This document shows positions 1 through 64,000 of a stretch of 64,000 nucleotides of DNA, one piece after another; position 1 is the stretch's first letter; each line of letters begins with the position of its first letter. The stretch covers positions 235,324 to 299,323 of the forward strand of contig WHVD01000106.1 of the NCBI GenBank assembly GCA_015178975.1, given 5' to 3'. The DNA comes from Hysterangium stoloniferum. Lineage: Eukaryota; Basidiomycota; Agaricomycetes; Hysterangiales; Hysterangiaceae. Under the pieces are notes generated by a model. It made no database searches. It was not told the origin of the DNA and saw only the letters and a program-made list of their open reading frames with translations. Both the position numbers and the translations under genes were made by a program.

Positions 1-2600
1 GAGTGACCTCAATTAGTTCCTCGCCTGTCCAGGGCAGGTACGCATTTGGACTAGTGTGCATCAGAATCAGACTGGTGGGATATTTTCATGGATACGAGAT
101 GACGTGCTTTGCTGACTCCATCAAGCATGTAAAATATGTTTTTTTTCTGACTATTTCATATTAAATTTAAATTATTATTCGTTATCATCTCGTCTAGCAT
201 CGACACCTTCTGGAAGGTAAAACATTGTCAACATATCTTGGGAGGGGCTCAATGAGGGAAGAAACCACATTCAGCTGGTTGATATGATCCGTGTGAAGCG
301 TCTTGACTTGAAAGAAGATTTTCAGGGCGATGATATCACGCCACAGTGAGGCTGACTTGTACCCATCGAAATGAAGTGTCAAGGACGCTATGTGGAGGTT
401 TATCTCGTCCTTCAATACATCTCCAGCAATCTCTCAAAACCAAGCATCTTGGGGCATGCAAGACATAAGAAACTGTAAGGAGATTCATACAAGAAAAGTC
501 GGTGTGGGTAATTTTGTCTGTTGTGGTTTAGGTGGGCAGGATGAAATGATGTGATGTCGTGACGCCCGACGATGTTGGGTCCTGACATCCTAAGCATGTG
601 GGCGCCGTCCCATTCGTCAGCACTTCCCGCGATGGAAGCAATTTTGGCAGAGTGGAAGCATTTTTACATGCAATTTTCCCAGTGCGGGAGCATGAATTCA
701 ATGGATCAAGATAAATTTTCAAAAAATAAAATAAAATGCAATAAATCGAAATAAGAGTTTAAAAACTCAAACAAACTAAAAAACCGACTAGTAAATTCAA
801 ACACATTCAAAGAAAATCTGACAAAAATACCAATAAAATTCAAATAAATCAAATAGAGTCTGGGCCAATTTATCACCTTAACATCTCTGATAGAAAGTCT
901 TTTTGACCAAGGTGACAAAATCCAACTCTGCATTGACTACCAGTGACCATGATATCAGACTCTCGCCTTCAGGATCTATTCTCTTTGGTTCTCAGATCCG
1001 CAAACCATCAACTCTTTATGGCAACGTGCACCTCATTCTCGGAGAAACATAGGCAAAGGTATATTTCCGGTCTCCTCTAGTGAATATTGTACAAGGAAGG
1101 CGATATCTAAATATGATCACACTACCTGAAAGTCGACCTTGCACGGGAACCAACCGTGTTGGTCAGCTTCACTCGTACCTAAACTTATACAGTGAGTTCA
1201 TGAAGAAATAGAAGGATTTGAGAAGAAGATATCTTACGAATTTTTGTGTAAAGCACATCAGAATGGTATATTGGGAATGAGCCGGAGGACAGTTAATAAG
1301 ACGTTGGAGATCTGCATCATTGAGTACAGGCGGGACGTTGGAAACGCGCGAAAAAAAAATAGGCACAGGGATGATGGATTCACAACGCCGTTGCCATCTG
1401 GATTCATGGTTGGAGTGTGAGATAGTTTTTCAAGATTAGCCAGTATCCTAGTTGGTGGTGTCTAATGTCCTCGCAAAGGCAGCAATTGAGCCTTTGTTAT
1501 ACCGACAGGCGCACATTCTCGCAATGAGCGTGTCGTAAGCCGAGATATCCTCGGTACAGAAAACATCCGTTTGACTGATTTGTCTTCTATGAATGGAGGA
1601 ATCAGCGAAAACCATGCTGGTTGAACCACGCGACCATGGCTGACGCAGCAACAACTTGTAGATTAGAATGCAGTGGCTTACAAGACGACATCACAGCCCT
1701 CTTCGAAGCCTGTACCTCATGTGCCAGGCTATCCTCTTTCAAATTCTTCTTCGAGGGCAAGAATACCACTGTATGTGAATCGATCCCGATGGATGTTACT
1801 CAATTTCCCGGCTGGCGGCAATCGCGAACGTATCATCAGCCAAAGATGCCAAGCTGAGAAGATCTTTGAAGATAGATGTAGACGTAATAGCTATTCATGA
1901 GGGGTAGAGGACGGAGACAACCGATTCGTTGACAAGGGGGTTCAACCGAGCTTATGGTCAAGCGCTCACCGCTTCCCTTGAACTGTGTTACTCACCCAAA
2001 TCATGTCATATTCCTTCCATTGGTCTTCGAGGGAAACCGTCTTTAGGATGTATTGAAGCGGCAAGGCGAGGGCGGGACTAGAGATGTGGGAGTCCGCAAT
2101 GGTTGCACAGAGGTGCTGGCTTGGGTAGCCGTGCGTAAGTGGATCTCACATTTGTTGCATTTACAAATAGATATGTTATTCTCATGTAACATCATCGTGT
2201 CACAGTTGACTCTGTTTCGTTCAAGAAGGACTTCCGTTTGGACACCTTCAACGGCACTTCCTGGACCGACGAATCCTCCAGGAGATGACGAGCAGCGGCT
2301 GAAAACCAAAAAAAATGGTTGAGGCTGGGATAAATACTGTATTTCCATGTTGAGTTGAGATGTCGGAGTGTGTCTCGAATCGTTGGAGGGTCGCAAACAC
2401 TCGCTGTCGTTGGTGTGCCAGCGGAACCCAGCTGTTCTGTGCACCATGAAGTCGTGTAACAAATCAAACTATGGCGACATAGCTCAGGTACAAAGACCCT
2501 TGATTTATCCTAAGGTACAATGTCAGATTCTCCCTTGTGTGTGAGGTGAACACTGCGACCGGGTGAATAACAGGTAGGATCTTCACCCAATTTGTTATAA
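1..2600. other. No supported gene; AT-rich intergenic sequence
   Basis: I see only short open frames with no family signature. A stretch near 1,628-1,812 is related in sequence and order to 21,838-21,955: shared blocks include the start around gaccatg.ctgac, the gtacctcatgt block and a gaatcga.ccc.atggatgt block. It is therefore an old dispersed repeat rather than a gene. Around 2,210-2,290 on the plus strand an intron-like acceptor is followed by a coding-like stretch (reading DSVSFKKDFRLDTFNGTSW), which could be one exon of a lost gene. I could not connect it to other exons. Confidence 0.4.
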
Positions 2601-2639
2601 TGCGGACTTCATCAAATATTCTTTAGAAATTCAATGCCA

Positions 2640-3600
2640 GTTTTTCATGAAGCCTCATCATCAAAATTAAATGTTATAAATGACCACATGAGTGAGATTC
2701 TTCGTTGATACTGTCTTCTCTTGGAATCCACTCACCTTGACATAACCAGTCCCACACAAGAACATATTCTTCGCCCAGCACTAAAGCTTAATAAATCTAC
2801 CTTCGTGAAGGCCGATAATCAAAATTAAGCATGTTATAGATGGCACATGAGTGAGGTCGTCTATACGGTCTGCTGTTGAATTTCGCTCGTCTCACCATAA
2901 CCAGTTCCTAGAAGCATACTCTAGATCTAGCAATATAACTTGGTGAAGACTGGCTTGTAATAATACTTCTATTTCTATTCATTACTGCGTGTCAACTTGT
3001 GGTTGCTTAGTTTACTCACCATCGTGTTCAAATACTATCTGCAATCCCCGAACACAACGTCCTCGATAGTCGCATCATTTGTCCATCCCATCTGGCTTGC
3101 CTCTACGCCAGAAACATACTATGGACCTTCGTAGGTCTATTCCATTAAGGCATCATCAAAATCAAATATGTTATACATGAGGTAATGGGTGAGGTTAGTC
3201 CACACGGTCTGCTCTGAAATGCACTCACCTCGACATAGCCAGTCCCCACATAAAGATAGCCTCGACCCAGCACTGTCACCAGATCCACAAGGCTTATCAT
3301 CGAAATTAAATGAGATAAAAGTGACACATGAGTGAGGTAAGTCTATACGGCTCTCTCTTAGTAAAGTTGACCCATCTCGACATAACCAGTCTCCTTACAA
3401 AACAGACTATGGCCCAGCATCACAACTCAATGAATCTTTTTGTCACTTTTGATAAGACTTCTATCACCACCCATTAATGCTCATCTACTTGTGGTTACCC
3501 AGTTTTACTCACCATTTTTCGGTCAGACACTAACAGCCATCCCCGAACACAGGCGTCCTGAACCATCATACCATTTCCACATCCCATCTGGACCGCATTA
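2640..3600. repeat. Diverged tandem modules of about 150 bp inside a ~490 bp duplication
   Basis: Four related modules lie at about 2,655-2,800, 2,815-2,945, 3,150-3,285 and 3,295-3,430. Each starts with an atcaaaattaaatg-like segment, continues through acatgagtgag and ends near cataaccagt. The block following modules 1-2 (about 2,982-3,110) is repeated after modules 3-4 (about 3,472-3,598), so a unit of about 490 bp was duplicated. On the minus strand several modules have an open stretch ending in a GTGAGT-like donor (for example a GTGYVE-coding end in module 3), so this may be a decayed gene with amplified exons. Confidence 0.6.
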
Positions 3601-4759
3601 ACAGCCTATTCGTGTTTCAGCTGTTTGTTTCCACTTCTTTGATCCTCATGCGAACAAGGTAAGCCCGAACTATCCATGAAAGGTCTGTCTGTACCCGGAG
3701 TCATGTTGGCATTGAGCGTTAAAAGGCCCGATTAATACATCAAGTCCTCGATATCTCGTTGCAGACAGAGCGATGCAGGAAGTCGTACTGCCGAAGTTGT
3801 TTGGGCGGCGGGACACGAAGTCAAACCCCGACTCATCCCGACTCCGCTCTCACGCATCAATGAGCCCGCTCGCTACTACTATTAGTCCCATACCCTTACG
3901 CTTTCATAGCGTTCCACCACACCATTCGATTCTGATAGCTTGCCAAAGGGAGTCAGCCATGTTTATAGCACAGAGCATCATCCCGTCGCTTGAATGGGAG
4001 TCGCTTTAGTTTTTTTACTTTGAGAGCTCTCAAGTTAATTTTGTGACAATTCGAAACCTTGGAATCTAAGATGGTAGTGCTACTTCATTTATTGTAACTT
4101 AGTTTTTAATTGATATACATATTCATATTCGCTACATTCAGGTACTTCTTGGATGAACAACGCTACAAAAGCAGTTTCAACGAGTCGAATTGGCGATGTT
4201 CAATCATAATATTCCGTGCGTTAATGATAATCCTACCATAAATATTTCAATCTACCCTGTGAACGTACAGGTCATTTCTTTCGCAGTCGTCAAAATTATG
4301 GTTTAAACAAAATGCCATTGAACTCGGCTCGTATCTCGCTTCGATTCCGTTATTAGACATGAACTACTGTGGCGCCCGATAAGAAAGCCATTAGATTGTT
4401 GAACGAACAGTCCTCTCGAATGATGTGAACTGAAATGGTACACCCTACCAACAGCTATTGCAGCACGCCGGAGAATGGAATTGCTGCAGGTCTCCTCGTC
4501 ATTTCCATTGAACGGATCTCTAAATTTCACAGATTGCGGTCATGATAGTCTCGATATTTCCAGGGCGGTTACATTGTATCCAGTAGGTGAAGCGTAAGGG
4601 CAACTAACCGGTTAGATCAGGTTACGGCTTGCATAAAATCGAGGGGGAGGAGATTGTGATGAATCGTCCTCATGGATACACATTTCATGAGTTAGGCAAT
4701 CTTCTTGCATCGAATGTTGCGTAACAATTGCAAAGCGTTATGGAATTTTCGCGTCTAAG

Positions 4760-5570
4760 GAGATGGACCCAAAGGGACCGTCTGTTGTTATGACCCAATA
4801 ATGCAACATTGGAGCAGCTGCAGAGGCAATATACGGTTGGATCGGCAAATTCATTGGTACAGTATTGAAGATGAAGGCTAACAAGACCGAACCTCTCTCA
4901 GCCTGTTATTTCACGAGGAATCTTAGTCTCGACGCCTGCCTTGTCATTTCGCATGCCCTCCAACATATGAAGTAGGTACGCTATCGGCGGTGTATTTGCT
5001 AGTACTCATGTACTCATGCCCCGAGTACTGATACTTAAAGTTAGCAACATAGTTTGGTGATCAATCAAGACATACAGGGTCGCCGCCCTGGATAGCGGAG
5101 CTCGCAACCACCTTTGCACCACCTGGTATTGTCCAAGATATGCCGTGATCATACTGGCCTAGTCAATGCTCCAAGGCCAGAAAGATCGTCTGTTGTTATG
5201 ATCTGATGATGCACCACTGCGGCTATCTGCAGGGACAACTGAATCAACAACTTACGGTCAATGGTCCAGTACACATAGAGGCCAGCAAGATAGAAGGCCT
5301 CTAAGCGCCTCCATTTCATGAACCATTCAAGCCTCGATGCCTGCCTCCCACATAAGAACCAGGTTACGTTATCGGAGTGTTTTTCATCTCATGATCAGAT
5401 TACTGATGCCCAAAGTTAGCAACATAGTGCAACGATCAATCAAACATACGGGGTAGAAAATCTCCCTAGAAAACTGCTTCAATCACAAGTCTCCCAAATA
5501 GCCCGCCCTAAGTAACAGAGCCCGCAACCACCCTTTTGATCACCTGATATTCTCCAAGACTCGCACCCGC
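4760..5570. repeat. Diverged direct duplication, about 390 bp per copy
   Basis: The segment at about 4,763-5,135 is repeated in the same order at about 5,175-5,570. Shared blocks are the cgtctgttgttatga start, a ctcgatgcctgcc-type block, the aaagttagcaacatag block followed by atcaatcaa, and the gcaaccacc..tttg end. Identity is well below 90 percent, so the duplication is old. No reading frame is conserved in both copies. Confidence 0.6.
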
Positions 5571-5799
5571 GCCGTGGTGTAGCGGTCGTATTAACGCTCC
5601 TCATGGGTGTTAGACCGGTGCAGCTCACAACTAGTAGGCGTCAGCGAACGTGTCTTTGTCGAGTTTAGTATTTTCACCAGGTTGGCGTAACGTTAAAGCA
5701 GCAACCAGGAGATCCACTTTGATGTAGGTGTTAAGTAGGGCCTTGGGAGCTCCACACGCTAAGTAAACGCCAATACCTTGTTTTATTACCTGATTTCAA

Positions 5800-7400
5800 T
5801 GTGACGGGAATAAAATAATTTATTGAAAATTAAGTGTAATATTGAAAGAAATATCCCAGCATCAATGGGCGTGATTGGATTTACCGTTAGACCTAGTCTA
5901 GAGCGAGAAAGTGTGTGGAATTCTAGGGGTAACGAGTGAAAAAGGAAATAAATGGCATGAAAGGAATGGTTGGAAACCCAATCAATGCATGGTGATGCCA
6001 CATTGCATCCAATCCTTCTTGAGCGACATGCTCGACCCAATGCTGAATGGAATATATCCTTCAGATATAATTTGATGCCTTGTTTCACTGCAGTGTTATG
6101 CTGGTGCATCTAACTGTTTCATTCTACCTCAAGGGAGATGATTTTCTGGAGTCGTACGAATTGCATAAGGCCAGAAAACCGCGTCGTCTGTATCTAGACG
6201 GGAAAAGGCCTGGCAAACGATTATATCCAGCGCTGCGCTATCCCGGTCGCAGCTCCCAGCAACATTTATGCAAACACACCGTGTTGTAGATATTAGTATG
6301 CTGACAGTGCCCGCAAAACTTATTTTGATGTCCACTGTAAGCTTTGTGTTGATTTGACTCGGTCCCTAAATAAATAACCATAATTTTAGGAAGAATCTGA
6401 GACCATGGCTGTTTGTGCTCCCCAGACTGCTATGGTGCCATTGGTGAACATGGTCGACTCCGGGCATTTAAGTTTCAAATATGACCCTCAGCATACTTCC
6501 GAGAAACAATGGACAATCAAGATTCCTGCACGCTCATAACATTCTCTTTCTAAGCCCTCAAGAGATGTCATCTGGAGTACAGCCCATTTACGTCCCAGAA
6601 GGAGATGAAGCGCAAAAAGAATGATATAAAATCATTCATATTTTCAAATATTTATTATGCCATGAAACAATATTTGAGTCCTGTCTCATAATATGATAGA
6701 TATCACCAACGGGCTGGCTGTGTAGTTGCAGGTTATGACATTTCTCCAAACACGGTCTCTGCCTAAAAGGCTCAAATTATTTTTTAATTCAAGCCATTCT
6801 GAAGGTCTCCATTATAACATTGTAGGTAAAACCATCTATCCACCAGTTCAACACTTTAAATCAAGGTTCCATAATGGCAGTGCTATCTATGAGCATGATG
6901 GTTTATGTCACTCAGGGTCCTCAGTAAAAATACAAAAAGGTACTATATCACAACACCTTAAAGAGAAGATTCAGACAAGTTTCAGGCAGATCTTAATATA
7001 CCAGTGCTGTTATATATGCACTTGTTAAGACCCATGTCTGGATTCTGCCTGGAACCCAACTTTCTCTTATATTACCTTCCTGTTCAACTCTAGCCACTTC
7101 CCAAGTCAAACATCTGCACCTCTCTGGAGCCTGGAGCCTGAAGCTCCTCTGAAAATATGCTCACCCCCTACACTGCTCTAAGTGCCTGAAGCTCTTCTAA
7201 AAATACACTTGCTTATCATTTTACATGATTTCCCCTTCTAGTACAACCCTGTGTTTCTGTGGTGATCAGAACCCTTGGCTATTATTCTTTTGTCTCTAGT
7301 TTAGACTTTCCTCCAACTACCTGACTATATTGTACCCTCACAATCAGGTCTATTTGCCTATTTTTTTTCTTCCCATTTTAATCTACCCTTTGTCTGCTCA
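5800..7400. other. No supported gene; left flank of gypsy-2
   Basis: Only short open frames are present. From about 6,540 rightwards CpG becomes very rare, marking the transition into transposon-derived, probably once-methylated DNA. I could not find the left LTR expected for gypsy-2 here. Confidence 0.4.
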
Positions 7401-8036
7401 ATCTTTAGAAAAATGCCTGCTCTTGGTATAAATCTGTGATGCTGGGCATCTGTGGGTAAGGTTTGTTTGATTGTTATTATTTTGTTGAATCCTTACTGAC
7501 TTGTTTCCTTAGTGAAAAGTGGCAGATGTTGAATTGGAGTCCAAGAGTGAGCCTGGAACTCCCCAGAACAAAGTAAGTGGTTAGGGTTCCACGGCACAGC
7601 TGGTACTGATATATAGATATAGGGAAGAAAATTGCCACCCATGTGCCTGGACACCAAGAATGACCCACAGTGCCCCAGTTGCCAAGACTGGATGTGGACT
7701 GCCACTGGAAGGCCAGTTGCAGTCTGGGATGCTATCCATGTGCCCATTTGAAAGCTAGGTATTCTTTGGTGCAGGACACCATGGGGTCTGGGAACTGAGA
7801 GGCAGGAGTGACTGTGGAGAGGTCCGGGGCCCTGGAGGAGGCATTGGGGTGAATTGCAGTGGGCGTAGAGGCCCAAAATCTACTGCTGGAGAGTAGTAAC
7901 TTGGGGCAGAAACTTCTCTCAGAAAATCTCCAGGGACTCCACAGGGAGTTCCAGGAGTTCCTTGTCAACCATGCATGGAGCTTGGAGACTTTGGATGGGG
8001 AATATGACAGATCTGAGGATGGGGAATCTGAGGGGT

Positions 8037-9525
8037 TGTTAGATCCCTGTCATTTCGGAACCCCACAACCTGTTTTAGTCCCATAACCCTCTGGCATCCC
8101 ACTATTGGCACAATATCACTGCTGGTGGTGGCCCTGACACTTGTTTGTAGCTTAGCCCCTTAGCCTTCCATTCCATTTGCTCCCCTATTACCATTTCCAC
8201 ATATACATCCCATTTGCCACCTCACACCTTTTCAGCCTACTTTGCTATATTGTATTTAGTCTTGTTTGGATCCTCATTCCTTCCCCTACTTCTTTTTAAC
8301 TCATCATCACTCTCGCTTCTGTGATTGGCCCTCCAATCATCTGTGTTAAGATCTAAGCAAAATGGGGAGAGGAGGCCCTAAGTCAGGGGGGCTAATGATG
8401 GTAACTAAGTCAATTAGGGGGCCAATGATAGAGATTGTACTAGTTGGGAGGTCTGATTCTATAAATGTAGTGGAGCTTGTCTTCAACTTATGTGTTGCTC
8501 CCTTGCATGAACTGTTAGGGTATTTCAAACAGAATGGATAGTACAATAGGAATGAAGATCAACACTTAGCTTAATCAACTGGAGGGTTGATTACTAAGAG
8601 TTGTAAGGTAAGGGGTTGTGGTTTACTGAAGGCACCTTTGAGGGTATTTGAATAGGAGTAATAGGACTGAGAACTAGAAGGGGGTAATCTAAGTCAATAT
8701 TTGAACTGGAGAACTGTAACATATGTACCTGAAAATAGCTTTATACTACAATGAGACAGATGATTGGAAGGCCAATCAGAGAAGTGAGAGTGATGGCAGG
8801 TCAAAAGGAAGTAGGGGAAGGAACAGAGATGCAAATGAGACTAAATACATATAATATAGCAAAGTATTCTGAAAAGGTGTGAGGTGGCAAATAGGATATA
8901 TATGTGGAAATGGTAATGGGGGGAGTGAATGGAACAGAGATGGGACAGAAGGCTAAGGGGCTAAGCTACAAAGAAACAAGTGTTGGGGGGACTGCAAGCA
9001 GTGATACTGTGAGTGGGGGTACCGATAGTAGGATGCTGGAGGGTTATGGGACTAAAACAGGTTGCAGGGGTCCAAAATGACAGGGATCCTAACAATCCAT
9101 CTCACTGTAGTATAAAGCTCTTTCCATGTATGCTACAGTTCTCTAGTTCAAATATTGACTTATACATGTATTACCCCCTTCTAGTTCTCAGTCCTATTAC
9201 TCCCGTTCTAATACCCTTGAAGGTGTTTTTGGCAAGCCACAACTCCTTACCTTATGACTCTTAGTAATTTGGCCCTCCAGTCAATTGAGCTAAGTCTTGA
9301 TTTTCATTCCTATCATGCTATCCATTCTGTTTGAAATACTGGAGCACCCTAACAGTTTGTGCAAGGGGGCAACACATAAGTTGAAGCCAAGCTCCACTAC
9401 ATTTATAGAGTCAGACCTCCCAACTAGTACAATCTCTATCATTGGCTCCTTGATTGACTTAGTTACCATCATTGGCCCCCCCCCAACTTAGAGCCTCCTC
9501 TCCCCATTTTGCTTAGATCTTAACA
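8037..9525 (-). mobile_element. Solo LTR, interrupted by a second LTR of the same family
   Basis: It starts with TGTTAGATCC at 8,037 and ends with TTAACA at 9,525, flanked by perfect 5-bp duplications GGGGT (8,032-8,036 and 9,526-9,530). Its two parts, 8,037-8,341 and 9,094-9,525, are the reverse complement of the two parts of the inner LTR 8,342-9,093. The strand given is opposite to that of the inner copy. It sits inside the accessory gene of gypsy-2. Confidence 0.85.
8342..9093 (+). mobile_element. Solo LTR nested head-to-head in an LTR of the same family
   Basis: A 752-bp LTR runs from TGTTAAGATC to GGATCCTAACA. The flanking five bases are atctg (8,337-8,341) and atcca (9,094-9,098), which match at three of five positions and fit an aged target duplication. 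The orientation is opposite to the host LTR, so the locus forms a long imperfect palindrome. It contains the conserved U5 hairpin motif at about 8,472-8,510, here with a CAAC/GTTG stem. Confidence 0.75.
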
Positions 9526-10120
9526 GGGGTCCAAGGGAATGGAAAAGTCCAAAATATCCATGGGGGCTGCAGAGATAAATGAACTGGCAGAAGAGAGCAG
9601 GGAGAAGGGAGCAGAAGATACTATAGAATAATTAATAATAGAATTTTTTCTTTATCTTCAAAAGTGCATGAAAATGGAAAAGACCAGGGGAAACCCACTT
9701 AAGCAAAAATAAAAGACAAGTCAAAACCTGTAAAACAAAGAGAGACATAGGGCAACACTCTGCAGAATGCCCAGATTTACACCAAGATAGACCTCAAACA
9801 TGCCTACAGTGACCCAAAAAAGCATCCAGATGTTTGGTGAAATTGGAAAGATGGGTTTGCAGCTCCAGAAATAAAATAGATACAATTCTGAATAAATCAG
9901 AGGTAAGAGGTATACATCTGACCTACATGATGACATAAGCATGACATCATAGCTTTCCTTATCAGGGAAGTAGGAAATGAACAATGGACATGGTGCATCC
10001 GGACATTTTTTTTGCTCTGTCAACTGATACATGAAACTCAACTAAGGTTCATATAACTGTGGGAATTTCTGGTTAGGTTCAACAATGTCATGTGACCACA
10101 TGTTTAAATAACACATTTAC

Positions 10121-11596
10121 ATGAACCTTTGCCTCAATTCACCCCCCCACCACATGATGAAGAAGCACTCTACTGAAACAAGGCTCTCTGTCATTTCTCT
10201 TCTCCAGGAGGGTCACTCCTGCAGAACAATTGCTTCTAAACTTCATATTGGGCACTCTACAGTATCAGAAATTTGCTCCCAACTCCCTGGTCCACTTCCA
10301 ACACCTTCCAGAGGTTGTCCTCCCAAATTCTCCCCCAGGGATCATCACCACCTGGCTCGTTCTATCACCTCTGGTGTCACGAATCGATTATTCTTCGATA
10401 AAGTCGAATAATATTCTATTAATTGAACTTGAAAGCCTCGTTCGACGAAGTATATATTCGTCCTGTTGATGAAGTAAGAGGCTATTTCCAGTCGCGAGAA
10501 CTCACGGAAGTATTTGTCAAAGAAGTTATGACAAAGTAGATTACTAATATCACTAATATACAGATATTTCGACTGACTTCCCTTGCTCCTTTTGTAGCCC
10601 TTTTATGCTTTTCATCATATCATTATGACTATGTTATGAACTAATTATGAAATCATATATGATGTTGAAATGAGACATGTTGAAAGAGATTCGATGGTGT
10701 TGATTAATGTTTGGTTTTGTCGAGTTAAGTTCAATAGGTCGAAGAGTTGTCGAAGGTTACCTTTGAATGTTTGTGACAATATGTGACATGTGACAGTTGT
10801 GACATCTGGACAGGTTGATAATGCCTCCCAAGCCAAGTCCCACCTCTCCCTCAATGTCTGCACACAGACAATTAGAAATGCATTGAAGAAAGAGAATTTG
10901 AAGGCTGTGGTAAAGGCGAAAAGACCTCTTCTTGCCTGTTGACACATCAAGGCTCGATATGAGTTTGCTATCAAGTACCAGCATTGGACTGAGGAGGACT
11001 GGTTTAGGGTTATCTTCTCAGATGAGACCAAAATCAATCGTTTGGGCTCTGATGGGAGGTTGTGGGTATGGAAAAGACCAGGTTCTACACTCACTCAGCA
11101 GCATATCAATGGAACTATCAAATTTGGAGGGGGGAGTCTAATGATTTGGGGATGTATGACAGCACATGGTGTGGGGTACATGTGCAAGATAGATGGGAGG
11201 ATGGATGGGGAGATGTACAAGGACATATTGGAGGACTATATCTTCAAAACAGTGGAGTATTATGGGATGGACAGGGAAAGGTTTGTCTTCCAGCAGGACA
11301 ATGACCCTAAACACACTTGCAAGTTGGCCAAGGATTGGTTCAAGGACCATCAGGTGGAGGTTTTAGACTGGCCTGCACAGTCTCCAGACCTGAATCCAAT
11401 AGAACACTTATGGTGGGAGTTGAAGAGAAGGCTTGGAACATACCCTGAGGCACCCAAGACCATATTGGAGCTCTGGGAGAGAGTGGAGGTGGAATGGGAG
11501 GGTATTCCAAGGGAGAAATGCCTTGAATTGATCAAGAGCATGCCTAGAAGGGTTGCTGCAGTACTAAAGGCCAAGGGGGGGTACACTAAATACTGA
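10121..11596 (+). pseudogene. Tc1-like DD34E transposase, interrupted
   Basis: An N-terminal helix-turn-helix segment (ETRLSVISLLQEGHSCRTIA) begins near 10,154-10,200. The catalytic part has D in FSDETK (11,021-11,023), D in QQDND (11,297-11,299) and E in NPIEHLW (11,402-11,404). There are 34 residues between the second D and E, the DD34E spacing of Tc1 transposases, with the SPDLNPIEHLWWELKRRL signature. A 430-bp solo LTR plus a 5-bp duplication (435 nt) interrupts it at 10,375-10,809. Removing it restores one frame, leaving a single in-frame TGA at 10,940-10,942, probably a former CGA codon. As it stands the gene is inactive, although the three catalytic residues are intact. Confidence 0.9.
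10375..10804 (+). mobile_element. Solo LTR of the TGTCA/TGACA family inside the mariner transposase
   Basis: It starts TGTCACGAATC and ends GTTGTGACA, with perfect 5-bp duplications TCTGG at 10,370-10,374 and 10,805-10,809. Relatives in the opposite orientation lie at 23,503-24,849 and 43,265-43,749; all share the segment around tcatatatgatgttgaaatg. The insertion post-dates the mariner, which in turn post-dates gypsy-2. Confidence 0.9.
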
Positions 11597-14500
11597 AACT
11601 GGTAAAAACTAGTAATTAATTACAAGAGCAAAAAAAGTGTCCAGATGCACCATGTCCATTATTAATTTCCTACTTTCCTGATAAGGAAAGCTATGATGTC
11701 ATGCTTATGTTATCATGTAGGTCAGATGTATACCTCTTACCTCTGATTTATTCAGAATTTTATCTATTTTATTTCTGGAGCTGTAAACCCATCTTTCCAA
11801 TTTCACCAAACATCCAGATGCTTTTTTGGGTCACTGTATCACTTGGTCCAGATCACTGAGGGTAACAAGAGGAAAACCACATTCTGTACCCATTATGAGG
11901 CTTTTGAATGGTTGGTAATGCCTTTCAGACTCACTAATGCCCCTTCCATTTTTCCACATTTTATTAATGACATTTTCTCTAACATGCTTGATGTCCTCTG
12001 GAGGCTCCATCAACATGGTCTTGTTGCAAATGGGGAAAAATGTGCTTTTGACAGACTCCATGGAGTATCTGGGTTTCATTATGGGGCCTGATGGACTCTA
12101 CATGGATGAAGCCAAAGTACAAGCCATCAAGGATTGGCCAGAACCCCACAAGGTTAAAGACATTCAATCTTTCCTCATTTTGCCAATTTTTACCAGCAGT
12201 TTATCCACAACTATTCCAACATCACAGTTCCCCTTACTTGTCTCACTTGTAAGGACACTCCATGGAAGTTTAATGATAAGTGTCATGCAGCATTCAATCT
12301 TTTGAAAGATGCTTTATCTTCAGCCCCCATCCTTTCACATTGGAAACCAGACTTCCCACTCATTGTTGAAATGAATGCCTCAGATTATGCATTAGGTGCC
12401 ATTTTGTCAATTCAGGACTCTGACAGAGAAGTACACCCAGTTGCATTTCTTTCCTGGATTTTTACTGGACCCAAGCTCAACTATGATATACACGACAAGG
12501 AACTTCTTGCAATCTTTGAAGCTTTTAAAGTATGGTGGCATTATTTGGAGGGTGCTGGCCCCCCAGCAGATGTTATTACTGATCACAAAAATTTGGAATA
12601 TTTTTCAACCATGAAACTTTTGACCCACTGGCAAGCCCATTGGTTTAAATATTCGTCTGCCTTTAATATGGTCATCCATTTTTGACCCAGCCACCTTGGC
12701 AGAAAACCCAATGCACTAACTAGATGATGGGATGTCTATCCCAAAGAGGAGAGCAATGACTATGCCATGATAAACCCACACAATCTGAAACTGATTTTCA
12801 TGAACATGCAACTTACCACATCAGTCCATGCAACTTACCTCATTCATCCAATTATGTGTGGTATTATCATTATGGACATTGAGAAACTACACCAAGACAT
12901 TCTATTGGCAATTCCGCTAGACCCTGCAACCAAGGCACATCTAGACAATCCCACAGACCCCAGCAAACCCCAGTGGTCTCAAGGCTCACATAGTTTCATT
13001 AGACTTGACAATTGCATCACCTGGAGGCAAAAGACAAACTAAATACATCAATCAGACCTTGGAACAATATCTCTGCATGTATTGCAATTACCAACAGTAC
13101 AATTGGAAATCCCTGCTACCATTGGCAGAATTTGCTTACAACAATGCACCCTCTGCCACTACTGGCATATCACCCTTCTTTGCCAACAAGGGTTACAAAC
13201 CAAATCTCACAGTACACCTGGAAAGAAATCTACTCTCAGTGCATACTCAAGAATTTGTCACAGACCAGATGAACTCCACCTGGAACTCCAGACTGCAATA
13301 ACATCCATCCAGGAACAATATCAACATTCAGTGGACCAAAAGCAGATCCCACCACCTGACTTTAAGATTGGTGACTGTGTTTTTGTTAAACCCTCAGTTC
13401 TTCCAGACAACCCAACCTTCCAAGAAACTTTCTGAAAAGTATCTAGGACCTTTTGATATCATAGCACAACCAGGCTCAGTATTGTGGACCCTCTGGCTCC
13501 CAGATAATATGTATGTGAGCAGTACACCCAGTATGTCATGTTTCTATGTTAGAACTGTGTACAGCTAACACTATTCCAGACCACATACAACCTCCACCCC
13601 CTCCAGTCATTATTGACAGAGAACCCGAGTTTGAAATCTCACAAATTTTAGACTCAAAATTTGATAAATGTCAGTGCAATTGTAAACTGCTTTACCTAGT
13701 CAATGGGCAGGCTATGAGGGCACTGATGAAGAAACCTCTTGGATTTTGGCTATGGAACTTGGGAATGCCACAGAGATTGTACTTGGTTTCTATACAGCTT
13801 ACCCAGGAAAACCCAGTCCATTGTCCTCTGTCTAGCCACATTACCCACAGACCCCATACTCTCTGGACTCACATCATTTTTACCCATCAAGTAGGTTGGA
13901 AGTAAGTGGGAGCAGATACTTATCTCTCCATGTGACTGCATTGAGTCCTCTGAAATTAATGCAAAGTTGCAGGGATCCATCCCTCTTTTTGACAAAAAGA
14001 ATGAGTGCTCCAAAAGGAGACTTTGATGGCCAAATAAAACCTATGGACAGATGTTCATCCAGGAATTCCTGGATTGCAGAGAGTTCCACAGAGGATAACA
14101 GATAAATTGGTCCAAGGGGTGGCTGGGCCCTATTGTCAAGGTTGATTTTTAAGTCATATGGTGTGTGGGGTGCAAGCCAGTCAGCATTTCACTTACTAAA
14201 ACATCTGTGAAGTCATGATATTTCTCCAGGACCCCTTCTAGATCTGCAAAAAGCTCAGATTCTGGAGTTGAAAAATGTCCAGTTGCTTAATCAACTTTTA
14301 GATTAATTGTGAATGCCTGGGATCCATCCAATTTCATAGCCCTAATGAAAGCTGCCATATTAATAATGGAAATGGATGAGATTACCATTGGTTCCATGGG
14401 TGCTGTAGAGGCCACAGGTGCCGAAAAGGCTGGGGACAATACAGTTTTGTCAGGTGCTGCAGGCATCCAGAAAGTGATACTGCCTGACACCCAGTCAATC

Positions 14501-14632
14501 AACAGATTGTGTCAGGTGAGCCAGTTGTGTCCTAGGATGACTAAGCAACTTCAGTCTAACTCCATCACATAGAAAGTGATGATCTGAGATATTCCACATG
14601 GGAACTGGATACAGAGGTTGCAACCTTGGATG

Positions 14633-15347
14633 GAGGATAGTCACACTTCATTGAATATACAAAAAGTTATGGAAAAGTCCTCATATTTTTAAGTGAGACC
14701 ATTTCCTTTGGTGATGACTATATGTTTTAGGAGTTTATATTTCATTACCCCAAAATTTCATCTTTAAAACTTGTATACTCTTTTAAAATATGCACAAATG
14801 TCATGGTTTACCAAAATTATTTGGGTTATGACTTAATCTTTGGAATGAGATGCATTCTCTAGTATCTCTGTGACTTTTAAAATGTCCACAAACATTATAG
14901 TTAACCAAAATTATTTGGGTTATGACTTAATCTTTGGGATGAGATGCATTCTCTAGTATCTCTGTGACTTTTAAAATGTCCACAAACATTATAGTTACCA
15001 AAATTATTTGGCTTATGACTTAATCTTTGGGATAAGATGTATTCTCTTGTATGTATATTATGCAAACTTTCAAATGTAGTTCATATAATTTAAATTTATT
15101 TGGTTTAGAAAGTTAACCAGAACTATCTGGCCAACCAATCCATGTTGTGGAATTTATCCCCAAAAGGATAATCTATATATGTTTGTTTGACTAACTTTTG
15201 TCAGGGACAAGATAAATATTAATATTTCCTTATTCTCCAGAGTATCACCTGATAGACTGAATTTGATTAAATATTAATTCTACAACAAACAATATAAATA
15301 TATATACTTTAGTAAACAAATAACTTTTAAAGTTTTGGGTTATCCTC
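14633..15347 (+). mobile_element. MITE-like element, copy 1 (GAGGATA ends)
   Basis: A 715-bp AT-rich sequence is bounded by GAGGATAGTC and ..GGTTATCCTC, which are imperfect inverted ends. It is flanked by GGATG (14,628-14,632) and TGATG (15,348-15,352), a 5-bp duplication with one mismatch. It has no coding capacity. It lies inside the protease region of gypsy-2, so its outer limits are fixed by comparison with gypsy-1. Internally it holds about three tandem copies of a ~100-bp unit (about 14,800-15,050; common block ttatttgggttatgacttaa). A related element with similar ends is at 25,598-26,139 in the opposite orientation. The superfamily is not recognised. Confidence 0.7.
14800..15050. repeat. 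Tandem repeat, about 100 bp x 3, within the MITE-like element
   Basis: The block containing ttgggttatgacttaatctt followed by gagatgcattctctagtatc occurs at about 14,820, 14,913 and, slightly changed, 15,006. The 542-bp relative at 25,598-26,139 has fewer of these units, which explains most of the length difference. Confidence 0.75.
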
Positions 15348-16933
15348 TGATGATGACTGAATTGCTTGTACCATCAAAAAGTCAGAGTGCAACTGGGTTT
15401 ATTGGATAAGTCTTCAAAAGTTTTTTCAGGTAAAATTTATATCTACAAAGCCATGGGTCAAGCTTGAGTCTACAGGTGCATGAAAAACAGAGTCTGTGAT
15501 CATATCAAAAGTAAGTTTTACAAATAATGAGTCAGAGTTTGAAAGAGTGGATGCATCCAGATGGGTGAACTCTGGAGTGTGCAGAGAGGTAATGCAACCC
15601 TCAGTCTGTATGGAGTCCAAAGGGTTGCTTACTCTTTTTTTGACTCAGCAGCTGGTTTCTCCTGCAGGGATCCTGTGGAGGATGTAGTGCCTGCATGAGC
15701 TTTGGTAGCATTAGCTTTTGCTACTGGGCATTCTGGGACTCAATGGCTGGGTTTCCTGCATAAGAGGCAAAGGTTGTTGTCCATGCAATGTTGCCTTTCT
15801 TGTGGGGTGGTTTGCCATCAGCCCAAGTTTGCTAGTAAGGTTAGGTTTTCCAGTTGACTGTTGCTTACCAGATTGCTGACCTTTATTGTTGCTATTGCCA
15901 GAGCTGTTGTTACTGTTGGAAGACTTTTTCTCATTCTTCCAGTCAGATTGCATGGAGTTTGAGTTACATATTTCCAGACTAATTGTTATTGTTCTTAGTT
16001 GCCATGGACTTGTTGTTCTTGTCCATGGGTGCCTCACAGATGATTTCCATGTGATGTTCCCAATCATCCACATTCTGGGCTTTAAGGTGCATATGGGACA
16101 ATGTCTTTGGCTTGCCATCTTCACCTTTAGAGACTTTGCCCTTGAGGTGGGATGGCAGACAGGCATATAACTGATGGCAGAGTGCTGGATTGCCCTATTG
16201 ACAATGCAAAGCCAAATTGTTGAATTGTACAATATAGTCTGTGATGTGCTGGGTGTCCTTCATGTGAAGGTTTGTGAGGCTATTCTTGGCTTCTCCAGTT
16301 GGTTCATTTGGGCCAAAGTTTATTTCTAATTCTTCAACAATGTATTCCAATCTTCAAGCCAGTTTGGCTCTTCCTTGGTAAGTCTGCTAAAAGCAGTTTG
16401 AACCACTTCAATGCAGATCCTGAGAGATAAGAGAGTGCATAATTGACTTTTTGGGAGTCTGGGAAATGCAGTGGGTTGATTGTGGAAGTTAAAATGGCAC
16501 TGCATGAGGAAGGTTGACAGTTTGTTGGGGTTGGAGCTGGTAAAGGCTTCTGGGGCATTGACTTTGGATCATGAGGGTTCTTGATCCTTTTTCTTCCTTT
16601 CTTCAACAAGTAGGTCATAAATTTGTCCACCATACCTGCTAGGACATCAGAAATGGAGTCCTTGACATGCAGTCATTGGATAATTGGGGGTTCAGAGACA
16701 GTACCCTTGTCAGGGGCTGTGGACTCATCTTCATTTTCAGAATTTTCTGGGTTCTCTGGTACTTCCTCAATATGAGAGTCATCCATGGTGGTAGACTGGA
16801 TTCTGGGTGACTGACTTGTGTACAGAATGAGTGGGGATCAGAGAGTAGATGGTCTGGGTAGGTCTGGTTGTTCAGGTGCCTTTTTTCTTGGTGGCATGAC
16901 CAAAAAAATCTGTGAGCTGCAATCAGAAAATAC

Positions 16934-17524
16934 TGTTAAACTCTGGGCTTACAAGTAGGGTCTAGTGGGAAACCTGTGGATAATCTGGTATGCAGGTAGG
17001 ACTTGGCTTCAGCTTATATGCTGTGCCCTTGTGAGATTGTTGTGTCCAATTTCAAAGGGATGAACAGGAGATCTGGGAAGTCCAGAAGGACAAAGGGCTG
17101 GTGACAGGAAGTCTGAGGACTCTTGGGTGGAGGGCCCACAGGTTCCAAGGGTGTGAATAGAGGTATTAACTAATGCAAGGTATGGGGGTAACTTAGTTGA
17201 TTTTCTCATTGGATTGTAAATATAAAATAGTCTAATTTATATATATGGGTCATACTACAATCCCAGCAGAACAGATAAACAAACAGGCAGAGTGGAAGAC
17301 AGGAAACAGACAGGGGTGACCAAAGTCTGGGGAAAGTCTGAAGTGAAACAGGAACATACACATGGGACATGATAGACTAACTGACAACCAGGTTCCAAAA
17401 CTGATTGAGATGGATATTGCATATATTGTGAGAGCTGGAATCTCTGGACAGGGTCCAGTCATCGACTTGTACAAAAAGGGAGTGATAGAGGTCCCGGGTC
17501 CCAGCAGGTTGTCTAGTCCTAACA
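16934..17524 (-). mobile_element. 5' LTR of gypsy-2
   Basis: A 591-bp LTR from TGTTAAACTC to GTCCTAACA, directly next to the gag end of gypsy-2. It has the U5 hairpin motif at about 17,000-17,033. The base run just inside it (16,921-16,931, aatcagaaaat) is complementary at 10 of 11 positions to attttctcatt in the LTR (17,200-17,210), the same self-priming geometry as in gypsy-1. An A/T-rich TATA-like block (17,219-17,228) lies upstream in the element's direction. The five bases after the LTR are gtggt; no matching left end was found. Confidence 0.8.
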
Positions 17525-17640
17525 GTGGTACACAAGGTATATTTCAGCAGGAACATGTATATATACTATATGTAACATTCTTGTGTTTTGATGTCCTAAA
17601 GTCAGATGTAATTGTATTTTGACAAAATTTTAACCCAAAA
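17525..17640 (+). repeat. Dispersed repeat shared with 29,752-29,855
   Basis: The two stretches share gtggtacacaaggtatattt, cagcagga, tactatatgta, cttgtgttttga and a tattttgaca end, in the same order. One copy borders gypsy-2 and the other lies just upstream of the gene at 30,035. What the repeat is cannot be said. Confidence 0.7.
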
Positions 17641-18099
17641 TTAATGAGGTAACCACTTGTTTTTTAAAAAAACAAAATATGTCGCAGCTCTTGCGCGGCA
17701 CTTTCCTATATAGTCCCTCTCATCGCCACCCACTCTCTAAATCTGTTTTACAGTAATCTACACTGCTACATACATTGTTGAATAAAACATTTGATAATGG
17801 TTGTTTACCTGATTGTAATTCAAACCAGATTTCTATGCCCGGCTCTTATGTCAATACACCGGCACGGCCGTTCACTTACGGCTCCATCTAATCCAGGCCG
17901 GGCCTAGTGAACGTCAAAGGTCGTCGGTACTCTCATCCAAATATGTGCTGATTAGAGTAAGTGGCTTTTGTGTATGTCTCATAGGTCACTGGCAAGCGAC
18001 ACGGAGTTTTGATTATCTGTGCACGATATAGCCAAATTTTGGGTCACAGAAAGTGGCTCATTCTTGGGAATCAGAAGGGTGCTTGTGAGACACTTACAC

Positions 18100-18640
18100 A
18101 GGCATCACTTAGAAAGTCAAGGCTGCAACTTCGCGAAGAGAAATTCTGAACCCTTTACGTCCATCTCCAATGTTTATGCCACTAGCACATACCATGTCCA
18201 TTGTGTCATAGACTGTAAGCCGGCAACACCGCTTTGACGTTTAACGCCCAAGAGTCATGCGTTTATATATGTGTGAGACATTTTTTCGAGAATGTCTCAT
18301 CGAAGGTGACCAGTTTTGATTTCTCATTGAACTTCTTGGACCACACTCGGCATGATGGCGGCATTAGTAACTTGAGCCACTCGATCATCAAATGTGGCAC
18401 ATCCTTAAGTTCACAACACCACTTTGATGTTTCTGTGGGTCTGACACAATCGCTTATTTGTTTTTCATTTGGGAAAAGAATCAGGAATTTATCAAAGGTG
18501 AGGGGTTTGACCACTCATTGAAGTTCTTGAACAACAAACTCTTACAATACTGCAGGGTAACGGTCAAATCAGGGGATTGGTAACTTAGCCGACTGGACCA
18601 GGTCGCAAAAGCAATTGTGGCACCGTCCTGTTAAAATTGC
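18100..18640. repeat. Diverged direct repeats upstream of the F-box gene
   Basis: Blocks of about 190-200 bp recur. The cacaacaccactttgatgttt segment at about 18,410 resembles the one at about 18,222, and cattgaacttcttgga at 18,326 resembles cattgaagttcttgaa at 18,514. They stop just before the TATA box at 18,653. They may be promoter-region duplications. No gene is supported in 17,640-18,650. Confidence 0.5.
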
Positions 18641-18652
18641 TTAATAGACTCA

Positions 18653-18659
18653 TATAAAT
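18653..18659 (+). promoter_or_regulatory. TATA box of the F-box gene
   Basis: TATAAAT lies 107 bp upstream of the ATG at 18,766 and is followed by a pyrimidine-rich leader, a usual layout for a basidiomycete promoter. Confidence 0.5.
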
Positions 18660-18765
18660 GGCCTTTTTTTTCGACCAGCCAATATAATCACCTTTTCACC
18701 TTCCATCTGTATATACGCATCCTATCAGCCTTTCCACAAAGGGTCGACCGTGTCTGCACTTCTCG

Positions 18766-20109
18766 ATGTCGCTACCAAAGTCAGATTGTGTTGAGGATGT
18801 TTCAATGTCGGACGTTTCAGCGGTTGATCAGAAGGACCAAGCGCTATTTAATGATTTCAAGATGCCACCAGCAATTATCACGAAAATTTTCATGCTCGCT
18901 CTTCCTCCAATACCTGAAGCGGATGGTGACTATACGTCCGAACCTGATATCGGTTCCTTTGAAAGGCAGAGGTGCATCTTCCGAGCTGTTTGTAAGAAAT
19001 GGAGGGAGTTCATTGATGGTACATCTTCACTACGGAGAGTCATTGCGGTGGACAGGACGACAGTGTCGTCCCTGGAGAGTCAACTGAAGCGCTCTCAACT
19101 CGACCTCATCGATGTCTTTGTCGTCATCTTTGGAAGTAGGGTTCTTCACCGAATCATTTACGTATTGGGACGCATTCAACCACACCTAGACCGGGTTCGC
19201 GTTTTATCGCTTCTATTCGACAACAAAGCCATCGCCGCGAAAAATGTTTCCTCATTCGTACAGTCAACTTTCCCTTTTGATGTACTTACAGATCTTCCAT
19301 CTCTGGAGGTCCTGAAACTGAACCTCGGTGCTGAACATGTCCCGCCACCTTCCTTTGGCAAGTTGCATGCCCCGAAGCTTCGTCACTATCAGCACACACG
19401 ATTCCTCACAAAAGGATTGACAGCTGAAACCGGCAAAGATCTGACTACCTTCCAATTCAGCGCCGTTGAGGGTGACTTGGAGCCGTGGAAGCTGCTGGCG
19501 CGCAGTAAACATGTGACAAAGCTGGAGGTCATCATTGACGTCGTTCCATCCTTGGATGAAGTAATATTACTCACCAAACTACATACATTAGACATAGTCT
19601 TCCGGAAACCTCATTATTATGCGAATTCGACGGCTATCCTTGGCAAGATACGCGCTCCCTCCGTGTATCAAATATCTGTCCATAACTCCTCAACCACCGA
19701 TCTTGATGTTCCCTCTCTCATTCAATTATTCCATGGTGACCTCTCGAATGTTGTCATGCTTAGCATATCGGGGGCCACCTTTGACCATGATGAGATTGGG
19801 TCCCTCCTCCAACTCTGGAACAAAGTTACCGAACTCACGTTGATTTCATCCTGGATCAACGCCGCTCTCACGGATGGACTGTCTTATATCACGCCGAAAG
19901 ACGAACTAAAATACCCCCAGCTACAGAAAATTATCTTGGAATACTGCGAGTGGCCCTTGGATAACTTGTCGGACCTGTGCCGTCGTCTGGAGGGTCTGGG
20001 TGTTCACAACTGGCTTGTGGAAGATCATGATGGAGAAAAATGGGTAGGTGGGAGACAATGCGGAAAGGCGAAGCTGCCAATGGTCCTTGAGAATGTGTCT
20101 CTCGGATAA
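18766..20109 (+). CDS. F-box-like protein, 447 aa
   Basis: An intronless gene. An F-box-like segment lies at about residues 30-90: the MPPAIITKIFMLALPP helix, then FRAVCKKWREFIDGTSSLRR, the usual pattern in which a cysteine/lysine-tryptophan helix is followed by LW/LRR. The rest is leucine-rich without a clean LRR period, as in the large F-box families of mushrooms. By family knowledge the F-box would bind Skp1 in an SCF ubiquitin ligase and the C-terminal part would select a substrate; the substrate is unknown. The start is the first ATG after a TATA box and a CT-rich leader. It runs convergent with the oxidoreductase gene, whose stop lies 310 bp downstream. Confidence 0.75.
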   Translation: MSLPKSDCVEDVSMSDVSAVDQKDQALFNDFKMPPAIITKIFMLALPPIPEADGDYTSEPDIGSFERQRCIFRAVCKKWREFIDGTSSLRRVIAVDRTTVSSLESQLKRSQLDLIDVFVVIFGSRVLHRIIYVLGRIQPHLDRVRVLSLLFDNKAIAAKNVSSFVQSTFPFDVLTDLPSLEVLKLNLGAEHVPPPSFGKLHAPKLRHYQHTRFLTKGLTAETGKDLTTFQFSAVEGDLEPWKLLARSKHVTKLEVIIDVVPSLDEVILLTKLHTLDIVFRKPHYYANSTAILGKIRAPSVYQISVHNSSTTDLDVPSLIQLFHGDLSNVVMLSISGATFDHDEIGSLLQLWNKVTELTLISSWINAALTDGLSYITPKDELKYPQLQKIILEYCEWPLDNLSDLCRRLEGLGVHNWLVEDHDGEKWVGGRQCGKAKLPMVLENVSLG

Positions 20110-20419
20110 ATTTCGTGTCACGTATAGCGAGTGCTTGCAAGTTCCGTGCCAAACAAAATATAGAAATCCAGGTGCATCGTCTCATTATCTTCCCAGTCAC
20201 GTCAGCTTGTATCTCGTGCAGTTAGTGTCACATAGCCATCCCAAGGCAGGTACGAGCGACATCCTTCCTTCTTCCCCGGCCACCTCGTCTTCGGTTCTCG
20301 CTTGTCTAATTTCTATCTCATGTACACTCCACGATGATAATAACATATGTTTATACTATATTCACTTTAAAAGCCGCATAGAAGCCTAATCTTTAGCCCC
20401 CTCGCCAACCTCAACACGC

Positions 20420-21688
20420 CTAAAGTGTAACCGTCCTTCCGTCCCTCGCACTCTCGGATATCGCATCAACAAGTCTGTGCAACTTTACCGCATCCTCAAA
20501 TGTCGGATAGGTCCCTTCCTCGCCTTTAGCAAACTCGGCCCACGCTCTACCCACATTATCAAGCCCATAGTCCGGTGCAGCGGCAACTAATTCACCGTCC
20601 AAATAAATAGAAGGAGTATGCATACCAAGGAAAGCACCCCCGGGAATCTCGTTCTCCATTTTGATCGATCCTTCCTCGCCGTTAATCACCCAAAGGAAAT
20701 GATCTGCGCCGAGCTTCGATGCGATACCCGCACGGTAGTGGACGCTTGCTACAATGCCTGATTTGAGGGTACCGCTGAATGCGACCTGATCAACGCCTGT
20801 ATTTGCTGCTGTGAGACCTGTGGGGTTGCCGGATGCATCAACGATCTTGGCGGAGGGGAAGAGCGTCGCCGTAGTCGCGGTGACTGAGGCAAATTCTCCA
20901 AGCACGAGTGTGAAGCAGCTCATTACGTGTCCGAGTGGGATTGAGAGCATTGTAGCACCTTGAGGGGACGTAAGTCATGTGTGAAGGCTCAGACCTAGAG
21001 ACACACCATTCCTTTCGTCGAAAGTGTATGCGTTTCGCTCTGTGACGACGGGGCTACCCCAGACTCGGAATTCTTTAGGGAGCGTGCCTAACTATCGAGA
21101 TGGTATAATGAGTTGGCCAGGATGAAATAGACAATGTGCCTTTTTTAGAGCTTACGAGGGAACTAGACAGCACACGGCCGATCTTTCCTGATGAGATAAT
21201 CTCAGATACCTGCACATGTACTGTCAGCCACTTCTATAATACAAAAAGGACAATCAAAACACCTTTTTTATCGCAGGATTCTGCCATCCTTGCAACCCCA
21301 CCATCGTTCTCACGTTTTTCCTGTTCGCAGCCGCCGCCAATTCACGGGCCTCTTCTCCACCATTTCCAAGGGGCCATTCAACGAAGATATTCTTTCCTGA
21401 TTCAATAACGGGTAATGCGACTCGCTTGTGCAGTGGAACCTTGACAGATACCGCAACGAGATCGACGTCTGGATCAGAAGCGATATGAGCGGAGGTACCA
21501 TGAAAGGGCTTGACTTGGTGTTTTGTGATTTTGGAGTAGTGAGAAGCTGCGTCTTCCGCGGATTGTGCGGAGGACGTGGATAATGCAGTTAATACATATT
21601 TGTCTGACTCTAGTAGAGGGGGAACGAGGCTGGTGGAAGCCCAACCGTCTTTGGACAAACCGACTACACCGATCCTAATGGGTGACAT
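20420..21688 (-). CDS. Gal80-like / Gfo-Idh-MocA family NAD(P)-dependent oxidoreductase, four exons, 367 aa
   Basis: Exons from 5' to 3' on the minus strand: 21,263-21,688; 21,156-21,209; 21,007-21,091; 20,420-20,958. All three introns have GT..AG ends (53, 64 and 48 nt) and joining the exons keeps one frame. The N-terminus IRIGVVGLSKDGWAS is a Rossmann dinucleotide-binding turn, followed by the family's SVKVPLHK and FVEWPLG stretches (the EKP-like position reads EWP). The C-terminal half has the mixed alpha/beta oxidoreductase pattern (FLWVINGEEGSIKME). This combination resembles fungal Gal80-like proteins, which may act as enzymes or sugar-linked regulators; the actual role is not visible. 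An alternative ATG 30 bp upstream (21,718) is in frame; I prefer MSPIRIG because it places the Rossmann strand at the usual distance. Confidence 0.85.
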
Positions 21689-22272
21689 ATTGACAGTGAA
21701 ATGCGAGAATGATTTCAACTCTTTTTAAATCGTTTCTAATGTTCATTATTCGGCGTGTTGTTGTCATCCTCGACGAATGACAAAGCTCTGACATTTCATG
21801 ACACATCACATCATACATGATGATAAACGTTCAGCCAGTCACGTGACCATGACTGACACAGCAACACGTACCTCATGTACCAGAAGATACTATCTCAAAA
21901 TCTTGAGCTGAGAATAGCATTTGAATCGAACCCCAATGGATGTCACACAACTCTATTTTACGTAATATTTAGTATAAAACATGATTGTTCCTCTCCTTGG
22001 AAAAATTTTGCAGAGCTCCAAAAGGATGTTTCACCGCAGCAGTGAGTTTTTAGTCAGTCGCGAAGTCTGTCGTCACAAATTTCAAAAGCTCTCATTCCAG
22101 GTGGTCAATGCCTCATCACATAGGAATGCAAAAGAGCTAGCGGTTCAAAATGCGGTAGGATAGTGATTATCATACCGCCATTTGCGTAGTCATGAGAAGA
22201 GATTTGAGGTGTGCGTATCGCGTCCTTTCCTATGGGTCTATCTGCCCAACGTTAACTCTCCTCGCAGGCTTC

Positions 22273-22835
22273 CTACATACTCCGAACACGCCGCGCCGTA
22301 TCCTCCGGAATAGCATCTTGTTTACCCTCATTCGTTGCATTCTAGGGAAAACCTATATACATCGCTAAACAAAGAAGCACTCCGTTCACTCACCTTGTCG
22401 GGCTTCATACTTCCGTCCGGTGCCACAACCATGACTTTTTCAGGATATGCGGGATACCCTGGCTTGCCGCTGTTTGTGAGTGAACATGGTGTCCATGGCT
22501 TGCAAACCTCTCCGAATTTGTCCCCCGACTGACGGTCTCACGCGTCCACCCGCCCACGCCAGTTCTACTTTACGCGCGGACCTGATCCCTCCTCAACCAC
22601 TCATCTTTGCCGTTTCTTGCCCTTGCCCAATAATATGTCTCACTCACACCACACCCTCCCCAGGGCACCAACCACGCTGTCATCCATTGAACCGATCCAC
22701 TGCTCTCACTTTCAAATACTCCCAGACATGCTAAACCCCAGCCCGGTGGTTTGCATACTCCAAATGAGTAGGCACCGTCGTCGTTGAAGGCAGGTAAACA
22801 AACAAAAACCTCAGTGTGGTCTCCTTGGGCGACAT
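22273..22835 (-). CDS. Small four-exon gene of unknown function, about 132 aa
   Basis: Proposed exons on the minus strand: 22,759-22,835; 22,582-22,699; 22,394-22,528; 22,273-22,341. The introns are 59, 53 and 52 nt with GT..AG ends, and the frame stays open to TAG. The third exon (CKPWTPCSLTNSGKPGYPAY) and last exon (NATNEGKQDAIPEDTARRV) look strongly protein-like. The first exon starts MSPKETTLRFLFVYLPS. The splice choice between exons 1 and 2 is uncertain; a longer first exon with two shorter introns also keeps a frame. A TATA-like tatttat block at about 23,008 and a CT-rich leader lie upstream. I do not recognise the family and see no membrane segment beyond a short hydrophobic run near residues 8-15. 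Confidence 0.5.
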
Positions 22836-23502
22836 GGCAATGAGGTAGCCGTGTAGGCTGTCACAAACACTAGGAGCTTGGGTGTAGAGGTTAGGTTAAG
22901 GGGGATTGGGAAAGAGGGTGCTTGAGAGATCGAGACCGAGGAGTACTTTAGAGATCTCAATCGAGTGTTATGGAGAAAAGGATGAATGTGAGAGTCTTTG
23001 CATGAACTATTTATCCTACCCTCTCCATTGTTTGTCAATCTTGTATCTGACCTTATTACCAGTTCTACACACTGTTTTGTAGATAAAATATTTCTTGAGA
23101 AATGTCATCTGAAATCCTGATCAGTACCAATCCCCTTGCATTTGTTTGATGGTGTTAAGAGTAGGACTAAAGTGGTGGAGCAAGGATAGGGGATGACTGA
23201 AATGTCATTACTGGTAACTCCAGTTACTAAAGACAAGTGGAGCTTAGTGTAAGCCTGGCGCCCCAATCTTACTCATTGTCCCTTTGTTCCACTCCTTTGT
23301 TCCACTCCTTTTGTTCTACCACGTGATCACGGCATACATATAAAGCCTAGGTAGTTTTCCTTCTCTAGAACTTACCGTACGCTGCATCTGCCTGTATCCT
23401 GTTCTTGTTCTGGACAATACACTGTGGTCCTGTCAACTTGTGTGACCCCCAGTGATCCCAATTGACGATGGGATTACACTTAGCTTCAATATATGTGTTG
23501 TG

Positions 23503-24849
23503 TGTCACAACCATCAGTCACAAAATTGTCACAACATACTTTTGACAACTCTTCAACTCATCTTTGACACATTGATTTATCTTTGACAAAAATTCCAACT
23601 CAACATTCTATTCAACATCTTTGACACCTCGAATTCATTTGACTTACATTTGACTAGTCTCATTTTGATGTCATATATGATTTCATTCATAGTGTTAAGT
23701 TGCATGCAGAGCTTATCAGAGGGTTTCTGGAGAAACCTGTGGGAAAGCCAGTAGGACTTGGCTTCAGCTTATAGGCTGTGCCCTCCCAAGATTGTGTCAT
23801 CCAATTTCAGATGGGCGGATGGGAATCCCAGGGAGTCCAGGAGTAGTTGGTGGGTTGAGAGGTTGGAGGGTTGACTGCAGGAATTCTGTGGAGGTCGAGA
23901 GGTTGGGTGGTGATGAGTTGGAGGTCAAGTGATAGCCTGTGGGCTCCAACAAGGTAAGAGCAGTGTGTTTCAAAGAGGAGAATAGAGTGGAAAATGTACT
24001 GAGATTACTGGGGAGAATCTAAGCTGATTTTCTGACTGGATTGTATGTACAACATCTGCCAGACTATATAGACTGTGGAATGTATAACATACCAAATCCA
24101 GTAATAATGAAATCTAAACTAGTAAACATGAAACGAGATAAGTAAACACCAGATTTGGTGTTAGGAACAGAACAGAGTGGAGTGGAGTCTGAATTGTGAC
24201 AGGTAGTTAAACCATAACGGGAATGGGGTGGGAGTGGAGTCCGAATCGTGACAGGTCATTTGACCATAACAGGAATGGGGCTCAGTTAGAGAGCTGATGG
24301 GTTTTCTGAGTGGAGTCCGGTGACTGGTATGTGGGACAAGGTCAGAGATAGACAGGAGCAGGTTCCAGTGGGTATTCCGGTGACTGATACATGAAGTAAC
24401 AAAGGTCGAGCATGGACAGGTCTGATGTCCAGAGTCTGGTGGGTATTCCAGTAAACTGATACTTGGTACATGTAGGGTGCAGATGCATATAAGTTAGTGC
24501 CCAGAGTACGGCGGGTTTTCCAGTCATAACACATAGGTCATAGTTTAATGATAGGTTAACGAAGAAAGGCATAAAAGAGCAATGAGAAGAGCAAAGGACC
24601 TCAGTCAGAAAATCTCTCCATTGTATGTATATTAGTTATCTGTATTATTAATCTACCTCTCAATCTCATCTTATGTGATAGTTGAAACCCTTCAACATTA
24701 ACATCTATGAGCCTTTGTGACTGGTATTAGCCTCTCACTTCATCGACAGGGCAAATCTATACTTCATTGAATGAGGCTTCTGTATTCGGTTTTGTAGAAT
24801 AAATTACAATTATTATTCAACTTAATTGAAGGAAATTTGATTCGTGTCA
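23503..24849 (-). mobile_element. Solo LTR of the TGTCA/TGACA family, interrupted by another LTR
   Basis: It begins TGTCACAACC at 23,503 and ends GATTCGTGTCA at 24,849, with perfect 5-bp duplications TTGTG at 23,498-23,502 and 24,850-24,854. Without the inner LTR it is about 503 bp, near the other members (430 and 485 bp). The flanks joined together read gcttcaatatatgtgttgtgcccttgcac, given here in pieces of the U5 hairpin motif, so it landed inside that motif of a still older LTR. A sequence like a copia primer site (tggtatttcagagc) follows at about 24,884, so the host may have been a 5' LTR starting near 23,152. Confidence 0.85.
23693..24531 (-). mobile_element. Solo LTR nested in the LTR 23,503-24,849
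   Basis: An 839-bp LTR from TGTTAAGTTGC to CAGTCATAACA, with perfect 5-bp duplications CATAG at 23,688-23,692 and 24,532-24,536. It carries the U5 hairpin motif at about 23,757-23,790 and an attttctgact block (about 24,028), like the self-priming site of gypsy-2. It is closely related to the LTR at 43,885-44,709. Confidence 0.9.
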
Positions 24850-24854
24850 TTGTG

Positions 24855-25597
24855 CCCTTGCACAAAACTATCAAGTGCTCTGGTATTTCAGAGCAAACAA
24901 AAAGTACATGGCAAGATGTAATTTGACACTTAGCTGTAAACTGGGATCCAGAGGTTAAAAGTCAAAAGGGAAACAAGTGTTGGTCTGGCCAGAGACTAGT
25001 TCAAGGATTAAGAAATACTTCATAACAATTAGGTATCATCTTGCAAGCTTCTAAACACAAGAAGGAAGTTCTAAGTGGGTATTCTTGGCCAATATTCAAA
25101 CTAAAGAGCAGTAGTGTACAAAATGGGGATTTTATACTAAAGTAAAATTGAACCATGGAGGGCTGTTAAGTTCTGGATCTCTGGGTGGAATTTCCAGTGG
25201 ATATTCCAGACACTTCCCAGAATATGTCCACTGTTAGGGCAACATTAACAAGGCTACCAAACGCAAGATAGAATATTGAAATATGAAGTAAAGAGGGGAC
25301 AGCTCAATGACAGAGATATCACACTTGTTTTAGTGGGGTTCCTAAGAGATTGAAACTAAAGAAATGAGTATGTACAGGTCTACTATTTATACTATTTATT
25401 TAATATTTATTTAGTATTTTTTATTTATTAGAAATCTAAGAAAAATACTAAAAATGGCATGTATGCACCCTACAGTGCATAGCCACACCTTGGCGCTTAT
25501 GTGAGCTTGCCCAGTGCTGTGTAGGCCCACACAGCACACTGGCACTTGCGTAGGTGCCAACTGCATTTGTAGTGCCAGCACACAAGGTGGCCCATGG
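24855..25597. other. LTR-derived and low-complexity sequence, no gene
   Basis: It has LTR-like sentences (for example ggtggaatttccagtggatattcc at about 25,190) but no boundaries I can fix. From 25,460 a TGC/GCA-rich stretch begins; it continues on the far side of the MITE-like element (26,145-26,340), so this is the sequence that element entered. Confidence 0.4.
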
Positions 25598-26139
25598 GAG
25601 GATAACCCAAAACTTTAAAAATTATTTATCCACTAAAGTATATATATTTATATTGTTTGTTGTAAAATTAATATTTAATCAAATTCAGTTGATTAGGTAT
25701 CACTCTGAAGAATGCAAAAACATTAATATTTATTCTATATCTGACAAAATTTAGTCAAACAATCATCTGTAGATTATTCTTTTGGAATAAATTGCACAGT
25801 GGGGGATTGGTACCCCAGATAGTTCTGGTTAACTCTCTAAACCAACTAAATTTAAATTATATGAAATATATTTGAAAGTTTGCTTGTATACAAGAGAATA
25901 CATCATAACCCAAAGATTAAGTCATAACCCAAATAATCTAGGTTAACCCAAATAATCTTGTGTAACTATGTCATTTGTGTGTATTTTAAAAAGGCATGCA
26001 TATTTTAAAGATGAAATTTCAGGTAATTAAATATAAACTCATAGAATAAGTTGTTATGGCCAGAAGGAATAGTCTCACTTGGAAAATATGAGGATTATTC
26101 AGTAAAATTTTGTATATTCAATAAAGTGTGACCATCCTC
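25598..26139 (-). mobile_element. MITE-like element, copy 2 (GAGGATA ends)
   Basis: A 542-bp non-coding element from GAGGATAACCC to GACCATCCTC, flanked by perfect 5-bp duplications CATGG (25,593-25,597 and 26,140-26,144). It is the reverse complement of copy 1 at 14,633-15,347, with clear similarity along its length (for example ttattcaaatatac-like ends, the tcataacccaaataatc units and the aaactttaaaaattattt end). Two copies at unrelated sites with the same ends support a real transposable family. Confidence 0.75.
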
Positions 26140-26356
26140 CATGGGCACAGTGTGAAGCACTATGTGTCCATTGGGGCATAGGCAGTGGCATCGGCCTTAT
26201 GTCAGCACTATTGTTTGGCCATGCCACTGCTGCATTGTGTTGTGGTGCTGCTGTGCCACATCACTGTGTCACTGTGTGGCCACTTTTCATGTGGGCAGCA
26301 GTGTGATTACATAATTGCACTTGCACCTTTGCCTGTACTGTTTTTGTAGGTGCATA

Positions 26357-26383
26357 ATAAAATAAAATAAAATAAAATAAAAT
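26357..26383. repeat. Microsatellite (AAAAT)n
   Basis: About five copies of the pentamer aaaat run just before the LTR-like block that starts near 26,391. Confidence 0.9.
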
Positions 26384-26390
26384 CAATACC

Positions 26391-27324
26391 TGACAGACTT
26401 TAATAAGATGAGGAAATGGTGCTTCCTAGGGTCTGTGACAGAGAGTCCTCTGACATCCACAGAGTTCCAGAGAATTAGTCTGGGAGCTTCTAGGGATTAG
26501 TCTGGGAGCTTCTGGGGATTAGTCTGGGAGCTTCTGGGGATTAGTCTGGGAGCTTCTGAGGATTAGTCTGGGAGCTTCTGGGGATTAGTCTGGGAGCTTC
26601 TGGGGATTAGTCTGGGAGCTTCTGGGGATTAGTCTGGGAGCTTCTGGGGATTAGTCTGGGAGCTTCTGGGGATTAGTCTGGGAGCTTCTGGGGATTAGTC
26701 TGGGAGCTTCTGGGGGTTGGTCTGGGAGCTTCTGGGGGTTGGTCTGGGAGCTTCTGGGGATTGGTCTGGAAGCTTCTGGGGAGTGGTCTGGGAGCTTCTG
26801 GGGATTGGTCTGGAAGCTTCTGGGGATTAGTCTGGGAGCTTCTGGGGATTAATCTGGGGAGTATTGGAATATTACCAGAGTATGGGATGGACTTGGCTTC
26901 AGCTTATGTGCTGTGCCCTTGTGCACTCACTCTGGTGTCCATATTTCAGAGGTTGGATATACATATGCCAGAGTGTTTACAAATACTTAGAGTTCCAGAG
27001 AGATCCGGATATTGAGGATACAGAAAGACAGAAGGGACAAGAAACTAAGTTGAGATTAAAACTGAGGAGTAAGTACATGACTATGGAAGACTATATAGAT
27101 GTTCCAATAATTGTACTACAAGTCTGGGAGTATAATAAGACCTATTTGGAACTGTTTCCAAACCAAGCATATAATAACAAGTTAGATAAATGAGGAAACA
27201 AGTATGGGAAGAACAATAAACAACAAATCAACATCTGTCAACCAGTCAGTTACCAAATGTGAAACAAAGGAAGTGAGTCAGAATGTCCACAGATATCTAA
27301 TACTATCCAGAAATGGTCCTAACA
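26391..27324 (-). mobile_element. LTR (probably solo), expanded by a minisatellite
   Basis: From about 26,870 it matches the LTRs at 33,722-34,357 and part of that ending at 44,790, including the U5 hairpin motif (26,889-26,924), the gaggttggatatacatatgcc-type block and the GGTCCTAACA end at 27,324. The left end is uncertain (a TGACAG at 26,391 is possible), and I found no matching target duplication. Confidence 0.55.
26473..26860. repeat. 22-bp minisatellite, about 17 copies
   Basis: The unit gggattagtctgggagcttct is repeated head to tail with few changes; late units read ggttggtctgg or gagtggtctgg. It lies in the U5 side of an LTR, between the LTR end and the hairpin motif, where related LTRs have shorter ccagaaa/ggggat-type sequence. 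It is therefore an expansion inside an LTR. Confidence 0.95.
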
Positions 27325-28541
27325 CTATAATGATTAAGTGTGTGTACTTCCAGGAAAGCCATGGATTCTAGGCAGGTTGGAACATTGGCATAGAGAAGTG
27401 ACAACAGTTGACAGGGATGATTGATGATTGAGTGAAAGTTGGGTCTGGAATACCCAGGAGTATTGCATGAGAATTGCAAACCAAATTAACTTGTAATATT
27501 TTATTGGACATGTAGTTAGGTAGTAAGAAATAACCACTCCCAGCTGTTTCAGTCCAAATACCTGCTATAAACCTGCCAGGTACATACATAAATACATACT
27601 GTACAAATCAGCTTCATACAGCTCCACAGCTGATATTTGGACGATAACAGCTCAAAGTGGTCATTTTTACTATATAAATCCTGTTAGTAATCAAGTCTTC
27701 GCATAAAACGTAACCGAAATATGGATCCGATGATGAGTATATGCACATATATGTGCATATATTGTAGTGCCGTTAAGGGGAGTAACTCCTAATTACAAAT
27801 TTCTCCTTTGTGATGCAAATTGACTAGAAACTTCGAGCATCAAAAATTTCCCCTTTTTACTCCCCTAATAACTCTCCTAAAATAATTAGAAAGTAAATAA
27901 AAAGTCGCAACATTTCGCCATATACCTCAGTGAAGTTTACTCACTCACTCACTGAGCTTCGAATTTAGACTCTACCCTTTCGAATTCTTGTCTCCTATTC
28001 AACAAATCCATGTCCAATAACATATTGTGAGCTTATTCAATTTGGTCAGTGGTTGGCTCACAAATGAGTTCCCAAGCTCAAATGGACTCCAATTGTGGGA
28101 AATATGTCACACATTAAACTTTGGAGTTGTAACATGATAATTCACTAGATACATATACATATACATATACATATAGTATTAAAATTAATATACAGAGTTA
28201 CAAGGTGATCAGTCAACATTTGAAGCAGCCATGGTTCAATATTTCCGGGTATTCTAGCATGTGCCTTACATAATGCAAAAAGTACCACTGGCACCCCACT
28301 ATGACATTCCCAAAATGGTAGTGATTACAAATATGGTGGGATAATCAATAAGATTTGTCTCAAGTGTTCCATCCAAGCCATTGCTCCACTAAGCCAGATG
28401 CTTGACTAATTACGGGCACTATCAGGGGGTCATAGCACTTTTGAGATGATAGGCAATGGTTTCAGGGAGGTCGGGGAAGCAAGAAAATATGAAATTCTCA
28501 AAGAGCTTGGAAGGACATAGATAGATACACATATATCATAG
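27325..28541. other. No supported gene; AT-rich with small palindromes
   Basis: It holds a gcacatatatgtgc palindrome at about 27,741 and an inverted pair (taaggggagtaa at 27,774, ttactccccta at 27,858). It also has an atacat microsatellite at 28,150-28,177. No coding signature was seen. Confidence 0.5.
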
Positions 28542-28790
28542 TGTTGGAATTTATCAAGCTGATTACGCGTTCATTCTGCTTATGTAATCAAAGGTTTGCG
28601 CGCACCATTGTCAAGCCTTTTGTCTCTCCACTTTTGTTCTCCCCTTTTGTTCTCTATTTTAGTATTCCTTTTGTTTAACAGATACATATAAGTAGCCTAG
28701 AGTCCATGTATCTAGCCATTCGTTTGCCTTACGGCCAAATAGACAAACAGAACCTTATTGCTCTCTGTTCTCGCGAGCTTAATTCTAACA
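28542..28790 (+). mobile_element. Short solo LTR, copia-like, 249 bp
   Basis: It starts TGTTGGAATTT and ends AATTCTAACA, with perfect 5-bp duplications CATAG at 28,537-28,541 and 28,791-28,795. The short length, TGTTGGAAT..TTCTAACA ends and an internal acatataagtagcc TATA-like block are typical of Ty1/cop LTRs. Orientation is inferred from the TATA block. Confidence 0.85.
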
Positions 28791-28895
28791 CATAGAGAAC
28801 ATGAAGAGTTGGGCTAGAGGCCTCTCCTCTCATCTGCATCCCCCAGGAATGCATTTCCTTCATTTTCATCTTCATCCACACTTCTGGCTCGATCA

Positions 28896-29430
28896 TCACA
28901 CATTAAACTGAGAGCCCATCCAAATGCCAACATCCTGCCTTCTTAAATTATCTTCTTCTAGCTTGTGTTCGTGCTCTGAGTCATTAGCAACTTCATTTGT
29001 AGGGTCTTCTATCTCAACTGAAGCCTTCTCTGTTGTATGCCTTTGCACAATTATTGCAGGTAGCCCTGTCACCTTTTTTGCCCTTGCACATTTCCGTTTA
29101 TTGGAGTTACTCAGAGTCATCAACTCAGACTGTTGAGAATCTGATTGTACCGGCCTGGGTGTTGAGACAGGGGTGAAATTGCGAGTCTATGAAAATATTA
29201 ACAGCCACAAGCTGTTACGGGACATATGAACCACCTTTACAAGTACTGTGTGGGGCTCGTTCTTCCAGAAAAAGAAGGAGAATTGGTAAGTACCTGTGAA
29301 ATTTACAAGTTGGAAGTAGAGTAGGAAGCATCTCAGGGGACACCCACCTCCTCTGCTGACTGAGACAGGTGCCCTTTTAGCTGTGGAAGATCCTTGCTCC
29401 TTGCTCCTCCTTGAGCTTGGGTCCTATCCT
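28896..29430 (-). pseudogene. Possible gene remnant, unidentified
   Basis: On the minus strand 29,170-28,896 encodes a hydrophilic, acidic stretch (KRKCARAKKVTGLPAIIVQ, later EHEHKLEEDNLRRQD) that looks protein-coding. Further upstream 29,430-29,345 gives a second plausible coding piece (LPQLKGHLSQSAEE) ending in a GTGGGT donor. I could not join them with confidence or assign a family. It may be part of a transposon-encoded protein. Confidence 0.3.
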
Positions 29431-29751
29431 GGAACGAGGTGAGTATGAACATACACTACGCTGTGGACAAGAAGTTACACAGGGCGCAGATCCTCGAGCA
29501 CACGTTGTAGGGTGTCTATAGTATGTGAAAACCACATATATAATTGCGTTAGTATTCTGTTAATGTTGTGACGACGCGAAGGACGAACAGTCAGACATCC
29601 AACATGTTGTTTGGTTGTTTGGTTCAGATAGTGTTTGTAGACGCGTTGTTTGGTTCAGATTGTTTGGATTTGTAATAATTTCCTTTTTTGGCAAATGTCA
29701 TAGTGGGGCGCCTGTGTTCGTTTAATGCAAACTGAGTGATGTGTCAATTAA

Positions 29752-29855
29752 AGTGGTACACAAGGTATATTTCAGCAGGAAAATGTATACTATATGTAGC
29801 ATTTCTTGTGTTTTGACCTAAGGTCAGATGTTATTTTATTTTGACAATGTAACGC
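29752..29855 (+). repeat. Dispersed repeat shared with 17,525-17,640
   Basis: Same block order as the copy next to gypsy-2. It lies about 180 bp upstream of the gene starting at 30,035 and may mark the edge of transposon-derived DNA. Confidence 0.7.
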
Positions 29856-30034
29856 TTGCGTCACAATCGGCATCTTTCCTCAAACCAAGGTATGCTATTT
29901 GGTCTTGCCACTGTATCTAACAGACTTACTCGTACTGAAGCTCATTTTATATGCAGTCGTTGGTACGCATCTGATTCCCTGATCAGCGTTATCTACTTCT
30001 GAACGCGAACCACGCCGCACCAGCTTTGATTTTA

Positions 30035-30808
30035 ATGGCCAACCTCGTTCGCAATGCTAAGTCTGATTGGACTATTATCGACCTTACCGCGTACAATATC
30101 TCTATCATCCGGCAGAATGCTGCTACCTTCTTCGGTCAGGTGTCCCTCCCTCCTCCGCCTCATCATCCCGATCTCCTCAACAGATTGACGGCGGACGAAA
30201 TGGCAGACGAAGAAAGCTACCAGGTTGTCCGGTATATGGATCTCGCGATGGATCCAGTTCCAGGTGAAGAGTCTGCTGTGGATGATTTCGCCATGCAACT
30301 TCTGCGCGTAATGGGTTACGCCGGTCGAGCGTTTGGTAGGGACTTACGCAGTCGCAAAGACATCCCTCTGTTCATATGCGGAGAGTGGAGGCATGCTAAG
30401 ACAGATGTGTGCGTCATGGATACGAACGGATATCTACTCCTCGTTCAGGAAGACAAACGACATTTAGAAATCGTAGACCCTGCTCCTCAACTTATCGCCG
30501 AGGCCATCGCCGCCGTTCAGTCCAACAACCGAACCCGAGATCTCCTCGGCGTGGATCCCCTCGATGTCAAAGTAATGGCCGGCATCACGATGACTGGTAC
30601 ATCTCCAACATTATTCAAAATCCCTGTCACGTTGGAATTGATCGAGGCGGTTCAGAAGGGTGAATATCCAGCCACGCCCACAGTCGTGGCTATGCATCGC
30701 CCGGAGGTTCCCAGGCCTGCCCGTCGGCTTAACGAGGGTATGCGCCCTTTGGATAGCAGGCGTTGCATACTCGCTTGTTTTGAAGCGTTCAAGCAGTTTG
30801 TGAACTAA
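30035..30808 (+). CDS. Basidiomycete-restricted protein with a PD-(D/E)XK-like motif, 257 aa
   Basis: A single exon from ATG 30,035 (MANLVRNAKSDW) to TAA. Residues around 105-160 read DIPLFICGEWRHAKTDVCVM then YLLLVQEDKRH: a conserved D, a hydrophobic beta strand and an E-D-K triad. This arrangement resembles the D..(E/Q)xK core of restriction-endonuclease-like folds. I recall related proteins as multicopy in mushroom genomes with the same end (PRPARRLNEGMRPLDSRRCI); that is memory, not a search. Nuclease activity is an inference from the motif alone. No signal peptide or membrane segment. It lies between transposon blocks, so mobility of the family is possible. Confidence 0.65.
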   Translation: MANLVRNAKSDWTIIDLTAYNISIIRQNAATFFGQVSLPPPPHHPDLLNRLTADEMADEESYQVVRYMDLAMDPVPGEESAVDDFAMQLLRVMGYAGRAFGRDLRSRKDIPLFICGEWRHAKTDVCVMDTNGYLLLVQEDKRHLEIVDPAPQLIAEAIAAVQSNNRTRDLLGVDPLDVKVMAGITMTGTSPTLFKIPVTLELIEAVQKGEYPATPTVVAMHRPEVPRPARRLNEGMRPLDSRRCILACFEAFKQFVN

Positions 30809-30999
30809 AGAGTCCAACCTTGCAGAAAAGACACGATGTGCAAACAGAGTTTACCGATCTTCTGTCGCAGATTTTCTTGGTGATTGCCATGTCATGTTTT
30901 TCCTTTCCTTGTTGGGCGTTTCTGTTGGGAAGATACAGTAATATTGATGTTCGTCTCACCCGAAACACATTTTGCTTTCATATTGTCGATACTTGTTAT

Positions 31000-32350
31000 A
31001 TTCTTGGGTGAAATTTGCTCTCTAACAGTAGTACGAAACTCGTCATGAAAACATTCCTGTTATCAGCTTGAGGCCCGGTATCAAATGTGAGTGGGTGCTC
31101 AGCTAATGTCGAGCGGACTGAGGTGACGAGACAATGTTCCAAGGCCAAGGCTGACCATATTGCTTCTCGTTTGGATAATTCACGAATAGCCCATTCACAA
31201 AGATAGGACAGCGTTTGCATCAAAACGGTGTGAACACTTGAATAATAAAGGGTGTAGGGAGATATATAACGAGGTCGTTCGGATATACAAGATAGTGAGT
31301 CTTATTTTTTCCACCACGCGAAAGTCTTTTCTCAGCCGCCTATTTAGACAATGGTACAAGACTCATCATTTGGCAATTGGGGTTAGTCCATTTGCCATTA
31401 CTTCTCACCCTCATCAGGTTTGACATATCATCTATGGATGAATATAGAGACGTTTGAAATGGGAAATCAATACCTGAATGAGGCTGCTTAAAAGACACTG
31501 AATGCTGCCCAGAAGTTGATTGTCGAAATTAGGATGGCGGGGAATACTCCAACTATAACTCCTCCCAACGCTCCAGTCAAAGTGGACGTGGTGCTTTATT
31601 TTGACGGCACAGAAAACATCAGATAGAATGGAGGAGGGGTTAGTAGGCAATGACATGCGTACTGTGTATTAAACTCTTTGTGGGCTCTGGATAGCTTGCG
31701 TGATGGGGCAAAGCCTAGTGATAAAGTGAAGTTGATGGCTCTCTTTCTATCTACTGCCTCCCATCTGGCTATGTTTTCACCCTCCAAATATCTTCACTGG
31801 TTAGAGCGCACTCATGAAGATAAATTGAGACTGTAGCCACCGATCGTGGAGCTCCCATTTGATGTTGGGAGGATAGGGCATGTTGTGACTGAGGGGACTT
31901 GTATGATCCAAGGCGTCTGTCGACCCGAATTTGTGGTTCAGTTTGGATGGCCGTTGTACATTCCAATTGGTTATACATGGCTTGTGTTTCTGAGTCATGA
32001 ATGACAGATCCTGGACATGCTGGGAACCAGGGGACCCTACGGTCCGAAAAGACATGATTGACTTCCTGCAATCTAAACTTTATTTCCAAGGACTACCCTT
32101 CCCTTCCAAGCTTTCAGACCAAGTAGAAATTGCTGTCTTGGAGAGATGTTTACTGTTAGAGTTTAAACCGAAACGGAAGCAGCCATGAGGATTGAGACAA
32201 AATTGGTAGCTGGCCATATGCATGTGGCGTTCCGGCTCACATGGAGCATTTGAGGCGGGTGCACCATCAGAACCTATCCTAGCTGAGGCTGCTGTGAGGA
32301 TCATGCGTCCGACGATTTTGGAATCGCAATATATTTTTTTCAAAGGACTT
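31000..32350 (-). pseudogene. Run of coding-like segments on the minus strand, unidentified
   Basis: Several minus-strand stretches look coding but are in different frames: 32,343-32,090 (ERHMHMASYQFCLNPHGCFR), 32,085-31,770 (VNHVFSDRRVPWFPACPGS), 31,787-31,600 (NIARWEAVDRKRAINFTLSL), 31,630-31,475 (HFDWSVGRSYSWSIPRHPNF) and 31,223-31,020 (MQTLSYLCEWAIRELSKREA). Together they could be a multi-exon gene or its decayed remains. I could not fix splice sites or recognise a family. Confidence 0.3.
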
Positions 32351-33039
32351 GTCTAACGGCTTAATTACTTGGGGCGGATGGGTGAGCTTGTTGCACGACT
32401 ACTGCTGATACAGGCGTTGATGTGGCCGTTTCTCACTCAATCCTGGACTACACATGTGCTGATTAAATCAAGATTTGAATCCAGTCAAGCACCACCTGCA
32501 TTAAAATGTCAATCGCAGCCGCAACCGCGGCTGACGGAGTCAGCTGTATTAGGTCACTGTTTCATCAAAGATAGCCCCTCAACCTACTGCATCAATGTTT
32601 CATCAAACACAGTCTGAACCTACCGCCATTTCTACTGTCCCCTCTTGACCTGCTCTCCGGACTGATATCCTGTTGACTTTTCTGGGATTTCGGGTTAGCG
32701 ACGGATTGCGAGCATTAGGGCTCGGGTCGCAGCATTGGGGATTCACCGCGTACTATGGGTTACATAAGGTCTATTTGTACTTATTTAGTCCTTATCCGTT
32801 TACAACGAGTACTGCCACCTCACTCAGACAAACGGAAAGTTATACGGTCTAGGAACAGCACCACGAAAACTTAACATATCCTACCCAACAATCCCAGTCA
32901 GGAATAGTGATCTTTGGTTCTTAATTGGTGTGGTGCACAATCCAGGGAACTACACAATTTTTCAATACAACATACTGATAGAATGATAGAATACGGGGAG
33001 GGATTGGGGCACAAAATAATGATTCTAGTGGACAAGTAG

Positions 33040-33290
33040 ACCAATTCACCATTCTGGAGTATCTCCAACACTGGTGTCTCCAATGATGGTGTCCCATTAA
33101 CTCATACTCAAGTTTTTTCTTCATTGAACCATGCTCCTCTGTTCCATTCTGATGGTACCTCTCTGCTATTTTCTTGTATCATTGATTTGTGTTATTCACA
33201 TTTACTACACTCCTATTCCTTCTGTCTACTCATATTTTGATCCATCTCTTCCATCACTCTTTGTAATCCCATTTCAGAACTCCACTGTTA
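33040..33290. repeat. Dispersed repeat shared with 44,990-45,265
   Basis: Both stretches carry the same ordered blocks: caccattctgg, tctccaatgatggtgt, tgaaccatgctcctctgttc-like, tcttgtatcatt, ttctgtctactcatattttg and ctttgtaatcccatttc. Non-coding, and probably part of a retrotransposon that I cannot delimit. Confidence 0.7.
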
Positions 33291-33389
33291 AGCTTGGGGC
33301 TTATAGGCCAGTATCTGGGAATAACCTGCAGATATTCTGGGAGAAGGTAGGATTTGGATTTAGCATGGAGTCTGTTAGGACCCATGATG

Positions 33390-33715
33390 AAGCCTAGATA
33401 CCCAATAGAGTGTGTGTGAAAAGTACATTTTTTTACCATTTGCAAAAAGACCATGTTTCTGGAGTCTCTGGAGAACTTCACAGACCCTTTCATCATGTAG
33501 AGTGGGGTCCTTCAAAATCACACATTTATCAAGCATGTCAGAGAAAATGTCATTAACAAAATGCTGGAAGATGGAAGGGGAATTGGTGAGCCTGAAGGGC
33601 ATAGCCAACCATTCAAAGCCACATAGCAGGTATGTAAGGTGGCTTTCTACTTGTCATCCACCACTATCTAGACCAAATGGTAGGTATGTTTGAGGTCTAT
33701 CTTGGTAAAAATTTA
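33390..33715 (-). pseudogene. Fragment of a gypsy reverse transcriptase
   Basis: The minus strand reads WLAMPFRLTNSPSIFQHFVN, then DPTLHDERVCEVLQRLQKHG and FANGK, matching gypsy-1 RT. The segment with the YLDD motif is mostly missing. The fragment ends in the IYTKI region, immediately followed by the LTR at 33,722. Confidence 0.85.
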
Positions 33716-33721
33716 GGCATT

Positions 33722-34357
33722 TGTTAAGTGCAGGAAATCTACCTGGGTTTTCCAATGGCTATTCCAAGGGTTCTCCAGAAATGGTCAGGGGATTTCCTAG
33801 GAGATACTCCAGGGAATAGTCCATGGAGTTTCCAGGAAATGATCTGGGGGATATCAGAATATTACCAGGGTATGAGAAGTACTTGGCTTCAGCTTATGTG
33901 CTGTGCCCTCGTACACACATTCAGGTGTCCTTATTTCAAGCCTCCAGATAATTACATGAAAGGTATACAGTATATACCTGGAGTTCTGTGGAGTTCCAGA
34001 CATTGAGCAGACAGAAAGAGCAAAGGGGTAGATTAGACTAATTGAAAACTAATTTGAGATACAAACTGGAGAGTAAGTACATGACTATGGAAGACTGTAT
34101 AGTTGTTCCAATTACTTTACTGTATTTTAGTACAAATCTGAAAACATAATAAAACACATTTGGAAATGTTTCCAAACTAAGCATGTAATAACAAGTCAGA
34201 TAAATAAGGAACAAAAATGGGGACAGATCAGGTAATAAGGGCAGGAACAATAAATAAATGAATGAACATCAACCAGTCAGTTACTAAATGCAGGATAAAG
34301 AAATCAAGTCAGAATATCCACAGGATATCTGATATTGTCCATAAATGGATTACTGAA
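33722..34357 (-). mobile_element. Solo LTR next to the RT fragment
   Basis: It starts TGTTAAGTGC at 33,722, contains the U5 hairpin motif at 33,880-33,915, and ends at the position equivalent to the LTR end at 27,324 (here ggattactgaa). The bases gcatt occur on both sides (33,717-33,721 and 34,358-34,362), consistent with a 5-bp duplication. The terminal bases are mutated, so the call is moderate. Confidence 0.6.
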
Positions 34358-34362
34358 GCATT

Positions 34363-34969
34363 TATAGGAACACTGGAAGTCCAGGTTGGGAAATGATCAA
34401 GGACACTTGGAGATGTGAGCTGGGAGAGGGCAGAGTCCAATGGGTTCTGGGGCATAAGATAAAGTGCCTAGTTGAGGGCAGGATATCAGAACAGGATTTG
34501 AGTCAAAGGGTACTTGAGGGATGAGGGTCAGGTTGGATTCTGGATCTTGACACTAGTCCTGAAGATGGTTTGGAACCTGATATTGTATCTGGAAAATACT
34601 CCATGGAGTTCCCAGGAATGGATCTTCACGGTACCCCCATTAGGGCCAATCTCCCAAGGAGGCCATGATATAGGCAGATAGAACTGGTAACACAGAGAAA
34701 GCCCATGGGAGTTCCAAAGATGGGTAATCCAAGGGGTCCAATAATACATAACAAGTTAAAATATCAAGAGCAAGACAAAGGTTAAAATGAAGTCAAGGTA
34801 TCAGAGAAAAGGGGTCAGGTTCTGGCAAGGTGCTGGAATGGTTCAGACAGGATTTGGAAGGTCAGGATCAAGACAAGGGTCAGGATGAGGCCATGGGCAT
34901 ATTTGGATACTTGATTGTAAGTTCTGACCTCTGAAAAGGTCTAAAACAGGGTTTGGAAGTTCTGAGGGG
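34363..34969. other. Old gypsy-derived flank of gypsy-1
   Basis: No gene. Short blocks such as tcccaaggaggcc (about 34,648) resemble the sequence next to the polypurine tract of gypsy-1 (35,555), so this is probably the decayed 3' region of another element. Confidence 0.4.
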
Positions 34970-35531
34970 TGTTAAGAACTAGAAACTGACTAATGTCGGT
35001 GGCCGATGGGGACCGATCGGAAGGACTTGGCTTCAGCTTATATGCTGCGCCCTTGCAAATATCCGTAGGTAGTCCTTAAATTTTGGGCGGGCGAAGACTA
35101 ATCCTAGTGAGTACCTTTCGGCGAGATACCGATCGGAATCGAAGGACAAGTCGAGCGTCGGGCCGAAAATACTAATGGGGAGAAGGGCGGAACACGGTAT
35201 TAACAATAAGCTTGACTAGGAACGGGAAGTTTATGATTAGTTCGGAGGCCAATGATAACCGAGAGCGGGATTACGGTAAAAGGAAATGGTTCGAGGACTA
35301 CAAATATAGATAGACATATGCGAAACATAAGATTGAACGGATCAACATAATAAAGGGGACGTATCAAAGTTTGACCAGACAATACGAGTTATTTGACGTG
35401 GGCGTAAATGGAGTTTGATCTTCGCGAAACATTCGTCAGCTTCGGGGCCGATGGTTTCCGAGAGGATGACTTGAAACGTTGACAAGTGGCGATAACCTCG
35501 GGGCCGATAGGGTTGCGACACGGTCGTAACA
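34970..35531 (-). repeat. 3' LTR of gypsy-1, 562 bp, with internal deletion
   Basis: Identical in layout to the 720-bp 5' LTR except for the loss of 158 bp (equivalent to 41,930-42,087) and nine single-base differences, all transitions at CpG. The deletion removes the predicted TATA box, transcription start and self-primer. The U5 hairpin motif (35,027-35,060) is retained. Confidence 0.95.
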
Positions 35532-35547
35532 GTATCTCCCCTTTTGG
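35532..35547 (-). other. Polypurine tract of gypsy-1
   Basis: On the minus strand AAAAGGGGAGATAC directly precedes the 3' LTR. A purine run at this place primes plus-strand DNA synthesis in LTR retrotransposons. Confidence 0.75.
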
Positions 35548-35647
35548 CCGAAATCCCAAGGAGGCCGAAAATCTAGATCCCGTACGTAAAAACTTGTCGG
35601 GTACGGCTGGGTGTGTCAAACATCATGTGACTCGGCAAAAGTTTGCA

Positions 35648-35654
35648 TATAAAA
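35648..35654 (+). promoter_or_regulatory. TATA box of the antisense accessory gene
   Basis: TATAAAA lies 57 bp upstream of the ATG at 35,705 on the plus strand, followed by a CT-rich leader and a CACCATG start context. It lies inside gypsy-1 but outside the LTR, so the accessory gene appears to have a promoter independent of the LTR. Confidence 0.65.
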
Positions 35655-35704
35655 GTTTGAGAGTTCCTGGCGCTTGAAATTCCACTTCCCTTCCTTTAAC
35701 CACC

Positions 35705-36616
35705 ATGACCATAGGCTCGGGGTCAAAGCCCTTCCCGGTTAGGTTAACAGTTGCGCCCATGTCGGCGCCGAGTGGTACGGCGAACGCGAAGGAGCGTCGG
35801 CGTATACTCGAGCAGAAGAAAAAGGCGCGTGAAGAGGAGGAGCGGAAAGAGAAGGAGGAGTTGGCGGCCATCGAGGCCGAGGAAAAGAAACAGGCGGCAG
35901 AAGAGGCCGCGCGCAAGCACTGGGAAGCAGTGCTTGCAAAGAACAAGCAGCAGGAGGCCGATCGGGCGCGGGAGGAGGCGGCGAAAAAGAAGCGGGAGGG
36001 AAAAGTGAGTAGGCTCTGGTGTCTTTTGCGAACCTTACTGACAATATCTGTTAGCGCAAGGCTGCAACGCCTTCGGAGTCCGATGACGAAGAGGGAGAGG
36101 AGGACGAGGAGGATGCACCGGGGCCGTCGAGCCCCAAGGTGGGTTCGGTTTCCTAAAAAAAAACTTCCTAAAAAATTTTTTATTTTTTTTTATAGAAACA
36201 AAAGCAGGCCCCCAAGGCGGGGCCCGAAAATGACCCCAAGTGCAATCGGTGCACGAAACGGGGTCGAACCTGTCATCCCCGGACCAATGGTCGGGGCCGC
36301 ACTTGTCAAGAGTGCGCTGATCAGAAGCTTGGGTGTGTTTTCCCGGGGGCCGATGGCTCATTCCAGGAGCGACAGGCCGATGCTCTAGAAGAGCAAAACC
36401 GCCTCATGCGGACTCTTGGGCGTCAGGCTGGAGAAACAAACCAGTGTTATCGAGTCTCTCGGTGGTCAACTTGAGCAGTATTTGGAAGTCTCGAGTTGCG
36501 GTGGGCATGAAATTGGGGTTTCGGAGAAGGTCGGTGGTGTGGTATCGGTGGCTGTCGGTGCGGAGGAGGGTTCGGAGGTCGGAGAGGAGGGAGAAGTTGT
36601 AGAGGGAGAAACTTAG
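35705..36616 (+). CDS. Antisense accessory gene of gypsy-1: coiled coil plus Zn2Cys6-like motif
   Basis: Exons 35,705-36,004, 36,055-36,138 and 36,196 onward; introns of 50 and 57 nt with GT..AG ends, the first with a CTGAC branch site. The frame stays open through both splices. Residues about 25-100 are a highly charged coiled coil (REEEERKEKEELAAIEAEEK). Exon 2 is acidic. Exon 3 has six cysteines spaced C-x2-C-x6-C-x10-C-x2-C-x6-C with basic residues between the second and third, the fungal Zn2Cys6 pattern, then a second coiled coil (ADALEEQNRLM). An extra G near 36,418-36,420 shifts the frame, giving a stop at 36,472; the other frame runs on with a coiled coil and acidic tail to 36,616. 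DNA binding is inferred from the motif only. It converges on pol, ending 96 bp from the pol stop. Confidence 0.75.
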
Positions 36617-36712
36617 ATAGTGAAATATATTGGTTTTTCTTTTTAAACAAACAAATCATAGCGTGAAAACATAAGGCATAGTCGGAAAAAGGTCGGGTAC
36701 CGCGTGATAGAC

Positions 36713-39700
36713 TTATAAGGAATTGAGAGGACCGGGTTTGTTCGGATAAGCTTGGTGAAACCCTAAAACGATTTCCGAGGCATTACCGAGCTCTGTAGCT
36801 AGGATCCATGAAGTTTCTTCATCTGTACCTTCATAGCCAGCCCATTTGACCAAATAAAGTAATTTGCATGAGCGTCGGCGATTGTCAATTTTTGAGTCTA
36901 GGATTTCTGATATCTTGAATTCGGGTTCCCCATCAATAATCACGGGTGGAGGTGGTGGCTGTATGCGATCCGGTATATTGTTAGGAACACAAGGTTCTAA
37001 CATAGATACATGAAATACTGGGTGCACTGCACGCATGTTGTCGGGGAGCCGAAGCATCCATGAAAGCGTGCCGGCTTGTGCTATAACTTCAAAAGGACCT
37101 AAATATTTTTCAGAGAGCTTCTTAGAAGGTCTAGTAGTTCGGAAAAACTCGGCTTTAACGAATACTCGGTCTCCGATCTTGAAATCAGGAGGTGGAAGTC
37201 GGTTTTTATCCGCAGACCGTTGGTATCGTTCTTGAGCCATTGCGATAGTTTTACGAAGTTCTTGATGTAGCTCGTCGAGGTTTGTAACAAAGTCTTGAGC
37301 ACGGGCGGATGCGAGATCGCGTTCCGGGTGGATTGCGATGTTGGGGTTGTAGCCTTTATTTGCGAAGAAAGGCGAAATGCCAGTAGTGGCATTCGGTGCG
37401 TTGTTGTATGCGAATTCGGCCAGCGGTAGTAGTGATTTCCAATTGTCTTGTTGATAGTTGCAATAGACACGGATGTATTGCTCCAAGGTTTGATTCATGC
37501 GTTCGGTTTGTCCATTGCCTTCCGGGTGATAGCCCGAAGTGAAATGTAACTTCATGTCTAGTGCTTTTCCGAGTGACCTAAAGAAGTGAGAGACAAACTC
37601 GGATCTGCGATCGGATGTGACATGCGACGGAACGCCATGCTTGGAGAATACGTGGGTAACGAATAATTCAGCTAACTGTACAGATGTTATCGTGTCATAT
37701 GTTGGAATGAAAATACTTTGCTTTGAGAGCCGATCCACAACAACTAGGATTGCTGTGTGACCTTCGGATGCCGGTAGGTGCTCGATAAAATCCATAGAAA
37801 TCGAGTTCCAAGGTTTTTCCGGTATCGGTAATTGTTTGAGTAGGCCATATGGTTTGTGTCGCTGTGATTTAGAGCGTAAACACGTAGTACAGGATTTACA
37901 ATAGTGCTTAACAAAATCTCGGATGCCGGGCCATGTATATTCTCTTCTAATGAGTGAGAGGGTCTTATTGAGGCCGAAATGTCCTGAGATTGGGTGGTCG
38001 TGCTTATGTTGTAGGATTCGCAGCCGAAGGGTGTTGGAATCCGGTACATAAATGCGATTGTCAAGTCGAATGAAACCTTGTGAGTCTAATGACCATCGGG
38101 GTTGATCGGGGTCGGACGGGTTATCGAGGTGTGCTTTGGTGACTGGGTCTAATGGAATTGCCGATAGTATGTCTTGATGTAACTTTTCGGTATCCATAAG
38201 GATAACACTTCGCAAGACTGGATGAATGAGGTAAGTGGCTCGGATAGACGCGGACAGTTGTTCCGATGAAAACATAGGTTTGAAATTATGCGGATTAACT
38301 GTGGCGTAGTCGCTACTCCCCTCTTTAGGATAGACGTCCCATCGTCTAGTCATAGCGTCGGGTTTTCCACCAAGGCGGCCGGGACGGAAGCGAATTACCA
38401 TGTTGAAAGCGGAGAGGTATTCGGACCATCGAGCTTGTCGACGGGTGAGAAGTTTTGTGGTTGAAAAGTAAACTAAATTTTTGTGGTCTGTAATAACATC
38501 TACCGGGTGGGCCGAGCCCTCCAAATAATGTCGCCATGTCTTGAAAGCTTCAAAGATTGCGAGTAATTCCTTATCGTGAACGTCGTAGTTGAGTTCGGGC
38601 GCCGAAAATGTGCGAGACAGAAAAGCTACTGGGTGTACTTCACCATCGGTGTCCAGAATGGACAATATCGCGGCAAGCGCATAGTCCGAAGCATCAGTTT
38701 CCACGATGAGTTGAACGTCGGGTTTCCAGTGCGACAAAATAGGGGCGGATGTAAACGCACTTTTCAATTCCTGGAATGCCGATCGGCATTCGTCGGAGAA
38801 ATTCCACGGGGTGTCTTTGCGAGTAAGACAAGTGAGCGGAACGGTAATTTTTGAGTAATTGTGAATGAAACGGCGATAAAAATTGGCGAAGCCTAAAAAG
38901 GACTGAATATCTTTAACCTTTCGGGGTTCCGGCCAATCTTGAATGACTTGAATTTTAGAGTCGTCCATGCGGAGACCGTCGGGTTCCATCATGAAGCCTA
39001 AGTATTCAACCGTGTCGACATCAAAAGAACATTTTTTACCATTCGCAAAAAGACCATGTTTTCGGAGTCTTCGGAGGACTTCACGGACGTGTTCATCATG
39101 AAGTGTAGGGTCTTCGGAGAAGATGAGGATGTCGTCTAGGTACACAATGACAAAGACGTCAAGTAGGTCGGAAAAGACATCGTTGATAAAACGTTGAAAG
39201 ACCGACGGAGCGTTGGTGAGGCCGAAAGGCATCACTAACCATTCAAAGGAACCATAGCGAGTGCGAAAAGCTGTTTTCCATTCGTCACCTTCGGCGATCC
39301 GAACCAAATGATAGGCATGTTTGAGATCTATCTTTGTATAAATTCGGGCCTTCCGAGGGGCGTCGAGTAAATCGGAGATTAGTGGTAATGGGTACTTGTC
39401 TTTTCAAGTAATCGCGTTTAGTCCTCGAAAGTCAACGCAAAGTCGAAGGGAACCGTCTTTTTTCCGAACGAATAGGACAGGGGCTCCATAGGGAGACTTT
39501 GAGGGTCGGATAAAACCTATAGCCAAGTGTTCATCCAAGAAATCTCGGATAGCCGATAATTCGGACTGCGAGAGAGGATAAACTGGGCCTAGGGGCGGAT
39601 GTGAACCATCTTCAATATCAATTTTCAAATCGTAGGGCCTGTGAGGGGCGAGTCGATCGGCTTTTTGTTTGCTGAAGACATCTGCAAATTCATGGTATTT

Positions 39701-40525
39701 TTTAGGAACACCTTCTAAATCTGCGATCGGTTCAGTCACCGGGGATGCGAAGCGACCGGTGACTTCGTCAACTTTAAGATTGACTGTAAATGCTCGGGAG
39801 CCGTCCAACTTGATGGCTCTCATAAAAGCTGCGGCGTTTATTAGAGAGACGGGCGGCGGAGAGCTCGGATTTGCCACGGGGGCCGGAGGTGCTGTAGAAG
39901 CCATATTTGCCGAAACAGGCAGAAACGGACCAGTCGTATCGGGTGCCGACGGGGTTCGGAAATGGATACTGCCCAATACCCAATCAATCAACGGATTATA
40001 GCGGGTGAGCCAGTTATGTCCTAGAACCACGGAGCAACTCGAGTCCAACTGTGTTACAAAAAACGTAACCGTCTGAAAGGTTCCACACGGGAACCGAAGT
40101 CGGAGTTCGCAGGCTTGCGAGATTACGGAGTTTGAGGTACCATCAAAAAGTCGGAGCATAATCGGATCTATTGCATAAGTTTTCAACTGTTTTTTTCGGG
40201 AAAAACTTGTATCTATAAAACAATGGGTTGAACCTGAATCTATGAGAGCTCGAAAAGTGAAACTCCCGAGAGGTTCCGAAGTAAGATTTATGAACAAAGA
40301 ATTAGGATCATACAAGGCGGATGCGTTAAGATGACAATTTTCCGGTGTGCGAGGAGATTCAACGCAACTCTCCAACTGCACGGAATCCAGAGAGTTGCTT
40401 AATCTTTTTTCGACTCGGCAGCCGGCTTGGCCGGTTGTGAGGTCATGGCCGTATTGGCCGATCGGGCTTTTGTGGCTTTTGGGCATGCAGCGACTCGGTG
40501 TCCGGGATCTGCACACAACAAACAA
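36713..40525 (-). CDS. pol: gypsy-1 pol: protease, RT, RNase H, integrase, chromodomain (one internal stop)
   Basis: The frame overlaps the end of gag and is in the -1 frame to it. Protease: ALIDSGSTH at about 40,240. RT: GLNAIT at 39,407, then a TGA at 39,404-39,406 where an arginine codon (CGA) is expected, then KDKYPLP; YLDD at about 39,131-39,142. RNase [13 protein letters not shown] and FLSRTF. Integrase: HHCC zinc finger ([19 protein letters not shown]), catalytic D in SMDFIEHL, D in TSDRRSEF and E in [11 protein letters not shown]. The SDRRSEF site normally reads SDRGSEF, so one residue beside a catalytic Asp is changed. The end ([21 protein letters not shown]) is a chromodomain. In total about 1,270 codons. 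The single stop probably makes this copy non-autonomous. Confidence 0.92.
40399..40412 (-). promoter_or_regulatory. Candidate -1 frameshift site between gag and pol
   Basis: On the minus strand the gag frame reads TCG AAA AAA GAT TAA, and the pol frame is -1 to it. A slip on the A run two codons before the gag stop would fuse gag to pol. The decayed gypsy-2 keeps the same layout with seven A (15,635-15,641) and its gag stop directly behind. Confidence 0.5.
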
Positions 40526-41696
40526 AGGTTGTTGTCCATTCGGCGTTGCTTTTCCTGTGGTAGGAGCTTGCCATCGGAGCCGAGTTTGCCAGTTAAGTCG
40601 GGTTTGTCTTTGTCTTGAGATTTATTCGACTGTTTGCCCTTGCCTTTTTTGTCGTTAGACCCTTTGTTTTCGGACTTCTTATCGGAAGTCGAGTTGCCAG
40701 TGTTATTGGTGTTTTGATTACCAGACTTGTTGGCATTTTTGTTGTCCAATGATTTTTTGTCCGACGGGTTTTCGCGACTGATTTCCGAACATCGTTCCCA
40801 GTATCGAGCGTCTGCGTTTTGGGCTTTCAGGCGCATGAGAGGGAGGGTTTTCGGCTTGCCGGTCTCTCCTTTGGAAACTTCGTCTTTGAGGCGAGACGGA
40901 AGGCCGGAGTAAAACTGGTATCGGAGGGCCGAATCGCCCCAGTCGCAACGCGCGGCGAGGTTGTTGAACTGGACGATATAATCAGTGATGCGCTGAGTGT
41001 CCTTCATTTTGAGATTAGAAAGCGCGGTTTCTGCATCGCCGGTTTGGTCGTAGGGGCCGAAGTTGGTTTCGAGTTCCTCGACAAAGGCATCCCAATCGTG
41101 GAGCCAATCGGGTCTTCAGAGGTGAGGCCAGAAAATGCGGGTTCGAACCAGGCTGCTGCGGAATCCTTAAGGTATGAGAGTGCGAAGTTTACCTTTCGGT
41201 CATCCGTTGCAAATGCAGCCGGGCGGTCCCGAAAGTTGAATCGACATTGCATGAGAAATGTCGGCAATTTCTTCGGGTTTGAGCCAGTAAATGGCTCGGG
41301 TTTGTTGACTCGGGTTTGCCCAGGTTCCTTTTCCTTGATATTGCTTTTAAGGAATTCATTAAGGGATCCTAGTGTACCTGAAAACAATTCCCATGTTTCT
41401 TCAGGGTCGAGAGCCGGTTTCTTCTTTGCAGACTTCTTGGAGCCACTAGCCTGAGGTTGGTCGCCATCCTCGGGTTCGTGTTCCGAAACTGGTTGATTGT
41501 TAATCTCCTCAGTTGCTTCGGGATCGGTTGCTTCAGTTACTTCTTCAGCATCGCCGGTAATCTCCACAAAGCGAGATTCTTCGGAGGTTTCTGGTAACGG
41601 AGTTTTCTGAGTAGCTCGGGCTGTATACAGAAAAGGAGACTTGAGAGTGGAAGATTCTGCTTCGCCGCTAGGCTTGGCATTTTTCCTCGGAGGCAT
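40399..41696 (-). CDS. gag: gypsy-1 gag with CCHC zinc knuckle (one frameshift)
   Basis: It starts [11 protein letters not shown] at 41,696. The capsid-like region ([20 protein letters not shown]) follows an acidic N-terminal segment. Near 41,110-41,112 a run of G is one base short, shifting the frame. The other frame continues without a gap ([20 protein letters not shown]) through [20 protein letters not shown] to a Lys/Asn/Ser-rich linker. A zinc knuckle follows, [14 protein letters not shown] (C-x2-C-x4-H-x4-C). It stops at 40,399-40,401, just after a run of six A. The missing base could be a real mutation or a sequencing error. Gag forms the particle that packages the element RNA. Confidence 0.9.
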
Positions 41697-41721
41697 GTTT
41701 AGACAGAAAATGCAAGTGTGA

Positions 41722-41732
41722 AATCAGAATAT
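41722..41732 (-). other. Primer-binding position of gypsy-1 (self-priming type)
   Basis: The 11 nt lying 2 bp inside the 5' LTR (minus strand atattctgatt) are perfectly complementary to 11 nt in the LTR at 42,027-42,037. No TGG start complementary to a tRNA 3' end is present. This is the geometry of Tf1/sushi-type self-priming, where the 5' end of the transcript folds back as the primer. Confidence 0.7.
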
Positions 41733-41734
41733 AC

Positions 41735-42454
41735 TGTTAAGAACTAGAAACTGACTAATGTCGGTGGCCGACGGGGACCGATCGGAAGGACTTGGCTTCA
41801 GCTTATATGCTGCGCCCTCGCAAATATCCGTAGGTAGTCCTTAAATTTCGGGCGGGCGAAGACTAATCCTAGTGAGTACCTTTCGGTGAGATACTGATCG
41901 GAATCGAAGGACAAGTCGAGCGTCGGGCCAAGGGGTCGGGGCCGGGAGTGGGCGAGCGCACACGAAGGCGGATGGGGGGATTCTTAGTATGAGACTGATA
42001 CAGGTGTATGAGGGTATTCTGAGTCGATATTCTGATTGCCTAGTAACTACAATTACAGCGGGTTCATATACAAGTAACAGGCGTCTGGAAAATACTAATG
42101 GGGAGAAGGGCGGAACACGGTATTAACAATAAGCTTGACTAGGAACGGGAAGTTTATGATTAGTTCGGAGGCCGATGATAACCGAGAGCGGGATTATGGT
42201 AAAAGGAAATGGTTCGAGGACTACAAATATAGATAGACATATGCGAAACATAAGATTGAACGGATCAACATAATAAAGGGGACATATCAAAGTTTGACCA
42301 GACAATACGAGTTATTTGACGTGGGCGTAAATGGAGTTTGATCTTCGCGAAACATTCGTCAGCTTCGGGGCCGATGGTTTCTGAGAGGATGACTTGAAAC
42401 GTTGACAAGTGGCGATAACCTCGGGGCCGATAGGGTTGCGACACGGTCGTAACA
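41735..42454 (-). repeat. 5' LTR of gypsy-1, 720 bp, full length
   Basis: In the element's direction it holds a TATA-like TGTATATGAA (plus coordinates 42,064-42,073). About 30 bp further is the 11-nt sequence at 42,037-42,027 that would start the transcript and act as self-primer. The U5 hairpin motif is at 41,787-41,821. The LTR at 47,506-48,251 belongs to the same family. Confidence 0.95.
42065..42072 (-). promoter_or_regulatory. Predicted TATA box of the gypsy-1 LTR
   Basis: On the minus strand tgtatatgaa lies about 30 bp upstream of the self-primer 11-mer, which would then be the very 5' end of the transcript. The related solo LTR at 47,506-48,251 keeps both (tctatatacaag and atattctgatt). 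Confidence 0.55.
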
Positions 42455-42459
42455 AGGGG

Positions 42460-43259
42460 TCTGAGCATACCAAAAAGGTCAGGGAAGACAAAAGGGCAAA
42501 GGGGACAGGGGCACTGAAAGTCCAAAGGTGCCAAAATGGAGAGTATTCAAGGCAACACATGAATAGAGATTGTCCAGGAGGGTGAAAGGGTGCTGACAAA
42601 CTGGAAAATGTCCAAATGGACTGGGAGTTGCCCATGAGGGGCCAACATATTGCCCCCAGAAAAAGCCTGGAAAAGCCTGAATGGGCCGAGAGTTGGATTT
42701 GAGGGGACAAAACATTGCCCAAAGGCAAGAGGTCAGGGAGGAGTTGGAGTGGTCAAAGGTGGCAGTGTCCACATGCAGGGTAAGTACCAAGCCATAAGGC
42801 AGGAAGGAGACTGGACCACAGGGAAAAGCCATGGAAAAAGCCACACAGAAGTTCTGAGGGCAGGTGGGAACTGGAAAAGCCATGAAAGTTCCAAGGGCAG
42901 GTAGGACAGGGAAAAGCCACAGGAGCTCTGAGGGCAGCTAGGACTTTCCTAACTTCAAATGGGCTAAATATCATAGAACTGGGAGGTCCAGAATGAATCC
43001 AAGAGGGAGAGGATGTGTTTGCATTGAGAAGTATGTAGAAAGAGGCTGCATGTTGGAATCAACAAGACTGTTGTGGCCTGTTTGTCATGTGTTGAATGTT
43101 TTGAACATGTCACATGATCACAAAACCAAATACAACCTAACAAATGGATCAGAAACACCAGTACAACCTACCCTTTCATCTACAGAATGAAAGCAAAAAA
43201 AGGTCCATGCATTGTACTTACACCTTAGATCTGATATCAACTTAGTTAGCCTATTCCTC
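42460..43259. other. Old retrotransposon-derived flank, no gene
   Basis: CpG-poor, no conserved frame. A ggccaacatattgccccc block (about 42,640) resembles sequence near other gypsy ends. The stretch 43,200-43,264 continues after the next solo LTR. Confidence 0.4.
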
Positions 43260-43264
43260 TTCTC

Positions 43265-43749
43265 TGTCATGAACGTACAAACTCAAATTTTGATAATATC
43301 CAATTTAACATTTCTTCAACATTCCTTCGACTTTCTGACTTGACTTCTGACCTGACTTCCGACTTGACTATTCTTCAACAATATCTTCAACAATCTCGAA
43401 TATCTTCAACTTGTCTCAGTTTGATGTCATTGATGATTTCACTTTGATATCATATTATCATCATAGGTAAATGATATATAGTATATAAGGGCAATGATAT
43501 GTAGGAACAAAGGAAGTCAGTCAGAAAACCTGTATCTTAATCTGTATTATTACTATTATATTATTAATCCGACTTCTATCTAATATTTCTTCAACATAAT
43601 TATTCGTGAGCCTCTGTGTCCTATCTTTGCCTCACACTTTATCAACAGGATGAATTAATACTTTGTCAAATGAGGAATCTGTATTCAATATTGTTGAATA
43701 TTCTTCGATTGTTTATTCAACTTTATTGAGTAAAATCTGATTTGTGACA
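43265..43749 (-). mobile_element. Solo LTR of the TGTCA/TGACA family
   Basis: A 485-bp LTR from TGTCATGAACG to GATTTGTGACA with perfect 5-bp duplications TTCTC (43,260-43,264 and 43,750-43,754). It shares its central part with the LTR at 23,503-24,849 (cagtttgatgtcattgatga and tcctatctttgcctcacac). It sits inside an older LTR. Confidence 0.9.
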
Positions 43750-43754
43750 TTCTC

Positions 43755-44790
43755 TTTCTGTACACTCAATATTTGGAACTCTTTGGAACTCTGAATATCC
43801 ATAAGCTCTCTGACACATACATGTCAACCTTTTGAAATTAAGGACACATGAGCATTTGCATAGGGGCACCACACATAAGCTGAATGTTAGGGTACGTACA
43901 CAGTGGGTTTCTGGAGAAACCTGTGGGAAATCCAGTAGGACTTGGCTTCAGCTTATAGGCTGCACCCTTGCGAGATCGTGTTGTCCAATTTCAAACAGGC
44001 AGACAGGAAACCTGGGGAGTCCAGGTGGGGTTCGTGGGTCGAGGGGTTGTAGGTCAGAGGTCGTGGGTCGAGAGGTCAGGGAGTCGAGATAAATAAGAGA
44101 GATAGATGTGTCGGAGCCTGTGGGCTCTGACTAGTGAGAGCGGTGTAATTCAAGGAGGAGTTTAGAGCAGAAAATGTACTAGATTACTGGGGGGAATCTA
44201 AGCTGATTTTCTGACTGGATTGTATGTACAACATCTGCCAGACTATATAGACCGTGGAATGAATAACATACCAAATCCAGTAATAATGAAATGAAACTAG
44301 AAAAACATAAAATGAGAATAGTAAACACCAAATTTGGTTTTAGGAATGGGACGGAACAGAGCAGAGTCTGAATTGTGACAAATCATAAACCATAATGGGA
44401 AATGGAGCAGGAGCAGAGTCCGAATTGTGACAGGTCATTTGACTAAAACAGGAACGGGGCTCAGTTAGAGGGATGACGGGTTTTCTGAGCGGGGTTTGGT
44501 GACTGACATGTGGGATGAGGTCGGACATAGACAGGGACGGAGTCCAGTGGGTATTCCAGTGACTGATACATGACATAATGAGGTCGAATGTGGACAAGTC
44601 TGATGTACGGAGTCCAGTGGGTATTCCAGTAAACTGACAATCAGTATGTATAGGGCGCAGGTGCATATAAGTTATTGCCTGGAGTCCGGCAGGAATTCCA
44701 GTTGTAACACTGAAGCCAAGTCCTGACCATCTGAGTTCCCAGTTATTTCCCAATAGTTCCCAGAATAGGTTTCTGACATGGTACTTAACA
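43755..44790 (+). mobile_element. Older LTR, interrupted twice; right end at 44,790
   Basis: On the minus strand it starts TGTTAAGTACC at 44,790 and runs to the U5 hairpin motif. There the LTR 43,885-44,709 is inserted. It then continues through 43,884-43,755 (cf. the LTR ending at 27,324) and past the solo LTR 43,265-43,749 to about 43,205. The far end is not defined. Confidence 0.6.
43885..44709 (-). mobile_element. Solo LTR inserted in the hairpin motif of another LTR
   Basis: An 825-bp LTR from TGTTAGGGTACG to CAGTTGTAACA with perfect 5-bp duplications CTGAA (43,880-43,884 and 44,710-44,714). The joined flanks read cataagctgaagccaagtcc, which is the conserved U5 motif of the host LTR. 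It is closely related to the LTR at 23,693-24,531. Confidence 0.92.
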
Positions 44791-44989
44791 AGAATGGAGA
44801 AAAATCTTGTTGGATAAAAAATACAAAATTTGAATTTTTATACTCAATAAGTGAGCATGACAAAAACAATAGGTGACATTATTCATCCAAGCCAACATAT
44901 TGCACTACATCATCTTCCAGAAGGTTCTTGCAGGGGCTTGGCCCAGGGGGAAGGTACTGTTAGAAACCATCATATCAGAACCTTGCTTG

Positions 44990-45265
44990 CAGTACTCACC
45001 ATTCTGGCATCCCACCATTCAGTGCCTCCAATACAAACATCCCCAATGATGGTGTTATGACAAGTCATACTGGAATTGTTTCCTTTTTGAAACATGCTCC
45101 TCTATTCCATTTTGATCATTTCCTTGTATCATTTATCTGTTATCTGTTTTTACTATACCCCTATTCTTTCTGTCTATTCATATTTTGACCTGTGACTTGT
45201 AGGTTCCATCTTGCTTTGTAATCATCCTTTGTAATCATCCTTTGTAATCTCATTTTGGAACTCTG
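44990..45265. repeat. Dispersed repeat shared with 33,040-33,290
   Basis: Same ordered blocks as the other copy, about 80 percent alike by eye. No gene is supported in 44,796-45,880; the rest is AT-rich and low in CpG. Confidence 0.65.
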
Positions 45266-46113
45266 CCATGTTCTGCATCACTCCAATTTCTCCATACTAT
45301 GTACAAGGTCAATTCCCCAGAATGAGTCCTTGTCATCATCCTCCTCAAGCAAACTGATTGCTACCTCAACTGTGACTGACTTTCCTCTACTTAATTCTGT
45401 TCTATACTCTACTTAGTTAGTATTGTACTTAGACAGTCAGCATTCTTCACACACAGAGTGGTAATTCATGCAACTCTTAACAGACATAGTTATATTATGA
45501 AAATTGTTGATGACTATCCCAGTTGCTCTTTGACAATCTTATTCAGGCTAAAAAGTGATGCTTTCCCCAACTTCAAATTTGGGAATGCATCTGTGAAGTT
45601 GAAACTGGATTAAATATTGGGATGTATAAAATGGACAATGGAGAACTTAAGAGTCATGAAATGGATTAGTAAGCTTCACAGGGAACCAACCATCACTTTA
45701 CTGCCCCTGAACAGTTACATCACACATTGATGGCAAAGCAAGAACTATGCATATATGTATGTATATGCAGGTTTACCTACATACTTGTGGGATGAATTAT
45801 CTAACAGCCACACATTGATACATTGAAACAACTACTAAGTCTTTAATGGGTAAGACACCTTGGCATGAAGATCCATAGTCACCAAGAGGCCAATCACAGA
45901 AGTAAGAAGACAAATGGGTCAAAAGAAACAAGTAATGGAACAAGGGATGGAAGGAAACTAAATGCAAGGTAACAGAAGTATACTATATGGTCTGAGGTGG
46001 CAAGTGATGTGCACATGCATGTAGAACAGATGGTGGGAAATGGGGACAGGAGCAGAATGGAATGTCCAAAATGGTTATACATAGTAAACAAAGTACCAGG
46101 GTGCCACAGGTGG

Positions 46114-47264
46114 TGTTAAGTTCCGAACAAAGCTATAAACTCCGAGGAAGTCCCACGGAGTGTTTCCGGTAATTATTCTGAACACATGCTTTCTTCCGGG
46201 AATTGTCCCACGGAGTCCCCGGGTAATAAGTCCGGGGAAGTTCCGGGGATTAGTAGTACAATACAGTGTATCAGAATAATTACCAGAAAGGTATGGCATG
46301 GGCTGAGATGGACTTGGCTTCAGCTTATGGGCTGGACCCTCATACACTCATTCGGGCGTCCATATTTCAAGCTGACAGAATGCATACAGGAAGATGTCGA
46401 TTCCAGAGTTCCCGTGGGAGTTCCGGAAATCGAGTGTGCAGACAGATGAGAGGAGCAGAGACTGGATCAGGATGGGGGAGTAACTTGTTCAAGGGTCAAA
46501 CTTGTTCGAGAGTCAAACTTGTTCAAGGGTCAAACTTGTTCAAGGGTCAAACTTGTTCAAGGGTCAAACTTGTTTGAGATTGAAACTGGATTCTAAGTAC
46601 ATGAATTTAGCAGACTTATATAGACTGTGAAATGTAATAATACCAAATCCGGTATTAATGAGGGGCAGAACTATTAAACATAAAACAAAACAAGTAAATA
46701 CTAAACTAGGTATTAGGGACGGAATGGAATAGGAGCGGAGAATGAATCATGACAGGGCATTTAACCATAACAGGAGTGGGGCTCAGTTAGAGGGGTTCCG
46801 GAAGTCCGGTCAGAGTCCGGTGACTTGGTGCACAAGATAGTGTCGGGTATAGACAGGTTTGATGTGCAGGAGGTCCGGTGGAGTCTGGTGGGTTTTCCGA
46901 TGACTGGTGTGTGAGACGCAGAGACAGATCATAATGGGAGTGGGGTTCTATGCTCTGTTAGAGGGGTTCTGGGAGTCTGGTCAGAGTCTGGTGACTGGTA
47001 CATAAGACACAGAGTGTCGGGTGTATATAGGGTGGAGTCTGGAGTCTGGTGGAGTCCAGAGTCCAGTGGAGTCCAAGGACTGGTGTATGAGACACAGAGG
47101 GTTAGGTGCAGACAGGTGGGATGCATATAGAGAGTCAGGCATAAACAAGTTGATGTGTGGGCTCTGGTGGGAACTCCAGTTGTAACTATACAATATAGAG
47201 GGTCGGGAACATGTAGGACGGGGTCCGGGAGCCCAGAGGCCGGCGGGCTTTCCGGTTCCTGACA
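46114..47264 (-). mobile_element. Solo LTR, 1,151 bp, nested in an older LTR
   Basis: It starts TGTTAAGTTCCG and ends GGTTCCTGACA, with perfect 5-bp duplications GGTGG (46,109-46,113 and 47,265-47,269). It carries the U5 hairpin motif at 46,310-46,343 and a 17-bp minisatellite at 46,487-46,575. It retains more CpG than its surroundings, so it is fairly young. Confidence 0.92.
46487..46575. repeat. 17-bp minisatellite, about 5 copies
   Basis: The unit cttgttcaagggtcaaa is repeated head to tail with one variant (cttgttcgagagtcaaa), inside the LTR 46,114-47,264. Confidence 0.95.
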
Positions 47265-47505
47265 GGTGGTGACACTGCAATCAGGGGTACTGATGTCAGG
47301 ATGCTGGAGGGTTGCCAGAGTGAGAACAAGTTGTGGGGGGCCTGAAAATGAGGTTCCTAACAACTTCATTGATCAACAGCCAATAACTTCTTGGGATGGC
47401 TAAATTTATATTCTCCTTGTCAAATTTATAGATTTTGTGAATATTGGAGACTGTACTCTTGCTAACACTAAGGTTTTGTTCAATTTTCCTGGTGAACCAA
47501 CTACA

Positions 47506-48251
47506 TGTTAAGAACAGAAAACTGACTGATGTCAGTAGACCGACGGGGACCGAATGGAAGGACTTGGCTTCAACCTATATGCTGCGCCCTTGCAAGTTAC
47601 TGTTGGGTGTCCTTAAATTTTGGGCAGGCAGAAACTAGTCCTATCGAGTAAACCTCATGGTGGGTTACTAATCAGAAACTGAAGAATAAGTTGAGTGTTG
47701 GGTCGAAGGGTTGGAGACCGGGGGTGAGTGAGCGCAGGCAGAGGCAGAGAGCAGGATACTTAGAGCGAGACTATGAGATATATATATGAGTGTTCTGAGT
47801 CAATATTCTGATTGCCTAGTAACTACATTACAGCGGGTCTATATACAAGTTATTGGCATCTAGAAACTACTAACTAAGGGAAGAGTGGAAATACTATTTA
47901 CAAATAGACTTGACTAGAAACTGGAAGGTTACGATAAGATCGGAAGCTGTGAATAACCGAGAAGCAGGATTATGAGAAAAGGGAATAGTCCACGGGCTAC
48001 AAGTATATACAGGCATATGTGAAACATAGAGTAGAACAGATCATCATAATAAAAGGGATGTATCAAAGCATACATAACCAGATGGTATGAGTATAACTTG
48101 ACAGGGGCATAAACAGGGTTTGATTGCCATGAAGGTATATGTCAGTGTTGGGTTACTGACAGTTGCTGATAGGATAACTTGACCAGTAACTTGAAATGCA
48201 GGTGGACAATAGTATCAGCAGGGACCATCGGGTTGCAACATGGTCATAACA
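47506..48251 (-). mobile_element. Solo LTR of the gypsy-1 family, 746 bp
   Basis: It runs from TGTTAAGAACAG to CATGGTCATAACA with perfect 5-bp duplications CTACA (47,501-47,505 and 48,252-48,256). It aligns end to end with the gypsy-1 5' LTR, including the TATA block, the self-primer 11-mer and the hairpin motif (here with one stem mismatch). Many differences are C to T or G to A, so it is older. Confidence 0.95.
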
Positions 48252-49110
48252 CTACAACTAGATGCCTCATCTTATGACCCAGGATGAACCTATCAGACTC
48301 CACCCCTTCCCAGCTAACTTCACCAAGTGTCCTTGGTCATTTCCCAATCCAGACTCTGGCTGGACTCCCTTTATAGGAGGACTAGTGTACTATATAATTG
48401 ATAATTTGAAATTAAAGTAAGACAAAGACAGGCGACTAATGTTAGAAATGTTACATGTAATGGCACGCGATGATGTGATGAGACTGTATGCTATGCAACC
48501 CTTCAAATCCTCACTTGGGATGGTTGCATCTAGATGGACCAGCCTGTTTAAAATCACAAACTTGAATATTATCAATATTGTACCAGGACTGACCAGCATC
48601 TCCGGGAAATTGATATACATATATCCCACTTATCCTCGTAATTTGTATTGTGACACTTCAGACAATTGTGTCAGTCATTTCCTTCACCGTTTGATCACTT
48701 TCATTGTCTCAGACGTCGATCTCTCCTCTACCATCGCAGGTGGACCTTCGCTTCCTAAACTGCCCACCTGGGATTTATCTACTTGCGTGGGGGTTAAAGA
48801 GGGAAAGATATAGGTTCTCGAAACGACAAGGACGTACCATATTTCCCAAGTACAGCTTCAAGCGTTGTGGCGGTTTCACAAACCTCTTGATCGTTACTTT
48901 CCACCCAAGTTACTATCTTGTTACGAATATGTTTAGTAACCACTATGGGGAGAAATACCTTTGTAGCAACGTTGAGTGTGATAATATCTGCACAGCAAGA
49001 ATATTCTTACGGCGTTCTGCAAGACTTGTGAGAATGTTAATGGGCCTATCAGCGAACGCTTGTTGGGGATTGCTCAGGATGGGCTCTATAAGCACTATAA
49101 TGTTGTCAAG
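48252..49110. other. No supported gene
   Basis: A plus-strand frame at 48,439-48,813 is open for 124 codons but shows no family signature, and its downstream part crosses splice-like sites without a consistent exon chain. CpG returns to normal from about 48,700, marking the right edge of the transposon block. Confidence 0.35.
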
Positions 49111-50920
49111 AACTACATCCAGCTCCTTATTACTGCCTATTTCCTTCCTCTTCCAGAACGACATCCAGCTCTTCATTACTGCATAATTCCCTTCCCCTTT
49201 CATAACGACTCCTACCTTCTTATTGCCGCCTATTTTCTCCCCCTCCAGAACGACATCCAGCCTCTTATTACCACCTATTTTCTTCCCCGTCCATAACGAT
49301 GTCCACCTCTCTATTACTGTCTATTTTCTTCCTCCATAACAATGGTCAACAACCTAAGGTGAGCATAATTCCGTCGGCCTCAGCCATTGATTTCGAGCTT
49401 TTTATGAACTACTTCATGTAGTCAAAGTCCCAGAGAAGACGGATGCGGATGCAAAGCTCAACCACCTGATCTACAATGAAGGAATTCAGTTGTCTGCATT
49501 GACGGATGGTGACCGCATCTATTTATTTGGTGGTGTAGAGCAAATTCGGTTCTTCGTTTTTTTTTTCACTAATGGCATACGTCAATCACGGGCTTTTCAC
49601 GGGGTGCATAGGGCAATTGCATGACGGAAGAAAGAAATGTGGCCTAATGCGACCGTTCGGGAAGTGCAAGACCATCCAGCTGGCTGCGGCAAAATAGCTT
49701 ATGCATTCTAATTAGGTCGGTTCGCCGCAGGAATCGGAAAGTGCCCAGGCGTCCTTTGGAATGTCATAGGCGGAAGATGCCTTCCCCTAATGCAGACTTA
49801 CGCCGTTCATGCTGAAGAGGACGAATTCATCGGCGTCGATCTGAAGAGCGACGGGTTCCTGCTCTTCGAGTCGACGGAGAAAAATGTACAACAAGAACAG
49901 TGATTTTCCTATCGACTTGGATTAGTTGATACTTTAGGGGAGATCGATCCGACGCACCGACTCCTGGTTGACCTGTGACTAGAAAGGCACATCTGCGCCC
50001 GGAAGATTTGGTCCTCTTATAATCCCGATGAAAGAAAAAGTATCTCTGGGAAAGAACAAATGTATTGTTAATGAAGCACCACAACCCGACCAGCATAATC
50101 AGCGTACCGAATATGCACTCGAAGGTCTTTTCTAGAGAATGTCTCCTTAACGTGTTAGCCCGGTTCATTCGGTATGAGGTGTGAGACGGATTTCCGTCAC
50201 TTGTGGGATCTGCATACAGCTCATATGCACTAATATGACCTCAATATCCTTGCGGAATAGAGATAATAATTCAATCTTACAATGGAATCTGTTCCTCGTT
50301 GCCATTATGTATGAGACCAACCTAATCACATTAAACCTCGGTATAAGTGAAGAGCTCAAGGAGAATACACCGCAACCACTTGCATTGTGAATCATTTCTG
50401 CCAACGCTCGCACCTGATATGCACCCCGTGAAAAGCCTGTGATTGACGCATGCGATTAGTGAAAAAAAACAAAGAATCGAATTTGCTCTACACTACCAAA
50501 TAAATAGATGCGGTCACCATCCGTCAATGCAGACAACTAAATCCCTTTCTTGTCCACCAGGTGGTTGAGCTTTGCATCCGCATCCGTCTTCTCTGAGAAT
50601 TTGACTGCGTGAACTAGTTATTAAAAGCTCGAAATCAATGGCTGAGGCCGACAAAATTATACTCACTTTAGGTTGTTGTCCATTGTTATGGAGGAGGAAG
50701 AAAATATACAGTAATAGAGAGAGAGGTGGGCGTCGTTATGGATGGGGAAGAAAATAGGTGGTAATAAGAGGCGGGATGTCGTTGTGGCGGGGAGAGAATA
50801 GGCGGCAATAAGAAGGTGGGAGTCGTTATGAAAGGGGAAGGGAATTATGCAGTAATGAAGAGCTGGATTTTGTTCTGGAAGGGGAAGGAAATAGGCAGTA
50901 ATAAGGAGCTGGATGTAGTT
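49111..50920. repeat. Long inverted repeat, arms about 500 bp
   Basis: The arm 49,111-49,609 is repeated in reverse complement at 50,419-50,920. Each arm holds five to six tandem units of about 45 bp (aacgacatccagct..ttattactgcctatttt..) followed by the first exons of a DUF2235-type gene. The arms are clearly alike but not identical. Confidence 0.85.
49620..50683 (-). pseudogene. DUF2235-type gene relic joined to a P-loop NTPase relic
   Basis: From an ATG at 50,683 the minus strand gives a short first exon, then TDADAKLNHLV.., DGDRIYLFG, and after an intron FSRGAYQVRALAEMIHN. The DGDRIxLFGFSRGAYxxRALA signature is typical of DUF2235 (alpha/beta-hydrolase-like) proteins. Next come VGLIHNGNEEQIPF after another intron and AYELYADP. 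An in-frame TAG follows GI near 50,540. Further on, FLVTGQPGVGAS at about 49,985 resembles a P-loop with its lysine changed, followed by LRRLEEQEPVALQIDADEFV in another frame, as in the P-loop ATPases linked to fungal crinkler/RHS-type proteins. Both parts are broken. The left inverted arm repeats only the first exons. Confidence 0.6.
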
Positions 50921-50999
50921 CTAGAGGGGGAAGAAATTAGACAGAATGACCTGGTTCGACTAGTTATTGTGGGACATGCTTTATAGGTTCTCTAAATTA

Positions 51000-51380
51000 C
51001 TTTTCCTCGGTGTGTTAGGTGCGGGGTGGATTTGATTGACCGGCGGGCCTCGGGAATATGGCTGGCCGGTCGGTCATTCAGAATAGCCAAGAAGAAAACA
51101 ACTTCTTTGATTCTGATGAATGGGAAATCTTCAAGAACATGCCTGACCGGTCTTGGAAGATGATTTCTAACAAAATGAAATAAAGAAGCGGAGATAAGTC
51201 TCCGGTCGATCCACCTTAAGACCATCGTACCGTTAGGAGTCCTCGAGGAACTGGCTGGCCGGTCATGAAGGATAACCAAAAAAAACGAATTTCTCTCAAT
51301 CATTATTAATCGCCAATTCTTGACAACCTTTCTGACCGGTCCTTCAAGATTATGGATGACTCTCCGTAGCGCTAGAATTC
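51000..51380. repeat. Diverged tandem pair, about 190 bp
   Basis: The block ggctggccggtc, then aaccaag/aaaaac..ttct, then ctgaccggtc.tt.aagat occurs at about 51,061-51,170 and again at about 51,250-51,355. No coding signature. Confidence 0.55.
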
Positions 51381-51425
51381 TAAATTCCCAGGCCTAAGTC
51401 ATACTGCCGGTGATGGTCAAGCGAC

Positions 51426-51516
51426 GACAGGGAAGCTGTCACGCCACCTTTCAAAGGTGGATGATTCGTCCTAAACGAAAAATTATGAGGGTCCGGAACC
51501 CTCGTTCATAATTTTT
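51426..51516. other. Four consecutive hairpins
   Basis: Stem-loops lie head to tail: gacag/ctgtc (51,426-51,440), ccacctttcaaaggtgg (51,444-51,460), ttcgt/acgaa (51,465-51,479), and a 39-base structure with outer stem aaaaattatga/tcataattttt and inner agggt/accct (51,478-51,516). Spacers are 3-4 nt or less. This could be a structured RNA, an element terminus or a cruciform. I can assign no family. Confidence 0.6.
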
Positions 51517-52189
51517 GTAAGTACCTAATTCTCAATGTGTCATATATTAATCTATATATCCTTTTCAGTCATTTGCTTCTGCCCTGCCTGCCACCTGGCC
51601 TCTATGTATCTGGTCTGCCGCTGCGACTCCTACTTCGTGCATTGCTATACCCCTTTTGTCTGGAAAGTTTTACTGGTGAGCAAATACATTATTTAACATT
51701 CAGTGAAATGCGTCAAACAACTTACACAAATAAATAAAATACAAAGGTTGGGTTATCTAAAAATGCACTAAAACATACATATATGCATGTTCTTGATCCT
51801 CCTGCTCATCTTCTGACTTGTCATTCATTATTTTGTATATATCCATGAACACTGAATGTATTAAAGGTAAATATGGCACTGTGACATGAGTGGTGGCATT
51901 AGAAGGTCACAACAATGGGATATGATGGTCCAGTCATATATATCTAATCCCCCCATTTTATGGAAATTGGCTCTACAGTTTTAACAGCAAGTTCTGTCAC
52001 CCGTCACAGCTGTCAGTTTGAATTAGGAACTTAGAGTTTAAGTGCTACGGAGAGTCATCCAATATCGAAGAAGAAGAAACAACCTCCCGGTTAATCCACC
52101 ACAAGTATTAATCCACCACAAGTAAGGCAGTCGCACCTTCCGAACGTTCCAGGCAGAAACAAATGTAGCTGTCAACAGGACTAGTCATA

Positions 52190-52700
52190 AGGCCCTCATG
52201 TCCAAGATTTTCCAGACGAAAAAAAGAGAAACAGGCCCAAGGCTAATCCACCACAAGGCCGGCATGTTTTCTGAGATTTTCTGGAAGAAAAAGTAGAAAC
52301 AGGCGTAGGGCTAATCTATCTAAAGCCGACATATCTTCTGAACTTTTCCACAAGAAAAGAAGTCGAAGAAGGAGCAGGGCTAATCCACCATAAGCCCGAC
52401 ATGTCTTCTGCCTTTTTCGGGAAGCGAAGAAGTAGAAGCAGGCCCAGATTTTCCAGAAGAAAGAAGGAGACCCAGGGCTAATCCACCATAAGGCCGGCAT
52501 GTCTTCTCCGCTTTTCCACCAGAAAAGAAGCAGAAGAAGGCCCAAGGCTAATCCACCATAAGTCTGGTATGTCTTCTGGGCTTTTCCGGAAGAAAAAGGA
52601 GAAGAAGACCCAGGACTAACCCACCATAAAGCCGACATGTTTTCTGAGCTTCCCCACAAGAAAAGAACAGGGTCAGCCGTCGTGTCGTCCGAGCTTTTCC
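52190..52700. repeat. Minisatellite-like tandem repeat, about 70-100 bp x 6-7
   Basis: The unit contains ctaatccaccataagg.cgg, catgtcttctg.gcttttcc and agaagaaggcccag. Copies start near 52,237, 52,310, 52,377, 52,475, 52,545 and 52,613 and differ in length. Open frames across it on the minus strand are a by-product of the repeat. The flanks 51,520-52,180 and 52,740-53,050 hold nothing I can name. Confidence 0.8.
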
Positions 52701-53149
52701 AGAAGAAAGGACACCTTTGTATCCCCGCAAGTCCTGAAAATCAGCACAATTCGAAGTTTAGATGGCCGTAAATAGGGTGGGATGCAGAGTTTCTACTCCA
52801 GCTGGTGTGGTCTGAGGTGGTCTATTGCATACTGTAGATGTTTCAACTTGCTATTTCATTCTTACTTCCACTATAATACATATTTACCCTTTATATATTC
52901 TTCACCCCACCGTGCCCATCGTAGCTATTTCCGTTTAGAAGGCTAAGTTATCCTATTTTGCGTAGAAGTGCTATTCCGCCCAAGTTCTCGACGGCTCGGG
53001 TCAATATTTGAAAGTCAATAGGTCACGAGAGCAACGTACCTTTGAGAAATAAACATATTTGCCCATGAACCTACTAAAAAAAAACAGGTTGCCTAGTGAG
53101 TGGGGCGAGATTGAGAGGAAAGACGAGGGAAAAAATGTTCAACCTTATG

Positions 53150-54440
53150 GGATGTATCGATTAGTTGGCGCCACAACAGCAAGAATTTTTCTTCATTTCC
53201 TTAGCCAGTGCATCATACACCCAGAAAATGAAATACTTTGATAAAATTCATGAGGTTGAAACAAGATTGACATACCTCTCGTGTCTCCCTGTCAAGTTTA
53301 TCGAAAACCTTCTTAAACTCAGACGTCGAGAGGAAAAGGCAATGAAAATTTTCAAATACCGTGCTGTAATTGCCTTTGACTGCTCCGTTGTCTTTCCCTT
53401 CTCGGGTTTGGTCGTTTTTGAAGCAGTGGGTGCAGGTGCGATGGTTTCATACGGGGTTTCATTGGTGGGAGCAAATTCGTCAGGTTCGTGCTATATAAAA
53501 TAGGTGACAGCCCGCCGAAATGCAAAGTAAGAGCTGAAAAAACATGTAATGACTCATCCTAAAGTCGGTTAAGCAAAACAACGTTAACAATGTCGTTCAA
53601 AAGTTTACGCACCTCTTGTTGATAACAAATTGCTAGCCGCGATGGTCGCGTCCGGCACGCAATCTTCAATTGAGGATTTCCTAGCCTGAAGAGATGGTCA
53701 AAGTAGGAGTTATACTGCATAAGCTGCAAAAGCTAAAAAACTACCTCGTTAGAACCTAGATCGTACCACCACATGACACCGAGTCTTTCCAATTCCGGTG
53801 TCAATTGAACGACTTGGACCAAATCGTGCGGGTCAATGTATGTGAAATATAGAAGGCATGGCACATTGATGATCATGCTGGGTCCAAACCACCGATAATT
53901 CCAAGGGAGTAGAGAACTTGAGGAGGTACAACAGTTGCTGAGGAGGCGACTAGACGGGAACTATGCGACGTGGCCGATGTCACTGGTGTCCTACCGGCGT
54001 GAAGAAAACGTTCAGATGAACTGAAACATTCTACAAAAATTTTCCAAGATAGTGGCCGTCTGTGTGTCTGAGGCTTCCTCCCGACAAACATAAACTCCAT
54101 GGTAAATCGTTGTAGGGAGGGCCACTGTGCCCCTTCCGAACGCTGTGGTAATGATTGATCTCACCATTAATATGTAGGTTGCACAGCGCAGGAATGCAAT
54201 GGACTAGTATCTCAACAAACGCAGAGGTGAGCAGGGGAATTTCTTCGTCAAACAGTGGTTCTTCCAGAATTATTGAGAACTGGGTGATAGTGGAAAAGAC
54301 GTGAATATTACAGCGGTACTAAGTCAAGTACACGGGAGAACAGTGTTGGGGTAAGAGACTTACAGAATTTGCTATCACTTTCAATCATGCAATCGGAGAA
54401 AATGATGAAATGGAACGCATGTTCAACTCCTGAAGGGAAT
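53150..54440 (-). pseudogene. Multi-exon F-box/LRR-like gene or pseudogene, structure unresolved
   Basis: Minus-strand coding-like pieces in order: SIILEEPLFDEEIPLLTSAF and VEILVHCIPALCNLHING (54,290-54,165); INVPCLLYFTYIDPHDLVQV and RLGVMWWYDLGSNE (53,880-53,750); ARKSSIEDCVPDATIAASNL (53,690-53,620), bounded by good GT..AG introns; and EPDEFAPTNETPYETIAPAP with a Lys/Thr-rich stretch (53,490-53,350). The leucine-rich character and the LTSAFVEILVHCIP pattern fit the C-terminal region of mushroom F-box proteins. I could not find a frame-consistent splice chain through all pieces, so it may be broken. Confidence 0.4.
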
Positions 54441-54499
54441 GACAACGGTCACGCAAAGCAATGAAAATTTCTTCATACTAAAGATCCAGAACATCTAAA

Positions 54500-55090
54500 T
54501 AGCAGACCGTGAGGTTTCCTTTGTTGTCCAATTCTTTATAGTCAGATGATGTGCCATACATGTTCATTCTTTTTGTTTGACCCAATACGCCTTATAACCA
54601 TTCTTGGCTCTATTGTTCCGTTATTGTATAATTATACACAGATTGACCTAGGCGGGCGTCGATATTGGAAGCATCATGCGCAAGGGACCAGGAAACTTCA
54701 TAATTCTCAATGAGAGGTTTCTGCGCTTCTACGTAAAATTTATTTATATGGCATGGCCAACATCCAGAATATTTGGAAATAGTGAAGACGTTTGACTAAT
54801 TATGATCTTCAACTTCGAACGTGAAAAAGTAACCAAATATGTGTTGTGTTAGGGCGGTGTTGTTGAAATTTTGACCTTCGGTAATAATCTCAACATGATG
54901 ACACTTGTGGGTCCTAATATATTTCTACTAAGGGGCATCATACCAGACCGGGCCGCACTGTTGTGACAGCCTCGTGATCAGACTTGAGCCTCATCATTGC
55001 CCTACCACCACCTACAGCGCAAAGTAAGTCTATTGAGCTACACTACGAATAAATCATGTATAAATTCAATATTAAACAAAGAGATTTAGC
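54500..55090. other. Upstream region of the F-box gene at 55,097
   Basis: No gene seen. A TATAAAT-like block lies at 55,066-55,072, about 25-30 bp before the ATG at 55,097. Confidence 0.35.
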
Positions 55091-55096
55091 GTCGCA

Positions 55097-56931
55097 ATGG
55101 AAAACGGCAGTCCTAGCGCCCCGTCCATACCCCTTTCCGATGCCACGCTGACAATGGAGTGTGAGTTCATCTAATCTGTCAAACCAAAAAGTTCTATGAG
55201 TTGAGCCCATGCTCAGTAAACAGTGCTGCAATTGAAGAGGATATTTCTATCCTTTCAACAACTTACATTCCACCCCCTGCCGAAGCCGAACTCATACGGC
55301 TCCGCTGCACCACACGGGCCGCCGAGCTCGAACAGATTGATAAGCTGCTGGCGGAACTGACAGAGCGAAAATCGCGTCTCATCGAGGCGTGTGCCACAGG
55401 CTCTGCACTTCTCGCCCCAATCCGCACACTCCCACCCGAACTGCTTGCTGAGATTTTTTCCTACTGCATCCCTACTTTCTCTTTTCCAGACCTCAGCGAG
55501 AAATCGCAAAATGGGGAGGTGATGGGTCTGTATGGATCTACGTCACCCCTATTCGTTAGGCACCTGTTGGGGACAATCTGCAAGACATGGAAGATGGTCT
55601 TAGATGATACACCGAGGTTGTGGACTACCCTCATGTTGGATTACGACCTTTTGAATACACTGCAAATAGAGAAGACCTTGGAGATGAGCAAGTGCGCCCC
55701 GCTGGATATATATATACACATGACTACGGCGTGGTTCCCAGAACATGAGAACCCCATCCCTGAGCAAGACACAGTATTCGCTCTTTTACATGACGCAATG
55801 CCCAGGATCAGACGCATCGATGCGACGATGTCCAAAGTAGACGAAGGAATATATCACCTCTTCCCTCCTAACTCGTTCACACACGCGCCTATACTAGAAA
55901 GCATCGTTATCTCACACAGCCCCTCGGTGTCTACAGAGACACTCACTGGTGTTTCGATATCTTGTCCTTGTTTGCATACCCTGGTTCTGAAATATGCTGT
56001 GCACACTCTTAGGCATTTGACAGAAAACACTTTAGGGAATTTGCGCTCTCTTTCCCTTATATTTAAATATAGCGAGTCGGAAACCTACCTTCCTCTTCTG
56101 TCCCATTGCTCGCAATTAGAACGTCTGGATTGGGTAGACTGCGATGGGGGAACCTTTCAAACCCCCGATGATGAAATTGGATTCTTTTTATTGCCATCCT
56201 TGAAGACGCTCCGTTTTGCATCATACGGTGCTTATTCATCAACGTCTATACACCTCCTTGCATCTATCCACACACCTCAACTCACTGTTCTCGACATTGA
56301 CAGGCACATGGACGACACTTCCATCACCAATACAATCCTGACCATCCTTCAAGGTAACCTAGAAAATTTACAGCATATTCGCTTCTGTAATGTCACGATA
56401 GGCGCCAGGTTCTGCTCAATGTTACCAGGCCTTGTAGGCTTGTGCTCCTTGACGCTGGCTCCCGGATCCTTATGCGATGCCACAATATTTGACGTCTTTT
56501 GTCCGCGAGATGTTAACGCATCCCCGGCCTGTGAAAGCCTCTCAAAGCTCGAATTTGATGTTAGATCATTTCCTATGGGGCCAATGATATCTTTTATCCA
56601 TCGAACCGCGCAAAAGAGCCATGAAATACATAAAAAAATATATCCGGTGCAAGTATCGTACCAGCACGATAACGACCCTACTATGGCGCACTTCGCGGAG
56701 ATGTATAGCGAAATAATTGTATGCAGAGACACATATAAACGTCGTATACGTGAAGCCAGTCCTCAAAGTAATTTATATGATGCAGACGGTCCATGGATGG
56801 TGCCAGCCAGAAATGAATGGGTTAGTTTTAAAAGGCCAACAGCGGAGCGTGATTACAGAGATGGTTACAGAGATGGTTGGGGTGTCAACCCTGGGAACGC
56901 TTGGGACGCTCCAGAGCAAAATCCATGGTGA
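55097..56931 (+). CDS. F-box protein, 592 aa, two exons
   Basis: Exon 1 is 55,097-55,160 (MENGSPSAPSIPLSDATLTM) and exon 2 is 55,217-56,931; the 56-nt intron has GTGAGT..CAG ends and the joined frame is open. A coiled coil lies at about residues 43-80 (AAELEQIDKLLAELTERKSR), directly followed by the F-box at about 88-150 (APIRTLPPELLAEIFSYCIP, ICKTWKMVLDDTPRLWTTLM). This is the classic layout of the F-box-like family amplified in mushrooms. The rest is LRR-like (LENLQHIRFCNVTIGARFCS). Expected role: SCF ubiquitin-ligase adaptor, substrate unknown. The first in-frame start within exon 2 alone would lack a proper ATG, which supports exon 1. A truncated relative lies at 59,860-60,290. Confidence 0.85.
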
Positions 56932-58408
56932 AAGGTAACCAGCGGATTGCGAACTGTAGGGATTCATCCCCTATCAGTATCGGCTTAGTTGGGGGAATAT
57001 TTAAAAGCATCTAGGCCTTTCCAATATATTTATCTTCCTTTTCAAATTTACTCGTCGTCTGGTAACGTTAGCGGTTTTCACTTAGTCCTAAATGTCTTAT
57101 GTTTTAGTTAAACCATAGGTATGGTCGTTCTTTTTCGATGCATAACGCCGACCTTTGGCCTTTTGGGCTCCTTTGAAAAAGAAGCAAATAATGTTAGATC
57201 AACTGTTTGTCAAGAAATAATAATAATAATATTATTGTTCTTGTGAGTATATATTTCTTAGATAATCGTTTATGTAGATGTGGCAGTTCCCTGCGAGATC
57301 AAATTGGTATGCAGGGATAGGATGAGGGGGTTGTCTTGGGAAAAATGTATGCGAAGTATAACGCTTTTGTTCAAACTCGAAACCACATTGCAAAAAGCCT
57401 AATATTCCTGGGGTAAATTTATAGTGCCCAGGACATAATTTCTGCCCAGAACTGGACAGAGGTGAGAACGTCAGAAATAATTTGATGTGTCAAAAAGTCA
57501 AATAAAGCTTATTTCTGTCTTTTCAACCTATAAATCGAAGGTTGATGGATGCAAAGCGAGTGTGATGACAGTACTAGTGTGTAGCCTAGTGTACTTACGC
57601 ACGAGATTGTCACAAGTCAGTACAACGCCTCTCATACCCCCCTGTCCAATAATAACTCAATCTCTTTGTCGACTTATGAGTTTCACACCGGAAAAAGCCC
57701 CGGATTCAAAATTCAAAAGATCCAGGCTTTCTCCAGTGTCAGTGCTTGTAAATATGATATTAAGTTTCATTGAGAGACGGAAATAGTACGTATGCCCTGT
57801 AAGTACTCAACAAGTTTGGAAACTGAAGACCTGGACTGGTCATGGCTGAAATGTTTCGTTAGACCAGTTTATTGGGACACCGATACCACGAACGGAGATA
57901 CCATATTATATAACTGCCAGTGAGCATCTAGAGTTTATATGCCTTAGGCTACGAAAAAAGAATATTTTAGAAGGGCCTGGGAAGTGGAATTACATAAAGG
58001 ATTAACATAATTACGTCTACAATATTCTACAATATTTGAAGCATGCCAGGTTGATTCAAAACCGTACAAAGTGATAATAATCTGCCTTATTATATCCCTG
58101 AAATAACGGCTAGATACTGTCTCCCTGTAACATATGCTCCATGCTTATAGCAATTAGGTATTTGTCTGCGTATCCATGAGGATCTCGAGCTTCTCTGAAT
58201 TTTGAACCTCAGCATATCAACCCTACAGTATCCTTACGATACCGGGTGTGATATAGAATAATTTAGCATTATCGCAACGTACAAGTGAATAAAACAACGC
58301 CACCGAAAAATTCAGTAACGTAAAAACGTCCAGCATTACTGACACCATCGATCAAAGAAATTACCCAACGATCACGACTTGTCCACTCTCCACCCCTTTC
58401 TGGAGTCG
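56932..58408. other. Intergenic, no supported gene
   Basis: AT-rich; contains a short ATA/TAA microsatellite at about 57,218-57,235. Small open frames lack any signature. Confidence 0.45.
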
Positions 58409-59554
58409 TTAATCCCCATTTTCCCTCTCCGTCAGCCTCTTCCTCTGCGCCTCTCTCGCCTCCTTTTCAGTATTAACATTCCAATGACTCCTCGCAATAG
58501 CCCCAAACAGCTCGCCCGCTGTGACTTCTTCAATGGGGTACTTGAAGTGTCCTGTTATAGGCGTTGTAAGTGCGGATGTGGATATGATGCTAGGAGGGTG
58601 TGGTCGCAGGGCGAAGACGAGAGAGTAGCGGTACTGGGATTCGCCATCTTTGGCAGTGGCCGGGACCGAAGGGACGAAGACGCGATGTCGACCAGGGAGA
58701 TAGCGGCCGTTCGTGAGACGCGTCAAGGTTTCGCCGACTAGAAGCGTCGCAGTTAACTCGCCCGAAGTGGAGTCAGTGTACGGTGGTTCCTCGATCGGGA
58801 TCCATCTTTTTAGCCTATAATCCCATACTTCGAGGCCTGGGGATGATCCGATGACGAGAGAGAGAAGACCGAGATCAATATGTTGTGCAGAGACGAGGCG
58901 GCCTTTTCCAGGTGCTTGAGGATCCGCAGTGTGTTCTACATTGTTCTTCGCTGTTTCCTCGTCATCGATTTCTTGTGCGCGTCGTTCGTAACGGAACATC
59001 CTCAACAGTGTCTCGACCCTTTCCGCAGCGGGCATATTACATTCCGCCTCATATATCCCTCCAAATGCGCACCTATCCAGCCCCAAACTACCCTCAACAC
59101 CCTCCATGACATCTTTCATTAACTTTCCGCACTCAGCCCACATCTCCCTCCCTGCACTCTCTACACTTTCCGGACACGTCGCACCGCCTCTTCTAAGCGT
59201 AATAAGCTCCTTCTCACCAACAACATGTGACCATCCCTCTTCCGATCCCTGCGCATTGGCGTCCCAGACTTTAAAGCGTTCTTTGGATGGTTGAGGCTGT
59301 GCGAAAAAGGCACGAGAAAGAGCGAATAGTTTGTGTGCTGCGTTGTATAGACTTTGGCGGCGGGATATGGGGAATGTTGTGAAGCCTAGGCTGCTGAGAG
59401 AGTCGATTTGAGACTGAGTGAGGAGCGGGAATGAGGCTGCTAGGAGAGGTGGTGGATGGGAGTGCTGTGCCTGTGGAGGGGGACCTGGAGGTGGTGCGTA
59501 GGCTATTTTGGCGGTATGTGGGGTAGCTGGTGGAGGAGAGTAGATCTGGGTCAT
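58409..59554 (-). CDS. 2-oxoglutarate/Fe(II)-dependent oxygenase, IPNS-like, 381 aa
   Basis: Intronless. A Pro-rich N-terminus precedes a DIOX_N-like segment at about residues 40-130 (FTTFPISRRQSLYNAAHKLF). The iron ligands are visible: H225 and D227 in SAQHIDLGLLSLV, and H290 in GRYLPGRHRV. The 2-oxoglutarate-binding RxS is R309/S311 in YRYSLVFAL. The family inserts or removes oxygen on small molecules (hydroxylation, desaturation, ring closure); the substrate cannot be read from the sequence. No signal peptide, so probably cytosolic. The length is near the family norm of 320-380. No other biosynthetic genes are seen nearby, so a metabolite cluster is not supported. Confidence 0.88.
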   Translation of the reverse strand: MTQIYSPPPATPHTAKIAYAPPPGPPPQAQHSHPPPLLAASFPLLTQSQIDSLSSLGFTTFPISRRQSLYNAAHKLFALSRAFFAQPQPSKERFKVWDANAQGSEEGWSHVVGEKELITLRRGGATCPESVESAGREMWAECGKLMKDVMEGVEGSLGLDRCAFGGIYEAECNMPAAERVETLLRMFRYERRAQEIDDEETAKNNVEHTADPQAPGKGRLVSAQHIDLGLLSLVIGSSPGLEVWDYRLKRWIPIEEPPYTDSTSGELTATLLVGETLTRLTNGRYLPGRHRVFVPSVPATAKDGESQYRYSLVFALRPHPPSIISTSALTTPITGHFKYPIEEVTAGELFGAIARSHWNVNTEKEAREAQRKRLTERENGD

Positions 59555-59859
59555 TGGTATATAAGTTATTCAAGGAAGAACGTCAAGTCAAGCACGACGG
59601 TGTCAAGTAGAGGAAATGTGGCGCTACACCAGCGCTAATCTCAATCCGGTAATTGCGCAGTAACTTTTCCACGACTCTCTATTCAGAGAAATCCCTTTAA
59701 GGAAATATACCTGCATTTTGCATACGCTGGAGATCGTCATTGCGCTTCTCGAACTCAGTGGAATAAATTATTAGGGACCCGTAATATCGATTTGAACCTG
59801 TCGCAGTCATATAAATCTTGGCAAGAGTGCACTGAAACTGGCGCCGATCCGGACTGTTG

Positions 59860-60290
59860 TAGATATTCTAGATTGCCTTAAAGCAGATTCACGATAGTGT
59901 TAGTGGTGAGAGTATCTTCCATGAAGGTGTTAACGTCGAGAGTGGTGGGATTGGCTGCATGAATATAATTAATTAGGCGTGAGGATTGTGCGTTTCTGGG
60001 CGGAGCCTCTTCTGAGATGGCAATGAAGTGATTATCATAGGTTCCCTCGTTTACATCATCACAATCTTCCCGGTCTATATGCTCCAGCTGAGAGGAATAG
60101 GAAAGAACAAAGACATATTCCCAAGTCGACAACATAAAATGTCAAGGCAAGAGAGCGTAAGTTCCCTAACGCGTCCTCCGCAAAATGAGTCAGAAGGCTT
60201 TCCGAATGTCGCGTATACAAACTAGGGAAAGGTATTGAAGCGTCAAAGACGTCCTGTGAGATATTCATGTAAACCCTTTTTTTGAGACAT
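59860..60290 (-). pseudogene. Fragment of an F-box/LRR paralogue
   Basis: Minus-strand pieces in two frames match the middle of the F-box protein at 55,097-56,931. LLTHFAEDALGNLRSLALTF corresponds to LRHLTENTLGNLRSLSLIF; SSQLEHIDREDCDDVNEGTY to CSQLERLDWVDCDGGTFQ; and LDVNTFMEDTLTTNTIVNLL to LDIDRHMDDTSITNTILTIL. The ends and F-box are missing and a frameshift lies between the pieces, so this is a decayed partial duplicate in opposite orientation. Confidence 0.75.
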
Positions 60291-60299
60291 CGTTACATA

Positions 60300-61059
60300 A
60301 TACATGCCCAAGCCTCATTATGCTAATAATCCCAATTCAAGGGAACACGTGAGGCAGAGGAATCTCAAAGGATTGTGGCGGAGTATTGACAGAGTCCAGT
60401 ACGTCATTTTGTTCTCGAGAGCATAGATATTATCTCTGACCATTTCGCAGTTAGAGTTAGTGACTGATTCCATCATTGACAAGAGTCTTTTCACCGTACA
60501 TTAGGCACAATTATCTGTGGTATACATGCATAAATGATACTCAATCCAGCTCTTTCACTCCTAAAGACCAGACCGCTTTTATGCCTGACAATCCCTTCAG
60601 AAGAATGGCCAAAGCTTTGCCAACATAGTGAGCGGGCGTGACAAGCAGCGCAGATCAAAGTGCGATTTAAACCCCGCCGATCACCCATCGATCCCTAAGC
60701 AATTTAATGTCGGCTAAGGATCCGCCACAAACCTTTGAGAACTTTAACCGAGTTAAAATCAGTTAAGGATCTGATGAGTGTGAGGAGCTTTGTATCACAC
60801 TCAGCCTCCACCGCGGATCCTTTGAGATTTTGGATCTGGGGCTTTTTCCGGTATATCACTTCACACGTCAAGTACCGGGTCACCGGACAGGAGGTTTTAT
60901 TGTTTTACTCGTTTTGTCTCTCGGGACTTCCCACCGTGATGGTCAGTGGCTACATGCCCTTTCTTGTGACCTCTTTGGCCTAGCCACCAAAACTTATTCC
61001 GCGACCGGACGCCCACTCTACACCAGCCATCCTGTGTTCTTCCTCATACTTCTTAGTAG
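60300..61059. other. Intergenic, upstream of the gene at 61,060
   Basis: No supported gene. Short open frames near 60,735-61,130 have no signature and overlap the probable promoter of the next gene. Confidence 0.4.
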
Positions 61060-62136
61060 ATGTCTTCTAGAGACGAGAAACTACCTCTTTCACAACAGAG
61101 GAATCTCTGGGGAATCGTCCGAGTGCGCCTGAAGGCGTCAAGCGGAATACTGAACCGAAATATACCACGAAGTACTCCCAGATTGAAGCGTCAAGGGGAG
61201 TCTTCGACGAGTAGCATCGACGATATATACCTGGGTGGAAAACTCCCTGACGATCCCTTCCAGTCAGGACCCGTCCAAGTCGATATTTTGACACCACGAC
61301 GTGCTTGCTCGCTTAGTGCACGAACCTCTCAAGTTCCTTGTATCAATAAGGTGTCGCTTTGTCTTCCCTTAGGTTCAGCGCTCCATGAGTCAATCGACTG
61401 TGCCACTGCCTCTGCTCAGAGCCAGGATTCCACTTTGCTACTTGCAAGACGCACGAGCTCCGTGTCACTAGTTGACGAAGACGACGGTGCCACCCACCCA
61501 TGCGGTAGCCCACCTGAATCCAATTCTTCTTTTCACACCTGCGAAATGGACGCATCTGAGGAAGAAAACACAGAAGACATGTTGAATCAACATGATTGTG
61601 ACTTTATCTCTGAGTGGCGGAACAGTTCTGCGTCAGGGCGTCATTCTCTCCTTGCGAGATGGGGATCCCTCATCCCGGGTGAGCACTACCACGGTGCCAC
61701 CCAAAATGAAGAAGAATGCGCCCAAAAATTGTCCTTTATAGAGAATCTGCGATTGTTCTTCGCGGGAGATTCGCACTCGCGTTCCCGCCATTCCTTCATG
61801 TCTATCTCAGGTGGAGTCAAAATGCCTGGACGGTTTGATGCCCTCCCATCCCAGGAGCGAAGGAACATAGACACTGTCCGCGAGACACTCCCCACCTCTC
61901 AACAATGTCGTCATTCAGATCCTGGCCCACCTACTGAGCTGGAGAAGAAGTTTACGGCGACTATGCTGCATAGAATATCGCCACTATTTATCAATGCTGC
62001 TCGGATCGCGCACACTCGTAGACCTGGTAAGTCACTATAACGACGCATCTCTTTGAAATTTATTCAACTTGCCTGCTGTTTCGTTCTGCCAGGCCGTGCA
62101 TCTGTACCCCCACACTGCGTCCACGCCCATTCTTGA
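61060..62136 (+). CDS. Unknown Ser-rich protein, about 336 aa, two exons
   Basis: It starts MSSRDEKLPLSQQRNLWGIV. The frame runs 61,060-62,026, then a GTAAGT..CAG intron of 66 nt (62,027-62,092), then a short last exon to TGA at 62,136 (RASVPPHCVHAHS). Without splicing the frame ends eight bases into the intron region (GKSL). The sequence is low in regular structure: Ser/Thr-rich with acidic patches (DASEEENTEDMLNQHDCDF), one RxxS-rich segment (HSRSRHSFMS) and no membrane or catalytic motif that I can see. It may be a disordered regulatory protein. Family not recognised. Confidence 0.55.
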
Positions 62137-63120
62137 GAATGGCCCTTGTCTCCTGCCGGCCAATGCGAATTGAACCAATCATTCATCACAAAATTGACAG
62201 TTGACCTGCTGGCTCGTAACCAATTTCCTTTTCCCTACACGTTATTAATGTCATGGCATCCATCCACCACACACTCACCCACATTTCTAGTCTTTTGCCT
62301 CGTGCGCACCCGCAACCACACTCAACATTATCATTCGTTACATTTATTTCATTTACGCACTTAGTCATCCCGTTGTTCTTGGTCTCGGAATCGTAATACT
62401 ATAGTTGTAGCAGTCTGAGCATCATATCTAGAACTGATTGTGCTTCACATTGTTTAATATACGCACATATTTCTTATACAGGGAATCATTATAACCAGCT
62501 CTCAAAAAACATATACATCGTTCGATGGATCCGCAGGGTATGATTCGGTGCTGTCAACGTATGACAAGAAGAATCGACAAAAGGAAGAAGATTTTCCATG
62601 GGTGGTACAAGTATCATAATGCCATTGCGAGGCGGAGGAATTTCTCATCGAATGAACAGTTTATTATGTAATTGTAAATATTGACATCTTCGAATACGAA
62701 CTTTACGACGCCAGGGCTGAATTCGAAATGACAGAGTCTCGATCTTGAAATATCCAATAAAATTCAGAAAATACGAATTCGTTTGCCGAGAACCTTAGAA
62801 ATTTTTGAGGATCGGAACTTGTGCAATATGGTGGGGGCTTGTGTTCCGGCTTGCGTTAGAACAACTACGCTCGAATGTTCGGCACCAAAGTTCGATCACA
62901 GCCGATATATGGTTCTCACATCGTCTATTGTACTTAGTTGTCTCCTATAGAGTTCTGGGACACTATTCAACGATGCTCTTGAATTGAATACAGACGATGT
63001 GGGTCATATTGGTCTGGTAAGTTTCATGACGTTCATCTGCATTTGTGGAATCCGCGGAATTTCACGACAAAGTACAGTCAACTCAATGTTCAACGAGGTT
63101 TAAACTACACGTATCACTCG
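62137..63120. other. Intergenic, no supported gene
   Basis: A 50-codon basic frame starts at 62,525 (MDPQGMIRCC..RRIDKRKK) but has no support beyond being open. The remainder is AT-rich. Confidence 0.4.
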
Positions 63121-63123
63121 GTA

Positions 63124-64000
63124 CTAGTGTAAACAGCAAGTCCCATCCTCCTCGTCTCTGCATGCCCCGCCATGTTTACAATGCTCTCCATGCACTTTGC
63201 ACCGGGCTCTGTGGTCTCCATGTTTGCATTCAGTCCCGCCTTGGCAACCTTTAACAGCACATTTTGGCTTCGTAGTCCCCTTGTGTTGATGGGTTGGGCT
63301 CCCTTTCATATCTATCGGTGACTTCACCCCAGTTCCAGGACGGCCTTCCACCCCGTGTTTCGGCTCTACCACGCCAGATGTCCCGTACCCAGCGATGACT
63401 GTCGGATCACCCTCAGTCGAATGTTCTCCAACCCCGGAGCCCACACCTCCAGACGTGTTTGGCCTGACATTGGGGACAAAGGCGTCAGTAATCGATGTTC
63501 CTTCTCCGTGTCCTTCGCTTCCGCCGCCCATTGTTTGTACGCCGACAAGTTCATCGGGCTCGAGCTTCTCCCCGGGGCCGCTCGCGTGTTCTTGAGCATC
63601 GCCTTTGATGTTTGTATTATGACGTGCGGTAGTACTGGCTTCAGTCCCCCACGCACCCGTCGTTGATTCATCCCTCCTTCCCCTCCAGTTTTCGCCTCTA
63701 CACCGCCCGATATGCTGGTATTGACGTTGGTCGTAGAAGCCCCCATAGACGGCCCTTCTTCTCTTAATCCATCAACTGGGCCTTTCACGTCTACGCCGCC
63801 AGATGCACGGGATTCGAGCTTGAATCCAATGCCGTCGGTACTGGCCACAGCAGCCGGGGGAGCTGTAATAGGTTGTCCTCCTTGTACGTCAACCGCAATT
63901 TTCACTTCTCCACTACTCGACGTGCTGGTGCTGACATTGGTCGTCGAGGCCCCTGTGGACGGCTTTTCCTCTCCTAATCTTTCAACTGGGCCTTTCACTT
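63124..64000 (-). CDS. Repeat-rich protein with Cys/His-rich C-terminus, partial (5' end outside window)
   Basis: Two minus-strand frames join into one protein-like sequence. From 64,000 to about 63,670 the frame holds repeats (GPVERLGEEKPSTGASTTNV and GPVDGLREEGPSMGASTTNV, about 75 residues apart). Near 63,665-63,680, in a purine run, the coding sense passes to another frame (ESTTGAWGTEASTT), which stays open through Gly/Thr-rich sequence to the stop at 63,124. A short intron or a 1-base indel explains the switch. The C-terminus is Cys/His-rich (KCAVKGCQGGTECKHGDH.., ending DGTCCLH), perhaps metal-binding or disulfide-linked. Function unknown. Confidence 0.5.

Follow-up and report, generated by a model that had tools for sequence, protein, structure and literature searches.

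A conserved, spliced gene antisense to gag-pol in a Ty3/gypsy retrotransposon of Hysterangium stoloniferum encodes a zinc-cluster-like protein and lies among dispersed TCGG palindromes

A Ty3/gypsy retrotransposon of Hysterangium stoloniferum, an ectomycorrhizal false truffle, carries a three-exon gene between pol and the 3' LTR on the strand opposite to gag-pol, and we are close to certain that this gene is real and conserved. Judged by comparison of its copies, the frame is a protein gene under purifying selection; intact copies, conserved introns, this selection and a constant antisense position uphold the claim of the initial annotation of a spliced antisense gene carried by the element itself. 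The leading explanation of what the gene does, to which we give slightly less than an even chance, is that it encodes a DNA-binding protein that recognises its own element through the gapped palindrome TCGG-N2-4-CCGA. What the antisense accessory genes of LTR retrotransposons do has been reported as unknown (PMC7264820), and a zinc-cluster-like protein together with a fitting DNA word spread over the element offers a concrete target.

The window, the whole 64,000-nucleotide stretch analysed here, holds the element at positions 34970-42454 on the minus strand, bounded by a 5-bp target-site duplication (AGGGG, at 34965-34969 and 42455-42459); this duplication, the LTRs and the order reverse transcriptase, RNase H, integrase assign it to Ty3/gypsy (Table 1). 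This anatomy confirms that the gene lies antisense between pol and the 3' LTR of a gypsy element, as annotated. The chromo domain (PF00385, residues 798-850) reached an E value of 7.9e-5 and 22.9 bits against a cut-off of 25.1, and the Pfam matches in gag, all below their cut-offs, were a weak Retrotrans_gag, a zinc knuckle, DUF4939 and Ty3_capsid. Inspection by eye revealed no primer-binding site beside the 5' LTR (window positions 41690-41740), and an Rfam search of the window gave no match. The LTRs at 34970-35531 and 41735-42454 differ by 158 bp. Nine other element copies inspected have the longer form, of about 720 bp, and because both LTRs of an element are expected to be identical at insertion, the window 3' LTR probably lost the 158 bp in a later deletion. 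The window also holds older related pieces (33429-33509, 33866-33948, 46297-46379 and 47540-47827), one of which is 84% like a stretch of the pol region (39032-39112), while the others resemble one another or the LTR of the window element.

Table 1. Features of the retrotransposon, its antisense gene and the gapped palindromes in the window.
Feature	Position	Strand	Remarks
3' LTR	34970..35531	-	562 bp; LTR pair; without 158 bp found in its own 5' LTR
TCGG-N3-CCGA, 3' LTR	34996..35006	.	
TCGG-N2-CCGA, 3' LTR	35442..35451	.	Intact in 31/37 copies
TCGG-N2-CCGA, 3' LTR	35498..35507	.	Intact in 34/37 copies
Polypurine tract AAAAGGGGAGA (element strand)	35535..35545	-	Just inside 3' LTR; read from sequence
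TATA-like CATATAAAAG upstream of antisense gene	35646..35655	+	59 bp before the ATG of CACCATG
Exon 1	35705..36004	+	Charged helix-like stretch; ends in basic KKREGK stretch
TCGG-N2-CCGA, exon 1	35762..35771	.	L078 site at aligned place, other core (by eye)
Intron 1	36005..36054	+	50 nt, GT..AG
Exon 2	36055..36138	+	Basic, then acidic (RKAATPSESDDEEGEEDEED)
TCGG-N3-CCGA, exon 2	36073..36083	.	L078 site at aligned place, other core (by eye)
Intron 2	36139..36195	+	57 nt, GT..AG
Exon 3	36196..36616	+	Six-cysteine zinc-cluster-like motif, probably helical stretch, acidic tail
pol: reverse transcriptase (part), RNase H, integrase, chromo domain just below cut-off	36713..39307	-	Pfam
TCGG-N4-CCGA, pol	37041..37052	.	
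TCGG-N3-CCGA, pol	37166..37176	.	
TCGG-N3-CCGA, pol	38595..38605	.	
TCGG-N4-CCGA, pol	39291..39302	.	
Protease part of gag-pol	39404..40525	-	Pfam RVP_2, E 8.8e-8
TCGG-N4-CCGA, protease region	39545..39556	.	
TCGG-N3-CCGA, protease region	39939..39949	.	
gag, two frames in window copy	40399..41696	-	Pfam, sub-cut-off matches
TCGG-N2-CCGA, gag	40574..40583	.	
TCGG-N4-CCGA, gag	40921..40932	.	
5' LTR	41735..42454	-	LTR pair; 9 mismatches vs 3' LTR over 562 aligned positions
Four palindromes, 5' LTR	41761..42430	.	Starts 41761, 42165, 42365, 42421

The three exons and GT..AG introns of the initial annotation and its CACCATG start were recovered on the plus strand, with a TATA-like word as its putative TATA box (Table 1), and a copy of a diverged subfamily (L078) has a similar TATA-like word, CATATAAGA, 65 bp before its ATG. 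The window frame is not the intact gene it had been taken for: 74 bp are missing from exon 3 at about 36411, and the resulting frameshift leads to a stop after 220 amino acids. The stop at 36616 lies in another frame in the window copy and in frame in other copies.

A DNA search of the genome, in which 40 of 297 candidates were scored, the window copy among them, gave a gene alignment of 39 rows comprising the window and 38 of the 39 other copies (L040 was left out for its 2,165-bp insertion). An intact protein of 292 amino acids is encoded in 26 of the 39 rows, GT..AG bounds both introns in every row, and the six-cysteine pattern is kept in 38 rows and also in L078. Intron 2 ranges from 47 to 63 nt and is not a multiple of three in 33 of the 39 rows; with multiples of three this rare (6/39), the frame is kept only by splicing. 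A protein search of the same genome (best 150 of 376 candidates scored, down to 71% identity over the cysteine part) included eight copies identical to one another over the cysteine part, one of them L078, which encodes a protein of 298 amino acids with 67% identity to that of L044, a copy with the window-type gene. Its introns, of 53 nt and 48 nt, have different sequences at the same two places, so that frame, intron positions and all six cysteines are kept between the subfamilies.

Between L044 and L078 the dN/dS ratio, which the initial annotation had proposed as a check, was 0.13 (kappa 1) to 0.22 (kappa 3) at a dS of 1.1-1.8, indicating purifying selection, with 55, 64 and 154 differences at the three codon positions; the other five frames of the same comparison gave 1.8-2.3 in four and 0.33 in the fifth, a reverse frame. 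Among young copies, for which the same annotation had named a ratio near 1 as telling against the gene, the signal was weak: across 37 rows (the window and 36 copies, the truncated L024 and L042 being left out of this and of the CpG-decay counts) the replacement/silent ratio was only mildly low, departing from neutrality for variants found in a single copy (P = 0.003) and not for shared variants (P = 0.19). Contrary to expectation, single variants thus gave the lower ratio, perhaps through the picking of copies by similarity to the window together with recurrent CpG changes. The ends of pol (36713-37135) are 94% identical in protein between the window and L078 types, compared with only 67% for the antisense gene at a dS above 1; the antisense gene either evolves much faster than the end of pol or was exchanged.

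A search of the genome for the end of pol, with the best 150 of 3001 candidates scored, was set against 175 gene matches (the 150 matches of the protein search, 24 from a second listing and the window's own). Of the scored pol ends, 123 adjoin a listed gene match, at a median distance of 219 bp (n = 123), and at least 123 of the 175 gene matches have a listed pol end beside them, each fraction being a minimum value for the matches considered. All 123 adjoining matches are antisense and none lies on the same strand, which answers within this one genome the tBLASTn question, posed by the initial annotation, of whether other copies lie antisense next to pol; no other arrangement of gene and pol within 3 kb occurred among the matches listed. 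The gene therefore has the character of an aORF-3R, antisense to gag-pol between pol and the 3' LTR, and present and conserved in most scored copies.

Beyond this genome, a profile of two of the proteins, run against about 5.8 billion proteins with 7984 candidates scored, found one match (E = 3.2e-46), the H. stoloniferum protein P0001, whose public gene model joins its exons at the same two boundaries as the antisense gene and which maps to one place in the genome (C537:71926-72972), in pieces, at 78-98% identity. A protein search with the cysteine part gave no relative among 93 scored candidates, viral contigs gave no match to two patterns drawn from exon 1 only, and NCBIfam matches were at chance level. 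As a control, a search with part of pol gave 2048 relatives in that protein database, which shows that fungal elements are covered, and for this reason the antisense gene looks lineage-restricted, as far as predicted proteins can tell, spliced genes often being missed by gene callers. No host origin was found for it: none of the 42 genomic PF00172 matches over the cut-off lies, by eye, at a listed gene match.

The encoded protein runs from a charged E/K/R-rich stretch through a basic stretch, KKREGKRK, which spans the junction of exons 1 and 2 and which we take to be nuclear-signal-like, to an acidic stretch, the six cysteines, a linker of about ten residues and a periodic stretch. The acidic exon and the cysteine pattern C-x2-C-x6-C-x10-C-x2-C-x6-C described at the outset are both present, and the latter falls within the Zn2Cys6 pattern (C-x2-C-x6-C-x5..12-C-x2-C-x6..9-C) in 38 of the 39 rows and in L078. 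The profile comparison that had been suggested as a check on this family went the other way, PF00172 giving no match at E <= 1 to the whole protein or to its 117-residue cysteine part; the description as a Zn2Cys6-like protein thus stands for cysteine spacing and order of parts, and we use it in that sense rather than to place the protein in the family. A PDB sequence search with the protein reached a best E value of 2.5, and an AlphaFold prediction from a single sequence, covering the 72 residues before the deletion, was of low confidence (pLDDT 58.3) and matched no PDB entry. Of the two coiled coils originally proposed, that of exon 1 was not borne out, its charged E/K/R-rich stretch having no hydrophobic heptad periodicity (P = 0.61 and 0.72 in the two subfamilies). 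The second, out of frame in the window, is in frame in other copies and has some heptad character there, with a modest 3.5-residue periodicity after the cysteines (P = 0.0125 and 0.055 in the two subfamilies).

Zinc-cluster proteins are described as binding CGG triplets, with the linker setting the spacing of the half-sites (PMC6080790), and the element DNA was therefore examined for CGG-type words. TCGG/CCGA ranks first of the 136 strand-collapsed 4-mers in the element (166 versus 76.8 in dinucleotide shuffles). It also leads the ranking in gag-pol and in the 3' LTR, comes second in the gene region and fifth in L078 (23 versus 12.0), and is below expectation on either side of the element (91 versus 118.8 and 95 versus 118.4). 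In the element less one LTR, TCGG-N2-4-CCGA occurs 13 times against 1.4-2.2 expected, the highest excess of all 256 4-mers, and CGG-N3-CCG 16 times, compared with a mean of 2.3 for spacings 5-40; no TCGG/CCGA palindrome at spacings 0-12 was found in the window outside the element. The spacing range N2-4 was picked after the window had been seen and then tested in the 1.2 kb of L078, the sole further test in letters, where four palindromes were observed against 0.2-0.3 expected and TCGG was again first of 256 4-mers; by eye, two of the four stand at places aligned with window sites, with other core bases, and two elsewhere. Shuffling synonymous codons, which preserves each protein and its codon usage, gave a mean of 0.88 palindromes for pol, protease, gag and the L044 gene together, compared with ten observed (0 of 2000 shuffles reached ten). 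By frame, observed and shuffled counts were 4 and 0.32 in pol, 2 and 0.12 in protease, 2 and 0.17 in the L044 gene, 0 and 0.08 in the first gag frame and 2 and 0.20 in the second, and for the L078 gene 4 and 0.24 (0 of 2000 reached four). Flank counts of 12 palindromes at N2-4 and 32 at N13 were set aside as contaminated by the 74-bp segment missing from the window copy.

The whole genome contains 8611 occurrences of TCGG-N2-4-CCGA and 2978 of TCGG-N6-8-CCGA; a backwards control behaved alike (AGCC-N2-4-GGCT 6959, AGCC-N6-8-GGCT 3018), perhaps because of other repeats, and these counts therefore show no spacing effect specific to TCGG. Among the first 100 listed palindromes (C1:1-970603), 35 fall in two gene-bearing elements, 14 in C1:24852-32369 and 21 in C1:269700-277347. 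Five gag-pol sites share their cores between these two elements, so gag-pol is not an independent replicate. Further palindrome clusters on C1, at 436294-439929, 768602-775420, 818822-823812 and 824955-828275, have no listed gene or pol-end match, and those at 436, 819 and 825 kb have the same four-site series in common. They possibly belong to another element family using the same word, and the cluster at 436-440 kb may come from a related element whose gene has diverged further or been lost, because its end-series of sites is spaced, by eye, like that of the L078 element LTR.

Under self-recognition, we infer transcription, nuclear location, zinc binding, dimerisation, DNA binding and regulation as follows. 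The conserved accessory gene would be transcribed in the direction opposite to gag-pol, starting close to the 3' LTR, and its transcript would lose two introns; its product, with a basic stretch, an acidic stretch and a zinc-cluster-like six-cysteine DNA-binding motif, would probably be nuclear. The short linker and the helix that follow the cysteines could allow it to dimerise; the dimer would bind its own element at dispersed TCGG-N2-4-CCGA sites in the LTRs and the coding region, and the outcome might be control of element transcription or chromatin state, whether by activation, anti-silencing or copy-number repression. The suggestion of the initial annotation that the element encodes its own regulator gains indirect support in this way, from the cysteine spacing and the palindromes. 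For one zinc-cluster dimer it would be unusual to accept spacers of 2, 3 and 4 alike, which we counted against self-recognition. A bolder and less probable proposition is that the protein marks the whole element, selection having placed palindromes in the LTRs and, through silent changes, in gag, in pol and in the gene itself; if true, recognition would concern the whole element rather than one promoter, and might for example protect it from silencing or allow its copies to be counted.

An alternative interpretation accepts the antisense gene and assigns the palindromes to host zinc-cluster or other host factors, the encoded protein acting otherwise, for example in nuclear import or packaging. 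In its favour, some C1 clusters have no listed gene match, so that a host factor or other elements may be what uses the sites; the 42 PF00172 matches above the cut-off show that the host has zinc-cluster proteins of its own; and PF00172 does not match the encoded protein. We nevertheless consider this interpretation unlikely, if the most serious of the alternatives, because the palindromes also lie in coding regions, where one would hardly look for a promoter site taken over from the host, and because the protein has the cysteine spacing of the very family whose sites the palindromes resemble. Still less probably, mutation or composition (for instance CpG decay that depends on context, or codon preference) produced the excess of TCGG and of its palindromes as a by-product that has no role in binding. 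CpG transitions account for 101 of the 165 variant changes in the gene region (37 rows), which suggests, from the pattern of changes, that copies decay through CpG methylation in this fungus; so strong a mutational pressure on CpG words would favour a by-product, as would the preference of the backwards control for short spacers genome-wide. However, neither dinucleotide nor synonymous shuffles reproduce the excess, which is the highest among 256 4-mers in both the element and L078, and in the window beyond the element, 44 CpG-rich pieces of 400 bases, which together have 944 CpGs, contain 108 TCGG/CCGA words and no palindrome. Decay itself, counted in 37 rows (L009-L047 less L024 and L042, the window being absent, as for the intactness counts in Table 1), affected 38 of 589 CpGs in palindromes (0.0645), 102 of 1900 in single TCGG words (0.0537) and 359 of 4911 elsewhere (0.0731). 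The overall value for TCGG, 0.060, lies inside the range of all CpG contexts (0.036-0.105), and palindrome CpGs decay about as fast as others (P = 0.49), which speaks against an excess produced by slow decay; in the element, a by-product is thus already disfavoured. The same near-equality led us to reject a protection of palindrome CpGs, which would have been a sign of demethylation.

The remaining alternatives concern the gene itself. Antisense RNA could be the functional product, damping the element through double-stranded or small RNAs with the frame secondary, as has been proposed for antisense transcripts of LTR elements generally (PMC7264820), but we think this quite improbable given a protein frame under clear purifying selection beside introns that are free to diverge. 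It is hardly credible that the frame is a mere accident of reading non-coding DNA of the element on the opposite strand: the window copy is broken, but 26 of 39 rows are intact, 123 of 123 matches are antisense, the P0001 gene model of H. stoloniferum has the same two exon boundaries, and the dN/dS of 0.13-0.22 and the conserved introns led us to reject this reading.

Among comparable proteins are the Zn2Cys6 factors Gal4, Ppr1 and UaY, which share with the window protein the cysteine spacing and the short linker followed by a helix (a probable one in the window protein), and whose sites, inverted CGG-type half-sites of the kind bound by zinc-cluster dimers, resemble the palindromes of the element. 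UaY and Ppr1 sites are TCGG-N6-CCGA, with a spacer of 6 rather than the 2-4 seen here; the window protein differs further in being unmatched by PF00172, and the 292 residues encoded by intact copies are too few for the usual middle homology region of these factors. The initial annotation knew of no earlier description of such a gene in fungal chromoviruses; the arrangement is known from brtn of Boty and from the plant elements Grande and Retand. brtn is reported as an extra gene antisense to gag-pol in Boty-like gypsy elements of Botrytis cinerea and Sclerotinia (PMC7264820, PMC8365987, PMC4227169). Like the window gene it belongs to a fungal gypsy element, in its case one with a chromo domain, for which the window element has a match just below the cut-off; unlike it, its host is an ascomycete, and the two are likened by description rather than by sequence. 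Plant aORF-3R genes in published accounts include gene23 of maize Grande, with its own promoter and a nuclear product, ORF4 of Silene Retand, whose TRP28 is predicted to bind DNA, and those of rice RIRE2 and PvRetro13 (PMC7264820, PMC11963269). Their products belong to other families (TRP28, SMC-like), and those accounts describe neither a zinc-cluster-like motif nor an element-wide DNA word. Open-licence papers yielded no zinc-cluster-like, intron-bearing antisense gene of a fungal retrotransposon, which is no proof of absence; with the antisense arrangement already known, what looks new here is the kind of protein, the presence of introns and, most of all, the spread of gapped palindromes over the element.

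HBZ is a spliced bZIP regulator, whereas the window protein is zinc-cluster-like. Encoded by HTLV-1, HBZ resembles the window gene as an antisense gene of a retroelement, with a nuclear product (PMC11963269), and the HTLV antisense promoter lies inside the 3' LTR (PMC7264820), whereas the TATA-like word of the window lies outside it. VANC of Arabidopsis VANDAL elements is described as an anti-silencing protein that is encoded by the element and binds DNA, its short motif accumulating in the DNA of the element that encodes it (PMC5735166, PMC10398659). To judge from these descriptions, it is the closest model for the proposed self-recognition. VANDALs are DNA transposons, and the VANC targets described are tandem repeats in non-coding DNA, whereas the TCGG-N2-4-CCGA palindromes are single, dispersed and spread over LTR and coding DNA. 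Should protein and word indeed match, they would show how a retrotransposon recognises itself.
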